Positions 1 to 64,000 of a stretch of 64,000 bases of DNA are shown one piece after another. The stretch comes from Candidatus Nanopelagicales bacterium. Lineage in GTDB: Bacteria; Actinomycetota; Actinomycetes; S36-B12. The stretch lies in contig WLWL01000002.1 in NCBI GenBank assembly GCA_012103605.1, positions 19,430 to 83,429 on the forward strand, in the 5' to 3' direction. Below the pieces are notes generated by a model. It was not told the origin of the DNA, did not search any database, and saw only the letters and a list, made by a program, of their open reading frames with translations. Every line of letters begins with the position of its first letter. Position 1 is the stretch's first letter. A program made the position numbers and the translations under genes.

Positions 1-884
1 CCAATGTCGTCTACCACGACTGGGAAGCGGCAACCTATGACGACAAGTGGAGCATTTCGTACGACGAACGGTGTATCGAGTACGCGCGAGATATCTTCGA
101 TCGCCTCGTCGGCGATCAGATGCACCTGCCCGCGGAGACCGCACTCGAGATCGGCGGCGGTACCGGATTCTTTCTGCTGAACCTGATGCAATCCGGTGTG
201 GCGACGTCGGGGACCGTGACCGACATTTCCCAGGGAATGGTTGATCAGGCGGTACGTAACGCGGAGCAGTTGGGTCTGCAGGTCTCAGGACAGGTCGCTG
301 ATGTGGAAGAACTGCCTTTCGATGATTCGTCTTTCGACCTCGTCGTCGGTCACGCCTTTCTCCATCACATCCCCGACGTCGATCAGGCGCTGCGGGAGAT
401 CATGCGTGTGCTACGCCCGGGCGGGCGTTTCGTTGTGTGCGGCGAGCCGACCCGCAAGGGGGACTTTGTTGCCCGTCGTTTGTCCCGGCTCACGTGGCGG
501 TCTGCACGTTTCGCTGCTGCCCTGCCGCTGATCCCGAACAACTGGGCGAAGTCGTCCGAGGAACTCGAACTATCGTCACGCGAAGAGGCGTTGGAGGCGA
601 TCGTGGACCTGCATACGTTCGATCCGGAGCGTCTTGCAGCGGCCTGCATGACTGCGGGGGCGGTGGATGTTCGTACCTGCATGGAGGAGTTGACGGCCGC
701 GTGGTTCGGGTGGCCGGTGCGCACCTTCGAGGCAGCGGTGAAGCCGGGTGTGCTCGGTTGGTCGTGGGCGAACTTCGCCTACCGAGGATGGCAGCGATTG
801 AACGCTCTCGACCGTCACGTCCTCGCCGCCGTCGTCCCTGACGGGTTCTTCTACAACGTAGGTGTGACCGGGGTGAAGCCGTAG
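1..884 (+). CDS. SAM-dependent class I methyltransferase (5' truncated by window start)
   Basis: Frame 3 is open from the window start (NVVYHDWEAATYDDKWSISYDERCIEYARD...) through the listed ORF 120-884; motifs ALEIGGGTGFFLLNL, LPFDDSSFDLVVGHAFLHHI and VLRPGGRFVV are typical of Methyltransf_11. Confidence 0.9.
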   Translation, partial: NVVYHDWEAATYDDKWSISYDERCIEYARDIFDRLVGDQMHLPAETALEIGGGTGFFLLNLMQSGVATSGTVTDISQGMVDQAVRNAEQLGLQVSGQVADVEELPFDDSSFDLVVGHAFLHHIPDVDQALREIMRVLRPGGRFVVCGEPTRKGDFVARRLSRLTWRSARFAAALPLIPNNWAKSSEELELSSREEALEAIVDLHTFDPERLAAACMTAGAVDVRTCMEELTAAWFGWPVRTFEAAVKPGVLGWSWANFAYRGWQRLNALDRHVLAAVVPDGFFYNVGVTGVKP

Positions 885-2161
885 TGCGTATTTGTCATCT
901 GTCGTGGGAGTTCCCCCCTGTTGTGTACGGGGGCCTAGGGCGTCACGTCCATGCCGTGGCAACCCAGCAGGCGAGGGATGGCCACGACGTAACGGTGATC
1001 TCGCACGTCGGGTTGACCGCAGACGATGCCACCGCCGAGGAAATCGACGAGGTGGTGGAGGGGGTGAGGGTCATTCGTGTTGCTCGAGATGCCCCGTTCG
1101 TTCCCTTCGATGCGGAGACGCTCATGGGTTGGGTCTCGGGACTGGAATCAGCGATGACCCGACGGGCTTTGCACCTGGATCGAACCTGGAAGCCAGACGT
1201 TGTGCACGCTCATGACTGGCTCACCGCTCGCGCCGCCGCCACGGTGACCGAAGAGATCGGTGTTCCGTGGGTGCACACCATTCATGCGACCGAGGCCGGT
1301 CGCCATCAAGGGTGGTTGCCCAACGGCCTGTCTCGCACCATTCATAGCGTCGAACAATGGTCGGTGGATCACGCAGATCGGATCTTGGTGTGCAGCAGGC
1401 ACATGAAGTGGGAAGTGGAGCGCCTGTTCGGCATGTCGGATGTGGCGGTGATCCCGAACGGCATCGATTCGCCGCCCCCTCTCGTCGATACGACTGCTGC
1501 CGCATCCATCGTCACGCAGCAGGGGCGCCCGCTCATCGTCCACACGGGACGCTTGGAGTGGGAGAAGGGTGCACACACGGTGATCGAAGCGATGCCGTTC
1601 ATCCGCCGCGCCTTTCCTGAGGCTCACCTCGTGGTTGCGGGGCGCGGATCCCAGCAGGAGGCTCTGAAAGAACTGGCCCACGACAAAGACGTTGCATCGC
1701 GAGTGGATTTCACCGGCTGGCTGCCGGATGCCCAACTACGGGCGCTGGTGCGAGACGCTGACGTCGCCGTCGTTCCATCCATCTACGAACCGTTCGGCAT
1801 CGTTGCGCTCGAAGCCGCCGTTCTGGGAACGCCAGTCGTCACGTCGAGGGCGGGTGGCCTCGCGGAATTTGTGGATAACGATCGGCACGGTTGGTCCTTC
1901 GACGCAGGCAACGCACGCGAACTCGGCGATGCGGTTATCTCGTGTGTCAACGACGCTGCAGAATCACGTGCGCGAGCGGATCGAGCCCAAAGTCATGTGC
2001 TCGCCGAGCACGGATGGGCGTCCATCACCGAGCGCATCGTGGACGAGTACCGGGCCACTCAGGCGAAGGTCAATACCCGGGGCAGCGGTGCGCGAAAAGC
2101 GGTCGGGGCGTGGGCGGACGATGTCGAAATCAACGGAAACCTGTTATTCGATGTCCAGTGA
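884..2161 (+). CDS. Glycosyltransferase family 4 (glycogen/starch-synthase-like, Rv3032-type)
   Basis: MRICHLSWEFPPVVYGGLGRHV N-terminus, VHAHDWLTARAA, YEPFGIVALEAAVLGTPVV; overlaps the upstream stop by 1 nt. Confidence 0.9.
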   Translation: MRICHLSWEFPPVVYGGLGRHVHAVATQQARDGHDVTVISHVGLTADDATAEEIDEVVEGVRVIRVARDAPFVPFDAETLMGWVSGLESAMTRRALHLDRTWKPDVVHAHDWLTARAAATVTEEIGVPWVHTIHATEAGRHQGWLPNGLSRTIHSVEQWSVDHADRILVCSRHMKWEVERLFGMSDVAVIPNGIDSPPPLVDTTAAASIVTQQGRPLIVHTGRLEWEKGAHTVIEAMPFIRRAFPEAHLVVAGRGSQQEALKELAHDKDVASRVDFTGWLPDAQLRALVRDADVAVVPSIYEPFGIVALEAAVLGTPVVTSRAGGLAEFVDNDRHGWSFDAGNARELGDAVISCVNDAAESRARADRAQSHVLAEHGWASITERIVDEYRATQAKVNTRGSGARKAVGAWADDVEINGNLLFDVQ

Positions 2162-2954
2162 GATGGCGAACGACGTGCCCGACAACGACGTACCCGACAA
2201 CGACGCATCCGGCCCCACGGCCGAGCCGGTGCGGGAAGACCTAGCCGCGGTCGAGCCGTGGCGATGGTGGGGATGGGCGACACTGCGATGGATCATCGAC
2301 AAGCGAGCTGTCAGTCCCTGGTATCTCATCCGGTACGTGAGGTTCCTGCGGGTGGTGGTGTTTACCCGCGGGGTGACATTCACCGGCCCCGTTTTTCTCG
2401 GCCGAGGTGCGCGTTTCGAAGTTCGACACCGCGTCGGTCGGGTCATTCTCGGTCGTTGGGTGCATCTAGGAAGCGGCACGGTGGTTCGGTGCCACGAGGG
2501 GACGCTGCGCATCGGTGACAAATGCGTCTTCGGTCAGAACAACACGATCAACTGTCACCTCGACGTCGAGATCGGTGAGGAATGCATCGTTGCGGACTCG
2601 GTGTACGTCGGGGACTTCGATCACCGAATGGACGTGACCGACGCGCCCATTCGCTCGCAAGGGCTCGTGAAGAGCCCGGTCACCATCGGCCCGGACGTGT
2701 GGCTGGGTGTGAAGTCGACCATTCTTCGCGGAAGTGTCCTCGGCCGTGGGTGCGTGGTGGGAGCGCACGCGCTGGTGCGGGGCGACGTTCCCGAATTTTC
2801 CATTGTCGGTGGAGTCCCGGCTCGCGTCATCGCCGATCGTCGCGTGCGGGAGGCGCAGTCAGAACAGGTACGCCGGGATGTGGCGGACATGGCGCGCAAG
2901 GCTCGCGAAGCAACACGCGATCGAATTCACCTACGGGACACCAATCCCGTGTGA
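2151..2954 (+). CDS. Left-handed beta-helix (hexapeptide repeat) acyltransferase
   Basis: In-frame ATG at 2151 within the listed ORF 1692-2954; hexapeptide pattern (IGDKCVFGQNNTINCHLDVEIGEECIVADSVYVGD... VTIGPDVWLGVKSTILRGSVLGRGCVVGAHALVRGDVPEFSIVGGVPARVI). Confidence 0.88.
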   Translation: MSSEMANDVPDNDVPDNDASGPTAEPVREDLAAVEPWRWWGWATLRWIIDKRAVSPWYLIRYVRFLRVVVFTRGVTFTGPVFLGRGARFEVRHRVGRVILGRWVHLGSGTVVRCHEGTLRIGDKCVFGQNNTINCHLDVEIGEECIVADSVYVGDFDHRMDVTDAPIRSQGLVKSPVTIGPDVWLGVKSTILRGSVLGRGCVVGAHALVRGDVPEFSIVGGVPARVIADRRVREAQSEQVRRDVADMARKAREATRDRIHLRDTNPV

Positions 2955-4457
2955 CTCGGGATGCCACGTTCGGGAGTCCAGGAACGGCAAGCGAGTGTCA
3001 CGCGTGGGGATCTGCGATTGCCCGGGTTCGTGGCCGGCGCTGTGGAGGAGTTCGGCTACCCGCTGAAAATGCCCGTTGGCTCGATTGCGGGCGTAGTCGG
3101 CCGCAGAGTCTTTGGTGATCATGAATGCCCAGTCGCTGGCGAGGGCAAGAAACGTTTCGGTCGCAAGAGCGTCCCCGAAGTGATCGCGACCGGTGCGGTG
3201 TGAACGATGGTGAGATGCCAGGTAGTCACAGACCGCGTTTTGGATAGTGCGGCCGCGCATGTGGAGCTCGCCCGCTTCGCCTTCTTCCCACACACCGAAG
3301 TTCTTACCGCTTCCCCAACTTCCGCTCGGAAGTTCGATTGGTGGGCTGTCCGCGGCCCGGGAACGCTCTCGAGACAGGGTGGTGAGCTGGATCCCAGCCT
3401 CTGGCACTTTGTCCAACAGGCGCGCAAGGAACGCGGGGCCCTCGTGCCACCAATGTCCGAAGAGTTCGGTGTCGTAGGCAGCGACGATGACCGGATCAGG
3501 GGTGGGGCTGTTGAGCATGATCGTTCGAGCAGCGGAGATGAAGTCATCCACATCGCGGTCGATGCTCGCCGCGGTGGCGTGAGGTTCGTACGGATCCTTG
3601 GCATCGGATTGTTTGTCCGTCACTCGGTACGACCGCATTCCCCAGGCGTGATCGAATGAGTGGAAGTCGAGGTACCAAGGATCCCCGGGGTAGCCACTGT
3701 CGGGGGACCACACTCGATAGGTGAGCTCGAGATCGCGACCGAAAGCCACCACGTCGGTATCGCCGATTCGGTGCGCCTGGTGCAACGGTGCGCCGGCGCG
3801 TTGCAGCGTCGGCCCGTCGACCATGAAATGGCTGACTCCATGGCGTGCGTAGAACTGCTCGAGCCCCGGGCGGTATGCGCACTCCGGGGCCCACATCCCG
3901 GTGGGCCGGTGGCCCACCCGAGCGGTCGTGTCCGCGAGCCCGGCCTGCAGCGAGAGGTCGATGAGCGGATCCGACAGGTGCGGCGTGAAGGCGTGGGTGA
4001 GTGGCCCGCCGAGGAGTTCGATGACCCCCGAGTCGACCAACGGTCGAAGGGCGGCGGATCCGCCCGCGGACCAGTGCTCGTCGAGTTCGTGTGCTGCAGT
4101 GATGGCGAGTTGGTAATTGCGCTGAGCGTCGCGGGCCGCTGACTTGTCGGCTGTCCGAGAGGCTTCGAGCGCCTTGCCACTGGCACGCGTGTGCCAGTCC
4201 GCGATCCAACGAGCCTGCTCGTGGACCGAGGTCCGGTCGTCCCATTGGGCGGCGAGAACTGGAGTCACGCCGAGGGTGAGTTGATCCGTCAAGCCGCGTT
4301 CGGCTCGCTCCCTAAGGAGCGCGAACATCGGGAGGTACGCGTGCGCCCAGGCTTGGCGAAGCCACTCCTCACCGACAGGCCAGGTGCCGTAGCCGAGAAC
4401 CCACGGCATGTGGGTGTGCAGAACTATCGCTAATCGGCCGACGGTAGGTGTGGTCAC
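2931..4457 (-). CDS. Glycoside hydrolase family 57, 1,4-alpha-glucan branching enzyme-like (Rv3031-type)
   Basis: VLHTHMPWVLGYGTWPVGEEWL N-terminus, ELLGGPLTHAFTPHL, GMWAPECAYRPGLE, AAYDTELFGHWWHEGPAFL. Confidence 0.9.
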   Translation of the reverse strand: MTTPTVGRLAIVLHTHMPWVLGYGTWPVGEEWLRQAWAHAYLPMFALLRERAERGLTDQLTLGVTPVLAAQWDDRTSVHEQARWIADWHTRASGKALEASRTADKSAARDAQRNYQLAITAAHELDEHWSAGGSAALRPLVDSGVIELLGGPLTHAFTPHLSDPLIDLSLQAGLADTTARVGHRPTGMWAPECAYRPGLEQFYARHGVSHFMVDGPTLQRAGAPLHQAHRIGDTDVVAFGRDLELTYRVWSPDSGYPGDPWYLDFHSFDHAWGMRSYRVTDKQSDAKDPYEPHATAASIDRDVDDFISAARTIMLNSPTPDPVIVAAYDTELFGHWWHEGPAFLARLLDKVPEAGIQLTTLSRERSRAADSPPIELPSGSWGSGKNFGVWEEGEAGELHMRGRTIQNAVCDYLASHHRSHRTGRDHFGDALATETFLALASDWAFMITKDSAADYARNRANGHFQRVAELLHSAGHEPGQSQIPTRDTRLPFLDSRTWHPESHGIGVP

Positions 4458-4466
4458 CGCAGAGCC

Positions 4467-5285
4467 TCACCACACGGCGATGAGGTCATGTGCTGACTCA
4501 TCGTCGTCATCGATGGGTGTGACGGTGAAATCGTTGTGCGTCACCGAGGTCGCGTACGCCAGTGCCTCGGTGTCGAGTTCGATCAGTCGCTCCGGGAGAG
4601 AGCCGTGGACTTTCTCCCACTTTCTGAGCCGTTGCCCGTGGTGAAGGCCATACATCACGGGGCTGCGGTGTCCGGGTTGATGCTCGACTGCTTGTGCGAG
4701 CAGAGACCTCAACTCTGCGTCGTCGAATTCACGCACGTGGAAGGGGTTGACCGGAGATGCCCCGGGAGGCAGGCCCGGCGAGTGCACAGGGCGGTTGGGT
4801 GTGCTGACGATCACGGGGCCTCGAGTGCACCGATCCAGTTCGCGAAGGAATGCCAGGGGATCCCAGATGTGTTCGATCACCTGCAGCGAGATCGATGCAT
4901 CAAAGGACTCATCCTGAAATGGCAGGGCAACGAGATTCCCCACGAGGGCGCTGACGTGCGGATAGGTCCCACGCACGTGACCCATCGTCTGCACATCCAG
5001 ATCGATGGCCACGACGGTGGCATCGGGGATCGTTGAACGCAGGTATTCGGAGCCGTACCCCTCGCCGGACCCGGCGTCCAGAAGGATTGATCCGCCGGAT
5101 CGCATGCTGGGGGGATGGTGGCTGACCGATGAGGACACCGTCGCCGACGCCCAGTGGTAGCAGGCCTCATGCCGAGCGAACCAGTAGTTCTCAGAGGGGA
5201 TTCCGGGCCAGGTGCGCTCCCCGGTGAGCACAGCTTCGGCGGCCGGATCGCCGAAATCTGGCGGGCCAGGGGGCACATCGAGCAC
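4467..5285 (-). CDS. SAM-dependent methyltransferase (Rv3030-like)
   Basis: ILLDAGSGEGYGSEYL, LPFQDESFDASISLQVIEHIWDPLAFLRELDRCTRGPVIVSTPN. Confidence 0.85.
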   Translation of the reverse strand: MLDVPPGPPDFGDPAAEAVLTGERTWPGIPSENYWFARHEACYHWASATVSSSVSHHPPSMRSGGSILLDAGSGEGYGSEYLRSTIPDATVVAIDLDVQTMGHVRGTYPHVSALVGNLVALPFQDESFDASISLQVIEHIWDPLAFLRELDRCTRGPVIVSTPNRPVHSPGLPPGASPVNPFHVREFDDAELRSLLAQAVEHQPGHRSPVMYGLHHGQRLRKWEKVHGSLPERLIELDTEALAYATSVTHNDFTVTPIDDDDESAHDLIAVW

Positions 5286-5296
5286 GGGGCGACCCT

Positions 5297-5331
5297 AGTC
5301 GCGAAGGCGACTCTCAGGAGGAGTCCCTGAG
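5297..5331. other. Two adjacent inverted repeats (AGTCGC-GAAG-GCGACT; CTCAGG-N7-CCTGAG) in the divergent methyltransferase/etfB intergenic region
   Basis: Read directly: 5297-5312 and 5313-5331. Confidence 0.7.
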
Positions 5332-5336
5332 GCTAA

Positions 5337-5352
5337 GTTACTCGCGAGTAAC
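5337..5352. promoter_or_regulatory. 16-bp perfect palindrome GTTACTCGCGAGTAAC, probable repressor operator (TetR-like)
   Basis: Sequence is identical to its reverse complement; lies immediately upstream of a TATACT -10-like hexamer (5354-5359) ahead of etfB. Confidence 0.7.
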
Positions 5353-5426
5353 ATATACTGGAGAAGTTGCGCGACCACGAGAAACAGCCATCATCGGCCG
5401 TGGAAGGACAGGGAGAGGTATCCACG

Positions 5427-6206
5427 ATGAAGATCGCCGTTTGTGTAAAGCAAGTCCCGGACACATGGGCTGAAAAGACGCTGTCCGCTGAGGACTCAAC
5501 TCTGGATCGGGCGGCCGCCGATGGCGTATTGAACGAGCTCGATGAGTACGCCGTGGAAGAGGCGTTGCAGCTCGCGGAGGCGCACGGAGGCGAAGTGACG
5601 GTTGTCTCGATGGGGCCGGAGAGGGCTGCCGAGACCGTGCGCAAAGCACTGTCGATGGGTGCAGATGCCGGAATTCACGTTGTCGATGACTCTCTGCACG
5701 GGTCCGATGCCATCGCGACATCTGCGGTGCTGGCGGCGGCGCTGGAAGGTAAGGAGTTCGATCTGATCGTCTTCGGATCGGAGTCCACCGACGCTCGTAT
5801 GAGTGTTATCCCGGCCATGGTCGCCGAGCGCCTGGGCATCGCCCAGCTCACCTTCGCCCAACGGGTGTCGGTTTCCGGGTCGGACGTGACCATCGAGCGG
5901 GTCACCGACTACGGGTTCGACACCGTCACAGGTTCGACCCCCGCCGTCATCAGTGTCGTCGAGAAGATCAACGAACCGCGGTATCCGTCGTTCAAGGGAA
6001 TCATGGCCGCCAAGAAGAAGCCGGTGGAGGCCGTCACCGTTGCCGATCTCGGGCTCGAAGCAGCCACTGTTGGACAGGCCGCAGCCTGGTCCGCGGTTCA
6101 AGATTTCGCTGCTCGCCCACCGAAGCCAGCGGGAACCGTCGTGACGGACGAGGGTGACGGTGGCTCCCGTATCGCGACTTACCTGACCGAGCAGAAGTTC
6201 ATCTAG
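5427..6206 (+). CDS. etfB: Electron transfer flavoprotein subunit beta
   Basis: MKIAVCVKQVPDT start; ALQLAEAHGGEVTVVSMGPERA; DLIVFGSESTDA; ETF-beta family. Confidence 0.95.
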   Translation: MKIAVCVKQVPDTWAEKTLSAEDSTLDRAAADGVLNELDEYAVEEALQLAEAHGGEVTVVSMGPERAAETVRKALSMGADAGIHVVDDSLHGSDAIATSAVLAAALEGKEFDLIVFGSESTDARMSVIPAMVAERLGIAQLTFAQRVSVSGSDVTIERVTDYGFDTVTGSTPAVISVVEKINEPRYPSFKGIMAAKKKPVEAVTVADLGLEAATVGQAAAWSAVQDFAARPPKPAGTVVTDEGDGGSRIATYLTEQKFI

Positions 6207-6219
6207 AAGGGATGCCGAC

Positions 6220-7179
6220 ATGACAACAGTTCTCGTCCTAGCAGAGCGCGACTCTTCCAACGGCACAGTGAAGAAGACGACGCTGGAGTTGTTGACCTTG
6301 GCCCGACGCCTCGGGGAACCCCAGGTGGTGTGGTTCGGCGACCAGGGATCCGAGGCCGCTTCGGTTCTCGGGGAGTACGGCGCGAGCGCCGTCCACGTCG
6401 TCGGCGGCCAAGACATGGCCGACCACCCCGTCGTTCCGATAGTGGATGTTCTCCAGGCTCTCGTCACTGAACTCGACGCGACGGCTGTGCTCGTCCCCTC
6501 GTCGGCCGACGGGAAAGAAGCCGCGGGTCGGCTCGCTGTGCGGATCGGCAGCGGTGTCATCACCGACGCGGTGGATATCAGCGAGGCCGGTGTTGCCAGG
6601 CAGAGTGTGTTCGGTGGCAGCACGGTCGTGCATTCCACGGTGACGCACGGCATTGGCATCTACACGGTGCGCCCGAACTCGGTGGCCCCGGAATCGGCTC
6701 CCACCACCTGTTCCGTCATTGATGTCGACTCAACTGTCAGCGAAGCCGCCAAAACCGCTCGCGTGGTCGAGCGCACGGTGGCCGGCAAAGGCGGTCGTCC
6801 CGAGTTGACCGAAGCAGCTGTGGTTGTTTCCGGCGGTCGGGGTGTGGGCGGATCTGAAGGCTTTGAGGTGATCGAGAAGCTGGCCGATTCGCTCGGAGCG
6901 GCCGTGGGTGCTTCACGGGCGGCGACGGATGCCGGTTGGTACCCGCATCAGTATCAGGTCGGCCAGACGGGCAAGACCGTCTCCCCGCAGCTCTACATCG
7001 CCAACGGAATTTCGGGCGCGATCCAGCATCGCGCCGGCATGCAGACCTCCAAGGTGGTCGTCGTGGTGAACAAGGACGCCGAAGCACCGCTGTTTGAGCT
7101 TGCTGACTTCGGTGTGGTCGGGGACCTCTTCGAGGTTGTCCCTCAATTGACCGACGAGATCGACAGCCGCTCGAACTGA
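6220..7179 (+). CDS. etfA: Electron transfer flavoprotein subunit alpha
   Basis: [77 protein letters not shown]-alpha FAD-binding signature. Confidence 0.97.
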
Positions 7180-7206
7180 TCGGTCGCTGTTCCTGGCTAC
7201 CATCGG

Positions 7207-8529
7207 ATGGTGAGTAACGGTTACGACGTGGATTCGGCACGCGATGTGACGCTCGCGCAGAGTGCTGGCGGGGGCGTTGTGGGGGGAGATGCCGATCGCT
7301 CTGTCCGGCACTTCGTCGACCACGCGGCAACGACTCCGCTGCTTCCCCAGGCACGTGAGGCCTGGCTGGACGCTTCAGACTCTGCTGGTAATCCATCGTC
7401 CCTGCATGCGTCCGGTCGTGCCGCTCGCAGGATCGTGGAACAGGCTCGGGAATCCATCGCCGACGATCTACGCACGCGACCCTCGGCGGTTGTCTTCACC
7501 TCTGGTGGAACCGAATCCGACAACCTCGCCGTCAAGGGGCTCTTGTGGGCCCGTCGGGCGCGACTGGGTGTTGCCGATCCAATCGTGGCCGCATCGGCGA
7601 TCGAGCACCACGCCGTCCTCGACCCCGTCGAATGGCTCGGCAAGCACGAGGGTGCGGACGTGCGGTGGATTCCGGTCGATGCATCCGGCCGAGTCGATGT
7701 GGATTTCATCGATCAGTTGTTGTCGTCGGCGGCCGAGCGAACGGCGCTGGTCTCGGTCATGTGGGCGAACAACGAGGTGGGCACCGTCCAGCCCGTCCGA
7801 GAAATAGCTGCGGCGTGCCGTAGCGCGGGTGTGCCCTTCCACACCGACGCAGTGCAGGCGCTCGGCCAAGTCCCCGTGGACCTGTCCGAGGTCGAAGCGA
7901 CGGCTGTGACCATCAGTGGGCACAAGGTGGGTGGCCCGTTCGGTATCGGGGCTCTGATCGTCGACCCGTACGAGAGCCTCGTTGCCGTGTCCCATGGTGG
8001 TGGGCAAGAGCGAGATATTCGATCGGGCACCTTCGACGCGCCGGCTGCCGCCGCATTCGCCGTCGCGGTGCATCACGCGGTCGAGGAGCAGGCCGCACAC
8101 GCCGCTCACCTGCGAAGCCTGCAAATCCAACTGGCAGAAGGAATCGTTTCTGTCGTTCCGGACGCGATCATCAACGGCCCAGTGGTCGGCGACCCCGCGA
8201 CGCGCCTACCCGGAAACGTGCACGCTTCTTTTCCCGGCGCCGAGGGGGATGCTCTGCTGATGTTGCTCGATGCCGCGGGCGTCGATTGCTCAACGGGGTC
8301 GGCCTGCACCGCAGGGGTGCCCGAGCCCAGTCACGTTCTCCTCGCGATGGGTGTCGATGAGCGAACAGCGCGATCCTCGCTTCGCTTCAGTTTCGGTCGA
8401 ACGTCTACCGCTGACGATGTGGCTGCCATCATTCGCGCCCTCCCCGGCGCGGTGGAGCGGGCGCGTCGTGCAGGTTCGGTTTCAAGCGACCGCTATCGGG
8501 CGGCCCGCGAGAACGAAGTCGATCGATGA
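7207..8529 (+). CDS. Cysteine desulfurase (NifS/IscS family)
   Basis: VDHAATTPLLPQAREAW, SGGTESDNLAVKG, MWANNEVGTVQPVREIA, VDCSTGSACTAGVPEPSHVLLAMG. Confidence 0.93.
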   Translation: MVSNGYDVDSARDVTLAQSAGGGVVGGDADRSVRHFVDHAATTPLLPQAREAWLDASDSAGNPSSLHASGRAARRIVEQARESIADDLRTRPSAVVFTSGGTESDNLAVKGLLWARRARLGVADPIVAASAIEHHAVLDPVEWLGKHEGADVRWIPVDASGRVDVDFIDQLLSSAAERTALVSVMWANNEVGTVQPVREIAAACRSAGVPFHTDAVQALGQVPVDLSEVEATAVTISGHKVGGPFGIGALIVDPYESLVAVSHGGGQERDIRSGTFDAPAAAAFAVAVHHAVEEQAAHAAHLRSLQIQLAEGIVSVVPDAIINGPVVGDPATRLPGNVHASFPGAEGDALLMLLDAAGVDCSTGSACTAGVPEPSHVLLAMGVDERTARSSLRFSFGRTSTADDVAAIIRALPGAVERARRAGSVSSDRYRAARENEVDR

Positions 8530-9637
8530 GAATCATCGCTGCGCTCTCGGGCGGCGTGGATTCTTCCGTCGCTGCGGCTCGAATGGTGGATCAAGGCCAT
8601 GACGTGGTGGGCGTCCATCTTGCGCTGGCCCGGTCGGAGTCCACCGGGGGAAAGTCGCGTGGCTGTTGCACTCTCGACGATGCACGAGATGCGCGCCGAG
8701 TCGCAGACGCACTCGGCATTCCCTTTTATGTCTGGGATTTCTCTGCCGAATTCGCCGAGGAAGTAATGAATGACTTCCTTGCTGAATACCAAGCCAATCG
8801 GACACCGAATCCATGCGTGCGGTGCAACGAGCACATCAAGTTTCGGGCTGTGCTGGACCGAGCCTTGGCGTTGGGCTTCGACGGAGTCGCCACCGGTCAC
8901 TACGCCGTGCTCACGTCCGGGGCAGACGGTCCCGAACTGCATCGCGCGGCGGATGCGGACAAGGACCAGTCCTACGTTCTCGCCGTCATCGAGCAGGACC
9001 TCCTGCGGCACTGCTACTTCCCGCTCGGGGGGTCAGTGAAGAGCGATGTGCGAGCGGAGGCTGAAGCGCGGGGCCTACGCACGGCCTCGAAGCCGGACAG
9101 TCATGACATCTGCTTCATTCCTGACGGTGATACCGCGGGTTTCTTGACCAAGGCACTAGGGGAGAAACCCGGCCCCATCGTCGATGTCTCCACCGGCCGT
9201 GACGTGGGTAGTCATCAGGGCACTTTTACCGTCACCATCGGCCAGCGTCGTGGTCTGGACCTGCGTATTCCTGGCGAAGATGGGCGTCCTCGGTACGTCG
9301 TCGACATTGATGATTCGACGGACACGGTCTACGTCGGCTCTCCGGAGATGCTCGACGTCGATGGCCTGGTCGCCGACCACGTCATCTGGGCAGCCCCGGC
9401 CTTGACGGCCGAGTGGTCAAACGTCAGTGCCCAAGTGCGAGCACACCACCACCCGGTGCCGGCCCAGGCGAGGATGCTCGACGACACCATCGACGTCGTT
9501 CTGCTCGAACCCGTACGCGGACTCGCCACGGGACAAACGGTGGTGCTCTATAGCGATTCCCGGGTTCTCGGCTCAGGAAGAATCAGCCAGACACGCACGG
9601 TGAGTGGCGTGAAGCGCCCACGAGAAGCGCAGCGAGC

Positions 9638-9641
<4 letters not shown>
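8526..9641 (+). CDS. mnmA: tRNA 2-thiouridine(34) synthase
   Basis: ALSGGVDSSVAAARM, TPNPCVRCNEHIKF, DKDQSYVL, DSHDICFI, GQRRGL; ATGA overlap with the upstream gene. Confidence 0.95.
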
Positions 9642-12860
<3,219 letters not shown>

Positions 12861-12864
12861 GGCC

Positions 12865-13161
12865 ATGGCCCACATCACCCGCGAACAGGTGCAGCACCTC
12901 GCCCACCTGGCCCGCCTGGAGCTGACAGACGAGGAAACCGCGCACTACACCGACCAACTGTCCGCGATCGTCGAAGCCGTCGAACGTGTCTCGGAAGTAG
13001 CTGCGGGCGACATCCCCCCGACCTCGCACCCGGTTCCCATGACCAACGTCTTTCGCGAAGACGTAGCCCGCCCAGGTTTGGACCGTGCGGATGTGCAGGC
13101 CGGGGCGCCCTCGTGGGAAGACGACCGCTTCCGCGTCCCACGCATTCTGGACGAGGACTGA
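12865..13161 (+). CDS. gatC: Asp/Glu-tRNA(Asn/Gln) amidotransferase subunit C
   Basis: [24 protein letters not shown] at 12865, in frame within the listed ORF; followed by gatA/gatB. Confidence 0.95.
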
Positions 13162-13162
13162 C

Positions 13163-14671
13163 ATGTCGGTGACCTCTGAAGCCGATCTGGTTCGGCAAGA
13201 TGCCGCCACGCTGAGCAGTGCCCTCAGCGCTGGAGACATTACGTCGGTCGAACTCACCCAGGCCTGCCTGAATCGAATCTCGGCGGTCGATGGGACGATC
13301 CACGCGTTCTTGCACGTAGATACCGACGCCGCCCTCGCCACCGCGCAGGACGTGGATCGTCGTCGCGCCGCGGGTGAGGAACTCGGTCGCCTCGCAGGGG
13401 TTCCGCTGGCGTTGAAGGATGTGCTGACGATGCGAGGGGTCCCGACCACCTGCGGATCTCGCATCCTGGAGGGTTGGCGCCCCCCGTATGACTCAACGAT
13501 CGTCGAACGGTTGCGTGCAGCCGATGTCGTCATTCTCGGCAAGACCAACATGGATGAGTTCGCCATGGGCTCCTCGACGGAGCACAGCGGATATGGACCG
13601 ACCCGCAACCCGTGGGATGTTGAGCGCATTCCCGGGGGATCGGGCGGAGGATCGGCGGCCGCCCTCGCGGCGTTCGAGGCGCCCCTGGCCATCGGCACCG
13701 ATACGGGTGGATCGATCCGGCAGCCGGCATCGGTAACCGGCACGGTCGGGGTGAAGCCGACCTATGGGGCGGTGTCTCGATACGGGCTCGTCGCCCTTGC
13801 GTCATCGCTGGACCAGGCGGGTCCGTGCGCCCGGAGTGTCATGGATGCGGCGCTGCTGCACGAGGTGATTGCCGGATACGACCCGCGCGACTCCACATCG
13901 ATCAATGCGCCGGTCCCCGACGTGGTTGCGGGTGCGGGCAACGGTGACATCCGCGGGATGCGCATCGGGCTCGTCCGAGAGCTTTCAGGGGAGGGCTACC
14001 AGCCGGGTGTGCGAGAAAGCTTCGACAAGGCCGTCGCGATGCTGACGGATTTGGGTGCTGAGGTGGTCGAAGTCTCCTGTCCCCACTTCGACTACGCCCT
14101 CGGCGCTTACTACTTGATCTTGCCGTCGGAAGCATCGAGCAATCTCGCTCGCTTCGATGGCATGCGCTACGGACTTCGGGCCGGCGATAACGGCGAGGCG
14201 TCCGTCGAAGAGGTCATGTCCCGAACACGTGAGGTCGGCTTCGGAGCCGAAGTGAAGCGTCGAATCATGCTGGGGACCTACGCGCTGTCGAGCGGGTACT
14301 ACGACGCCTACTACGGCCAAGCGCAGAAAGTTCGTACGTTGATTTCTCGAGATTTCGCCGCAGCGTTCGAAACGGTGGATGTGCTCGTTTCGCCGACCAC
14401 GCCCACCACTGCCTTCACCATCGGTGAGAAAGTCGATGATCCTTTGGCGATGTACCTGAACGACATCGCCACCATCCCGGTCAACCTCGCCGGCAACTGT
14501 GCGATGTCCGTGCCCATCGGCCTGGCTCGCGAGGACGACCTTCCGGTAGGCCTGCAGATCATGGCCCCCGCGCAGACAGATGATCGCCTCTATCGGGTGG
14601 GTGCCGCTCTCGAACAGGCGCTCCTCGACAAGCGTGGACACGCACTGATCGAGGAGGTGCCTGCGCTATGA
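13163..14671 (+). CDS. gatA: Asp/Glu-tRNA(Asn/Gln) amidotransferase subunit A
   Basis: Amidase signature [61 protein letters not shown]. Confidence 0.97.
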
Positions 14672-16188
14672 GCGCCTCAGCCATCGAACGGATGAAGTTC
14701 GACGACGCGTTGGCTGCGTTCGAGCCGGTACTGGGGCTCGAGACGCACGTGGAATTGGGGACCGCGTCCAAGATGTTTTGTTCCTGCTCGGCGGAGTTCG
14801 GAGGCGAGCCCAACACGCATGTCTGCCCGGTCTGCTTGGGTTTGCCTGGATCGATGCCAGTGGTGAACGCGTCGGCTATCGAGTCGACGATCCGAATGGG
14901 CCTATCGCTGAACTGCTCGATCGTGTCGTGGTGCCGGTTTGCGCGGAAGAACTATTTCTATCCCGATATGCCGAAGGACTATCAGGTGAGCCAATACGAC
15001 GAGCCCTTGTGCGTCGATGGCTACCTGGACGTCGTCGTCGCCACAGACGATGGTCCGCGCGAATTCCGCGTGGAGATCGAACGCGTCCACATGGAAGAAG
15101 ACACCGGAAAGTTGACACACGCGGGTGGTGACACCGGACGCATCCACGGCGCCGACTACTCCCTGGTCGATTACAACCGTGCCGGGATTCCGTTGATCGA
15201 GATCGTGACGAAACCGATCGTTGGTGCCGGCGAACTCGCACCGATGGTGGCGCGGGCCTACGTCACCGAGCTGCGTGACCTCATGCGAGCACTCGGAGTC
15301 TCCGACGTTCGAATGGATCAAGGATCGTTGCGGTGCGATGTGAATGTCTCCCTGGCCCCGTCGGGGGAACCATGGGGAACGCGATCGGAGACCAAGAACG
15401 TCAACTCGCTTCGCAGCGTGGAGCGCGCCGTCCTTTTCGAGATTGAGCGCCAGGCCGCTGTGCTCTCCAGTGGCGGTCGAGTGGTGCAGGAAACCCGGCA
15501 TTTCCATGAGGACACCGGTCAGACCACGTCGGGGCGGTCGAAGGAGCACGCCGAGGACTACCGCTACTTCCCCGAACCCGATTTGGTTCCGGTGGCACCG
15601 ACGGCGGACCGGGTCGAGGAACTTCGCGGAACGCTGCCCGAGGTGCCATCGGTGCGGCGCGCCCGACTGCAGGCTCGGTGGAACATCAGCGACCTCGAAA
15701 TGCAGACGTTGGTCAACGCCGAGGCACTCGATCTGGTGGAGTCGACCATCGATCAGGGCGTCGATCAGGCGGCGGCCCGCAAGTGGTGGACCGGAGAGTT
15801 CACCCGGATTGCCAACGAGCAAGGAATTGCCTTGACGGACCTTCCGGTGACGGCGGCGCACATCGCCCGGGTCGAGGAGTTGATCGCCGACGGCAGCTTG
15901 ACCGACAAGCTCGCGCGTCAGGTGTTCGAAGGCGTGATCGCCGGCGAAGGCGATGTCGACGCCGTTGTTCAGGCCCGAGGGCTCGTGGTGGTTGGTGATG
16001 ACTCCACGTTGCTCGCGGCGATCGAGCAAGCCCTGGCCGATCAACCTGATGTTGCCGAGAAGATCCAAGGCGGCAAAGTTCAGGCTGCGGGTGCGATTGT
16101 CGGTGCGGTGATGAAAGCGACGAAAGGTCAGGCCGACGCCGCGAAGGTGCGGACTCTTCTGCTGGAGCATCTCGGAGTCGATGGCTGA
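14668..16188 (+). CDS. gatB: Asp/Glu-tRNA(Asn/Gln) amidotransferase subunit B
   Basis: [54 protein letters not shown]. Confidence 0.97.
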
Positions 16189-17074
16189 GCCTCTCGTCTT
16201 CGCGCCCGACTATCTCCTTCCTGTCGACACGCAGGGGGCGCTCGGGTACCGGGAAGGCCATGAACCCGATGCTGAGGTTCTCGAGCGCGTGGGGTTTTTC
16301 GTTCCTGCCTATATCGAGCACCCGAACGCGCACTGGATGGCGCGCATGCCACGACTCGATGTCGTGCAACTGCCGACGGTGGGTTTCGATGCCGTGGTGC
16401 CGCAACTGCCGACCGGCGTGACCTTGTGCAACGCGGCGGGAGTTCACGAGCAAAGCACCGCCGAACTTGCTGTCGGCTCGATCATCGCCGTATGGCGTGG
16501 ACTCGATCGAGCGGCCCGAGACATGGTCGAGGGGACATGGGGTCATCGGCGGGGTCGCTCGCTGCAAGAGGCGCGCGTGGTGATCATCGGTGCCGGGGGA
16601 GTGGGAACGGCCATTGCGCGCACGCTGGAGCCGTTTCGTTGCGTCACCACCGTGCTGGCTCGTACCCGGCGCCCGGGCGTTACCCCGATCGCGGATCTTC
16701 ACGACATCTTGCCCCGTACCGACATTGTGATCCTTGCGGTTCCGCTGACGGATGAGACGGCGGGAATGGTCGACAATGATTTCCTGTCGCGACTTCCTGA
16801 CGGCTCGCTGGTGGTCAATGTCTCGCGCGGATCAGTGGCGGTCACCGAGGACATCCGTCGGCACGCAGGGCGCCTCGAATTCGCGCTCGATGTAACCGAG
16901 CCGGAGCCCTTACCCAAGACCCACCCGCTGTGGTCGACTCCGGGTGTCTTCATCACCCCACACATCGGTGGTGACACCGACGCGTTTCCGCGACTGGCGC
17001 AGCAGTTGATCGGCGAGCAGGTGGAACGTTGGCGTAACGATCAACCGCTGCGCAACGTGGTGGCTTCCGGCTGA
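16181..17074 (+). CDS. D-isomer-specific 2-hydroxyacid dehydrogenase
   Basis: [16 protein letters not shown] Rossmann motif, [28 protein letters not shown]. Confidence 0.88.
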
Positions 17075-17097
17075 ATTCTGCGGACTAGGGTTCGGTT

Positions 17098-18786
17098 ATG
17101 CCAGACATCAAACCCCGCAGTCGCCAGGTAACCGATGGGCTCGAACGGGCTGCAGCCCGTGGCATGTTGCGTGCGGTCGGTATGGGCGATGAAGACTTCG
17201 CCAAGCCGCAGGTGGCCATCGCATCGAGCTGGAATGAAATTACGCCCTGCAACCTGTCGCTGGAGCGACTGGCGACATCAGCCAAGGAGGGCGTCCACGC
17301 CGCCGGTGGCTACCCATTGGAATTCGGAACCATCTCGGTCTCCGACGGCATCTCTATGGGGCATGAGGGCATGCATTTCTCGCTGGTCAGTCGCGAGATC
17401 ATCGCGGACTCGGTCGAGGCGGTTGTCGAAGCGGAAAGGCTCGACGGCATGGTCACGTTCGCCGGCTGCGATAAGTCGCTGCCGGGCATGCTGATGGCGT
17501 CGGCTCGGCTCGACGTGTCGTCGGTGTTCGTGTATGCCGGCTCCATCCTTCCCGGCCACGTGAAACTGAGCGACGGTACGGAGAAGGACGTCACCATCAT
17601 CGACGCATTCGAAGCCGTGGGTGCGTGCGCGCGAGGCTTGATGTCTCGAGAAGACGTCGATCGAATCGAGCGAGCCATTTGTCCTGGTGAAGGTGCCTGC
17701 GGCGGCATGTACACCGCTAACACGATGGCGAGTGCCGCCGAAGCGATGGGAATGTCGCTGCCCGGGTCAGCCGCTCCGCCTGCCGTCGATCGCCGTAGAG
17801 ACACGTACGCACGCAAGAGTGGTGAGGCCGTGGTCGAGTTGCTCCGCCTCGGCATCACCGCGCGCGACATCATCACGCGGCAATCTCTGGAGAACGCCAT
17901 CGCGGTGATCATGGCCTTCGGTGGCTCGACCAATGCGGTTCTGCATCTGTTGGCGATCGCCCATGAAGCCAAGGTCGACCTGCACATCGAAGACTTCCAC
18001 CGCATCGGCTCGAAGGTGCCGCTGCTCGCGGACGTCAAGCCCTTCGGTCGGTACGTGATGAGCGATGTGGATCGTGTGGGCGGCGTTCCGGTGGTGATGC
18101 GCGGCCTGCTCGATGCGGGTCTGCTGCACGGCGACTGCCTCACCGTCACGGGCAAGACGGTTGCCGAGAATCTGGCAGACATTGATCCGCCGGATCCGGA
18201 CGGAACGATTCTGAAAGCGTCGAACGATGCGATCGCTCCGACAGGCGGCATCACGATCCTGTCGGGCTCGCTGGCTCCCGAGGGTGCGGTCGTGAAGAAC
18301 GCGGGGGTAGCGGTGGAGGTGTTCGAGGGAACCGCGAGGGTATTCGAGCGTGAGCAGGCAGCCATGGATGCGCTCGAGGACGGCACCATTCAGGCTGGTG
18401 ACGTCGTCGTTATTCGATACGAAGGCCCCAAGGGTGGTCCAGGTATGCGCGAGATGCTGATGATCACTGGAGCCATCAAGGGTGCGGGCTTGGGTAAGGA
18501 CGTGCTATTGATCACCGATGGGCGCTTCTCTGGTGGCACGACGGGTTTGTGTGTCGGTCACGTCTCCCCAGAGGCTGTCGACGGTGGCCCCATCGGGCTG
18601 CTGCGTGACGGTGATCGCATCATGATCGATATCCCGAACAGGAAGCTCGACGTTCTCGTTGATCCGGCAGAGTTTGACGCCCGGCGCGAAGCATTCACTC
18701 CCCTCCCGCCTCGGTACGAGCGCGGAGTTCTCGCCAAATACGCCAAGCTGGTGGCCAGTGCGTCGAACGGTGCGGTGACCGGATAG
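17098..18786 (+). CDS. ilvD: Dihydroxy-acid dehydratase (copy 1, housekeeping-like)
   Basis: [54 protein letters not shown]: IlvD/Edd family. Confidence 0.95.
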
Positions 18787-18845
18787 TTCCTGCACGATCG
18801 GGAAGGTCGACGTCCATCCACCGCACAACCACAGAAGGAATCGGA

Positions 18846-19688
18846 ATGAAGCTTGCGAGAATCGGGGCGCGGGGTAGCGAAGTACCGGCGGTCCTCGGTC
18901 GGGACGGGGTTTATCGAGACGTGTCGAGTGTGGTGTCTGATTTCACGCCCGAATTCTTCGCCGGTGACGGCATCGAGCGCTTGCGATCGAGTGATCTATC
19001 CGGGCTCTCGGCGGTGAAGGGCCGGATCGGTGCGCCGATCGCCAAGCCGAGCCTGATCTTGTGTGTCGGCCTGAACTACGTCGATCACGCGAACGAGTCG
19101 AGCATGAAGGTCCCTGAGGAACCGATTCTGTTTACCAAGGCACCCAACTGCCTGGTCGGGCCGTATGACGATGTTCTAACTCCCCGTGGAGCCACCACGG
19201 TCGACTACGAAGTGGAATTGGCGGTGGTGATCGGACGCCGATGTCGATACCTCGACTCGCCTGAGCAGGCAATGGACCACCTCGCTGGTTTCACTATCGC
19301 GAACGACGTGTCCGAACGAACGTTCCAGCTCGAGCGCGGTGGCGGTCAGTGGATCAAGGGCAAGTCCTGCGAGACCTTCAACCCGTGCGGCCCGTATCTG
19401 GCGACCACCGACGAGGTCGATCTCGACGGTGGACTCGACCTGTGGCTCGACGTGAACGGGGAACGGCGCCAGACAGGATCGACTCACGACATGATCTTCG
19501 ACATCGCGACGGTCATCCATCACGTCAGTCAGTTCATGGTGCTCGAACCGGGCGATGTGGTGAACACGGGGACTCCACCCGGGGTTGCGATGGGAATGGC
19601 CGAACCGGGCTATCTGTCTCCCGGAGACGTGATGACGCTGGGAATCACCGGCCTGGGTGAACAGCGTCAGGAAGTTGCGTCGGCGTAG
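18846..19688 (+). CDS. Fumarylacetoacetate hydrolase (FAH) family protein
   Basis: LCVGLNYVDHANES, LFTKAPNCLVGPYDDV, DYEVELAVVIGRR, NDVSERTFQ, GDVVNTGTPPGVAMG. Confidence 0.93.
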   Translation: MKLARIGARGSEVPAVLGRDGVYRDVSSVVSDFTPEFFAGDGIERLRSSDLSGLSAVKGRIGAPIAKPSLILCVGLNYVDHANESSMKVPEEPILFTKAPNCLVGPYDDVLTPRGATTVDYEVELAVVIGRRCRYLDSPEQAMDHLAGFTIANDVSERTFQLERGGGQWIKGKSCETFNPCGPYLATTDEVDLDGGLDLWLDVNGERRQTGSTHDMIFDIATVIHHVSQFMVLEPGDVVNTGTPPGVAMGMAEPGYLSPGDVMTLGITGLGEQRQEVASA

Positions 19689-20488
19689 GAGTCCCAATCA
19701 CCACCGGAGAGGATTCCGCCCTCGACCACGATGGATTGACCGGTGATGTAGCTCGATGCGGGTGTTGCCAGGAAGACGACCGCACCGACCAATTCATCTG
19801 CCTGAGCCAGCCGCCCTATCGGCGTGGTGTCGGCGAACCACCGGGCACGGTGCTCTTCTCCCCATAGCGGTTTGGTGAACTCGGTTTGCACGACAGCCGG
19901 CTCGATGCAGTTCACGCGAATTCCGTCGGCTACCCACTCGCGAGCAAAGCTGCGTGTCATGCCCGACACGGCGGCCTTGGTCGCGGCATAGACCGAGATG
20001 GTGTTGAAGCTGTAGCGCGCGCTGAGGGAGGAAAGATTGACGATCGCTCCGTGGGGAGATGCGGCGAGATGCGGGTGTGCGGCTTGGCTCAGCAGGTAGA
20101 CCGCCCGCATATTGACCGCGGTAATCGCATCGAAGTCGTCGACCGTCACCTCGACGATGGGCTTACGGCGATTGATCCCGGCCCCGTTGACGAGAACGTC
20201 CAGGCCTCCCATGGCAGCCGCGGCCGCCTCAATGAGCCCCGCGCATTGATCCGGCTCGGCAATGTCCGCGGCGAACGTTAACGCCGAGCCACCACCGTCG
20301 TTGATCTCGGCGGCCAAGGCAGCGACCTTGGTTTCAGAGATGTCGTGCAACGCCACGGTGGCCCCGAGATCGGCGAAGGCCCGTGCGAGCACCGTTCCGA
20401 TGGCGCCACCGGCCCCGGTCAACAGAATGCGCATGCCGTCCATGCGGAAGAGGTCGGCGGTGGCAGGAAGGGAGGGCGCGGGCTTCAT
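19667..20488 (-). CDS. SDR family NAD(P)-dependent oxidoreductase
   Basis: LLTGAGGAIGTVLARAFADLGA, LVNGAGINRR, YAATKAAVSGMTRSFAREW, RVNCIEPAVV. Confidence 0.92.
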   Translation of the reverse strand: MKPAPSLPATADLFRMDGMRILLTGAGGAIGTVLARAFADLGATVALHDISETKVAALAAEINDGGGSALTFAADIAEPDQCAGLIEAAAAAMGGLDVLVNGAGINRRKPIVEVTVDDFDAITAVNMRAVYLLSQAAHPHLAASPHGAIVNLSSLSARYSFNTISVYAATKAAVSGMTRSFAREWVADGIRVNCIEPAVVQTEFTKPLWGEEHRARWFADTTPIGRLAQADELVGAVVFLATPASSYITGQSIVVEGGILSGGDWDSYADATS

Positions 20489-20498
20489 CGTGGGCCTT

Positions 20499-22307
20499 TC
20501 AGTTGGTGTGTGGGAGATCGAGGATCACCATCGCGGTCGGGGGAATCGTGGTGGGTGGATTGTCGTCGATGCGAACCACGCGGGGTTCTTCGCTCCAATT
20601 GACGACGAGCGCTCGCTCGTTGGCCCCGTCATCCACGATCAGTGCGTCCGCTTCCTCGGGTGCGGAGGATTGGGCGGTGTGTGCGCGCGTCATCCCGGCA
20701 AGGCCGGCGAAGACATCCCACACCGGGAACCGCTGACCGGGAGTGGAGGGAAAGTTCACCGGATCCGATGAACCCGCGGCACTTTCGATGATTCCCTTCC
20801 ACCCAACGGCTTCGAAGTACGTGGCGTGGTTGATGGATCCAGCCTGAGCGAGGTACTTGATGCTCATTGCGGTCCAGTGTGCCGCGACGTAGGTCATCTG
20901 ACGGGCGTCGACATTGCTCGGCAGGGGCGTGTTGCTCACGTCGAGAGCGGGTTCGGTGGCATTCGGGTTGAACCGGGGGCGCAGCGAAATGGGTGACACC
21001 GACACGGGTGTCGCTCGGGTAAGTCGGTGTGCGTTGGCGGCGACGACGGACTGGGTCATGGCGTTCTGGATGAGCGTGCGGGTGTCGAATGCATGGACCT
21101 GCGGATTCATCGAGAAGTTAAGAACGCTGACCATCGACGGATCGGGGGGCTCGCGGTTGAGTTCGGTGAAATACAGATCCGTCCCGCCACCGAGGGCCAC
21201 GTCGGAGTACCGCTCGCCGAGGGCTTGTCGTGCGCGCGGGGCCCAGTCGTCGGGTGTGACTTTGTCCTGCTCACTGAAGACGTACCAGCAATCGATGGCG
21301 CCGATCACGTCAACGGGGAGTTCTGCGAAGGCGGCCAGTTCCTCGGGTGCACGGCTGACCGAGGCGATGCGCAGTCGTGCACCGATGCGGTCTGCGATTG
21401 ATGCAGCCTCGACAAGGTGCGCCGTCCCCGCGCTTTCCAGTCCCGCGCTATCCGGCCCCGTGCTATCTGGCACGGAAACGGCAACGCGCAGGTGGTCGAG
21501 CCGCAATGACGCGAGGGCCGCGATGTCGGCGTCGGTGATCGGTGGGGAGTCCGGCGCCCATGACAATCCCAGGCGCGGAAGGTCCGTGACCTCGCCGGTT
21601 CGTCGGATCTCGATGACGTCATCGGCGATGGGGGTAACAGGGGCCGATGGTTGTGGACCGGCGTCGAAGTCGACCACGATTTCCTGGTCGATGTCATGAC
21701 CGGGAACGACCTCGACGGGGAAGGGCAGTGAAATCGGTGTGCAGTAGGTCTTGAAAGACGCATCGGTCCAATTGCGGTGATCTTCCATCTCGAAGACCTC
21801 ACCATCGAAGCGAACACGCGCGTGGCCTCCACCGGGGAGCTCGTGGGTGATGGATCGCATGTCCACGAAGGGTTGGTGCGCGGAGATTTCTGTGGGTAGG
21901 TGCGCCTTTGTCGTCGTTCCATCCGTGTGTTCGACAACGACGGCGGAGCCTGCCGCGAGCATCGGGTGTAGGACACACATGCCCAGTCGATTTCGCCAGA
22001 AGGGCGCCCGTGTGTGGGCGTGGAATCGATAAGAGACTGCCCGATCGGCGATTCGTGCCACCACGGTCCATTCGAGGGGTTCGGCGTCGAACGAGCCGGT
22101 GCCGTGGGCGGTGAACTCAATTGCGCCGTCGATCTCGGTGAGCTCGATGTCACCGATGGTGAAGAGTCGATTCGTCCAGTTGCGGTCCTGGAAGACCGGA
22201 TAGATACGCCGGATCGCTTCGTGGCCGTGCCAACGAATGTCGCGCAGATCCGCCCCGTCGATGGTGACGGTGACGTCGCCGACTCGAACGGTCTGCGTTG
22301 GTGTCAC
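20499..22307 (-). CDS. D-apionate lactonase-like protein (ApnL family)
   Basis: Recalled family pattern: RIYPVFQDRNW, FWRNRLGMCVLHP, VEHTDGTTTKAHLP, FEMEDHRNWTDASFKTYCTPISLPFPVEV; substrate not assignable from sequence. Confidence 0.65.
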   Translation of the reverse strand: MTPTQTVRVGDVTVTIDGADLRDIRWHGHEAIRRIYPVFQDRNWTNRLFTIGDIELTEIDGAIEFTAHGTGSFDAEPLEWTVVARIADRAVSYRFHAHTRAPFWRNRLGMCVLHPMLAAGSAVVVEHTDGTTTKAHLPTEISAHQPFVDMRSITHELPGGGHARVRFDGEVFEMEDHRNWTDASFKTYCTPISLPFPVEVVPGHDIDQEIVVDFDAGPQPSAPVTPIADDVIEIRRTGEVTDLPRLGLSWAPDSPPITDADIAALASLRLDHLRVAVSVPDSTGPDSAGLESAGTAHLVEAASIADRIGARLRIASVSRAPEELAAFAELPVDVIGAIDCWYVFSEQDKVTPDDWAPRARQALGERYSDVALGGGTDLYFTELNREPPDPSMVSVLNFSMNPQVHAFDTRTLIQNAMTQSVVAANAHRLTRATPVSVSPISLRPRFNPNATEPALDVSNTPLPSNVDARQMTYVAAHWTAMSIKYLAQAGSINHATYFEAVGWKGIIESAAGSSDPVNFPSTPGQRFPVWDVFAGLAGMTRAHTAQSSAPEEADALIVDDGANERALVVNWSEEPRVVRIDDNPPTTIPPTAMVILDLPHTN

Positions 22308-23332
22308 AGCATGCTTCCGACCCGGTACGGCTCCCCGGAGTCGAGGGACTGGTAGGCGCCGAGGGTGAGGTCGAGAACCCGAAGGGTGTCGGCACCGCTG
22401 GTTTCCGGGGTCTGGCCGGTTTCAAGGCAGTGGATCCAGTGGTGCTGAACGTTCACCACGCTGTCTTGAATGCAGTTCCACGGCTCAGATGCCCACGAAT
22501 GCTCGGGGATGACGAGCTGTTCTTCGTGGACTCCAGCGGGGGAGACCACCTGCAGGTGGTAGTCCGGACCCAAGGTGACGGTCCCGTCGGTACCTTCGAT
22601 GGTCACGAACGTTTGCGGGTACGTGCTGTGATCAGAGGAGGATTCGTAACTCGTATCAACGATGCACGTGGCGCCAGGAAGGCCGAGAACGATGGTGGCC
22701 ACGTCCTCGCCCTTGATCTTCGGGTTGACCCTGATGGCTTCGCTGAACAGGCGGTCGGGCTCGCCGAGGAAGAAGCGAGTGAGGTCGAACTGATGAACCG
22801 ACACATCCGCGATGATCATGCGTTCGGCATCCATGCACCATGGCTGCGCGGAGTAGACATCGTGGGCGGTGCGAAAACTGATGCGGCCGAAGAATGGTCG
22901 ACCGATGCCCCCGCTATCGAGGACCTCTTTGACCTTGCGCATCGGATATTGGAATCGAAAATTCTCGTGGACCATGAACGGGAGATCCGCATCGGCCATG
23001 GCGCGAACCATCGCCTGGGCATCATCCATGTCCCAGGCGAGTGGCTTTTGGCAAATGGCGGCCACTCGGTGCTGTGCGGCGAGTTCGACCATCATGCGGT
23101 GCGTCGGCGGGGTGGTGGCGATGTCGACGAAGTCGAGTTCTTCCTTGGCGAATAGTTCAGCGGCGTCGGTGTACGGGGTCCCGCCGAACGTTTCGGCCGC
23201 GGCCGCGGCGCTGTCGGGATTAATGTCGCAGGTGGCGACGAGTTCGACGTCGGGCATCTCGGCCCACGCCTGCAGGTGGTTTTGAGCGAAGAAGCCACAG
23301 CCGATCAGAGCGAAACGATAGGGACGGCTCAC
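22304..23332 (-). CDS. Gfo/Idh/MocA family oxidoreductase (D-apiose dehydrogenase-like?)
   Basis: FALIGCGFFAQNHLQAW, VDIATTPPTHRMMVELA, CQKPLAWDMDDA, MVHENFRFQYPMRKVKEVLD; 4-nt overlap with the downstream ApnL-like gene. Confidence 0.9.
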   Translation of the reverse strand: MSRPYRFALIGCGFFAQNHLQAWAEMPDVELVATCDINPDSAAAAAETFGGTPYTDAAELFAKEELDFVDIATTPPTHRMMVELAAQHRVAAICQKPLAWDMDDAQAMVRAMADADLPFMVHENFRFQYPMRKVKEVLDSGGIGRPFFGRISFRTAHDVYSAQPWCMDAERMIIADVSVHQFDLTRFFLGEPDRLFSEAIRVNPKIKGEDVATIVLGLPGATCIVDTSYESSSDHSTYPQTFVTIEGTDGTVTLGPDYHLQVVSPAGVHEEQLVIPEHSWASEPWNCIQDSVVNVQHHWIHCLETGQTPETSGADTLRVLDLTLGAYQSLDSGEPYRVGSML

Positions 23333-24186
23333 AACTCCACCTCACGGCCCGGGTCGACGATCCATTCACTCCACGATCCGACGTACATGCGGGCTCCCGG
23401 CAATCCCGCGTGCTCCATGGCGAGGACGTTTTGAGCGGCCGTGACCCCGGAACCGCAGTAGAAGATGATGTCGTCTGCGTCCTGACCGTTGCGGAGGGCG
23501 TCGTAGTGAACTCGCAGATCCTCAGGGCTCCGGAAAGTGCCGTCGTCGTCGAGTGTCTCGGCTCGATCGGCCAGGCCCGCTCCCTTGATATGCCCGCGGA
23601 CGGGGTCGTAGTACTTGCCTTGCCCGTGGTAGCCCTCCGGTCCTCGAGAGTCGAAGACGCGTGTGGGCGTATCGACGCGAACGCGGTCGACTTCGTCGAC
23701 CTCGGCCAGCAGATGAGGACGCACCGACGCGACAAAGGTCTGCTCCGGCGCGGGGGGTGAGGTCGCCTCAGACGTCATCGAGTAGCCGGCACCTTCCCAG
23801 GCCGGCAGGCCGCCATCGAGAACAGCCACCGCGTCGTGACCGATCCAACGCATCATCAGCCACACACGAGATGCCGCCATCAACCCGCGATCGGCGTCGT
23901 AGACGACTACCTGAGTGGACGGTCCGATGCCCCAGGATCGAACAGTGCGCTCGAAGTCTGCGGACGCGGGAAAGGGCCGACGGCCGGTAACGCCCTCGAT
24001 GATCGGACCGCTCAGGTCGGTCGCCAGGCTGGCTCGCTGAGCTCCGGGAATATGTGACTCGGCGAACGCCCGATCCCCCCAGTCTTCGTCGTCGAGATGG
24101 AAGCGGGCATCGAGGATGACCACGTCGGTCTCGGCGCGACACAGGTGATCAAGTTCGGATGCGGTGATTAACGTCTGGAATGACAC
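23329..24186 (-). CDS. Sulfurtransferase (thiosulfate / 3-mercaptopyruvate type, two rhodanese domains)
   Basis: VVILDARFHLDD, HIPGAQRASL, FDSRGPEGYHG, FYCGSGVTAAQNVLAM active site. Confidence 0.9.
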   Translation of the reverse strand: MSFQTLITASELDHLCRAETDVVILDARFHLDDEDWGDRAFAESHIPGAQRASLATDLSGPIIEGVTGRRPFPASADFERTVRSWGIGPSTQVVVYDADRGLMAASRVWLMMRWIGHDAVAVLDGGLPAWEGAGYSMTSEATSPPAPEQTFVASVRPHLLAEVDEVDRVRVDTPTRVFDSRGPEGYHGQGKYYDPVRGHIKGAGLADRAETLDDDGTFRSPEDLRVHYDALRNGQDADDIIFYCGSGVTAAQNVLAMEHAGLPGARMYVGSWSEWIVDPGREVEL

Positions 24187-24254
24187 GTGGACGTTCCTAC
24201 CCTTTCCTCGCTGATGGCAGTGCCCCCGATGATGTCCCTTCCTAGACTACGAGC

Positions 24255-25952
24255 ATGACCTCTCCCGTGCGTATGAAACCCCGCAGCTTTCTGGTGACCG
24301 ACGGACCCGACCGAGCACCGAACCGGGGAATGCTACGTGCTCTGGGCATGGACGACGACGACTTCACCAAGCCTCAGATCGGAATCGCCAACAGCTATAA
24401 CCGCATCACACCCTGCAATATGTCGTTGCGCGATGTTGCCGTGTCGGTTGCGCAAGGTGTCGAAGCCGGGGGTGGCTTCCCGATGGAGTTCGGGACGATC
24501 ACGGTGTCGGACGTGATCTCGATGGGCCATGAGGGGATGCACTTCTCGCTTGTGAGTCGAGAGGTGATCGCAGATTCGGTAGAAACCGTCGTCCAGGCCG
24601 AACGTCTCGATGGGATGGTCACGCTGGCGGGATGCGATAAGTCCATTCCGGCCATGATGATGGCGGCCGGCCGACTCGATATCGCATCCGTGCTCTTATA
24701 CGCGGGCTCGCTACTTCCCGGATACGTGCGTCTGACCGACGGCACCGAAGAGACCGTCAACATCGTGACAGCTTTCGAGGCTGTCGGTGCTCGCGCGCGC
24801 GGCTTGATGAACGATGAAGACGTCGATCGAATCGAGCGAGCGGTATGTCCGAGCGCGGGCACGTGCGGTGGCATGTACACCGCCAACACGATGGCAAGTG
24901 CGGCCGAAGCGATGGGCCTGGCACTTCCTGGTTCATCCTCACCCCCCGCGGTCGATTCGCGACGGGACACCTTGGCGCGGCGCAGCGGTGAAGCGGTTAT
25001 CGAGATGTTGCGACAAGACATCACGGCACGAGACATCATCACCAAGCAGTCCCTGGAGAACGCGATAGCCATCGTGATGGCACTCGGTGGTTCGACGAAT
25101 GCTGTCCTGCACCTTCCAGCGATCGCGCACGAAGTCGGGGTTGATTTGGGAATGGACGATTTCCACCGGATCGGAGCCCGCGTGCCGCACGTTGCGGATC
25201 TCAAGCCCTTCGGTGAGTACCTGATGTTCGACCTCGACAAGGTCGGGGGTGTTCCCGTTGTGCTGAAGGCTCTCTTGGAAGTGGGCTTGCTGCACGGTGA
25301 TTGTCTGACGGTGACCGGCCGGACGATGGCCGAGAACCTCGCGGACATTGAGATCCCCGAACCTGACGGCACCGTCGTTCGACCGATCTCGTCACCGCTC
25401 GGGTCTACCGGGGGGATCACCATTCTCGGCGGCTCGCTGGCTCCCGAGGGTGCGGTCGTGAAGAACGCGGGTGTTCCCGTGGAGGTTTTTGAGGGGGTGG
25501 CGCGTGTGTTCGATCGTGAGCAGGCAGCCATGGATGCGCTCGAGGACGGCACCATCCAGGCTGGTGACGTTGTCGTCATTCGATATGAAGGCCCCAAGGG
25601 TGGTCCGGGTATGCGCGAGATGTTGATGATCACTGGAGCTATCAAGGGTGCGGGCTTGGGTAAGGACGTGCTGTTGATCACCGATGGGCGCTTCTCCGGT
25701 GGCACGACGGGTTTGTGTGTCGGTCACGTCTCCCCGGAGGCCGTCGACGGTGGCCCCATCGGGCTGCTGCGTGATGGTGACCGCATCATGATCGATATCC
25801 CCAACAGGACGCTCGATGTGCTCGTCGATCCGGCAGAGATGAGCGAACGCCACGCGTCGTTCGAACCGTTACCTCCGCGCTATAACCGAGGCGTGCTCGC
25901 GAAGTACGCCAAGTTGGTGGGTAGCGCCTCGAAGGGAGCCATCACGGGGTAA
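24255..25952 (+). CDS. IlvD/Edd family dehydratase (copy 2, paralogue)
   Basis: [47 protein letters not shown]-terminal ~105 aa essentially identical to copy 1. Confidence 0.93.
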
Positions 25953-25983
25953 GCACCGAGAGTGCTGACCGGCCGTTGAATCC

Positions 25984-26289
25984 TCAGGGTGCGGCGTCAA
26001 CTATCGCGTCGATCCGCTCGGCGAGGGCAATATCGAGTCCGGTGACTCCATGTGCTGAATGTGTCGATAGGCGGAAGGTGAGGTTCCTCCATCGGATGTC
26101 GATATCCGGATGGTGGTCTATCTCCTCGGCTACATGGGCGATGGCGGTGACGTCGTCAATGCCGTGGAGGAAGGTCGAAGCCTCCACCTGGGCCACGAGG
26201 GCAGTGCCGTCGTAGCTCCAGCGGGGGTGCAGGCGGCAGAAGTCGTCGATGTGGTCATCGTCCAACAGGTCGGCAGATGGTTCGGGCAC
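25984..26289 (-). CDS. 4a-hydroxytetrahydrobiopterin dehydratase (pterin carbinolamine dehydratase)
   Basis: FLHGIDDVTAIAHVAEEIDHHPDIDIRWRNLTFRLSTHSAHGVTGLDIALAERID. Confidence 0.9.
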   Translation of the reverse strand: MPEPSADLLDDDHIDDFCRLHPRWSYDGTALVAQVEASTFLHGIDDVTAIAHVAEEIDHHPDIDIRWRNLTFRLSTHSAHGVTGLDIALAERIDAIVDAAP

Positions 26290-26396
26290 GAAACGAGCCT
26301 CCTCGACGGGCGGTTCCTCAGTTTGTACCCGAGCCTGCCGGATCGCCCTGGCGGCCGCACGTGTTCGGGCTGACCGGGCTGACCGGGCGCCAGGGG

Positions 26397-26426
26397 TTGA
26401 CGGGTGTCAGAGGTGGGGGCTACGGT
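26397..26426 (+). promoter_or_regulatory. Predicted -35/-10 promoter TTGACG-N18-TACGGT upstream of the HEPN-dnaE-dinB operon
   Basis: TTGACG 26397-26402, TACGGT 26421-26426 (TANNNT), just upstream of the LexA-like box. Confidence 0.5.
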
Positions 26427-26436
26427 CGTGTCTGGT

Positions 26437-26452
26437 TCGAACAGGTGTTCGA
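26437..26452. promoter_or_regulatory. LexA/SOS box TCGAACAGGTGTTCGA
   Basis: Exact match to the actinobacterial TCGAAC-N4-GTTCGA operator, immediately downstream of the predicted -10 and upstream of polymerase genes. Confidence 0.85.
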
Positions 26453-26515
26453 ATACCTGGTAGGTCGGTTTGCTCGACACGAGGGTTATTCGGGCACATG
26501 CCTCATCGGACCAAG

Positions 26516-26622
26516 CACCTCGGATTCGCGGCCGAGGTGGGAGTTCTGTGGAACTCAACGAAACGGGCCCGTAGGCCGCTGAGGTTGCCTCGACCCCAGC
26601 CCCAGCGGCCGGGGTCCGTTTT
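26516..26622 (+). other. Hairpin-rich 5' leader: CACCTCGG-N8-CCGAGGTG; GAGTTC-TGTG-GAACTC; ACGGGCCCGT; GACCCC-N13-GGGGTC followed by CCGTTTT
   Basis: Four inverted repeats read directly in ~107 nt between the LexA box and the HEPN start codon. Confidence 0.65.
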
Positions 26623-26631
26623 GGAGCAGTG

Positions 26632-26670
26632 CACGTGGGTCGAGCACGTGGGTCGAGCACGTGGGTCGAG
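26632..26670. repeat. Tandem repeat, 3 x 13 bp (CACGTGGGTCGAG)
   Basis: Perfect copies at 26632-26644, 26645-26657 and 26658-26670. Confidence 0.95.
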
Positions 26671-26705
26671 AAAACCAGCACACGCATAGAGAAGGGATCT
26701 TCGCG

Positions 26706-27215
26706 ATGAACTCGACCCGCCCTGGGACCCGCCCTGGGACCCATTCTGGTGATGCGCTCCCCGCATCGAATCTCCGTGAGTTGACTATGACGCCGGTTGC
26801 CGCGGACGACTTGATCCACAGTGCTCAGCGCAGTTTGGCTCGTGCCGCGCTAGCGGGCACCCCGCACGAGCGATACGCCGCCGCACACCTTGCGGCCTTA
26901 CGAGCTGCTGCCGCGGTTATCGCTGTTGTTGCCTCCCGGTCTTCTCAGGTGCGCGCCAACCGACCGGTGCGTCAGCAAGTGCGGAGCGCGTGGGTGGTGC
27001 TACGTGAGGTGTGTCCGCCGCTGTCGGAGTGGGCGGATTTCTTTGCCGCTGGCGCCCAGACCCGTGCCGCTGCCGAAGCCGGAATCCCGTGCGTCGGTGC
27101 GCGGGCAGCAGACGATCTCGTTCGCGATGCGCAGACGTTCCTGGCTCGAGTCTGTGACGTACTGGAGTTGGCCCATCAGCCAGCGCTCGATCTACGGCTG
27201 CGTGCCGTCGGTTAG
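26706..27215 (+). CDS. SAV_6107-family HEPN domain protein
   Basis: DLIHSAQRSLARAALAGTPHERYAAAHLAALRAAAAVI pattern; adjacent to dnaE and dinB. Confidence 0.75.
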   Translation: MNSTRPGTRPGTHSGDALPASNLRELTMTPVAADDLIHSAQRSLARAALAGTPHERYAAAHLAALRAAAAVIAVVASRSSQVRANRPVRQQVRSAWVVLREVCPPLSEWADFFAAGAQTRAAAEAGIPCVGARAADDLVRDAQTFLARVCDVLELAHQPALDLRLRAVG

Positions 27216-27217
27216 GC

Positions 27218-30200
27218 GTGGGAGTCGTTTCACCACCGTTCGCCCATTTGCACGTAGCTTCCAGCCACTCACTTCGGTATGGCGCCACCTTGCCGGAGTT
27301 ACTCGTGCAACGCAGTGCCGAACTTGGTCAGTCAATCGTCGCTCTTACCGACCGAGACGGCTTGTACGCGGCGGTCCGGTGGGTACGTGAGTGTTCCCGG
27401 CTGGGCATACAACCGGTACTCGGAGTGGATATCGCGGTCGAGGCAACCCAGGTGGCGCGGGTGCATCCGGACGTGCAGGCACGGACACCGGCGCGCGGGG
27501 GTCGGTGGATTGATGAGACACGTCCGCGAGTCCTTTTGCTCGCGACGGGTTCGCGAGGGTGGGCATCACTATGTCGCCTTGTGAGCGCTGCACACATCGG
27601 CGATCACACCGCGCGCGGTGAACCGTGGGTGCCGTGGTCGGCGTTGCGCGAACACAGCGAGGGGATAGTCGTCATTCTCGGTGCGGACTCCGAGGTTGGT
27701 CGGTATCTCGCAGATGAGCGAGCGACTCTCGCTGAGGCGGCGACGCGGCCGTGGCGTGCGGTATTCGATCGGTATCTCGCTATCGGTGTCACGTCCCATC
27801 GGCAGCCGGGTTTTCCGCTGCGTCGTCGACATCGGTACTCAACAGCGACAGCAGCGCGCATGCTGGGATGGGCGCGCGAGCAACGGTTGCCTGCTGTTGT
27901 GACCAACGCGGTGCGATACGCCCATCCCGATCAAGCCGGTATCGCCGAGGTGCTAGACGCCTCTCGATTGCTTGTGCCGTTGAGTTCGCCACGGCTCGAG
28001 CGCCAGCAGGGAGCTCACGCGTACGTGAAATCAGGGCAAGAAATGGCGGAGATCGCAGCGGAGATCGCCCACGCGTCAGGGGGACAAGACGAGCGCGGCG
28101 GGCAACGCCTATTAGAAGACACGTGGCATCTCGCGCAGTACTGCGCACTCGACTCCGGGCGAGATCTGGGCCTGGGGGAGGTTTTCGTTCCCGAACTCGA
28201 CGTGCTTCTGGGAAGGGAGATTCCCGACCCGGTTGCAGAGGCTGCGACTTTATTGCGCCACCGATGTGCCGCAGCGATACCCGACCGCTACTCGAAAGAC
28301 GAAAGAAGCCAAGCCGAGCATCGACTCGACGCCGAACTGAGAACCATCACGAGTCTCGGTTTCTCCGGGTATTTCCTCACCGTCGCCGAGGTGGTCGACA
28401 TGGTTCGAGATAGAGGAATACGGGTGGCTGCGCGTGGCTCCGGCGCTGGAAGTCTCGTTACCCATCTCTTGGGGATCAGTGGCGTTGATCCCATTCGGCA
28501 CGGATTGTTGATGGAGCGGTTCTTGTCACCGCTTCGGCGAGTGCTCCCGGATATCGATATCGACGTCGAATCAGCCCGACGATTGGAGGTCTACGACCTC
28601 ATTCGCGATCGATTCGGTGACGGGCGGGTCGCAAGCGTCTCGATGATGGAGACCTATCGCGTGCGGCATGCCGTTCGAGATGTTGGTGCCGCACTCGGTA
28701 TGGACGTGGGGGAAGTCGATGCATTCGCAAAGGCGTTTCCGCATGTTCGTGCTCGACAAGCCCGCAGTGCGCTGAGCGATCTTCCTGAGTTGCGAAACTC
28801 TCATATAGGACAACTCGCGAATGATGGACAGCTCGATCATTTCCTCGACCTCGTCGAAGGCCTCGATGGGTTACCCCGAGATATCGCCATGCACCCGTGT
28901 GGTGTGGTCCTCTCCGATGCCACGCTGCTCGATCGAACCCCCGTGGAGAGCAGTGCCGCGGGCTATCACATGAGTCATTTCGATAAACACGATGTCGAGC
29001 ACATGGGTCTACTCAAACTCGATGTTCTTGGGGTTCGAATGCAGTCGGCGATCGCGCACGCAATCACCGAGGCCGAGAACAACACGGGGGAGAGCATCGA
29101 ACTCGATGATCGTCAGCTCGATGATCCGAAAACATTTGAGCTCATCCGATCGACCAAGACCTTGGGGTGCTTCCAAATTGAGTCACCGGGTCAACGTGAA
29201 CTTCTTGGCAAGTTCGCACCCGATCGTTTCTCTGATCTGATCATCGACATATCACTGTTTCGCCCAGGACCGGTCAAATCAGACATGGTGACGCCATTCC
29301 TTATGGCTCGGCAGGGGTGGTGTGCTCCGGAGTACCCGCACTCCGATCTTGAATCGATATTGCATGAGACCTATGGAGTGGTGGTATTCCACGAACAAGT
29401 GCTGCGCATCATCGCAACGATGACGGGATGTTCTCTCGCTGAAGCCGATGAATGCCGACGCAGTATGGGGTCACCGGACGGGCAAGACGATGTCCGGGCG
29501 TGGTTCTACCCGACCGCCATCAACCACGGTTACGACGTCCCGACTGTCGAGCGAGTGTGGGAGATTCTTCGGGCATTCGCGTCCTTCGGCTTCTGCAAGG
29601 CGCACGCAGCAGCCTTCGCGCTCCCCACGTATCAATCTGCATGGCTCAAGGCGCATTATCCAGCAGCCTTCTATTGCGGAATATTGACGCACGATCCGGG
29701 TATGTATCCCAAAAGGCTCTTACTCGACGACGCACGAGTGCATGGAATCCGAGTGCTAGGTATCGACGTCAATATTTCGGGTGACGCCTATCGAGTGGAG
29801 GGAGCGGACGCACAAGCTATTCGGGTTCCCCTGACCGAAGTAGCGGGTATTAGTGAGCATGAAGTCCAAAGGCTGATCGATCGGCGCCCTTTCTCCTCGC
29901 TCTCCGACGCGATAGGGCGAGCAGAGTTGTCACGACCCGTGGCGGAAAACCTGGTGGTGACAGGGGCATTCGACGCATTGCATCCCGCCCCCGTTACTCG
30001 ACGGGATCTGTTGCTGCAGGTTGCCGATATCGACAGGCACACACGGTCGACGGGTATCGATACGCAGTTGTCATTCGATCTCCTCGGATCAACAGCTGAA
30101 TTCGTTCCGATTACGGGGCTACCGGAAATGAAAGCAAGTGACCGAGTTCGATCGGAGATGTCGGTCCTGGGTTTGGACGTCAGCGCCCATGTGGTGGATT

Positions 30201-30745
30201 TCTACAAGGATCTATTGAGCGAGATGCGCGCCACTGCTGCCTGCGATCTACTGAAGCAAAGATCCGGTAGCGACGTATGGGTCGCCGGTGTCAAAGTCGC
30301 AATTCAAAGTCCCCCCGTGCGTAGTGGGCGGCGAGTGATCTTCGTAACCCTTGATGACTCCACGGGCCCCATCGATGCGGCCTTCTTCGATGATGTTCAA
30401 GAGAACTACGCATCGACGTTGTTCAATTCCTGGTTGCTCATCATTCGTGGGCGCCTTCGGCGATCCGGGCCGCGAGGAGTGTCGATGCGCGCCACTGGTT
30501 GCTGGGATCTGGGGGATGTGCGGCGACTGTGGAAAGACGAAGGAATGGATGCTGTTCGCTCGTTACTGACCTATGACCCTGCTTCAGAGCAGGCCCCAGA
30601 TGTTCACGCAGGACCACGGAAGGTGCTGGTGCATGCAAGTGGTTTCCAGCAATCGCCTTACGCCGACATCACTCCCGCCGGAGCTTCCGTGAATCGTCCG
30701 CCGGGGAAGTTTTGGCATTCCAGTCCTGGTGTCTCCGGCTGGTAG
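27218..30745 (+). CDS. DNA polymerase III alpha-subunit family protein (DnaE-type, probably error-prone/SOS-associated)
   Basis: AARGSGAGSLVTHLLGISGVDPI, PDIDIDVESARR, LGCFQIESPGQRELL, DISLFRPGPVKSDMV, YGVVVFHEQVLRI, FGFCKAHAAAFALPTYQSAWLKAHYPAAFYCGIL; C-terminal OB-like region. Confidence 0.93.
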   Translation: MGVVSPPFAHLHVASSHSLRYGATLPELLVQRSAELGQSIVALTDRDGLYAAVRWVRECSRLGIQPVLGVDIAVEATQVARVHPDVQARTPARGGRWIDETRPRVLLLATGSRGWASLCRLVSAAHIGDHTARGEPWVPWSALREHSEGIVVILGADSEVGRYLADERATLAEAATRPWRAVFDRYLAIGVTSHRQPGFPLRRRHRYSTATAARMLGWAREQRLPAVVTNAVRYAHPDQAGIAEVLDASRLLVPLSSPRLERQQGAHAYVKSGQEMAEIAAEIAHASGGQDERGGQRLLEDTWHLAQYCALDSGRDLGLGEVFVPELDVLLGREIPDPVAEAATLLRHRCAAAIPDRYSKDERSQAEHRLDAELRTITSLGFSGYFLTVAEVVDMVRDRGIRVAARGSGAGSLVTHLLGISGVDPIRHGLLMERFLSPLRRVLPDIDIDVESARRLEVYDLIRDRFGDGRVASVSMMETYRVRHAVRDVGAALGMDVGEVDAFAKAFPHVRARQARSALSDLPELRNSHIGQLANDGQLDHFLDLVEGLDGLPRDIAMHPCGVVLSDATLLDRTPVESSAAGYHMSHFDKHDVEHMGLLKLDVLGVRMQSAIAHAITEAENNTGESIELDDRQLDDPKTFELIRSTKTLGCFQIESPGQRELLGKFAPDRFSDLIIDISLFRPGPVKSDMVTPFLMARQGWCAPEYPHSDLESILHETYGVVVFHEQVLRIIATMTGCSLAEADECRRSMGSPDGQDDVRAWFYPTAINHGYDVPTVERVWEILRAFASFGFCKAHAAAFALPTYQSAWLKAHYPAAFYCGILTHDPGMYPKRLLLDDARVHGIRVLGIDVNISGDAYRVEGADAQAIRVPLTEVAGISEHEVQRLIDRRPFSSLSDAIGRAELSRPVAENLVVTGAFDALHPAPVTRRDLLLQVADIDRHTRSTGIDTQLSFDLLGSTAEFVPITGLPEMKASDRVRSEMSVLGLDVSAHVVDFYKDLLSEMRATAACDLLKQRSGSDVWVAGVKVAIQSPPVRSGRRVIFVTLDDSTGPIDAAFFDDVQENYASTLFNSWLLIIRGRLRRSGPRGVSMRATGCWDLGDVRRLWKDEGMDAVRSLLTYDPASEQAPDVHAGPRKVLVHASGFQQSPYADITPAGASVNRPPGKFWHSSPGVSGW

Positions 30746-30771
30746 AAGCGACAGGAAGGGATGATGCGGGT

Positions 30772-31989
30772 ATGAGCCGTAGCCAGGTTCGCCGGCCTCA
30801 AGGGTTGGGCAACTTCGGTGATGACGACACCGGAACGACGATCCTGCACGTGGATATGGATGCTTTCTACGCGTCCGTCGAATTACTTAATCATCCGGAA
30901 CTTGCGGGTACGCCCGTCGTCGTGGGGGCCAGCACCGGAAATCGAGGAGTCGTTCTTTCCGCCACCTATGAGGCCCGAGCACTGGGAATTCACTCCGCGA
31001 TGCCTATTTCTCGAGCACGACGTCTGGCACCGCAGGCAACATTTATCCCTCCGCACCACGATCAATACGCGCAGGCGTCGCGAGAAGTGATGGACATCTT
31101 CGGATCCATCACCCCGATCGTTGAGCCACTGTCTCTTGACGAAGCCTTTCTCGATGTCGCCGGGGCAATTCGTCGCCTGGGGCGACCCGTTGCCATCGCC
31201 ACGCTCATTCGGAATCGAGTCCGTGACGAGGTCGGCATCACGTGCTCGGTCGGGGTGGCGTCAAGCAAGTTCGTCGCCAAGCTCGCCTCCACGCACAGCA
31301 AGCCGGACGGACTGCTCCTCATTCCGCATGCCAAGGTCATCGAATTCCTTCACCCACTCCCCGTCGGTGCCTTATGGGGCGTGGGAGAGCGAACCGAAGA
31401 GCAATTGGTGCGCCTCGGACTGGAAACCGTGGGCGACATCGCCGAGACACCCGTGGCCACCTTGGAGCGAGCCCTCGGCGCGGCACAGGGTCGTCATCTT
31501 CACGATCTCTCCTGGGGCACAGATCCTCGGGCCGTCATTCCCAATGAGCCGGAGAAAAGCATCGGGAACGAGGAGACATTCGATTCGGACACCGATGATC
31601 ACGAGTGGGTTCGCTCGCGGATCGCCGGACTCTCCGACCAGGTAGCGCGTCGCCTGCGGGCTTCCCAATCGGTTGCTCGGACCGTAGGTCTGAAAGTGCG
31701 TTTCGCAGATTTCACCACCATCACCCGGTCTCGGACCCTCGATGTGTCCACTGATGTTGGTGCCGATATCTATGCCACAGCCTGGTCACTGTTCGGCGCA
31801 CTGGGTCTTCAGCGAGCGAGAATCCGACTGGTTGGGGTGCGAGTGGAGGGCCTGACGCCCACCGATGAGACCCCCACTCAACTTGCCCTGGACACCCCCG
31901 ACCGTGGTCATCGCGACGCCGAGGTAGCCATGGATCGACTGCGGCAGCGCTACGGCCCCGGAGCGGTTCGTCCAGGTCGGGTCCACTGA
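30772..31989 (+). CDS. dinB: DNA polymerase IV (Y-family)
   Basis: ILHVDMDAFYASVELLNHPEL, SLDEAFLDVAGA, SVGVASSKFVAKLAS, ALWGVGERTEEQL; catalytic acidic residues retained; start ATG 30772 within the listed ORF. Confidence 0.95.
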   Translation: MSRSQVRRPQGLGNFGDDDTGTTILHVDMDAFYASVELLNHPELAGTPVVVGASTGNRGVVLSATYEARALGIHSAMPISRARRLAPQATFIPPHHDQYAQASREVMDIFGSITPIVEPLSLDEAFLDVAGAIRRLGRPVAIATLIRNRVRDEVGITCSVGVASSKFVAKLASTHSKPDGLLLIPHAKVIEFLHPLPVGALWGVGERTEEQLVRLGLETVGDIAETPVATLERALGAAQGRHLHDLSWGTDPRAVIPNEPEKSIGNEETFDSDTDDHEWVRSRIAGLSDQVARRLRASQSVARTVGLKVRFADFTTITRSRTLDVSTDVGADIYATAWSLFGALGLQRARIRLVGVRVEGLTPTDETPTQLALDTPDRGHRDAEVAMDRLRQRYGPGAVRPGRVH

Positions 31990-32129
31990 TGGCCGTCTCT
32001 ACCGGGGTGCGGGTTTCCCTCGAAGTCGATTGCCACTTATCCTGAGAGTGACGGCCAAGAAGCGTGGTCGGGGACCGTGGGGCACAATGACCCAAGACAT
32101 GACCACGAGACGTCGAAAGGGGGCCCGCC

Positions 32130-32546
32130 ATGCCGCTGTCAGAGCATGAGCAACGTCTGCTTGAGCAGATGGAAAAAGCCCTCTACGCCGAAGACCCGAA
32201 GTTCGCGACGAGTCTGCAGTCTCGTGGCGGGGCCGCCAGTCGGTCCCGAGCAGCGCTGGGCGTTCTCGCGATTCTCGGTGGTCTCGGCATTGTGCTCGCC
32301 GGGATGGCCATTCCCCTCGCGATCCTCGGCGTGGTGGGCTTCGCGGTCATGCTGGCCGGGGCCGTACTCATTTACTTCGCCTTCACCCGGCGGTCATCGA
32401 CCGCCGCCGAGGACGGCGACGCAGGCACCGACGACGCCTCCGCTGCGGCCCCGCCCGCCGCTGACGGCAAGCAAGGTGGACGCTCAACCGGTTTCATGGA
32501 TCGGATGGAAGAGCGCTGGCGCAAGCGCGCCGACGGCGATCGCTGA
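32130..32546 (+). CDS. DUF3040 domain membrane protein
   Basis: MPLSEHEQRLLEQMEKALYAEDPKFA followed by two TM segments. Confidence 0.9.
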   Translation: MPLSEHEQRLLEQMEKALYAEDPKFATSLQSRGGAASRSRAALGVLAILGGLGIVLAGMAIPLAILGVVGFAVMLAGAVLIYFAFTRRSSTAAEDGDAGTDDASAAAPPAADGKQGGRSTGFMDRMEERWRKRADGDR

Positions 32547-32558
32547 CATGATGGGGCG

Positions 32559-33086
32559 ATGAGCAACATCGTTCCCGCCCAACTCGGCCGCTTCTTCGAA
32601 GACTTCGAGGTCGGTACCACGTACCAGCACCCCTTCGGTCGGACCATCTCCGAAGCGGACTCCACGTGGTTCACCCTGCTGACCTGCAACACGAATCAGA
32701 ACCACTTCAACGCCGATCTCGCCCAGAGCAACCCCATCACCGAAGGGCGGATCATCGTGAACTCGGGGCTTACCGTGGCCCTGGTTCTCGGCTTGTCGGT
32801 GATCGACATGAGTCAAAACGCCGTGGCCAACCTGGGTTGGACCGACATCAAGCTCACCCACCCTGTCTATATCGGGGACACGATCTACGCCGAGAGCCTG
32901 TGCTTGGAGGCACGCGAGTCGTCGTCGCGACCTGAGATGGGCATCATCCGCATGAAGACTCGGGGTTTGAATCAGGACGGAGACGAGGTTGTTTCGTGGT
33001 TCCGCTCCGTCATGGTTCCCAAGCGGGCCAGTGGCATCGGACAGGATTACTTCCCCGAAGCCACGAACGGCCCTTTGACGGAGTAA
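32559..33086 (+). CDS. MaoC family (hot-dog) dehydratase
   Basis: GRTISEADSTWFTLLTCNTNQNHFNADLA, HPVYIGDTIYAES. Confidence 0.9.
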   Translation: MSNIVPAQLGRFFEDFEVGTTYQHPFGRTISEADSTWFTLLTCNTNQNHFNADLAQSNPITEGRIIVNSGLTVALVLGLSVIDMSQNAVANLGWTDIKLTHPVYIGDTIYAESLCLEARESSSRPEMGIIRMKTRGLNQDGDEVVSWFRSVMVPKRASGIGQDYFPEATNGPLTE

Positions 33087-33098
33087 CGAGCCTGGATC

Positions 33099-33728
33099 AT
33101 GGTGGCTATGTCCGATCGCGAAGTGGTCGTTGTTTCCCGACCCTACGAGCCCGAGGGCGATTCGCTGTCGCTTGCTCGTGATTTGGCGGCAAGCACCTTC
33201 GGCCTCGTGGTCTACAGCACCCAGACCGCTGTTGCCTTGACTGAGGCAACCATGCGTTCCGTCGTCGGATCGGTTCTCGACAAAACCGTTCCTGCCATCG
33301 CCGACGCCATCATCTCAAGGATTGATCTCACCGACATTGTCGTGCGGCAAGTGGATCTGCAATCGATCATTCTTCGCGCTCTAGACGAGATCGACATAAC
33401 CCAAATCGTGATCGACCGAGTGGATGTCGACGAGATCGTCGGAAAGACCGACCTTGACGCCGTGATCGATCGGATTCCGATGCTGCAGATCGCGGACTAC
33501 ATCATCGAGGAGGTCGACCTTCCACAGATCATCCGCGAGAGCACGGGCGGCGTCGCCCTCGACGCCTTCACCACTACCCGTGTTTCGGCTATCCGGGCAG
33601 ACGAGATCATCTCGACGATGGTGGACACCGTCCTGTTGCGACGGTTGCGTCAACGTGAACGCAAACTCACGGTCTCCGATCCTGAGCCCGATCCGCAAGA
33701 AGAAACAACCGAAGAGCCTGGGCGATGA
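33099..33728 (+). CDS. Hypothetical protein with internal I/V-D-hydrophobic repeats
   Basis: Open frame overlapping RDD by 4 nt; repeats RIDLTDIVVRQVDLQSIILRALDEIDITQIVIDRVDVDEIVGKTDLDAVIDRI. Confidence 0.75.
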   Translation: MVAMSDREVVVVSRPYEPEGDSLSLARDLAASTFGLVVYSTQTAVALTEATMRSVVGSVLDKTVPAIADAIISRIDLTDIVVRQVDLQSIILRALDEIDITQIVIDRVDVDEIVGKTDLDAVIDRIPMLQIADYIIEEVDLPQIIRESTGGVALDAFTTTRVSAIRADEIISTMVDTVLLRRLRQRERKLTVSDPEPDPQEETTEEPGR

Positions 33729-34336
33729 CGTCTTTTCAGCAATACCGCGATCATCACGATGCGCAGGGACCGGTCGTCCTGGAAACCGTCCCTGCTGCCG
33801 GACGTCGCTATCAAGGTGATCGTGCCGGATTCGTCATCAGGGCGATCGCCGCTGTCTTGGACGTCGTTTTTGTCGGCATCATCGTTGTGCTCTTGTGGAT
33901 TGGGGTGTGGTTATTCCTTCTGATCTTCAACCCCCTCATCGACCCCGATCTCACAGTAGAAGTCACTCCACCGTCGGGCTACTTCCTGCTCGCTGGATAC
34001 CTCCTCATGTGGTTGTACTGGACATGGATGTGGGCGACGAACGGCCGAAGCTTGGGTCAGTACCTGATGGGGTTGCGGGTGGTCGGACGTCAAGGCCGTC
34101 GTTTCGGGTGGAAGCTGGCGATGCTGCGGTCTGGATTCTGCGCGGTCTTTCCGCCGGGGTTGGTGTGGGCGATCATCAGTCCACGCAATAGGTCCGTCCA
34201 AGACGTCATGCTCCGCACCAGCGTGATTCACGACTGGTCATCTTCATCATCGGCGTCGACGCCTGAGTCGACGCCTGAGTCATCACCCACGCCAACATCC
34301 GCTCCGACTACATCACCGTCGGACGCCGGTGAATAG
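33725..34336 (+). CDS. RDD family membrane protein with Ser/Thr/Pro-rich tail
   Basis: YQGDRAGFVIRAIAAVLDVVFVGIIVV, GRSLGQYLMGLRVV, NRSVQDVMLRTSVIHDW. Confidence 0.9.
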   Translation: MTSFQQYRDHHDAQGPVVLETVPAAGRRYQGDRAGFVIRAIAAVLDVVFVGIIVVLLWIGVWLFLLIFNPLIDPDLTVEVTPPSGYFLLAGYLLMWLYWTWMWATNGRSLGQYLMGLRVVGRQGRRFGWKLAMLRSGFCAVFPPGLVWAIISPRNRSVQDVMLRTSVIHDWSSSSSASTPESTPESSPTPTSAPTTSPSDAGE

Positions 34337-35075
34337 AACGCGCCGTCATCGCACGGCGACTGCGGCCGTGGCGTGTATCGCTGCGTGTGTGTGCGTCTTG
34401 TTCGGCGTGCCCGCTCACGCGGACATCGTCCAAAGCCCCGTCGGATCCACGGCGTCGGTGCAGGTGTCGGTGACACTGGACAACGATTGGCAGTTCGCCA
34501 ACGCCGAGTGTCTTTTCATTCCGTTGCTGGTGACGTACGGCCGCGCTGATGACACGTCGATCTTGGGAGAGACGACAGTGACCAAAGTCGGTAGCGAGAG
34601 TGTTCGTAACGAAGGCACCTTTCTGGTGCTGCCGGGAGACGCTGTCTCGGGGCAGCTGTTGGACGAGATATTCGTCTGCCCCGCCGACGGCACGGGGGAG
34701 TATCGACTCTCGACGGTTATTCGCGCGATCGGGCCGGCAAGCGAGGACAGCGTCGAATTGAAGCCCTTGACCTTCTGGGTGCGTCCGGCGTCGTCCCAGA
34801 TCAGCCGCGTGACAGCCGTTTCCGTCCACGAGGGAACGCGCGTTCGTGGTCGCGCGACGGCGGGCGATTCGATCGATAAGACGGCGGCCACCGGGGTGGT
34901 GGAAATTCGGTTCGCCAAGAACCGTCGCTGGGGTGCTCCGTACTACGCAACCGTCACCGACGGGCGTTTCGACCAGGTGGTCCCACAGTCGATCGCCCGG
35001 GGAACGCGCGTGAAGGTGACGCTCACCCGATGCTCGTGGTGCTCACGGGCATCGCGAACGGCCCGGGTGCGGTAA
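34329..35075 (+). CDS. Secreted hypothetical protein
   Basis: Signal peptide-like MNRTRRHRTATAAVACIAACVCVLFGVPAHA; overlaps RDD by 8 nt. Confidence 0.65.
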   Translation: MNRTRRHRTATAAVACIAACVCVLFGVPAHADIVQSPVGSTASVQVSVTLDNDWQFANAECLFIPLLVTYGRADDTSILGETTVTKVGSESVRNEGTFLVLPGDAVSGQLLDEIFVCPADGTGEYRLSTVIRAIGPASEDSVELKPLTFWVRPASSQISRVTAVSVHEGTRVRGRATAGDSIDKTAATGVVEIRFAKNRRWGAPYYATVTDGRFDQVVPQSIARGTRVKVTLTRCSWCSRASRTARVR

Positions 35076-35125
35076 GGCGAGCGCGACGGGACGAGCGCGA
35101 TAGGACGAGCGCGGTAGGACGGATG
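35070..35125 (+). repeat. Imperfect tandem repeat, 4 x 14 bp (core CGATAGG), beginning at the stop codon of the upstream gene
   Basis: CGGTAAGGCGAGCG / CGACGGGACGAGCG / CGATAGGACGAGCG / CGGTAGGACGGATG. Confidence 0.75.
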
Positions 35126-35157
35126 CGGTAGCGGCATGTGACGGCACGTACAGTGCT

Positions 35158-35811
35158 GTGGTGTTCTCTCCGGGCTCGCAGGCGCCGCTGATGATGGCGC
35201 GTCGCTGCGTGCGGATGTTGTCCGCGGCGTGTGTGCTGCTACTGGTTGCCGTGGGCGCCTCACCCGCCTTCGCCGCGGATGTCGTCGCTGGTGCACGGAC
35301 GTATCAACGAGCCGCCACCGTTCTGGGAAGCGATGTCGCGGTATGGCGTCCGACCTACACCGCAGGCTTGCCACGGCGCGGACCGATCGACGTGATCGCG
35401 TATGGCAAGTCGTCCAATCGAGCGACCTTCGCTGGCGCTACCTACGGCAAGAGGATGCCGAGCTTCACGATCGCCCAGAAGGGCGCCGCCGATCGCTGGG
35501 CGGCGCGACCTGTCGACCGTGCGGAGCAGGGTCTGGTGGAGACGGTCGCGGTGCGGATAGGGGCCCCGGGGAGCAAGCGGGTTGTTCGGGCACGGGTCTT
35601 CGCGGACTGTCGGGGTCAAGACCCGTCCAACAGCGATCAACGCCGTTGTGATCGCCGAGACGTGGTGCGCTTCGGGGGGAGCGTGGAATTGCTTGCTCGC
35701 ACGATGAGTTCTGGTGAACCGCTCGCTTCCAGTATCCGCATCGATAGTCAAGGGTTGACGTACGCCCAATTGGTCCGGGTCGCGTCCGGATTAGTGCCCG
35801 TCACCAAGTGA
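35158..35811 (+). CDS. Secreted hypothetical protein
   Basis: Signal peptide MARRCVRMLSAACVLLLVAVGASPAFAADV; exact start uncertain. Confidence 0.65.
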   Translation: MVFSPGSQAPLMMARRCVRMLSAACVLLLVAVGASPAFAADVVAGARTYQRAATVLGSDVAVWRPTYTAGLPRRGPIDVIAYGKSSNRATFAGATYGKRMPSFTIAQKGAADRWAARPVDRAEQGLVETVAVRIGAPGSKRVVRARVFADCRGQDPSNSDQRRCDRRDVVRFGGSVELLARTMSSGEPLASSIRIDSQGLTYAQLVRVASGLVPVTK

Positions 35812-35859
35812 AATGTCAGTCAGTCTCGCTAACCTGACCACACCGATGCGGAAGGGGCG

Positions 35860-37044
35860 ATGGTGACGGATATAGGCCTGGGTGTTGTGGTGGCGGTAGG
35901 AGTTCTTCTGGGGCTTGTCGTCGGCATGGTCGTGGGCTGGATCGCCTCCCGGCGGATGGGTCGCAAGGATTTTGCACTTCAATCCGAGGCTATTCGTGCC
36001 GAGTCTGAGTCCGCAGTTGCCCGCTTGAATGCCGAACTCATCGAGGCGCAGGGGCAAATTCGGGTGTTGGAGACCGATCGTGCCTCGTTGCAGGGGGAGA
36101 AGTCCTCGGCGAAATCACTGGAGGACCGCCTGGAGCCGGTGCGCGAGGCACTCGAAGGACTTCGACGTACGACCCAGCAGGCCGAGGTCGAACGAGCGAA
36201 ATCCGCCGCGGAGTTGCGCACGCAGATCGACGGCGTTCAGCGCAATTACACGTCATTGGAGTCAGCAACAAAGCAACTCGTCGCTGCAATGAGCTCAGGT
36301 CAATCCCGTGGTCAGTGGGGAGAGATGCAACTCGAGCAACTGCTCGAGCATTCGGGTCTTGTCGAGGGAGTTCACTTTCGACGTCAGGACTCGCGCATGA
36401 CCGAGGCCGGCGGTGCCCGCCCGGACGTTGTGGTCGATCTGCCGGGAGGCGGCGAGATTCTCATTGACGCGAAGTTTCCCTTCGACGCCTATTGGCGGGC
36501 GATCAAAGCGGACAACGAAGTGGAAATTGACGCTCACCTGCACAAACATGCGGAGGACGTCCTGGCTCGAGCCAAGGAACTGTCGTCCAAGCGTTACTGG
36601 GAATCCAACATCAGCCCAGACTTCGTTGTCATGTTTCTTCCGCTGGAGTCGTTGCTCTCGAGTGCTCTGGAGACCAACGGCTTGCTACTGGAGGAGGTCT
36701 TTGCCCGAAACGTTGTCTTGGCGACGCCAACGACCATTCTCGGGATGTTGCGAACAATTCAATTCGGCTACCAACGCAAGTTGATGGCGGACAACGCTGA
36801 GGAGATCCGGGCCGCGGGTGCGGAGATGTTGACCAGGCTTGAGAAAGCCGTCGATCACCTCGGAACCTTGCGGAAAGGCTTGATGAGCGCCGTGAAGGGC
36901 TACAACGAGTTCATCGGGTCGATGGACAGCAGGGTGATGGTTCAGGCCCGCAGAATGAAGGAACTCGGCGTCGCGTCCTCGACGGACTTGGAACTACCGT
37001 CCGATGTGACGGAGACTCTGCGAGAGTCGAGGTCGTCGGAGTAG
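35860..37044 (+). CDS. rmuC: DNA recombination protein RmuC family
   Basis: N-terminal TM, coiled coil, GQWGEMQLEQLLEHSGL, IDAKFPFDAYWRA, VVMFLPLESLLSSAL, LATPTTILGMLRTI. Confidence 0.93.
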   Translation: MVTDIGLGVVVAVGVLLGLVVGMVVGWIASRRMGRKDFALQSEAIRAESESAVARLNAELIEAQGQIRVLETDRASLQGEKSSAKSLEDRLEPVREALEGLRRTTQQAEVERAKSAAELRTQIDGVQRNYTSLESATKQLVAAMSSGQSRGQWGEMQLEQLLEHSGLVEGVHFRRQDSRMTEAGGARPDVVVDLPGGGEILIDAKFPFDAYWRAIKADNEVEIDAHLHKHAEDVLARAKELSSKRYWESNISPDFVVMFLPLESLLSSALETNGLLLEEVFARNVVLATPTTILGMLRTIQFGYQRKLMADNAEEIRAAGAEMLTRLEKAVDHLGTLRKGLMSAVKGYNEFIGSMDSRVMVQARRMKELGVASSTDLELPSDVTETLRESRSSE

Positions 37045-37077
37045 AAGATCGATGATCCAGGTGTCGTTGTGCGTTGC

Positions 37078-37133
37078 CGGTTCGCCTATCGCGGTCCACC
37101 TATCGCGGTTCACCCATGACGGTCCGCCGATCA
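37078..37133 (-). repeat. Imperfect tandem repeat, 4 x 14 bp (core CGATAGG on minus strand), beginning at the helD-like stop codon
   Basis: Minus-strand units TGATCGGCGGACCG / TCATGGGTGAACCG / CGATAGGTGGACCG / CGATAGGCGAACCG. Confidence 0.75.
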
Positions 37134-39227
37134 CAGCACGCGAAGGACGTGAAGATCCTTCGTAGCCCGGGTGGCCGCTACGTAGATGTCTGCCCCTCGT
37201 GGGTGTTGAGAGCTCAGGGCATCGGGATCCACCACGATGACGCAATCGAACTCGAGTCCCTTGGCCTGTTGGGCTGAGAGCACGGCGATGGGGGCATCGA
37301 GCGCTGCGCTGCCGAAACCGAAGCGCGGCTCGGGCAGCAGCTCGCGCAAATGGGGCAGCAGTGCGTCGGGTGCGATTACGGCGCTGCGTCCGTCCTCGGA
37401 AGCAACTGATTGCGCGTATTGCGGCAACTCGGATAGCGGCAGAGATGCCTCGACTACCTCCGATCCGTCGCGGATGGGGGTCAGTACGGGTGGATCACCC
37501 CCCGCTTCCAGCAGCAGACGCGTGGCTACTTCCGCGATCTGACGGGTGATTCGGTAGGTCACCGTCAGCGTGTGCAGAGCCGTCTTGCTGCGAGCCCAGG
37601 GAAGTGCCTCCTCCCAGGTGCGTGGACCGGCAGGGTGAGACGACTGTTGGAGATCGCCCACCACGGTCATCGATCGGCGGGACGCTCGCCGGCGGATAGC
37701 GCGCCAGGCCATTGCGCTCAACTCTTGAGCTTCATCAACGATCACGTGCCCGTAGATCCATTCCCGGTCGTCAATGGCTCGCTCGGCCAAGGACCCCGCA
37801 TTGCCGCCGGAGTGTGACGGTCGAATGCGGTAGGCATCGGAGGCCTGCAACTCTCGGTAGTCCGGGACATCAGGGGGTGCAGCCGAGGGCGGCTCCCATG
37901 GCCCCAATGCGTTTGCTGCTTCGTCCAGTAGCGGCAGATCATCGGTTGTCCAGGGAGCGTCCGGTGAGCGCACCAGTGCTGCTCGCTCGTCGGCCGTGAG
38001 GATGCCTGTCGCGGCTTCATTGAGGATCGATGCATCGGTGAGCAGATCGCCGATGATGCGCTCGGCGGTTGTCGGAAGCCACATCAAGTTGAATTCCCGG
38101 CGGACTGTCGAGTCCTCGACCATCGACGCAATCAGATCGTCGCAGTACTCCTGGTCTTCGGGATCGTGACCGGTGTCGCGCGCGACATTGCGTGCTGCTT
38201 GCTGGAGCACGCGCCGCAGGAATGGATCGCGACCGTCGTGGAAACGTCGACTGCGGGAGATACCTTTGCTCGCCTGCTCGATTTCCTCTGAGGACAGTCG
38301 TACCCGCATGCCCGTGTGTGTCGTCAGCGTCACTCCTGTGCGAGGAATGCGTACGCGAGCGGTGACGGCCCGCGCTATCACCCGTGCCATGCGATCCGAG
38401 CCTTTGATGCGTGCCACGTCATGAGCATCGTCTGCGGTCGGTCGCACGTCCGGATACAACTGTCGAGGTGTCAGAAGAACAACATCTGTTTCACCCAAAC
38501 TAGGAAGAACTTGATCGATGTAGTGAAGAAAAACGTTGCTGGGTCCAACGATCAGCACCCCGTCGCGTGCGAGTTGTTCGCGATGCGTATAAAGCAACCA
38601 TGCGGCTCGGTGAAGTGCGACGACGGTCTTGCCAGTCCCGGGGCCTCCTTGCACGATGGTGACCTGGTCAAGATCGCTGCGAATAATGGCGTCTTGATCC
38701 GATGCGATGGTGGCAAGAATGTCTGCCATCCGTCCCGAGCGCGGCGCTTCCATTGCCGACAGACTCGGGTCAACGGCTTCGTGGATTCCATCGAAGGTTT
38801 CGTCATCCACGTGAGTAACGTGCGGCCCTCGCGGTGAGGGACGTGTGGCGATGCGCCGCCGCAGCACGACATCCATCGGATTCTTGTTTGTGGCCTGATA
38901 AAACGGCGCGGCTTGGGGGGCTCGCCAGTCGATCAGAAGAATGTCGCCGGCCTCATCGCGCATGCCGATTCGCCCGATGTGGTGATCGTCACCTCCGTCG
39001 AATCGCAGTCGCCCGAAGCACATTCGAGGGCGCGCCGCCTCGGCGGCGTGTAGTTGAAGGCGCAGATTGTCCAGGAGTGCTTCGCGTTCGAGTTCATCTT
39101 GGCCGGTGCCCGTACTCGGAGCACTCGTAGTGTTGCTGATGCGTGACCGGAGGTGGTCGATGTGCTGGTCGAGGTGCGAGTGAGCATGGTCGATGAATGT
39201 TTGCTCATCCTCGATGCTGCTGGGCAC
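37131..39227 (-). CDS. HelD/HelR-like UvrD-family helicase (RNA polymerase recycling)
   Basis: MCFGRLRFDGGDDHHIGRIGMRDEAGDILLIDWRAPQAAPFYQAT, VQGGPGTGKTVVALHRAAWLLYTHR, VIVDEAQELSAMAWRAI. Confidence 0.9.
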   Translation of the reverse strand: MPSSIEDEQTFIDHAHSHLDQHIDHLRSRISNTTSAPSTGTGQDELEREALLDNLRLQLHAAEAARPRMCFGRLRFDGGDDHHIGRIGMRDEAGDILLIDWRAPQAAPFYQATNKNPMDVVLRRRIATRPSPRGPHVTHVDDETFDGIHEAVDPSLSAMEAPRSGRMADILATIASDQDAIIRSDLDQVTIVQGGPGTGKTVVALHRAAWLLYTHREQLARDGVLIVGPSNVFLHYIDQVLPSLGETDVVLLTPRQLYPDVRPTADDAHDVARIKGSDRMARVIARAVTARVRIPRTGVTLTTHTGMRVRLSSEEIEQASKGISRSRRFHDGRDPFLRRVLQQAARNVARDTGHDPEDQEYCDDLIASMVEDSTVRREFNLMWLPTTAERIIGDLLTDASILNEAATGILTADERAALVRSPDAPWTTDDLPLLDEAANALGPWEPPSAAPPDVPDYRELQASDAYRIRPSHSGGNAGSLAERAIDDREWIYGHVIVDEAQELSAMAWRAIRRRASRRSMTVVGDLQQSSHPAGPRTWEEALPWARSKTALHTLTVTYRITRQIAEVATRLLLEAGGDPPVLTPIRDGSEVVEASLPLSELPQYAQSVASEDGRSAVIAPDALLPHLRELLPEPRFGFGSAALDAPIAVLSAQQAKGLEFDCVIVVDPDALSSQHPRGADIYVAATRATKDLHVLRVL

Positions 39228-39320
39228 AGGCTCCTCCTGCTTTCTTCCCAGATTGGGCAGTAGAGAAGTCTTTCATGCAACTGTCTGTCGCGCACTACCG
39301 GAACGCGTAATACTGCGCCG

Positions 39321-39995
39321 ATGGTGGTGCCGTCGCAGTGGCCGTGCCCGATCGACGACATCGTGATCTGGTCGTTTGCCTTTGACGATGGCGAGGACGT
39401 CGTCGAGGGCGCCCACGAGGCCTTGATTGACGGAGGCCTTGCGGACGGAGTCACCGAAGACTGGCAGCAGTTGTCCGAGAGTGGCGATGTGCCGCCAACG
39501 GGCAGCCCGCGGTGGGCTGAATGGGCTTTGGGGAGAGGCGCCGTGCGTCAGGCGGCGACTGCTGTCGGGCTCACGGACGTTCGATTGGAGCGATCACCTG
39601 AGGGTGCTCCCTTTATCGCGGACTCGGCATGGGGCGTGTCTATCGCGCATACCTCGGGGTTGGTCCTCGGCGCGGTAGGGCCGGGCCGTATTGGTGTGGA
39701 TGTCGAGAGAGCCGATCGGGACGTCACGCGACTTGTGCGCGCACTCTTGCCCAGTGAGCGCGAACTCACTGTCTCATTGAGCGCGATCTCCATCATGGTG
39801 GCGAAAGAGGCGGCTGCGAAGGCGACAGGGCAGGGGCTCGGGGGCTCTTTGGCGCGCTGGCCAGTGGTTGATGTTGAACTGTCCGGAATCGCGCCTTGTG
39901 TCGGCGTCGCCAGCGCCGCGGCTCGGGTCATTGATGTCCGAATCTACGAGCATTCTGGATACGTCACCGGGGTTGCGAGTTATCCCGACGACTGA
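39321..39995 (+). CDS. 4'-phosphopantetheinyl transferase superfamily protein
   Basis: GVSIAHTSGLVLGAV, RIGVDVERADRDV, MVAKEAAAKATGQGL. Confidence 0.88.
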   Translation: MVVPSQWPCPIDDIVIWSFAFDDGEDVVEGAHEALIDGGLADGVTEDWQQLSESGDVPPTGSPRWAEWALGRGAVRQAATAVGLTDVRLERSPEGAPFIADSAWGVSIAHTSGLVLGAVGPGRIGVDVERADRDVTRLVRALLPSERELTVSLSAISIMVAKEAAAKATGQGLGGSLARWPVVDVELSGIAPCVGVASAAARVIDVRIYEHSGYVTGVASYPDD

Positions 39996-40069
39996 CGCTC
40001 CGTGAAAGTTGTCCACGACGACCGGCGTCCCGACGTGTCGATGGATAGCGACGCTGGCATCATGAAACG

Positions 40070-40483
40070 GTGAGCGACCCCGACGCACTGTTCGCCGTGT
40101 ATGAGGAGGCGCTGGTGACGGCGCAAGACCCATCGAGCGGGGAGTGGGTGGACCCGTCTTTCGAATGTCTTGCACGGACAGACGTCGCTGCAGTTCTTAC
40201 GGCCTATAACCCGGGATCGGAACGACGGAGTTGGGCGCAGAACGAGGCAGCGAATGCCCAACTGCGCGATGTATTGCAGGCGGCCTACACCGACGTGTGG
40301 CGCGCCGATGGCTTCTCGCCGGATGGCACCTGGCGAGAGCCGGGGTGGTTGGTGTGGGGGATGCCCGTGGACGTCGCAGTTGCGATTGCTGCCGACTTTC
40401 ACCAAATTGCCATCTACCACTACGACACCCACGGTGTTCGGTCCGTTGTTCCCTGCTCACCGGGTGATGGCTCGTCGGCTTAG
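40070..40483 (+). CDS. DUF3293 domain protein
   Basis: VLTAYNPGSERRSWAQNEAANAQLRDVL...W.EPGWLVWGM...A..FHQIAIYHYD. Confidence 0.75.
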   Translation: MSDPDALFAVYEEALVTAQDPSSGEWVDPSFECLARTDVAAVLTAYNPGSERRSWAQNEAANAQLRDVLQAAYTDVWRADGFSPDGTWREPGWLVWGMPVDVAVAIAADFHQIAIYHYDTHGVRSVVPCSPGDGSSA

Positions 40484-40494
40484 TTCGAGCTCGC

Positions 40495-41664
40495 TTACTC
40501 CGATTCCGCTGGGTCTGACGCTGATTCCTGAGACGTGTCGAGGTCTTTCGGTGACGGCGGGGTGGGGAAGAGCGTGGCGGCGGCGTTGCGATTGGCGAGA
40601 ACGATCCACTGCTGTCCGGGCTTGAACGCCAAGACCTGCCCCTGACCGTCGGTAAAGGTGGTACCGGATTCGGCGTCCGGGCGCGACCACTTCGCCTGAT
40701 ACATGAGCCCGTCGCGCAGCACAAGGGCATCGCCCTTGCCGATGGTGATCGCGTGGGGAGTGTTGCCGCCGCCCTTGTCGAAGAAGCGTGAGGGTTCCTG
40801 CTTCACGTACTGGATCACGACCGTTGCTGCACGTTGACCGTCGGGGGTTTCCTCCGCTTCAGCGGTTCGGCCATTGAGTGACACGCGGTAGAGACGGCTG
40901 GCCTGGTCGTAGGTGAATTCAGCCGACGAGGCAGACCATTCGTAACGTGCTGACAAGCCGACCGATCCGTTCGGGGGAGGAGTGGAGCTGAAGCTCAGTC
41001 CGATGTCGCGGGCTTGCGATGCGTCCGGCGCAGCCGTGAGGCCCTCGGGACCGTCAAGGAAATAGTTGTACGGGGCCCGACGACTGAAGTCTCGTTGGTA
41101 GGCGAATGCAGCCTTGTTGGGCGAGATGTCGATCAACGATGAGTTAGCGATCACCGGCCACATCTTGCGCTGGGCGCCGGAGAAGCTGAAGGCGGGAGAT
41201 CCGTACTGAGCCAGAAGATCGATGTCGGTGATCCGGGCCGAACGCACCGGCCCGATCCGCTCGGGAACATCGGAGGAGAAAACGGCGGCGAGGCGGGTGA
41301 TGCCGTACTCGACTTCCTCGATATAGACGATGTCGGCCCGGTCCAGCCCCGCGTGCGGTTGAGCAAACCGGGTGTTGTCGAGTTTCACGACGAGAACGGG
41401 TGACGGTTCGCCCTGATCGGGCTGGGGCAGGCCGTTCAGTGGAAATGTCGGCGTGGGTGTCGGCGTGGGTGTCGGCGTGGGTGTCGGCGTGGGTGTCGGT
41501 GTCGGTGTCGGCGTCGGTGTCGGCGTCGGCGTGGCCTGGGGAGACGGGCGTGCGCTGGCTTCCGCCGATGGGGTGCCGGCGGCGTTGGGAGATGGGGTGG
41601 AGCAGCCGGCCACAGCACAGGCGGCGGCAATCGCCAGAGCCGCGAGGGCCCGAGGGGTGGTCAC
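40495..41664 (-). CDS. DUF3048 domain lipoprotein with (Thr-Pro)n linker
   Basis: GTG start 41664 (VTTPRALAALAIAAACAVAGCST, lipobox VAGC), GIGPVRSARITDIDLLAQ-type region, VLRDGLMYQAKWSRP. Confidence 0.85.
   Translation of the reverse strand: MTTPRALAALAIAAACAVAGCSTPSPNAAGTPSAEASARPSPQATPTPTPTPTPTPTPTPTPTPTPTPTPTPTFPLNGLPQPDQGEPSPVLVVKLDNTRFAQPHAGLDRADIVYIEEVEYGITRLAAVFSSDVPERIGPVRSARITDIDLLAQYGSPAFSFSGAQRKMWPVIANSSLIDISPNKAAFAYQRDFSRRAPYNYFLDGPEGLTAAPDASQARDIGLSFSSTPPPNGSVGLSARYEWSASSAEFTYDQASRLYRVSLNGRTAEAEETPDGQRAATVVIQYVKQEPSRFFDKGGGNTPHAITIGKGDALVLRDGLMYQAKWSRPDAESGTTFTDGQGQVLAFKPGQQWIVLANRNAAATLFPTPPSPKDLDTSQESASDPAESE
41446..41533. repeat. Hexameric/dodecameric microsatellite (GGCGTGGGTGTC type) encoding the Thr-Pro linker
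   Basis: Read directly; about 14-15 consecutive (GGCGT/GGGTGTC-type) hexamers. Confidence 0.95.
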
Positions 41665-41757
41665 GAGGGAACTGTAGGCAAGCGGTGGAGGCCCAGGGGG
41701 GTTCGGCTCGCGGGGGAGCCGCCGTGGAATCAAAGGGAAATTCTTGGTGAAAGGGGG

Positions 41758-41785
41758 TTGACGGTGGAGTAGAATGGAGTACATT
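41758..41785 (+). promoter_or_regulatory. Predicted mraZ/dcw promoter TTGACG-N16-TACATT
   Basis: TTGACG 41758-41763; TACATT 41780-41785. Confidence 0.55.
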
Positions 41786-41799
41786 GGAGGCACTTGGGG
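41765..41799 (+). promoter_or_regulatory. MraZ-binding repeats: four TGGRG motifs phased at 10 bp
   Basis: TGGAG at 41765, 41775, 41785 and TGGGG at 41795, upstream of mraZ. Confidence 0.85.
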
Positions 41800-41851
41800 T
41801 TATCACAGTGGCTAATGGGGCCAGAGTGGTGTGAGAGGGAAAGGGCAGCCA

Positions 41852-42283
41852 ATGTTTCTGGGCACCCACGCTCCTCGATTGGACGACAAGGGCCGCCTCG
41901 TTCTCCCGGCGAAATTTCGTGAGCAATTGGCCGCCGGCCTAGTTCTGACCAAGGGTCAAGACCGATCGATCGTCGTGTGGCCGGCCGCGGAGTTCTCCGC
42001 CTACTCCGAGCGCCTGAATGAGGCGTCGCGGTCCGACGCTCGTGTCCGGGCCTACCTCAGGGTGCTTTTTTCTGGTGCCTCGGATGAAATTCCCGACCGT
42101 CAGGGGCGGATCACGATGCCGACGTCCCTTCGCGAGTACGCGGGTCTGGATCGCGACGTGATCGTGGTGGGCAACGGAACCACCGCCGAGATTTGGGATT
42201 CCTCGACCTGGGAGTCCTACCTGGGCAGCCAGGAGGACGACTTCTCCGGAATAGACGAGGAGGTGATTCCGGGCGTGATGTGA
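41852..42283 (+). CDS. mraZ: Transcriptional regulator MraZ
   Basis: MFLGTHAPRLDDKGRLVLPAKFRE; DRQGRITMPTSLREYAGLDRDVIVVG (AbrB-like tandem). Confidence 0.96.
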   Translation: MFLGTHAPRLDDKGRLVLPAKFREQLAAGLVLTKGQDRSIVVWPAAEFSAYSERLNEASRSDARVRAYLRVLFSGASDEIPDRQGRITMPTSLREYAGLDRDVIVVGNGTTAEIWDSSTWESYLGSQEDDFSGIDEEVIPGVM

Positions 42284-42460
42284 CACAGGCGGTGAGGCCT
42301 CCTCCCGCTGGGCACCCCCTGGCACCCCTTCCCCGGTGGCAGGAAGTGCAAAGCGGGCGGGGACCTGACCGACCTGGTCCCTTTCAACACCACACCGAGC
42401 AAGCAGAACCAACCAACATCCGAATCAACGTTCATCTCAACCGCGAACAAGGAGAAGGAC

Positions 42461-42598
42461 ATGGCAGCAATCGATGAAATTCCCGACGTAACATCGACGT
42501 TCCACCCCGTCCGCACGGGTGTGGCCGTCATGGTTGCCGGTGTCGCCACCGGAACAGTCCTCTATGTGGTTTCCGTAGTCGTGGCGGGTTGGGCCTAG
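42461..42598 (+). CDS. Small single-TM hypothetical protein (45 aa) between mraZ and rsmH
   Basis: Not in the ORF track; strong SD AAGGAGAAGGAC directly upstream; MAAIDEIPDVTSTFHPVRTGVAVMVAGVATGTVLYVVSVVVAGWA. Confidence 0.7.
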   Translation: MAAIDEIPDVTSTFHPVRTGVAVMVAGVATGTVLYVVSVVVAGWA

Positions 42599-42643
42599 AC
42601 CCCCGCTCGGGACACACGTCCCGGTCGATGGGGAAGTCGACTC

Positions 42644-43597
42644 GTGACATCACCACTCGTTCACCACACGCCCGTTGCAAGCGAGCGCGTCCTCGCTTTG
42701 CTGGCACCTGCCCTGACCGAGCCAGGTGCCGTCCTCGTTGATGCAACGGTTGGGCTCGGTGGTCACTTGCGGATGGCCCTCGATCGATTCCCCGCTATTC
42801 GCGTCATCGGCATCGATCGAGACCCCGAGGCTCTCGAGATCGCCGCAGAGCGACTATCCGCGAGTCGGGAGCGAGTGCACCTGGTGCATGCCGTGTTTGA
42901 CGAGATCCCGTCCATCCTTGCCGATCAGGGCATCGCGTGCGCTGATGGCGTGCTGTTCGACCTGGGGGTCTCCTCCATGCAATTGGACGAGGTGCGGCGG
43001 GGATTTTCGTACGCGCAGGATTCTGAGCTGGACATGCGGATGAACCCCGGGGACGCCCTGACGGCGGCGGATGTCGTGAACGACTACGCCGAAGAAGATC
43101 TTGTTCGCATCCTTCGGCAATTCGGCGAGGAGAAGTTCGCACCCCGCATCGCACGCGGAATCGTTCGCGCCCGGGAAGGCCACCGAGTGTCCCGATCGTC
43201 GGAGTTGGCGTCGATCGTCAAGGAGGCCATCCCCGCTGCAGCGAGGCGCCGAGGGGGAAATCCAGCCAAGCGCACCTTCCAGGCCTTGCGTATTGAGGTC
43301 AACGCAGAACTGACGGTGCTGCGCAGAGCCCTTCCCCGAGCGCTTGATGTCCTCAGCGTGGGCGGCCGCATCGTCGTGATGTCCTACCAGTCGCTCGAAG
43401 ACCGAATCGTCAAGTCAGAGTTCGTGGCGCGCACATCCATCGATGCTCCACCGGACCTTCCTGTTGTTCCTCAGGACATGCAGCCGTCCTTCAGGTTGGT
43501 CACGCGGGGGGCCGAAATGGCGTCGGACGCGGAAGTGGAAGCCAACTCGCGGGCAGCCTCGGTTCGATTGCGCGCCGTCGAACGGGTGGCGGCATGA
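42644..43597 (+). CDS. rsmH: 16S rRNA (cytosine(1402)-N(4))-methyltransferase
   Basis: HTPVASERVLALLAPAL, DATVGLGGHLRMAL, FDLGVSSMQLDEVRRGFSYAQDSELDMRM. Confidence 0.97.
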   Translation: MTSPLVHHTPVASERVLALLAPALTEPGAVLVDATVGLGGHLRMALDRFPAIRVIGIDRDPEALEIAAERLSASRERVHLVHAVFDEIPSILADQGIACADGVLFDLGVSSMQLDEVRRGFSYAQDSELDMRMNPGDALTAADVVNDYAEEDLVRILRQFGEEKFAPRIARGIVRAREGHRVSRSSELASIVKEAIPAAARRRGGNPAKRTFQALRIEVNAELTVLRRALPRALDVLSVGGRIVVMSYQSLEDRIVKSEFVARTSIDAPPDLPVVPQDMQPSFRLVTRGAEMASDAEVEANSRAASVRLRAVERVAA

Positions 43598-44352
43598 GCG
43601 TTACGTCGTCCGCTGCCGAATCGCCTCTGGCGGACCCATCCGCGCTTTCGCTGCCGTCGGAAAGCACCGAGTTCGCCACCCAGGGGGCCGGACGCCGACT
43701 GCGAAGCGATCGCCCCCACTTGCGATTGGTCGCTCCGCTGCGACCGGAACGGGCGAGTCGAGGGCTCTTCGCGGTAGTGGTCACCATCGGGTTGGCGTTG
43801 GGGCTCATCGTCATGTTGCTGATCAATACGTCCGTCGCGCAGACAGCTTTCGTCGTGAGTGAGTTGCAGTCGAAGCAACGTGAGCTCGCGCGGACCGAAG
43901 CTTCGTTGACTCAAGCGATCGCTGCTGTGGCGGCTCCGCCGGAACTTGAATCGAAGGCTCGTGCGTTGGGCATGGTTCCGGCCACGCGCCCGGTATTCCT
44001 CACCGTTCCTAGCGGCAAGGTTCGGGGAAAAGCCAAACCTGCTCCCGGTGATCGCAGTCGGACGTTAAATCTCGCAGGCTCCTTGACGGCGACGCTCATC
44101 GATCCTCTTCCCGTCAACGGGCGCGGAGAAAAATTGCCTCCCGCGCAGCGACGGCAGGTCGGGGATGGCGCGGTTCTTGTCGATGCTGCTGCTCAGCCCA
44201 CCGGCGACGCGGCGACGCAGCAGGCGCGTCGGAATGAAGAACGTCAGGCCTTGCGTCAAACGGCGACGACCGACGGGGCTGTTCTGGTGGGCCCTGACGC
44301 GCCGCGCGCGGGAGAAGTCGATGGCGCTGAGCTGGGACAGGCGGGGCAGTGA
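43594..44352 (+). CDS. FtsL-like septum-formation protein
   Basis: Single TM (GLFAVVVTIGLALGLIVMLLINTSVAQTAFVV) plus coiled coil, between rsmH and ftsI. Confidence 0.8.
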   Translation: MSVTSSAAESPLADPSALSLPSESTEFATQGAGRRLRSDRPHLRLVAPLRPERASRGLFAVVVTIGLALGLIVMLLINTSVAQTAFVVSELQSKQRELARTEASLTQAIAAVAAPPELESKARALGMVPATRPVFLTVPSGKVRGKAKPAPGDRSRTLNLAGSLTATLIDPLPVNGRGEKLPPAQRRQVGDGAVLVDAAAQPTGDAATQQARRNEERQALRQTATTDGAVLVGPDAPRAGEVDGAELGQAGQ

Positions 44353-46172
44353 TGGCTACCGGCTACCCAACGAAGCAGGCCCAGAGTCGACGACCACGCC
44401 GAGCGACGTCTGGTGGACGTGGCTCCGGGGGAGACCATCACACACCGGGTGATTTCCGTCGAGGGAACGCTCGGCGCCGAGGCACCGCGCTAGTCCTGGC
44501 CACGGCCGTCGTCGCTTCTGTTTTCGCAGCGCGTCTAGTGGACCTCCAGGCGGTACGAGGCGAGGCTCTTGCGGATGCCGCGCTCAGCCAGCGCCTGCGA
44601 ACTCTGGAGATTCCGGCCTATCGCGGCAGCATTCTGGATCGAACTGGCCAAGCGCTGGCGGTAACGGTCGAAGCCCGTGACGTCACCGCGGATCAAACCT
44701 TGATCGAGGATCCCGCTGCACTCGCGGTGGAACTTGCGCCGATCCTTGAAGTTCCACAAGACGTTCTCGCCGATCGACTTACCGGCGACAAACGCTTCAT
44801 GTACGTGGCGAAAGGAGTGGCACCCGAAACGTGGGACCGAATCAGCTCCCTTCGGCTGCCGGGCATCTTCAGTGAAGAAACCTCCCAGCGCACGTACCCG
44901 GCAGGCGACCTGGCCTCGCACATCGTGGGTTTCGTGCAAGGAGACGGATCGGGTGGCGGTGGAATCGAGTCGGCCTTCAACGACATCCTCACCGGTACCC
45001 CGGGACAGCAGACCTACGAGCGCGGTCCAGGCGGCCGGGTGATTCCGACCCAGAACCAATCGTCCACCGCGGCGGTCGCTGGATCGGACGTCCAGCTGAC
45101 CATCGATCGCGACGTTCAATTCGTCGCCCAAGAAGCCCTTCAGGGAGTGGTGCAACGATCGGGCGCATCGAGCGCGACCGCGGTCGTGATGGACATTCGC
45201 ACCGGCGAGATCCTCGCGATGGCAACGGCACCGGACTTCGACCCCAACCGTTTCACACAATCGACCCAAGATGATCGTCGGAACCGAGCCATCACCGATA
45301 TCTTCGAGCCAGGCTCGACGGGAAAGGTGATTACCGCAGCGGCGGTCATCAACGAGGGTGTCGTCGATCCGCTGACACCCATCAAGGTGCCGGGAAAATT
45401 GGAACGCGCTGGCAAGAAGTTCAATGACTACTGGGAGCACGGCACACTGCGATTAACGATGACCGGTGCGTTCGCCAAGTCCAGCAACATCGGCATGATC
45501 CTGGCCGCGGAGAAGATGCCCAAGCGACAGCTGGCCCGTTACATGGAGAAGTTCGGGATCACGCAGCGAACCGATCTAGGGCTCCCGGGTGAATCTGCAG
45601 GCCTGATGCTGCAACCAGAGAACTGGTACGGCACGACATTCCCGACAATGGCCTTTGGTCAGGGTTACTCGGTGACGGCCGTGCAGATGACAGATGTCTT
45701 CGCGACCATCGCGAACGGTGGCGTTCGGGTGAAGCCATCGATCATCGACGCCACGATTGACGCGGACGGAACTGTCGCGAAGACCCCTGATGCCGAACGC
45801 GATCGAGTCGTCCGTCAGGAAACCGCACGACAAGTAATGGCGATGATGGAAGCCGTCACCGCGGAAGGCGGCACCGCTCCGCAGGCACGAATTCCCGGTT
45901 ACCGCGTTGCCGGAAAGACTGGTACGGCCCAGTTTGTCGATCCCGATTGCCGGTGCTACGCAGGTGACGTCACGGCCTCATTCATCGGCGTGGCTCCAGC
46001 CGATGCTCCGCGTCTCGCTGTCGGAGTCTTCGTCCATCAACCCAAGCGCGGACGTGGCGGTGGTGAGTTGGCAGGTCCGGTGTTCAAGGAGATCACCACC
46101 TATGCTCTCCAGGCAATGCAGATTCCTCCGTCCGGCAAGCGAGCTCCACGGCTCTCGTTGACCACCGGATAG
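44349..46172 (+). CDS. ftsI: Division penicillin-binding protein (PBP3/PbpB)
   Basis: RGSILDRTGQALAVT, EPGSTGKVITAAAVI (STxK), SSNIGMI, KTGTAQF. Confidence 0.95.
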   Translation: MMATGYPTKQAQSRRPRRATSGGRGSGGDHHTPGDFRRGNARRRGTALVLATAVVASVFAARLVDLQAVRGEALADAALSQRLRTLEIPAYRGSILDRTGQALAVTVEARDVTADQTLIEDPAALAVELAPILEVPQDVLADRLTGDKRFMYVAKGVAPETWDRISSLRLPGIFSEETSQRTYPAGDLASHIVGFVQGDGSGGGGIESAFNDILTGTPGQQTYERGPGGRVIPTQNQSSTAAVAGSDVQLTIDRDVQFVAQEALQGVVQRSGASSATAVVMDIRTGEILAMATAPDFDPNRFTQSTQDDRRNRAITDIFEPGSTGKVITAAAVINEGVVDPLTPIKVPGKLERAGKKFNDYWEHGTLRLTMTGAFAKSSNIGMILAAEKMPKRQLARYMEKFGITQRTDLGLPGESAGLMLQPENWYGTTFPTMAFGQGYSVTAVQMTDVFATIANGGVRVKPSIIDATIDADGTVAKTPDAERDRVVRQETARQVMAMMEAVTAEGGTAPQARIPGYRVAGKTGTAQFVDPDCRCYAGDVTASFIGVAPADAPRLAVGVFVHQPKRGRGGGELAGPVFKEITTYALQAMQIPPSGKRAPRLSLTTG

Positions 46173-46175
46173 TCC

Positions 46176-47693
46176 ATGCGTCTCGCCGAGGTGCTTCGTG
46201 ACGCCGGTCGCGCCCCGATCGCGGACGTGCCACCCATACTCGACGAATCGGTAGCGAACCTCGACCTCGTGGGTATCGCGCTGTCGTCCGACGGGTTGGA
46301 ACCGGGCTTTGCGTTCGCGGCGCTGCCCGGCCACCATCGTCACGGAGCCGAATTCATCGACGAAGCATGCCGTCGAGGAGCGGTCGCGGTGATCACCGAT
46401 AGCCAGGGTCAATCAATCATCGCTCGCAGCGCCCACAGTGATATTCCGATCATCGTCCACGATCAACCGCGGCCTCTGGTCGCGCACATTGCAGCCATCC
46501 TCGCTGGCTTCCCGACGCGGTCGCTGACGATGGTCGGGGTAACCGGCACAAACGGCAAGACCAGCGTCTGCGCCCTGCTCGCGGCAGCCCTTGACGCCGG
46601 AGATGTCAGTTGTGGTGTTATCGGAACCTTGGGCTCGACGTTGAACGGCGATCAACTCGCATCAGGCCCACGCACGACACCCGAAGCCCCCGACATCCAG
46701 GCGATGGCCAGGTCGATGGTGGACCGCGGAGCGGAGGCCATCGTCATGGAAGTCTCGAGTATTGCGCTGAGCGAGCATCGAGTCGATGGCGTCGTATTTG
46801 ACGTGGCCGTTTTCACGGGCCTCAGCCACGATCATCTGGACTATCACGAGACTATGGAGGCCTACTTCGCCGCCAAGGCGGAGCTCTTTACAAAGGAGCG
46901 TTCGCGGCGGGGAGTCGTGCTGATCGATGACGAGTGGGGAGAGCGCCTCGCGCGGGAGTCGGTTATTCCTGTCGAGACGGTCAGTACCACCGGTAAAGCG
47001 GCCAACTGGAATATGACCGCTGTCGATGGCGGGTGGGTGTTGACCGATGGAGTCGACTCCTGCGACGTGCGAACTCCGGTGGGTGCCGACTTTGTTGTTG
47101 CGAATGCCGCCGTGGCAATCGTCGCGGCACTTGGCGTGGGCGTTCCGCTCGTCGTTGCTGCGGACGCAACCGAGACGGCTCGTATCCCAGGACGGATGGA
47201 ACTCGTCGGACGCGAGAACGGAATCGACTACATCGTGGACTATGCGCACACGCCGGATGCGATCGAGCAGGTCATATCCGCGGCCGCTCGAGAGCGAGCC
47301 GCTCGTGGACAAGGACGAGTCATTGTCGTCATCGGTGCCGGGGGAGACCGCGATCCGAAGAAGCGACCGGATATGGGCATGGCTGCCAGTCGGGCGGATG
47401 TCGTCATCGTGACCGATGACAACCCGCGATCGGAGAACCCCGCGGACATTCGACGGCAGCTTCTTGAAGGAGTGCAGGGCGGTTGTGAGATTCACGAGTG
47501 TGATTCGCGGCGAGACGCCATTGGGCTCGCAGTGGCGACGGCGAGACCAGGTGATGTCGTTCTGGTCCTGGGCAAGGGGCACGAAGCGACACAGGAGTGG
47601 TCGGATGGCGTGATTGCGTTCGACGATCGACAGGTGCTGGCATCCTTCATTCACGATCGTCGAGGCGGGGAGTCAGGGAGGGGTGTCGAGTGA
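46176..47693 (+). CDS. murE: UDP-MurNAc-tripeptide synthetase (MurE)
   Basis: VTGTNGKTSVCALLAAAL, EVSSIALSEHRVDGVVFDVAVFTGLSHDHLDYHETMEAYFAAKA, DYAHTPDAIE, DNPRSENP. Confidence 0.96.
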   Translation: MRLAEVLRDAGRAPIADVPPILDESVANLDLVGIALSSDGLEPGFAFAALPGHHRHGAEFIDEACRRGAVAVITDSQGQSIIARSAHSDIPIIVHDQPRPLVAHIAAILAGFPTRSLTMVGVTGTNGKTSVCALLAAALDAGDVSCGVIGTLGSTLNGDQLASGPRTTPEAPDIQAMARSMVDRGAEAIVMEVSSIALSEHRVDGVVFDVAVFTGLSHDHLDYHETMEAYFAAKAELFTKERSRRGVVLIDDEWGERLARESVIPVETVSTTGKAANWNMTAVDGGWVLTDGVDSCDVRTPVGADFVVANAAVAIVAALGVGVPLVVAADATETARIPGRMELVGRENGIDYIVDYAHTPDAIEQVISAAARERAARGQGRVIVVIGAGGDRDPKKRPDMGMAASRADVVIVTDDNPRSENPADIRRQLLEGVQGGCEIHECDSRRDAIGLAVATARPGDVVLVLGKGHEATQEWSDGVIAFDDRQVLASFIHDRRGGESGRGVE

Positions 47694-49096
47694 AGCCGCT
47701 CCCTGTCGATGTCCTCGCGACAGCGATGAACGCGTCGGTCAATGCTGCTCTCGATGCGACGGGAATTCAGGCAACCGGAGTTGCGATCGATTCTCGGGAC
47801 ATCACACCGGGTGACGTGTTCTGCGCCTTAGAGGGGGAGCGGGTCGACGGACACGATTTCGCGGCGGAGGCGATCGCCGCCGGTGCCGTGGCGATCATTT
47901 CGAACCGAGATATCGCCGGTGTCCCGTGTTTGGTTACCGACAACTCGTTGGAAGCATTGGGGCGCCTTGCTCATTGGTACCGCACGCACGAACTCTCCGC
48001 GACGGTGATCGCCGTTACGGGTTCCTCCGGGAAGACCACAACCAAGGACCTGATCGCCGACGTTCTGCCTGGCGCCGTGGTTGCGGCGCGCGGCTCCTTC
48101 AATACCGAAGTCGGCGTTCCACTGACCATCCTCGAGGCAGACCCATCGACGGACTATCTGGTGCTCGAAATGGGGATGCGGGGGATTGGGCACATCGGAT
48201 ACCTCGCCGAGATGGCGGAGCCAGACATCGGGGTCGTTCTGAATGTGGGGCTCGCGCATGTGGGAATGATGAATGGACCCGAGGAGATCGCGCGCGCGAA
48301 ATCAGAGTTGGTGAGGGCCCTGTCCGCGGAGGACGTCGCCGTGCTGAATTGTGACGACTTCGCGGTCAGCGCCATGGCCGAACAATCGGATGCTCCCGTG
48401 GTGTGGTTCGGCGAGAGCGAATCCGCTGGGGTCCGCGCCACAGGTGTCCAAATCGACAACCAGGGGCGGGCCTCATTCGACCTGACGGTGCCCGGGCAAG
48501 ACAGTGTTGCCGTGCACCTGTCCCTGCACGGCGAACACTTCGTCTCGGCCGCCCTGGCAGCAGCGGCGGTTGGTGCCTCGTGCGGCATGTCGGGCAAGGA
48601 CATCGCGCGAGAATTGAGCAGTGCCCAGGCCCGAAGTCGCTGGCGCATGGATGTCCAAACGTCGACGCAGGGCGTCACCGTGATCAACGATGCCTACAAC
48701 GCTAACCCTGATTCCGTTCGCGCTGCGCTCAAGACGCTGCGCGCGATGCAGGGGTCCGGCAGGACGTGGGCCGTTCTCGGCGAAATGTTGGAGTTGGGTG
48801 AGAGGTCTACCGACGAGCATGATGCGATCGGACGGCTGGTCGTGCGTCTGGACATCTCCCGCCTGGTGTGTGTGGGGCCGGGCACCAAGGTGATGCACCT
48901 GGCAGCGAGCAACGAAGGGTCGTGGGGAGACGAATCCGTCTGGGTGGAGGATCCGCAGGCGGCGATCGAATTATTGGACGAGCAACTCCAGTCCGGGGAT
49001 GTCGTCCTCGTCAAGGCCTCTCGCGCGGTAGGAATGGAGCGGGTGGCCGAGCATCTTCTCAATACCGGCCCAACGACGCAGGGGAGTGACCGATGA
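47690..49096 (+). CDS. murF: UDP-MurNAc-tripeptide:D-Ala-D-Ala ligase (MurF)
   Basis: GTG 47690; IDSRDITPGDVFCALEGERVDGHDF, VTGSSGKTTTKDLIADVL, VINDAYNANPDSVRAAL. Confidence 0.95.
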   Translation: MKPLPVDVLATAMNASVNAALDATGIQATGVAIDSRDITPGDVFCALEGERVDGHDFAAEAIAAGAVAIISNRDIAGVPCLVTDNSLEALGRLAHWYRTHELSATVIAVTGSSGKTTTKDLIADVLPGAVVAARGSFNTEVGVPLTILEADPSTDYLVLEMGMRGIGHIGYLAEMAEPDIGVVLNVGLAHVGMMNGPEEIARAKSELVRALSAEDVAVLNCDDFAVSAMAEQSDAPVVWFGESESAGVRATGVQIDNQGRASFDLTVPGQDSVAVHLSLHGEHFVSAALAAAAVGASCGMSGKDIARELSSAQARSRWRMDVQTSTQGVTVINDAYNANPDSVRAALKTLRAMQGSGRTWAVLGEMLELGERSTDEHDAIGRLVVRLDISRLVCVGPGTKVMHLAASNEGSWGDESVWVEDPQAAIELLDEQLQSGDVVLVKASRAVGMERVAEHLLNTGPTTQGSDR

Positions 49097-50160
49097 GACT
49101 TGTGGTCATCGCCCTCGCGATCGCATCGGTGGTGTCGTTGGTAGGAACGCCGATTCTGATCAAACTCCTGTCTCGACGGGGTCACGCCCAGGCGATTCGC
49201 GTCAGCACCGAAAACGAGGCCTACCCCGATCATGAATCGAAGGTGGGTACGCCGTCCATGGGCGGCGTCGCCATTATTCTCGCGGTGCTCGCGGGCTATT
49301 TCGGCACGCACCTGCTGACGTGGCGACCGGTCAGCACGTCCGGTTTGCTAGTGCTGTTCTTGATGGTGGGATTGGGTCTGGTCGGCCTGGCCGATGACTA
49401 CTTAAAGATCTTCAAACAGCGCAGCACGGGTCTGCGGGCGAGAACCAAGTTGATCGGACAGGCTCTGGTCGCGTTCACATTCGCGTACCTGTCGGTCCAG
49501 TTCCCCGATGCCGATGGTGAGACCGCAGCTTCCTTGGCGGTTTCCTTCGTCCGCGACACTCCGCTCGTTCTCCCCCTGGGGTTGTTCCTGGTGTGGGTGT
49601 GGTTCCTGATCACCGCGACCACCAATGGCGTGAACCTGACAGACGGACTCGACGGATTGGCCGTCGGAGCATCGGTGATGAGCTTCCTGGCCTACGTGCT
49701 GCTCGCAATTTGGCAGTACGGACAGAACTGCTCGTTTGTTGATTCTGAATTCTGTTACACCACTCAGAATCCCCTGGACCTCGGAATCGTTGCGGCGTCC
49801 GCCGCGGGAGCGTGCTTCGGATTCCTGTGGTGGAACACGGCGCCGGCGCGGATCTTTATGGGCGATACAGGTTCTCTCGCCCTCGGCGGCGGCATCGCCG
49901 GGCTCGCCATTCTCAGTCGTACCGAGTTGCTCTTGCCTTTTATTGCTGGGCTCTTCTTGATCACCACGGTGTCGGTCATCTTGCAGGTGGGTTCCTTCCG
50001 CCTCACCGGGCGCCGGGTATTTCGCATGGCGCCGTTGCATCACCACTTCGAGATGATCGGCTGGCCCGAGATTCAAATCGTCGTGAGGTTGTGGATTGTT
50101 CAAGGACTGTGCATCGGAGCAGGATTAACGCTCTTTTACGCCGAGTGGGTACGTGCGTGA
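49093..50160 (+). CDS. mraY: Phospho-MurNAc-pentapeptide transferase
   Basis: GTPSMGGVAIILA, GLADDYLKI, TNGVNLTDGLDGLA, FMGDTGSLALGG, APLHHHFEMIGWPE. Confidence 0.97.
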   Translation: MRLVVIALAIASVVSLVGTPILIKLLSRRGHAQAIRVSTENEAYPDHESKVGTPSMGGVAIILAVLAGYFGTHLLTWRPVSTSGLLVLFLMVGLGLVGLADDYLKIFKQRSTGLRARTKLIGQALVAFTFAYLSVQFPDADGETAASLAVSFVRDTPLVLPLGLFLVWVWFLITATTNGVNLTDGLDGLAVGASVMSFLAYVLLAIWQYGQNCSFVDSEFCYTTQNPLDLGIVAASAAGACFGFLWWNTAPARIFMGDTGSLALGGGIAGLAILSRTELLLPFIAGLFLITTVSVILQVGSFRLTGRRVFRMAPLHHHFEMIGWPEIQIVVRLWIVQGLCIGAGLTLFYAEWVRA

Positions 50161-51599
50161 CCGAGCACCGGGTGAGTGCACTGCAGCGAGATTCGCAATG
50201 GTCCGACCTGTCCGTCTGCGTTGTCGGGCTGGGAGTCGCCGGCTACTCGTGTGCTGACGCATTGATGCAACTTGGTGCATCAGTCACCATCGTGGACGAG
50301 TCACCGGGGGACATTCATCAGGAGCGAGCAGAAGTACTCGGATCGCTGGGTGCGGTCATTCGGTTCGGCGAGGCTGCCGAGTTGCCACTCGACAGCGATG
50401 TGGTGGTCGCCTCACCGGGGATTCGACCGTCCGCGCCGGTGTTAGCCCCGGCGCTGGCCCGCGAGATTCCGATCTGGGGCGAACTTGAACTGGCGTGGCG
50501 GCTTCGCCGCGGTCCATCCGACGCCCCGTGGCTGTGCGTGACGGGGACGAACGGAAAGACGACGGTGACGTTGATGCTGGAGTCGATGCTTACGGCATCG
50601 GGAGCTCGGGCGGTATCCGCTGGGAATATTGGCGTTCCTCTCGTTGACGTGATCATGCACGACGATGTCGAGGTCATTGCCGTGGAAGTTGGCGCGCCGC
50701 AACTTCCGTTCGTCACATCGATGAGCCCTTACTCGGCCGTATGCCTGAATATCGCCGATGATCACATTGACCACTTCGGTTCCTTCGAGCAATACGCAAG
50801 CACCAAGGAACGCATTTACCAAAACACACGCCACTCTGCGATCTATTCGGTCGACGATGACGTCACACGGGAAATGGTCGAACGCGCGGACGTTATCGAG
50901 GGTTGTCGGGCTATCGGTTTCACGCTGGGAGTTCCCGACGTCGGAATGGTCGGAGTCGTGGACAACTTGCTGGTGGACCGGGCCTACCTCGAGCAGCGCC
51001 GAGATGCAGCCCTCGAGCTAGCGAGCATCAACGATGTTCGGCCTCAGGCTCCTCACAACATCGCCAATGCGCTGGCCGCCGCGGCGCTTGCCAGGTCCTA
51101 CGGGGTGCACCCGAGCGCGGTGCGGGCAGGCCTTCGTGACTTCCAGCCTGCGCCGCACCGAATAGCCGAGGTTGGCGAGTTCTCGGGCGTCCGATACGTG
51201 GACGACTCCAAGGCGACCAATACCCATGCGGCAAAGACGTCGCTTCTGGCGTATCCGTCGGTGGTATGGGTCGCTGGTGGTGTGGCGAAGGGGCAGGAAT
51301 TCGACGATTTGGTGGTCGAGATCCACGATCGGCTCCGAGGGGTGGTGCTCTTGGGGCGTGACGCGGGGGTAATCCGTGACGCTTTGGCCCGACACGCACC
51401 CGATATTCCGGTAATCGTCGTGGAACGCAACGAAACTAGTGTGATGGGTGAGGTTGTTGATGCAGCTGCTGGGCTCGCCCGACCCGGTGACGTCGTTCTC
51501 CTCGCCCCCGGGTGCGCCTCGTGGGACATGTTCACCGACTACACCGAACGTGGACGTGCTTTCGCTGATGCTGCGCTGCAGCAGGGCTCGGCGTCATGA
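50157..51599 (+). CDS. murD: UDP-MurNAc-Ala-D-Glu ligase (MurD)
   Basis: GTG 50157; VVGLGVAGYSCADAL, VTGTNGKTTVTLML, PHNIANALAAAALA, DDSKATNTHAAKTSL. Confidence 0.95.
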   Translation: MTEHRVSALQRDSQWSDLSVCVVGLGVAGYSCADALMQLGASVTIVDESPGDIHQERAEVLGSLGAVIRFGEAAELPLDSDVVVASPGIRPSAPVLAPALAREIPIWGELELAWRLRRGPSDAPWLCVTGTNGKTTVTLMLESMLTASGARAVSAGNIGVPLVDVIMHDDVEVIAVEVGAPQLPFVTSMSPYSAVCLNIADDHIDHFGSFEQYASTKERIYQNTRHSAIYSVDDDVTREMVERADVIEGCRAIGFTLGVPDVGMVGVVDNLLVDRAYLEQRRDAALELASINDVRPQAPHNIANALAAAALARSYGVHPSAVRAGLRDFQPAPHRIAEVGEFSGVRYVDDSKATNTHAAKTSLLAYPSVVWVAGGVAKGQEFDDLVVEIHDRLRGVVLLGRDAGVIRDALARHAPDIPVIVVERNETSVMGEVVDAAAGLARPGDVVLLAPGCASWDMFTDYTERGRAFADAALQQGSAS

Positions 51600-52822
51600 G
51601 CAGCCAGACGCCGGAGGTATCCGAGCGATCCGCGAGCCCCGGCGAGGGTGAATCGACCTCGCCGCTGGCACTGCTCGCCCGTCACCCCCTGAGTGCGTAT
51701 TACCTGCTGATGGGTTCGGCGTTGCTCTTGCTTCTCCTCGGCCTGATCATGGTGATGTCGGCGTCGAGCATCGAAAGCGTCCGCGTCTTCGGATCTCCCT
51801 ACACCCTCGCGCAACGCCAGGCCTTCTTCGCACTTCTCGGCGTCGTTGCGATGTTCTTTGCGGCGCGCACATCCGTGCAGTTCTGGCGTGCCTTCGCGTG
51901 GCCGTTGCTGCTCGCCGCCTTCGGATTCCTGGTGGCTGTCCTCATCATCGGCGTCGAAGTCGCCGGACAACGCAACTGGATCGAGATCTTCGGCCCGTTC
52001 AGGTTCCAGCCGAGTGAAATCGCGAAACTCGCGCTTGTCGTGTGGGGCGCGGAAGTGCTGTCGCGGCGGTCGCGTCGACTCGATACGTGGCGCGGCCTGC
52101 TCATCCCCATCGTTCCGGTGGCAGCCGTAATGATGGTGTTGGTTCTCGCCGAGGGCGACTTCGGGAACACGGTGATGCTGGGAGCCATCCTCGCGGGCAT
52201 CCTCTTCGCCGCCGGTGCGCCGCTACGGGTTTTCGCCGTCTTCGCCGCGGTGGGGGCCGTAGGAGTGTGGATTCTCTCGTTGGCCGCGCCCTATCGCATG
52301 GACCGCATCCTGTCTTGGCTCGATCCAGGCTCGGATCGACTGGGGTTCGGTTGGCAGGTCACCCAAGGGCAATACGCCCTCGGCACTGGAGGCTTTTGGG
52401 GAGTGGGGCTCGGTGCCAGTCGAGAAAAGTGGGGGACGTTGCCGGAGGCCCACACAGACTTCATCTATCCCGTGATCGGCGAAGAGCTCGGGCTCCTGGG
52501 AACGTTGATCGTGTTGGCGTTGTTCTCACTGCTGGCCTTTGCGGTCTTTCGTCTGAGCCGGAACACCGATGATTCCTTCGTTCGCTACGCCGCCGCCGGG
52601 GTCGGGGCGTGGATCGTGGTGCAGGCCGTGGTGAACATCGGCGGGGTCCTCGGGCTACTTCCCGTGGCTGGAGTGACCCTCCCGCTGGTCTCTTACGGAG
52701 GGTCATCGCTGATTCCGACTCTGACAGCCATCGGCATGCTCATGGCCTTTGCTCGTCAAGAACCCGGTGCCCGACGTGCGTTGCGACGACGCAGCACGGC
52801 CCAGGCCCTACGGCGCCGATAG
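51596..52822 (+). CDS. ftsW: Lipid II polymerase / SEDS protein FtsW
   Basis: FRFQPSEIAKLALVVW, LAEGDFGNTVML, GWQVTQGQYALGTGGFWGVGLGASREKWGTLPEAHTDFIYPVIGEELGLLG. Confidence 0.96.
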   Translation: MSSQTPEVSERSASPGEGESTSPLALLARHPLSAYYLLMGSALLLLLLGLIMVMSASSIESVRVFGSPYTLAQRQAFFALLGVVAMFFAARTSVQFWRAFAWPLLLAAFGFLVAVLIIGVEVAGQRNWIEIFGPFRFQPSEIAKLALVVWGAEVLSRRSRRLDTWRGLLIPIVPVAAVMMVLVLAEGDFGNTVMLGAILAGILFAAGAPLRVFAVFAAVGAVGVWILSLAAPYRMDRILSWLDPGSDRLGFGWQVTQGQYALGTGGFWGVGLGASREKWGTLPEAHTDFIYPVIGEELGLLGTLIVLALFSLLAFAVFRLSRNTDDSFVRYAAAGVGAWIVVQAVVNIGGVLGLLPVAGVTLPLVSYGGSSLIPTLTAIGMLMAFARQEPGARRALRRRSTAQALRRR

Positions 52823-52834
52823 AGGTCCGTCGCC

Positions 52835-53914
52835 ATGCACGTGGTCTTCGCGGCCGGTGGCACAGCCGGTCACCTCGAACCCGCCCTCACAACGGCGGAC
52901 GCTCTCGTGCAAAGTGATTCCTCAACGACGATCTCCTTCATCGGGGGCAGCCGGGGCCTTGAAGGCGAACTCGTGGCCGCGCGTGGATACCCGTTGGTGG
53001 CAACCACCGCGCAGCCGTTTCCTCGACGCCTCTCTGCGAGCGCGGTCGCGTTCCCGTTCTTGACCATCGAGGGTGTGTGGCAGGCCGCGGCCCATCTGCG
53101 GGCGCTGCGGGCGGACGTGGTGGTGGGCTTCGGGGGTTACGCAGCTGTGCCCGGCTACGCGGCTGCGTGGCTGACGCGCACTCCCTTGGTCATTCACGAA
53201 GCAAACTCTCGAGCTGGATTCGCCAATGTGCTCGGAGCGAAGTGGACGAAGAACGTCGCGAGCGTCCATTCCGGGGTGCTCGCCCATGCCCGACCTATGG
53301 GGCTTCCCCTTCGACCATCGGTGGCAAAACTTGACGTTGCAGAACAACGAAGCGCGGCACGGGGGATGTGGGACCTCCCCGACCAGGGGCCCGTTGTCTT
53401 GATTTTCGGCGGAAGCCAAGGAGCCCGGCACCTGAACGATGTCGTCGCCGGCAGCATCCACGCGCTAACGGACGCCGGAGTGAGCGTTCTGCACGCCGTG
53501 GGAAGGAACAACGTGCTCCCGGACCCGCACCCGAACTATCGACCCGTCGCATACATCGATCGGATGGATATGGCGTATGCCGCCGCCGATCTTGTTGTGT
53601 GTCGGTCCGGAGCGATGACCTGCGCGGAATTGACGGCGATCGGTGTGCCGGCCATCTACGTGCCCCTGCCTATCGGCAACGGCGAGCAAGCAGGAAATTC
53701 GCAGCCGATTGTGGACGCGGGTGGGGGATTGCAGGTGGCGGATGAGGCTGTGACATCGGAGTGGCTCACGACGACGGTGCTTTCCCTGGTGGAGGATGAA
53801 GGTCGGCTCCGGACGATGGCGTCGGCTGCCCGCTCTCTCGGTGACCGGGACGCTGGCGTGGCGATGGTGCGGTGGATAAGCGATGTCGTCGAGCAGCGGC
53901 GGAAGGGTGGGTGA
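52835..53914 (+). CDS. murG: UDP-GlcNAc:lipid II N-acetylglucosaminyltransferase
   Basis: FAAGGTAGHLEPALTTAD, GFGGYAAVPGYAAA, IHEANSRAGFAN, IFGGSQGARHLND, CRSGAMTCAEL. Confidence 0.97.
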   Translation: MHVVFAAGGTAGHLEPALTTADALVQSDSSTTISFIGGSRGLEGELVAARGYPLVATTAQPFPRRLSASAVAFPFLTIEGVWQAAAHLRALRADVVVGFGGYAAVPGYAAAWLTRTPLVIHEANSRAGFANVLGAKWTKNVASVHSGVLAHARPMGLPLRPSVAKLDVAEQRSAARGMWDLPDQGPVVLIFGGSQGARHLNDVVAGSIHALTDAGVSVLHAVGRNNVLPDPHPNYRPVAYIDRMDMAYAAADLVVCRSGAMTCAELTAIGVPAIYVPLPIGNGEQAGNSQPIVDAGGGLQVADEAVTSEWLTTTVLSLVEDEGRLRTMASAARSLGDRDAGVAMVRWISDVVEQRRKGG

Positions 53915-55308
53915 TGAACGGGGCGGATCTGGCCGACCTCGGTCGCGTGCACATCGTCGGAATCGGTGGAGCCGGAATGTCGGGAATCGCGAGCATCCTT
54001 GCTGCCCGCGGGGTGCACGTCACGGGCAGCGACGCCAAGGAATCGCGGCGAGTGCAGTCTCTGCGGGCTCTAGGAATCGAGGTGTCGGTCGGGCACCAGA
54101 AGTCGATAGCCGCGGACACCCTCGTCTACTCGACGGCTATTCCTGAGTCGAATTCCGAGCGTCGGTTCGCACGAGAGCATTCGATCCCCGAGATGTCCCG
54201 CGCAACGGCCCTGGCGGCGGTCATGAGTGGTCGACGTGGGGTCGCGGTGTCCGGAACACATGGCAAGACGACGACCACGTCAATGTTGACCGTCACCCTG
54301 CAAGCGTGTGGTGCTGATCCATCGTTCGTGATCGGCAGCGAGTTGAACGAATCAGGGTCGAACGCGCACCTGGGGACGGGGGAGCTCTTCGTCGTGGAGG
54401 CTGACGAAAGCGATGGTTCGTTCCTCGCCCTGCCGGCGGTTGCGGGGATCGTCACGAACGTCGAACCTGACCACTTGAATCATTGGGAGACCTTCGACGC
54501 TCTCGAAAACGCCTTCGACGATTTTGGACGGCAAATCGCGGCTACGGGCGGGTTCGTTGTTATCTGCGCCGACGACCCGGGGGCCCGAGCGATGGGCGAA
54601 CGTCTTACCGCCGAGGGCATCGATGTTCGAAGTTACGGCGAGAGTGACGATGCCACGGTTCGCATGATCGATCCGATCCAAGACGTAGACGGTTGGAGCT
54701 TCACAGTCGCCAAAGACGGGGTGCGACTCGGTCGGATTGCCCTGCAGGTCCCCGGTCGACACAACGCTCTCAACGCCATGGCCGCCTACGTTTCGGCGAC
54801 GGGGCTCGGATTCGCCGATGTGGATGTTCGGCGAGGGCTCGAATCATTTTCTGGAACTCGTCGACGTTTCGACTTCAAAGGTGAGGTGGCGGGGGTTCGT
54901 GTCTATGACGACTACGCCCACCATCCGACGGAAATTGACGCGACCTTGCGAGCGGCCCGCGAGGTGGTCGGCGCCGGCCGGGTCATCGTGGCGTTCCAAG
55001 CCCATCACTATTACCGGACGGCAATGTTCGTGCAGGAATTCGGGCAAGCCCTCGGCTTGGCGGACGTGGCGGTAGTCCTTGAAGTATTCGCTCCCGGTGA
55101 GGAGCCGATTCCAGGAGCCAGCGGACAAACCCTGGCAGCGAATGTTCCCTTGCCCGAGGGCGACGCGATCTTCGAACCGTCCTGGACCGCTGTCGCCGGG
55201 ATTCTCGCCGATCGCGCACGTGCCGGTGACATCGTGATGACCCTCGGCGCCGGAGATATCGGCATGCTGGGTACCGAAGTGCTTGATCGCCTCCGGAGTC
55301 GGCTATGA
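53914..55308 (+). CDS. murC: UDP-N-acetylmuramate-L-alanine ligase
   Basis: VHIVGIGGAGMSGIASIL, VSGTHGKTTTTSML, EADESDGSFL, DDYAHHPTEIDATLRA, FQAHHYYRT. Confidence 0.97.
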   Translation: MNGADLADLGRVHIVGIGGAGMSGIASILAARGVHVTGSDAKESRRVQSLRALGIEVSVGHQKSIAADTLVYSTAIPESNSERRFAREHSIPEMSRATALAAVMSGRRGVAVSGTHGKTTTTSMLTVTLQACGADPSFVIGSELNESGSNAHLGTGELFVVEADESDGSFLALPAVAGIVTNVEPDHLNHWETFDALENAFDDFGRQIAATGGFVVICADDPGARAMGERLTAEGIDVRSYGESDDATVRMIDPIQDVDGWSFTVAKDGVRLGRIALQVPGRHNALNAMAAYVSATGLGFADVDVRRGLESFSGTRRRFDFKGEVAGVRVYDDYAHHPTEIDATLRAAREVVGAGRVIVAFQAHHYYRTAMFVQEFGQALGLADVAVVLEVFAPGEEPIPGASGQTLAANVPLPEGDAIFEPSWTAVAGILADRARAGDIVMTLGAGDIGMLGTEVLDRLRSRL

Positions 55309-56177
55309 CGGTGATCGATAACCCGAGCCTCGACGGAGACAGTGTGCCTGCCTTGACGTCGGGACCAGACCCAGAAACCGGCAACGAGCGCGCAGCTGGG
55401 CCGGAACGCAAAGTTCGGCGGCGACGATTCCGGTTCACACGCAGGCGCCGTCGGCGTCGCGCGGTCGCCGATCGCTGGGTAGCCCGGGCGCAACGACGGC
55501 GGTGGTGGCGACTGGCCAGCGTCGTGCTGGTGGTGGCGCTGATCGGCGGCGCCGTTTGGGCCGCCTGGTTCTCGTCGTTGCTTGCTGTGCATCAGGTCTC
55601 GGTCATCGGCTTGAGTGACGAGGGGGAATTGGTGGGCGGCCAGGAGGTTCGGTCGGCGGCATCTATCCCGGCCGGCATGCCGATCGCGCGCCTGGATACC
55701 GCTTCGGCCCAGGCTCGCGTTCTCGAGCTGCCGTGGGTGGCATCGGTCGAGGTTCGGCGCGCATGGCCACAAGATGTCGTGATCGCTGTGACCGAACGGT
55801 CTCCGGTGGCCGTGGTCATGCAAGGCGAGGAGCGTCGGGGTGTCGATGCCGAGGGGAACATCTTCGATCCCCCCGGAGGATTGTGGCTCACCGATCCGAT
55901 CATCCGTGGTGATGAAAGTGCCATTGCCGAGGCAGTGAAGGTCGCGTCGTCCCTTCCCGCGGATGTGGAAAAGCGGGTCCGGGTGATCCAGGCGGTGAGC
56001 GTCGATGACATTCGTTTGGAACTCGGGAACAAGTCGATCGTGCGCTGGGGGAATTCCCAGGAAGCGGAGTTCAAGGCAGAGGTTCTGCGCTCGTTGTTGC
56101 CGCGCCGCGCCCAGGCCTACGACGTCAGCGCGCCATCGCTACCGGCCACTTTTGGCGAAAAGGGCCCCAAGAAATAA
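55305..56177 (+). CDS. ftsQ: Cell division protein FtsQ (POTRA)
   Basis: TM followed by VHQVSVIGL..., VRSAASIPAGMPIARLDTASAQARVLELPWVASVEVRRAWPQDVVIAVTERSPVAVV. Confidence 0.93.
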   Translation: MTVIDNPSLDGDSVPALTSGPDPETGNERAAGPERKVRRRRFRFTRRRRRRRAVADRWVARAQRRRWWRLASVVLVVALIGGAVWAAWFSSLLAVHQVSVIGLSDEGELVGGQEVRSAASIPAGMPIARLDTASAQARVLELPWVASVEVRRAWPQDVVIAVTERSPVAVVMQGEERRGVDAEGNIFDPPGGLWLTDPIIRGDESAIAEAVKVASSLPADVEKRVRVIQAVSVDDIRLELGNKSIVRWGNSQEAEFKAEVLRSLLPRRAQAYDVSAPSLPATFGEKGPKK

Positions 56178-56352
56178 AAAAAATCAAAAGTTTCTGCTTT
56201 TCGTCTTGCGTCGAAGGCGTTGCACCCCCTACTCTCCCGCCGGCTCAGGGCCAGACGATGTTTCAGCCTGAAGTAAAGGTTGAGACTTCGGCCTCGGGCC
56301 GCACGAGTCGATGCGCCCCCTCGCGTCGACGTAGAGGAAAGGACGAGCAGCA

Positions 56353-57435
56353 GTGGCGGCTCCTCAGAACTACTTGGCAGTAATCAAGGTCGTCGGTATC
56401 GGCGGCGGTGGCGTGAATGCGGTCAACCGCATGATCGAGGTCGGCTTGAAGGGCGTGGAGTTCATCGCCATCAACACCGACGCACAGGCGCTCTTGATGA
56501 GTGACGCCGACGTCAAGCTCGACATCGGCCGGGAGTTGACGCGAGGCCTCGGGGCTGGCGCGAACCCGGAGGTCGGGCGCAAGGCGGCGGAAGATCACAT
56601 CGAAGAGATCGAGGAAGTCCTCCAGGGCGCCGACATGGTCTTTGTTACCGCGGGAGAAGGCGGTGGAACCGGCACCGGTGGAGCACCGGTCGTTGCCCAG
56701 GTTGCCCGGTCTCTGGGAGCACTCACCATCGGCGTTGTCACGCGTCCGTTCGGCTTCGAAGGTCGCCGTCGGCAAGTGCAGGCCGATCAGGGCGTCGAGG
56801 ATTTGCGCGCCGAGGTCGACACGCTCATCGTCATTCCGAACGACCGCCTGTTGTCCTTGGCAGATCGCGAGATCAGCGTGATCGACGCGTTCCGGCAAGC
56901 CGATCACGTTCTGCTGCAGGGCGTCTCAGGCATTACGGATCTCATCACGACACCCGGATTGATCAACTTGGACTTCGCCGACGTCAAGAGCGTGATGCAC
57001 GCGGCCGGGTCCGCATTGATGGGCATCGGATCTGCGCGAGGCGAGGACAGGGCAATGCAGGCCGCAGAAAAGGCCATTTCCAGCCCCCTCCTCGAAGCGG
57101 GAATCGATGGAGCCCACGGAGTGTTGTTGTCGGTATCCGGCGGTAGTGACCTGGGCCTGTTCGAGATCAACGAAGCCGCTCGACTCGTCAGTGACGCCGC
57201 TCACCCCGAGGCGAACATCATCTTCGGTGCTGTGATCGACGACACCTTGGGTGATGAGGTTCGCGTGACGGTCATCGCTGCGGGTTTCGAAGGTGGTGAG
57301 CCTCCGGTCCGCAAGGTGGCGGCTCCCGTTCGATCCACCGATGCGACGGGAGATATTCCGGCCGTGCAACAGCCGAAGGCAGCGGTATTCGCCGATTCCG
57401 ACGACGACTTGGACGTTCCAGACTTCCTGAGGTAA
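56353..57435 (+). CDS. ftsZ: Cell division GTPase FtsZ
   Basis: [37 protein letters not shown]-terminal [11 protein letters not shown]. Confidence 0.98.
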
Positions 57436-57438
57436 TGC

Positions 57439-58335
57439 GTGGCAACAGACGCGAGTGGCAGTAGGGCCTTCCCCGACCTACGGACACTCGCTGGCACGTG
57501 GTCGTGTCCACGTCACGCGTCATCGGGTGCGTCCTGCACGTACGTGATCTCACGTGCCGATGGTGGGCGCAGCGTCGGTGACTTCGCAGCGGGAAATCTC
57601 GCCGATCATGTCGGTGATGACGAAGATGCGGTGCGGACCAATCGTCGGCACTTGGCATCGGCACTGAAGGCGCAGGAGGGGCTGGCCTTCATTGCAGCGT
57701 CGCACGGCGCTGATGTGGCGTGGGTGACGACCCCGGACACGATCGCTGACGTCGATGCGCTGGTGACCGATAGGAACGACATCGGCTTGGTGGCGTTGGG
57801 TGCCGATTGCGCCATCATCGGTCTTCATGGTCATCGGCGCGACGGCTCGCCCGTGCTAGGTGTCGCGCACTGCGGATGGAAAGGGCTCGTGGAAGACGTG
57901 ATCGGATCGGTAGTCGCAGAGATGACCAACGCTGGAGCGGAGAACATCGGTGCGGTTCTTGGTCCTGCGATCTGTGGTGAGTGCTACCGAGTGGATGCCG
58001 AGCGGCACGATGCGGTGCGAGCGGCGCTGAGCGATCGTGTCGCGCACGCGGCTCTGGTAACTGGTGTGCAGCAACCCGTGCATACCCAGTGGGCTCCGCA
58101 CGAGCAGAAGGATGAGGGGTTGGGCATCGACGTTCGCGCCGGGAGCAAGGAGCGGCTAGTGGAACTGGGTGTCACCATCGACGGGGAAGAACTCCTGCAG
58201 GGCAGGCAATGCACGTACGAATCAGCAACATGGTTCAGCTATCGCCGTTCGATGGCACGCGGCCGCGGTGGACGCTCGGGGCGACAGGGACTTGCCGTGG
58301 TCTCTGCCTCATCGCATGGTGCGGACGAAGCGTGA
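57439..58335 (+). CDS. pgeF: Peptidoglycan editing factor (laccase-domain / YlmD family)
   Basis: VGDDEDAVRTNRRHLASAL, ADCAIIGLHG, GVAHCGWKGLVEDVI, LGPAICGECYRVD. Confidence 0.92.
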   Translation: MATDASGSRAFPDLRTLAGTWSCPRHASSGASCTYVISRADGGRSVGDFAAGNLADHVGDDEDAVRTNRRHLASALKAQEGLAFIAASHGADVAWVTTPDTIADVDALVTDRNDIGLVALGADCAIIGLHGHRRDGSPVLGVAHCGWKGLVEDVIGSVVAEMTNAGAENIGAVLGPAICGECYRVDAERHDAVRAALSDRVAHAALVTGVQQPVHTQWAPHEQKDEGLGIDVRAGSKERLVELGVTIDGEELLQGRQCTYESATWFSYRRSMARGRGGRSGRQGLAVVSASSHGADEA

Positions 58336-59054
58336 CGGTCACAAGGCGAGAGGCCCTGGCTCAGCGACTTCATGATGTTCACGAGCGCATCGAAGCTGCG
58401 CGGATCGCCGCGGGTCGAACGGAAGACCACGACCAGGTTCAACTTGTCGTTGTGACGAAAACCTTCCCCGCTAGTGATGTTGCATTGCTCGCAGAACTGG
58501 GAGTCACCGATGTCGGAGAAAACCGAGATCAGGAGGGGCGAGCCAAACGTGCTGATGTGAGCAGCGATGACCTCCGCTGGCACATGATCGGTCGCTTACA
58601 GCGCAACAAGGTGTCGTCCGTTGCCCGATGGGCTGACGTCGTCGAATCGATCGACCGGCACGAACTCATCGCGCCTCTTGCCGGTGCCGTGGAACGATTC
58701 GACAGAAATCCGGTGCAGGTCCTGCTGCAGGTGAGTGTGGATCCGGTTCCCGACCCAGGACGCGGGGGAGCCGATCCCGATGATGTCGAATCCCTTGCCG
58801 AGGCCGTATCTAGGCACGAGGCTCTGCACCTGGCGGGCGTCATGGCGGTGGCTCCCCACCCGGACACCGGCATGGATCCACGGGCGGCATTCGATCGGTT
58901 GCAGGAGATTTCGGCGCGTGTGCGAACGTCCTGGCCGCATGCCCGGGAGATGTCGGCTGGCATGAGTAGCGACCTCGAAGCCGGTGTCGCCGCAGGGGCG
59001 ACACAGGTGCGTATCGGGGGAGCGATACTCGGGGAACGCCCCCCGGTGCAGTAG
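58332..59054 (+). CDS. YggS/YlmE family PLP-binding protein
   Basis: LVVVTKTFPASDVALLAELGVTDVGENRDQE, WHMIGRLQRNKV, MSAGMSSDLEAGVAAGATQVRIGGAILG; GTG 58332 overlaps the pgeF stop. Confidence 0.93.
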   Translation: MTVTRREALAQRLHDVHERIEAARIAAGRTEDHDQVQLVVVTKTFPASDVALLAELGVTDVGENRDQEGRAKRADVSSDDLRWHMIGRLQRNKVSSVARWADVVESIDRHELIAPLAGAVERFDRNPVQVLLQVSVDPVPDPGRGGADPDDVESLAEAVSRHEALHLAGVMAVAPHPDTGMDPRAAFDRLQEISARVRTSWPHAREMSAGMSSDLEAGVAAGATQVRIGGAILGERPPVQ

Positions 59055-59129
59055 CGTCAGAGGGGGAGAGATTCACGGTCGCCGCAGAAGCGTCCGTGAC
59101 TGCGAAAAACGACATCACGGAGGTGGGCG

Positions 59130-59696
59130 ATGGCTGGCGCAATGCGCAAGATGGCTGTGTACCTCGGGTTGGTGGAGGACGCCTCCGACGAGGATTTTGA
59201 CGAGTATGACGACTACGAGGAGCCGGCTCGGGAGTCCCGTCGGGATCGCAACAGCCGTCGGAGTTCCCGGGACCGCTACGAGGCCGATGATGATGCGTAT
59301 GAGGTACGCAGCGTGCGGCCTATCAACGAGCCTCGAGCCGTCCGGACGATCAGGCCAGATTCCGCGGCCGATCGGGCCCCGTCTTCAGCGGCGGTGGGAC
59401 GCCCCGCGATGGCGGACCTGAGCCGCATTGAAGCCATCCATCCCCGCTCCTACAACGACGCTCGTCGCATTGGTGAGGAATTTCGTGACGGAGTACCGGT
59501 CATCATGAACCTGGGCGACATGGACGAGATGGATGCCAAGCGCATTATCGATTTCGCAGCTGGCCTGGTGTACGGCCTACACGGCACGATCGAACGCATT
59601 ACTGGCAAGGTCTTCCTGCTCTCACCGGCCAATGTTGATCTCGGAGATCAAGCGCGAGCGCAGATAGCTGAGGATGGGTTCTTCAATCAGAGTTGA
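59130..59696 (+). CDS. sepF: Cell division protein SepF
   Basis: MRKMAVYLGLVED, IHPRSYNDARRIGEEFRDGVPVIMNLGDMDEMDAKRIIDFAAGLVYGLHGTIERITGKVFLLSPANV. Confidence 0.96.
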   Translation: MAGAMRKMAVYLGLVEDASDEDFDEYDDYEEPARESRRDRNSRRSSRDRYEADDDAYEVRSVRPINEPRAVRTIRPDSAADRAPSSAAVGRPAMADLSRIEAIHPRSYNDARRIGEEFRDGVPVIMNLGDMDEMDAKRIIDFAAGLVYGLHGTIERITGKVFLLSPANVDLGDQARAQIAEDGFFNQS

Positions 59697-59723
59697 CGAC
59701 GCCGTTAGAGGAGTGTCAAAGCG

Positions 59724-60008
59724 GTGAGCATCTTCGGTCAGATCTTGGGCACTGTCCTGTGGCTCTATTGGCTTGTCTTGATTGCCCGCCTGGTCTTGGA
59801 CTTCGTCCGGATTTTCGCACGATCCTGGCAGCCTCGGGGACCGCTGCTGTTGGTCGCCGAATTCGTGTATTCGATCACGGATCCACCCCTACGCGCCCTT
59901 CGACGGGTGATCCCGCCGCTGCGCCTTGGCAGTGTCTCGCTCGATTTGGCATTTCTTATTCTGATACTCGGGGTTCAGATACTCATCAATTTTGTCGTCT
60001 TGCTTTAG
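59724..60008 (+). CDS. YggT family membrane protein
   Basis: ARLVLDFVRIF...EFVYSITDPPLRALRRVIPPLRLGSVSLDLAFLILILGVQIL. Confidence 0.92.
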   Translation: MSIFGQILGTVLWLYWLVLIARLVLDFVRIFARSWQPRGPLLLVAEFVYSITDPPLRALRRVIPPLRLGSVSLDLAFLILILGVQILINFVVLL

Positions 60009-60018
60009 GGTCGAGATC

Positions 60019-60504
60019 GTGACCTTGAGCGCACAGGATGTTCGTGACGCCCGATTCGGAACAACACGTATTCGAGCCGGGTACAACATGGCCGAGGTCG
60101 ATGCGTTCCTCGACCGAGTGGAAGGCACCATCACGCTCACGTCAAGCGAAGGTCAGCGACTCGGTGATGAAGTCGAGGCACTCCGCTCGCAGGTTCAGCA
60201 GCTGCAGGGGCGCTTGGCGGCGGCCCAGCGCGAACTCCAGGATGCTCAGTCGACGCCCATCGCTAGTCCTGATGAAGGCCACGCCACTGTCATTACTCCT
60301 ACCGACGATGGGGCATCAGCAGCCACAGTTCAGAACCTTGATGGTGCGTCGACGACAGAAAACGTCGTTGTTGGTGATGTTTCACCAGTGAACGGAGAGA
60401 GTTTGGCTGTGATTCGCGATCGTGTGCGAGAAATGCTCACCCAACAACTTGCCCTCGTCGATGACCTCGACATCGACGCGTCCGCGGAGTCCCCGCGCCC
60501 CTAG
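60019..60504 (+). CDS. DivIVA domain protein
   Basis: GTG 60019; LSAQDVRDARFGTTRIRAGYNMAEVDAFLDRVEGTI followed by coiled coil. Confidence 0.9.
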   Translation: MTLSAQDVRDARFGTTRIRAGYNMAEVDAFLDRVEGTITLTSSEGQRLGDEVEALRSQVQQLQGRLAAAQRELQDAQSTPIASPDEGHATVITPTDDGASAATVQNLDGASTTENVVVGDVSPVNGESLAVIRDRVREMLTQQLALVDDLDIDASAESPRP

Positions 60505-63500
60505 GAGTTTCGGGCGATCCCGACCAACACCGGTAGGTCGGTTTCCACCGGCGCGTAGTCAGCCGGCATGTCGTTGCGGTCGATAGCCGTGGCGAGAACC
60601 TCGGAGGCAATCGCCGCACCATGCTCAGCGAAAGTGGTCTCGATCTCGCTGTCGTGTGAGCTCCACGTCAGTGAGATTCGATCCGAGATGTCGAATCCCA
60701 GCGACTTGCGCGTCTCTTGAATTCCCCGGATCAGCTCGCGCGCTAGGCCTGCACGGCGGAGTTCGTCGTCGATATGTAGATCGATGGCGACCGACTCTTC
60801 TGCGTCACTGGCGACCGTCCAGCCTTCGCGTGGTGACTCCGTCACGATGATGTCGTCGGCGTAGACCTCCTCGCTCTCGCCGTCCACCGTGATCGAAAAG
60901 GAGCCTTCGGCACGTACGCCGTTCGCCAGGGTGGAAGCCTCGACATCGGTTATTGCTTGAGCAACGACCGGCGTCCGCTTCCCGAACCGCTTTCCCAGTT
61001 CCCGGAAGTTCGGCTTCACCACGACGTCGACCAACCCGGCTTCCTCACCAAGGACCTCCACTGCTCGCACGTTGAGCTCGTCGGAAACTTCCGCGACGAG
61101 TTCGTCAGGGAGTTCTGCCCAGCCGGGTGCGGAAACCAGAGCGCGCGAGAGCGGTTGTCGCGTCTTGACGCTGCTCGCGGCGCGGGCCGCCCGCCCAAGC
61201 TCGACGACTCTGCGAACGAGTGCCATGTTGTCGCGAAGACCATCGTCGATAGTCGCCTTCTCCATCGATGGCCACGATGCCAAGTGCACGGATATCGGAG
61301 CCTGTTCGTCGGTTGCTCGGAAGAGGTCTTGCCACACGCGTTCGGCGATGAAGGGCGTGTAGGGGGCCAGGCACAAGGTGACGGTGCGCAGAGCCTCGTG
61401 GAGGGTGGCTAACGCGGCCGCATCCCCATCCCAGAAGCGTCGGCGTGAGCGGCGCACGTACCAATTGGACAGAACGTCGATGTACTCGGCGAGTATCCGG
61501 CCGCCGCGCTGGGTGTCGAAATTGTCCAGGGCGTCGTCCACATCCCGCGCGACCCGCGCGGCTTCTGACAGCACCCATTGGTCAATGAGCGGTCGCTCCT
61601 CGGTCGGAGGGGCTCCTATCGAGGGAGACCATTCGGCGGTTCTCGCGTACAGCGATTGGAAGGAAACGGTGTTCCAGTACGTCAAGAGGGTGCGACGAAC
61701 AACATCGGCGATGGCCGCGTGACCCACGCGGCGGGCTTGCCATGGTGAACCGGAGGCCAACATGAACCAGCGCACCGCGTCGGCCCCGTGCGTGTCCATC
61801 AGGGGGATGGGTTCGAGCACGTTGCCGAGGTGCTTACTCATCTTGCGACCGTCTTCGTCCAGGATGTGGCCGAGGCAAACGACGTTCTTGTACGACGATT
61901 CTCCGAAGACAAGGGTCCCGATGGCCATTAAGGAATAGAACCAACCGCGGGTTTGATCGATCGCCTCGCAAATGAAGTCGGCGGGGTACTGCTGCGCGAA
62001 CTCTGCTGCATTCTTGCGCGGGTACCCCAGTGCGGCGAACGGCATGGCGCCGGAGTCGTACCAGCAGTCGATGACCTCCGGCACACGATTCGCCGTGTTC
62101 TCGCACTCTGGACACTGAATCGCGACATCGTCGACGAACGGGCGGTGCGGATCAAGATCGTCGACGTCCCTACCGGCCCGCGACGACAGCTCCTCGAGCG
62201 ATCCGATGGCCGTGAGGTGTCCCGCTTCGCATCGCCAAATAGGTAAGGGCGTTCCCCAGTACCTGTTGCGAGACAAGGCCCAGTCCACGTTGTTGGTGAG
62301 CCAGTCGCCGTAGCGGCCCCACTTAATGGTCGGCGGGTACCAGTTGGTCTGCTCGTTTTGCGTCAGAAGTGCTTCCTTGACCGCTGTCGTCTTGACATAC
62401 CAGGACGGCTGCGCGTAGTACAGAAGCGGCGTGTGGCATCGCCAGCAGTGAGGGTAGGAGTGCTCGTAGGGGTTTCGGCGAAAGAGCAGACCCCGCTCGT
62501 CGAGATCGGCTACGAGTACGTCGTCGGCGGTCTTGAAGAACATTCCGCCCACCAGCGGCGTCTCGTCGACGAAGGTCCCGTCTGGATTGATCGGGTTGAC
62601 GACGGGGAGACCGTAGCTGCGACAACTCGCGAGGTCGTCTGCGCCGAAGGCCGGCGCCTGGTGAACCAGCCCTGTTCCATCGTCTGTCGTGACGTAGTCG
62701 GCGAGGATGACGTAGTGGGAGTCAGGGATGTCTACGAGGTCGAAGGGACGCCGGTATCGAGTGCGCTCAAGGTGCGACCCAGCGAACTCCTCGACAATCT
62801 CGACGTCACTGTCGCCGAAGACGTGTGACACGAGCTCCTGTGCGACAACGAGATGTTCATTGTCCGCAGTTTTCACGACCACGTATGTGGCGTCTGGTCG
62901 GACGGCTACCGCTGTATTCGACACCAGCGTCCACGGCGTCGTCGTCCACACCAAGAGGGCCGCGGATGGGTAACGCTCCTGGAGGGGTCCGTCGTCGATA
63001 GGGAAGCGAACGTAGACCGACGGGTCGACCACCGTTTCGTAGCCTTGGGCGAGCTCGTGGTCGCTCAGTCCGGTCCCGCACCGTGGACAGTACGGCGCGA
63101 CACGGTGGTCTTGCACGAGCAAACCTGCGTCGAAGATCTCTTTCAACGACCACCAGACGCTTTGGACGTAGTCCCGATCCATCGTCCAGTAAGCAGAGTC
63201 GGTGTCCACCCAAAACGCCATCCGCTTGCTCATGTGGGTGAACTCGTCAACGTGGCGGAGAACGGATTCGCGACACCGTTCATTGAATTCGGCGATCCCG
63301 TAGTTCTCGATGTCCTGCTTGCCGCTGAAACCGAGTTCCCTCTCGACCGCGAGTTCGACGGGCAATCCGTGGCAGTCCCACCCTGCTTGGCGGGGCACGA
63401 AGTACCCCTTCATCGTGCGATAGCGAGGGAAGATGTCTTTAAAGACACGTGCTTCCACGTGGTGGGCTCCGGGGGTGCCGTTGGCCGTAGGAGGACCCTC

Positions 63501-63632
63501 GTAGAAGGTCCACAGGGGGCGCCCCTCGGCCTGCGCCAGGGAGCGCTCGAACACCGATTCTTGATCCCACAGATCCAGAATCTGGTGTTCCATGGCCGGC
63601 AGATCGATCTGCACGGGCACGGCCTTGTACAT
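60501..63632 (-). CDS. ileS: Isoleucyl-tRNA synthetase
   Basis: FYEGPPTANGTPGAHHVEARVFKDIFPRY (HIGH-like), DGRKMSKHLGN (KMSKS), GWDCHGLPVELAVERELGFSGKQDIENYG; ATG at 63632. Confidence 0.97.
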   Translation of the reverse strand: MYKAVPVQIDLPAMEHQILDLWDQESVFERSLAQAEGRPLWTFYEGPPTANGTPGAHHVEARVFKDIFPRYRTMKGYFVPRQAGWDCHGLPVELAVERELGFSGKQDIENYGIAEFNERCRESVLRHVDEFTHMSKRMAFWVDTDSAYWTMDRDYVQSVWWSLKEIFDAGLLVQDHRVAPYCPRCGTGLSDHELAQGYETVVDPSVYVRFPIDDGPLQERYPSAALLVWTTTPWTLVSNTAVAVRPDATYVVVKTADNEHLVVAQELVSHVFGDSDVEIVEEFAGSHLERTRYRRPFDLVDIPDSHYVILADYVTTDDGTGLVHQAPAFGADDLASCRSYGLPVVNPINPDGTFVDETPLVGGMFFKTADDVLVADLDERGLLFRRNPYEHSYPHCWRCHTPLLYYAQPSWYVKTTAVKEALLTQNEQTNWYPPTIKWGRYGDWLTNNVDWALSRNRYWGTPLPIWRCEAGHLTAIGSLEELSSRAGRDVDDLDPHRPFVDDVAIQCPECENTANRVPEVIDCWYDSGAMPFAALGYPRKNAAEFAQQYPADFICEAIDQTRGWFYSLMAIGTLVFGESSYKNVVCLGHILDEDGRKMSKHLGNVLEPIPLMDTHGADAVRWFMLASGSPWQARRVGHAAIADVVRRTLLTYWNTVSFQSLYARTAEWSPSIGAPPTEERPLIDQWVLSEAARVARDVDDALDNFDTQRGGRILAEYIDVLSNWYVRRSRRRFWDGDAAALATLHEALRTVTLCLAPYTPFIAERVWQDLFRATDEQAPISVHLASWPSMEKATIDDGLRDNMALVRRVVELGRAARAASSVKTRQPLSRALVSAPGWAELPDELVAEVSDELNVRAVEVLGEEAGLVDVVVKPNFRELGKRFGKRTPVVAQAITDVEASTLANGVRAEGSFSITVDGESEEVYADDIIVTESPREGWTVASDAEESVAIDLHIDDELRRAGLARELIRGIQETRKSLGFDISDRISLTWSSHDSEIETTFAEHGAAIASEVLATAIDRNDMPADYAPVETDLPVLVGIARNS

Positions 63633-63797
63633 GGCGCCTCCTGTCCGAACGGGCAGGATAGTCGTGTCGGTCGGCGTGCCGGTGACCCGTGACCGTGAAG
63701 CCACCCCTACCATTCCTGAACGCAGCGGTGCGTCGGCTTGAGGGAAACGTCTTGGTGGGCGCAGGCGGGCAGCGGAACGGCAACTGAGGAGATCGCG

Positions 63798-64000
63798 ATG
63801 GCGGCCACGAAGAAGGCTCCCGCCAAGAAGGCGGCCCCCACGAAGGCGGCCCCCAAGAAGGCTCCCGCCAAGAAGGCGGCCCCCAAGAAGTCGTCTGCGA
63901 AGAAGGCTCCCGCCAAGAAGGCAGGCCCTAAGAAGGCTGCTGCGAAGAAGGCTCCCGCCAAGAAGGTTGCTACGAAGAAGGCGGCCCCCAAGAAGGCTGC
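63798..64000 (+). CDS. Lys/Ala/Pro-rich histone-H1-like protein (3' truncated by window end)
   Basis: ATG 63798: [67 protein letters not shown]..., open to the window end. Confidence 0.75.
63802..64000. repeat. Degenerate tandem repeat AAGAAGGCTCCCGCC / AAGAAGGCGGCCCCC
   Basis: Read directly; continues past the window. Confidence 0.9.

Follow-up and report, generated by a model that had tools for sequence, protein, structure and literature searches.

A small predicted membrane protein gene between the mraW RNA and rsmH at the head of an actinobacterial dcw cluster

Organization of the locus

The window, a 64,000-nt stretch of a Candidatus Nanopelagicales genome, carries on its forward strand the head of a dcw operon, with mraZ upstream and rsmH, ftsL and an ftsI-type gene downstream of a small ORF (Table 1). 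The first-pass annotation had placed an unlisted ORF at this head position, and the ATG (42461), the stop codon (TAG, ending at 42598) and the strong Shine-Dalgarno (AAGGAGAAGGAC-ATG) are all as it gave them; the 45-residue product is MAAIDEIPDVTSTFHPVRTGVAVMVAGVATGTVLYVVSVVVAGWA. The ORF does lie between mraZ and rsmH as described, but the first element after mraZ is a 108-nt mraW RNA leader, which had been overlooked together with a conserved block at the rsmH start. Likewise, the stop is located upstream of rsmH, though not adjacent to it, at a distance of 45 nt from its start. The closest relative of the RsmH encoded in the window is 96% identical to it.

Four TGGRG direct repeats upstream of mraZ, in a layout that we take to resemble that of MraZ operators, probably represent a putative autoregulated operator; they also overlap promoter-like hexamers. 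The minus-strand ORF at 40495-41793, divergent from mraZ, is a probable lipoprotein gene and contains a long Pro-Thr repeat encoded by short tandem repeat DNA (41436-41530).

The 5′ end of the leader RNA overlaps the mraZ stop. With a score over the gathering threshold and a location 5′ of rsmH/mraW (42644), it is a member of the mraW RNA motif (RF01746; Weinberg et al. 2010, PMC2864571), matches to which were found in 49 of 59 genomes of the window's family. On the minus strand it also gives 32.8 bits, a consequence of its long, nearly palindromic hairpin. Published passages on the motif describe it as a cis-regulatory RNA of mraW genes (PMC2864571) and report its transcription in C. glutamicum (PMC3890552) and C. 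diphtheriae (PMC5784534); these passages make no mention of a small ORF between the RNA and rsmH. A conserved membrane microprotein encoded next to it would mean that the immediate target of the mraW RNA is other than its namesake.

Table 1. Features at the head of the dcw cluster (positions in the window)
Feature	Coordinates	Strand	Evidence
Four TGGRG direct repeats, 10-bp period, MraZ-box-like	41765..41799	+	single match in 64 kb; none in 100 shuffles
mraZ	41852..42283	+	Pfam PF02381, 2.2e-36; TIGR00242, 112 bits (cut-off 98)
mraW RNA (RF01746), structured cis-regulatory leader, 108 nt	42279..42386	+	cmscan 67.1 bits (gathering 50), E 8e-14
Small-ORF translation initiation region, GTTCATCTCRACCGCGAACAAGGAGAAGGACATGGCA-like block	42431..42466	+	genus alignment
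45-aa single-pass membrane protein gene (predicted helix)	42461..42598	+	dN/dS, synteny, Arg-Thr-Trp frame, AlphaFold helix
Two adjacent predicted hairpins and rsmH GTG	42607..42646	+	alignment and fold, genus
rsmH (mraW), GTG start	42644..43597	+	PF01795, 5.6e-105; TIGR00006
ftsL, 4-nt overlap with rsmH end	43594..44352	+	NF053549 FtsL_Actino, 79 bits (cut-off 55)
ftsI-type penicillin-binding protein	44349..46172	+	PF00905 and PF03717

Coding evidence

Across 10 genomes of the window's genus (order Nanopelagicales), the products of the small ORF are 73-100% identical, and summing over pairs gives pS = 0.478, pN = 0.094 and dN/dS = 0.132, as compared with 0.164 for rsmH and 0.054 for mraZ in the same genomes. 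In 9 of the 10 genomes, 157, 81 and 634 differences fall at first, second and third codon positions, respectively, and stops occur in both the +1 and the +2 frame. The low dN/dS, the excess of third-position changes and the stops in the other frames indicate selection at the protein level; the small ORF is a true protein-coding gene under purifying selection in its genus, and both its gene status and the selection on its amino acids are established computationally. Since the ORF is conserved by dN/dS as well as by synteny, the check for lack of conservation that the first-pass annotation had proposed against its own claim comes out in favor of the gene.

Selection is uneven along the protein and among lineages. 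In the genus, the segment R18-A45 has a dN/dS of 0.059 and the N-terminal half one of 0.267. Values in other genera of the window's family range from 0.15 to 0.42, and those in families f26 and f16 are about 0.3, with selection clear; in f7 and f28 they are near 0.63, from divergent members whose synonymous sites have strongly diverged, and selection is less clear.

The short length of the ORF, its absence from the list of open reading frames and the conserved non-coding blocks on both sides could suggest a chance ORF, or merely an RNA feature of the leader. To this reading, contradicted by the codon-position pattern, the dN/dS, the stops in the other frames and the shuffle test given below, we attach almost no credence, and a chance ORF is ruled out by the dN/dS, frame and shuffle tests.

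Distribution across Actinobacteria

BLAST with the small protein returned matches in nearby genera only, and the junctions themselves were therefore read directly, anchored on the mraW RNA or on rsmH. An ORF was counted when it had an ATG or GTG start, a Shine-Dalgarno, a length of 38-90 aa and a best 19-residue hydropathy of at least 1.7. Such an ORF was found at 47 of 129 mraZ-rsmH junctions, whereas dinucleotide shuffling of these segments yields an expectation of 0.05; the count is a lower bound, as one locus (L052, genus g5 of family f1) was mis-segmented and several f28 genomes, in which the ORF stands behind a weaker Shine-Dalgarno, were missed by the filter.

In 13 of the 14 sampled genera of the window's family, the junction holds a small ORF whose product has its transmembrane (TM) helix at the C-terminus. 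Within the order, families f2, f5 and f7 also have it, and elsewhere in the class, in other orders, it occurs in f12, f14, f16, f25, f26 and f28; loci with the titles Frankiales, Marmoricola or Propionibacteriales carry it as well. The f28 type of the protein (RRVRxQARxAxxVMAFS) is similar to that of the Marmoricola and Propionibacteriales loci, from which f28 appears to be Nocardioidaceae. No small ORF was seen in the junctions read from f3, f4, f6 and f9, nor in the loci examined from Kitasatospora/Streptomyces and Kribbella, and on an evolutionary scale the gene is thus dispensable. Genomes of f6, which appears to be Nanopelagicaceae, are small (mostly 1.0-2.1 Mb), and in its genus g19 rsmH begins almost directly after the mraW RNA.

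Sequence family and predicted topology

The sequence of the small protein diverges fast, and what is retained in the window's family is a frame of Arg, Thr and Trp separated by 11 and 13 residues, respectively. Among 30 diverse family members, R18 and T30 are present in 90% or more, the alignment between them is ungapped, and the Trp 14 residues past Thr30 is found in most. Comparison of the profile of this family with that of the outer lineages by hhalign gave 87.5%. With a different selection it gave 56%, compared with 4.8% for TM segments of FtsL and no more than 0.1% for column-permuted controls. The small ORFs of the outer lineages are likely homologous to those of the window's family, a homology that falls short of proof because short hydrophobic profiles look alike.

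Searches of Pfam, NCBIfam and the PDB with 47 representatives and the profile produced no consistent significant match, only scattered weak hits of single members. Identity with a known family was therefore dropped, in agreement with the first-pass annotation, which could not assign the protein. The hydrophobic stretch weakly resembles DUF3040 (PF11239; 12 bits, E = 0.27), but the match covers residues 18-43 only and falls well short of the gathering cut-off of 24.7 bits, for which reason membership was rejected; weak matches to DUF3040 occur in 4 of 30 family members, the best with E = 0.24. Actinobacterial FtsL (NF053549) is, like the small protein, single-pass and encoded in the dcw cluster; however, it is the product of a separate gene (43594-44352), whereas the small ORF encodes almost no periplasmic part, and the small ORF gave no match to FtsL_Actino at E up to 1. 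Being encoded by a coding gene of less than about 70 aa and having one predicted TM helix, the small protein constitutes a new family among single-pass membrane microproteins that corresponds to no catalogued family.

The single-pass character proposed at first holds on the evidence of one predicted helix, hydropathy and charge bias. AlphaFold, run on the single sequence, predicts one helix at residues 11-44 with a mean pLDDT of 88.6, and the tail past the helix comprises a few residues. Among 45 distinct proteins, Lys and Arg are more numerous over the 15 residues that precede the helix than past it in 41 and equally numerous in 4, the reverse being seen in none. From this excess an N-in/C-out orientation is expected, with a positive-inside bias. 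Such an orientation would leave about 16 residues in the cytoplasm and place the Arg at the cytoplasmic face, the Thr in mid-helix and the Trp at the outer face, with hardly any periplasmic tail. The acidic N-terminus noted at first is found in the window's genus but is absent as a feature of the wider set. The TM helix bears a small-xxx-small pattern (G27-V-A-T-G31 in the window), which is typical of helix packing.

Initiation sites and stop-start layout

In most genera the stop of the small ORF either overlaps the rsmH start or stands no more than 8 nt away from it. The distance is -4 (ATGA or GTGA) in genus g14, in families f2 and f26 and in part of f28, -1 (TGATG) in genus g3, and +1 to +8 in most others. 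This proximity, established by computation, suggests that translation of the small ORF and of rsmH is probably coupled; the coupling is less direct in the window's genus, where 45-50 nt separate the two.

Within that genus, the GTTCATCTCRACCGCGAACAAGGAGAAGGACATGGCA-like block at the start of the small ORF is conserved while the remaining spacer is not, and it has one exact copy in the genome. The block at 42607-42646 is nearly invariant in the 10 genomes, though nearby synonymous sites have widely changed. It is predicted to fold into two hairpins with stems CGGGAC/GTCCCG and GGTCGA.../...TCGACT, the second of which holds the rsmH Shine-Dalgarno (GGGGAAG) in its loop; the structure is a prediction only, with no covariation in stems that are invariant among the 10 genomes. 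Among the junctions read, these hairpins are known from this genus only. The block is also single-copy, and a dispersed regulatory element was rejected because both start-site blocks occur once in the genome. A further candidate, in which the inter-ORF hairpin would mimic the 16S rRNA region methylated by RsmH, was discarded as well, since the resembling part is a loop that varies within the genus.

Beyond the genus, the motif GAAGGGTCGAG (or AGGGTCGA) precedes the start of the small ORF in three loci (L104, L121, L132), and in the Kribbella locus (L210), which has no small ORF, GAAGGGTCGAG stands directly before the rsmH ATG. The ORF, when present, thus takes the first initiation site after the RNA, and the motif may belong to a portion of the mraW leader outside the Rfam model. 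Loci L013-L018 (genera g2 and g4) have a conserved CGACCGCGAATCGTG...CACGA element upstream of the small ORF, which shares ACCGCGAA with the window's genus and adds a small TCGTG/CACGA hairpin before the Shine-Dalgarno.

Possible function and alternative explanations

The dcw cluster is among the best-studied bacterial operons, and its mraZ-rsmH junction is, to our knowledge, usually regarded as empty. Our literature search, of incomplete coverage, found no paper that describes an ORF there in Actinobacteria. With a conserved membrane microprotein at this junction, actinobacterial cell division would gain a component not studied so far. With slightly better than even confidence, we propose that the product is a small membrane accessory of the division or cell-wall machinery, which would act via its helix and be made in step with RsmH, FtsL and FtsI. 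The role in the divisome or envelope is suggested by the location, the probable co-translation with rsmH-ftsL-ftsI and the membrane character.

In the proposed mechanism, the dcw transcript, controlled by MraZ, would run through the mraW RNA leader, and ribosomes would initiate at the small ORF, which comes first after the RNA and has a strong Shine-Dalgarno. On reaching the rsmH start, or a point shortly upstream of it, they would terminate and then re-initiate, so that the output of small protein is coupled to that of RsmH, and the 4-nt overlap of rsmH and ftsL would extend the coupling to FtsL and FtsI. The small protein would insert into the membrane N-in/C-out, and its helix may contact a membrane partner in division or in lipid II/peptidoglycan synthesis (candidates are FtsL, FtsI, FtsW and MraY), of which it would be a lineage-specific accessory. 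A wider proposition, that these tail-anchored and fast-evolving microproteins are an ancestral, repeatedly lost part of the actinobacterial division or cell-wall synthase complex, translationally coupled to rsmH-ftsL-ftsI and encoded by the first gene after the mraW RNA, is offered as a tentative possibility.

The main rival to the membrane-accessory reading is a cis-acting leader peptide that controls translation of rsmH-ftsL-ftsI, by coupling or by MifM-like sensing of insertion, with little function left for the finished protein. The small ORF is indeed the first ORF after a structured leader RNA, its stop is tightly apposed to the rsmH start in most genera, and the Kribbella arrangement indicates that it uses the initiation site of the leader. 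There is also a precedent for a short leader ORF in a dcw cluster, as the one of Rhodobacter sphaeroides gave low but significant lacZ activity (PMC5089854), although it lies upstream of mraZ and in another phylum. The two conserved predicted hairpins around the rsmH Shine-Dalgarno would fit such control, but that block belongs to one genus among the junctions read and lacks covariation. Nascent-chain sensors conserve residues too; the amino-acid selection on the TM half (dN/dS of 0.059) and the Arg and Thr positions fixed across genera, however, exceed what simple coupling needs. On the strength of the helix selection and of these fixed positions we favor a function of the protein itself and consider a mere leader peptide rather unlikely. 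Still less probable in our view is that the helix serves to address the dcw mRNA, bringing the polysome to the membrane for FtsL and FtsI synthesis. A hydrophobic helix is kept in this fast-diverging protein and the ORF sits ahead of membrane-protein genes, as such addressing would have it, but addressing predicts kept hydrophobicity only, not kept positions of Arg, Thr and Trp, and FtsL and FtsI have TM helices of their own.

The accessory role that we prefer would have a counterpart in MgrB, whose target is the sensor kinase PhoQ, and we know of no sequence relation between MgrB and the small protein. Regulatory single-pass microproteins of the MgrB type (PMC10576120) are small, have one TM helix and probably act by contact within the membrane, as may be the case here.
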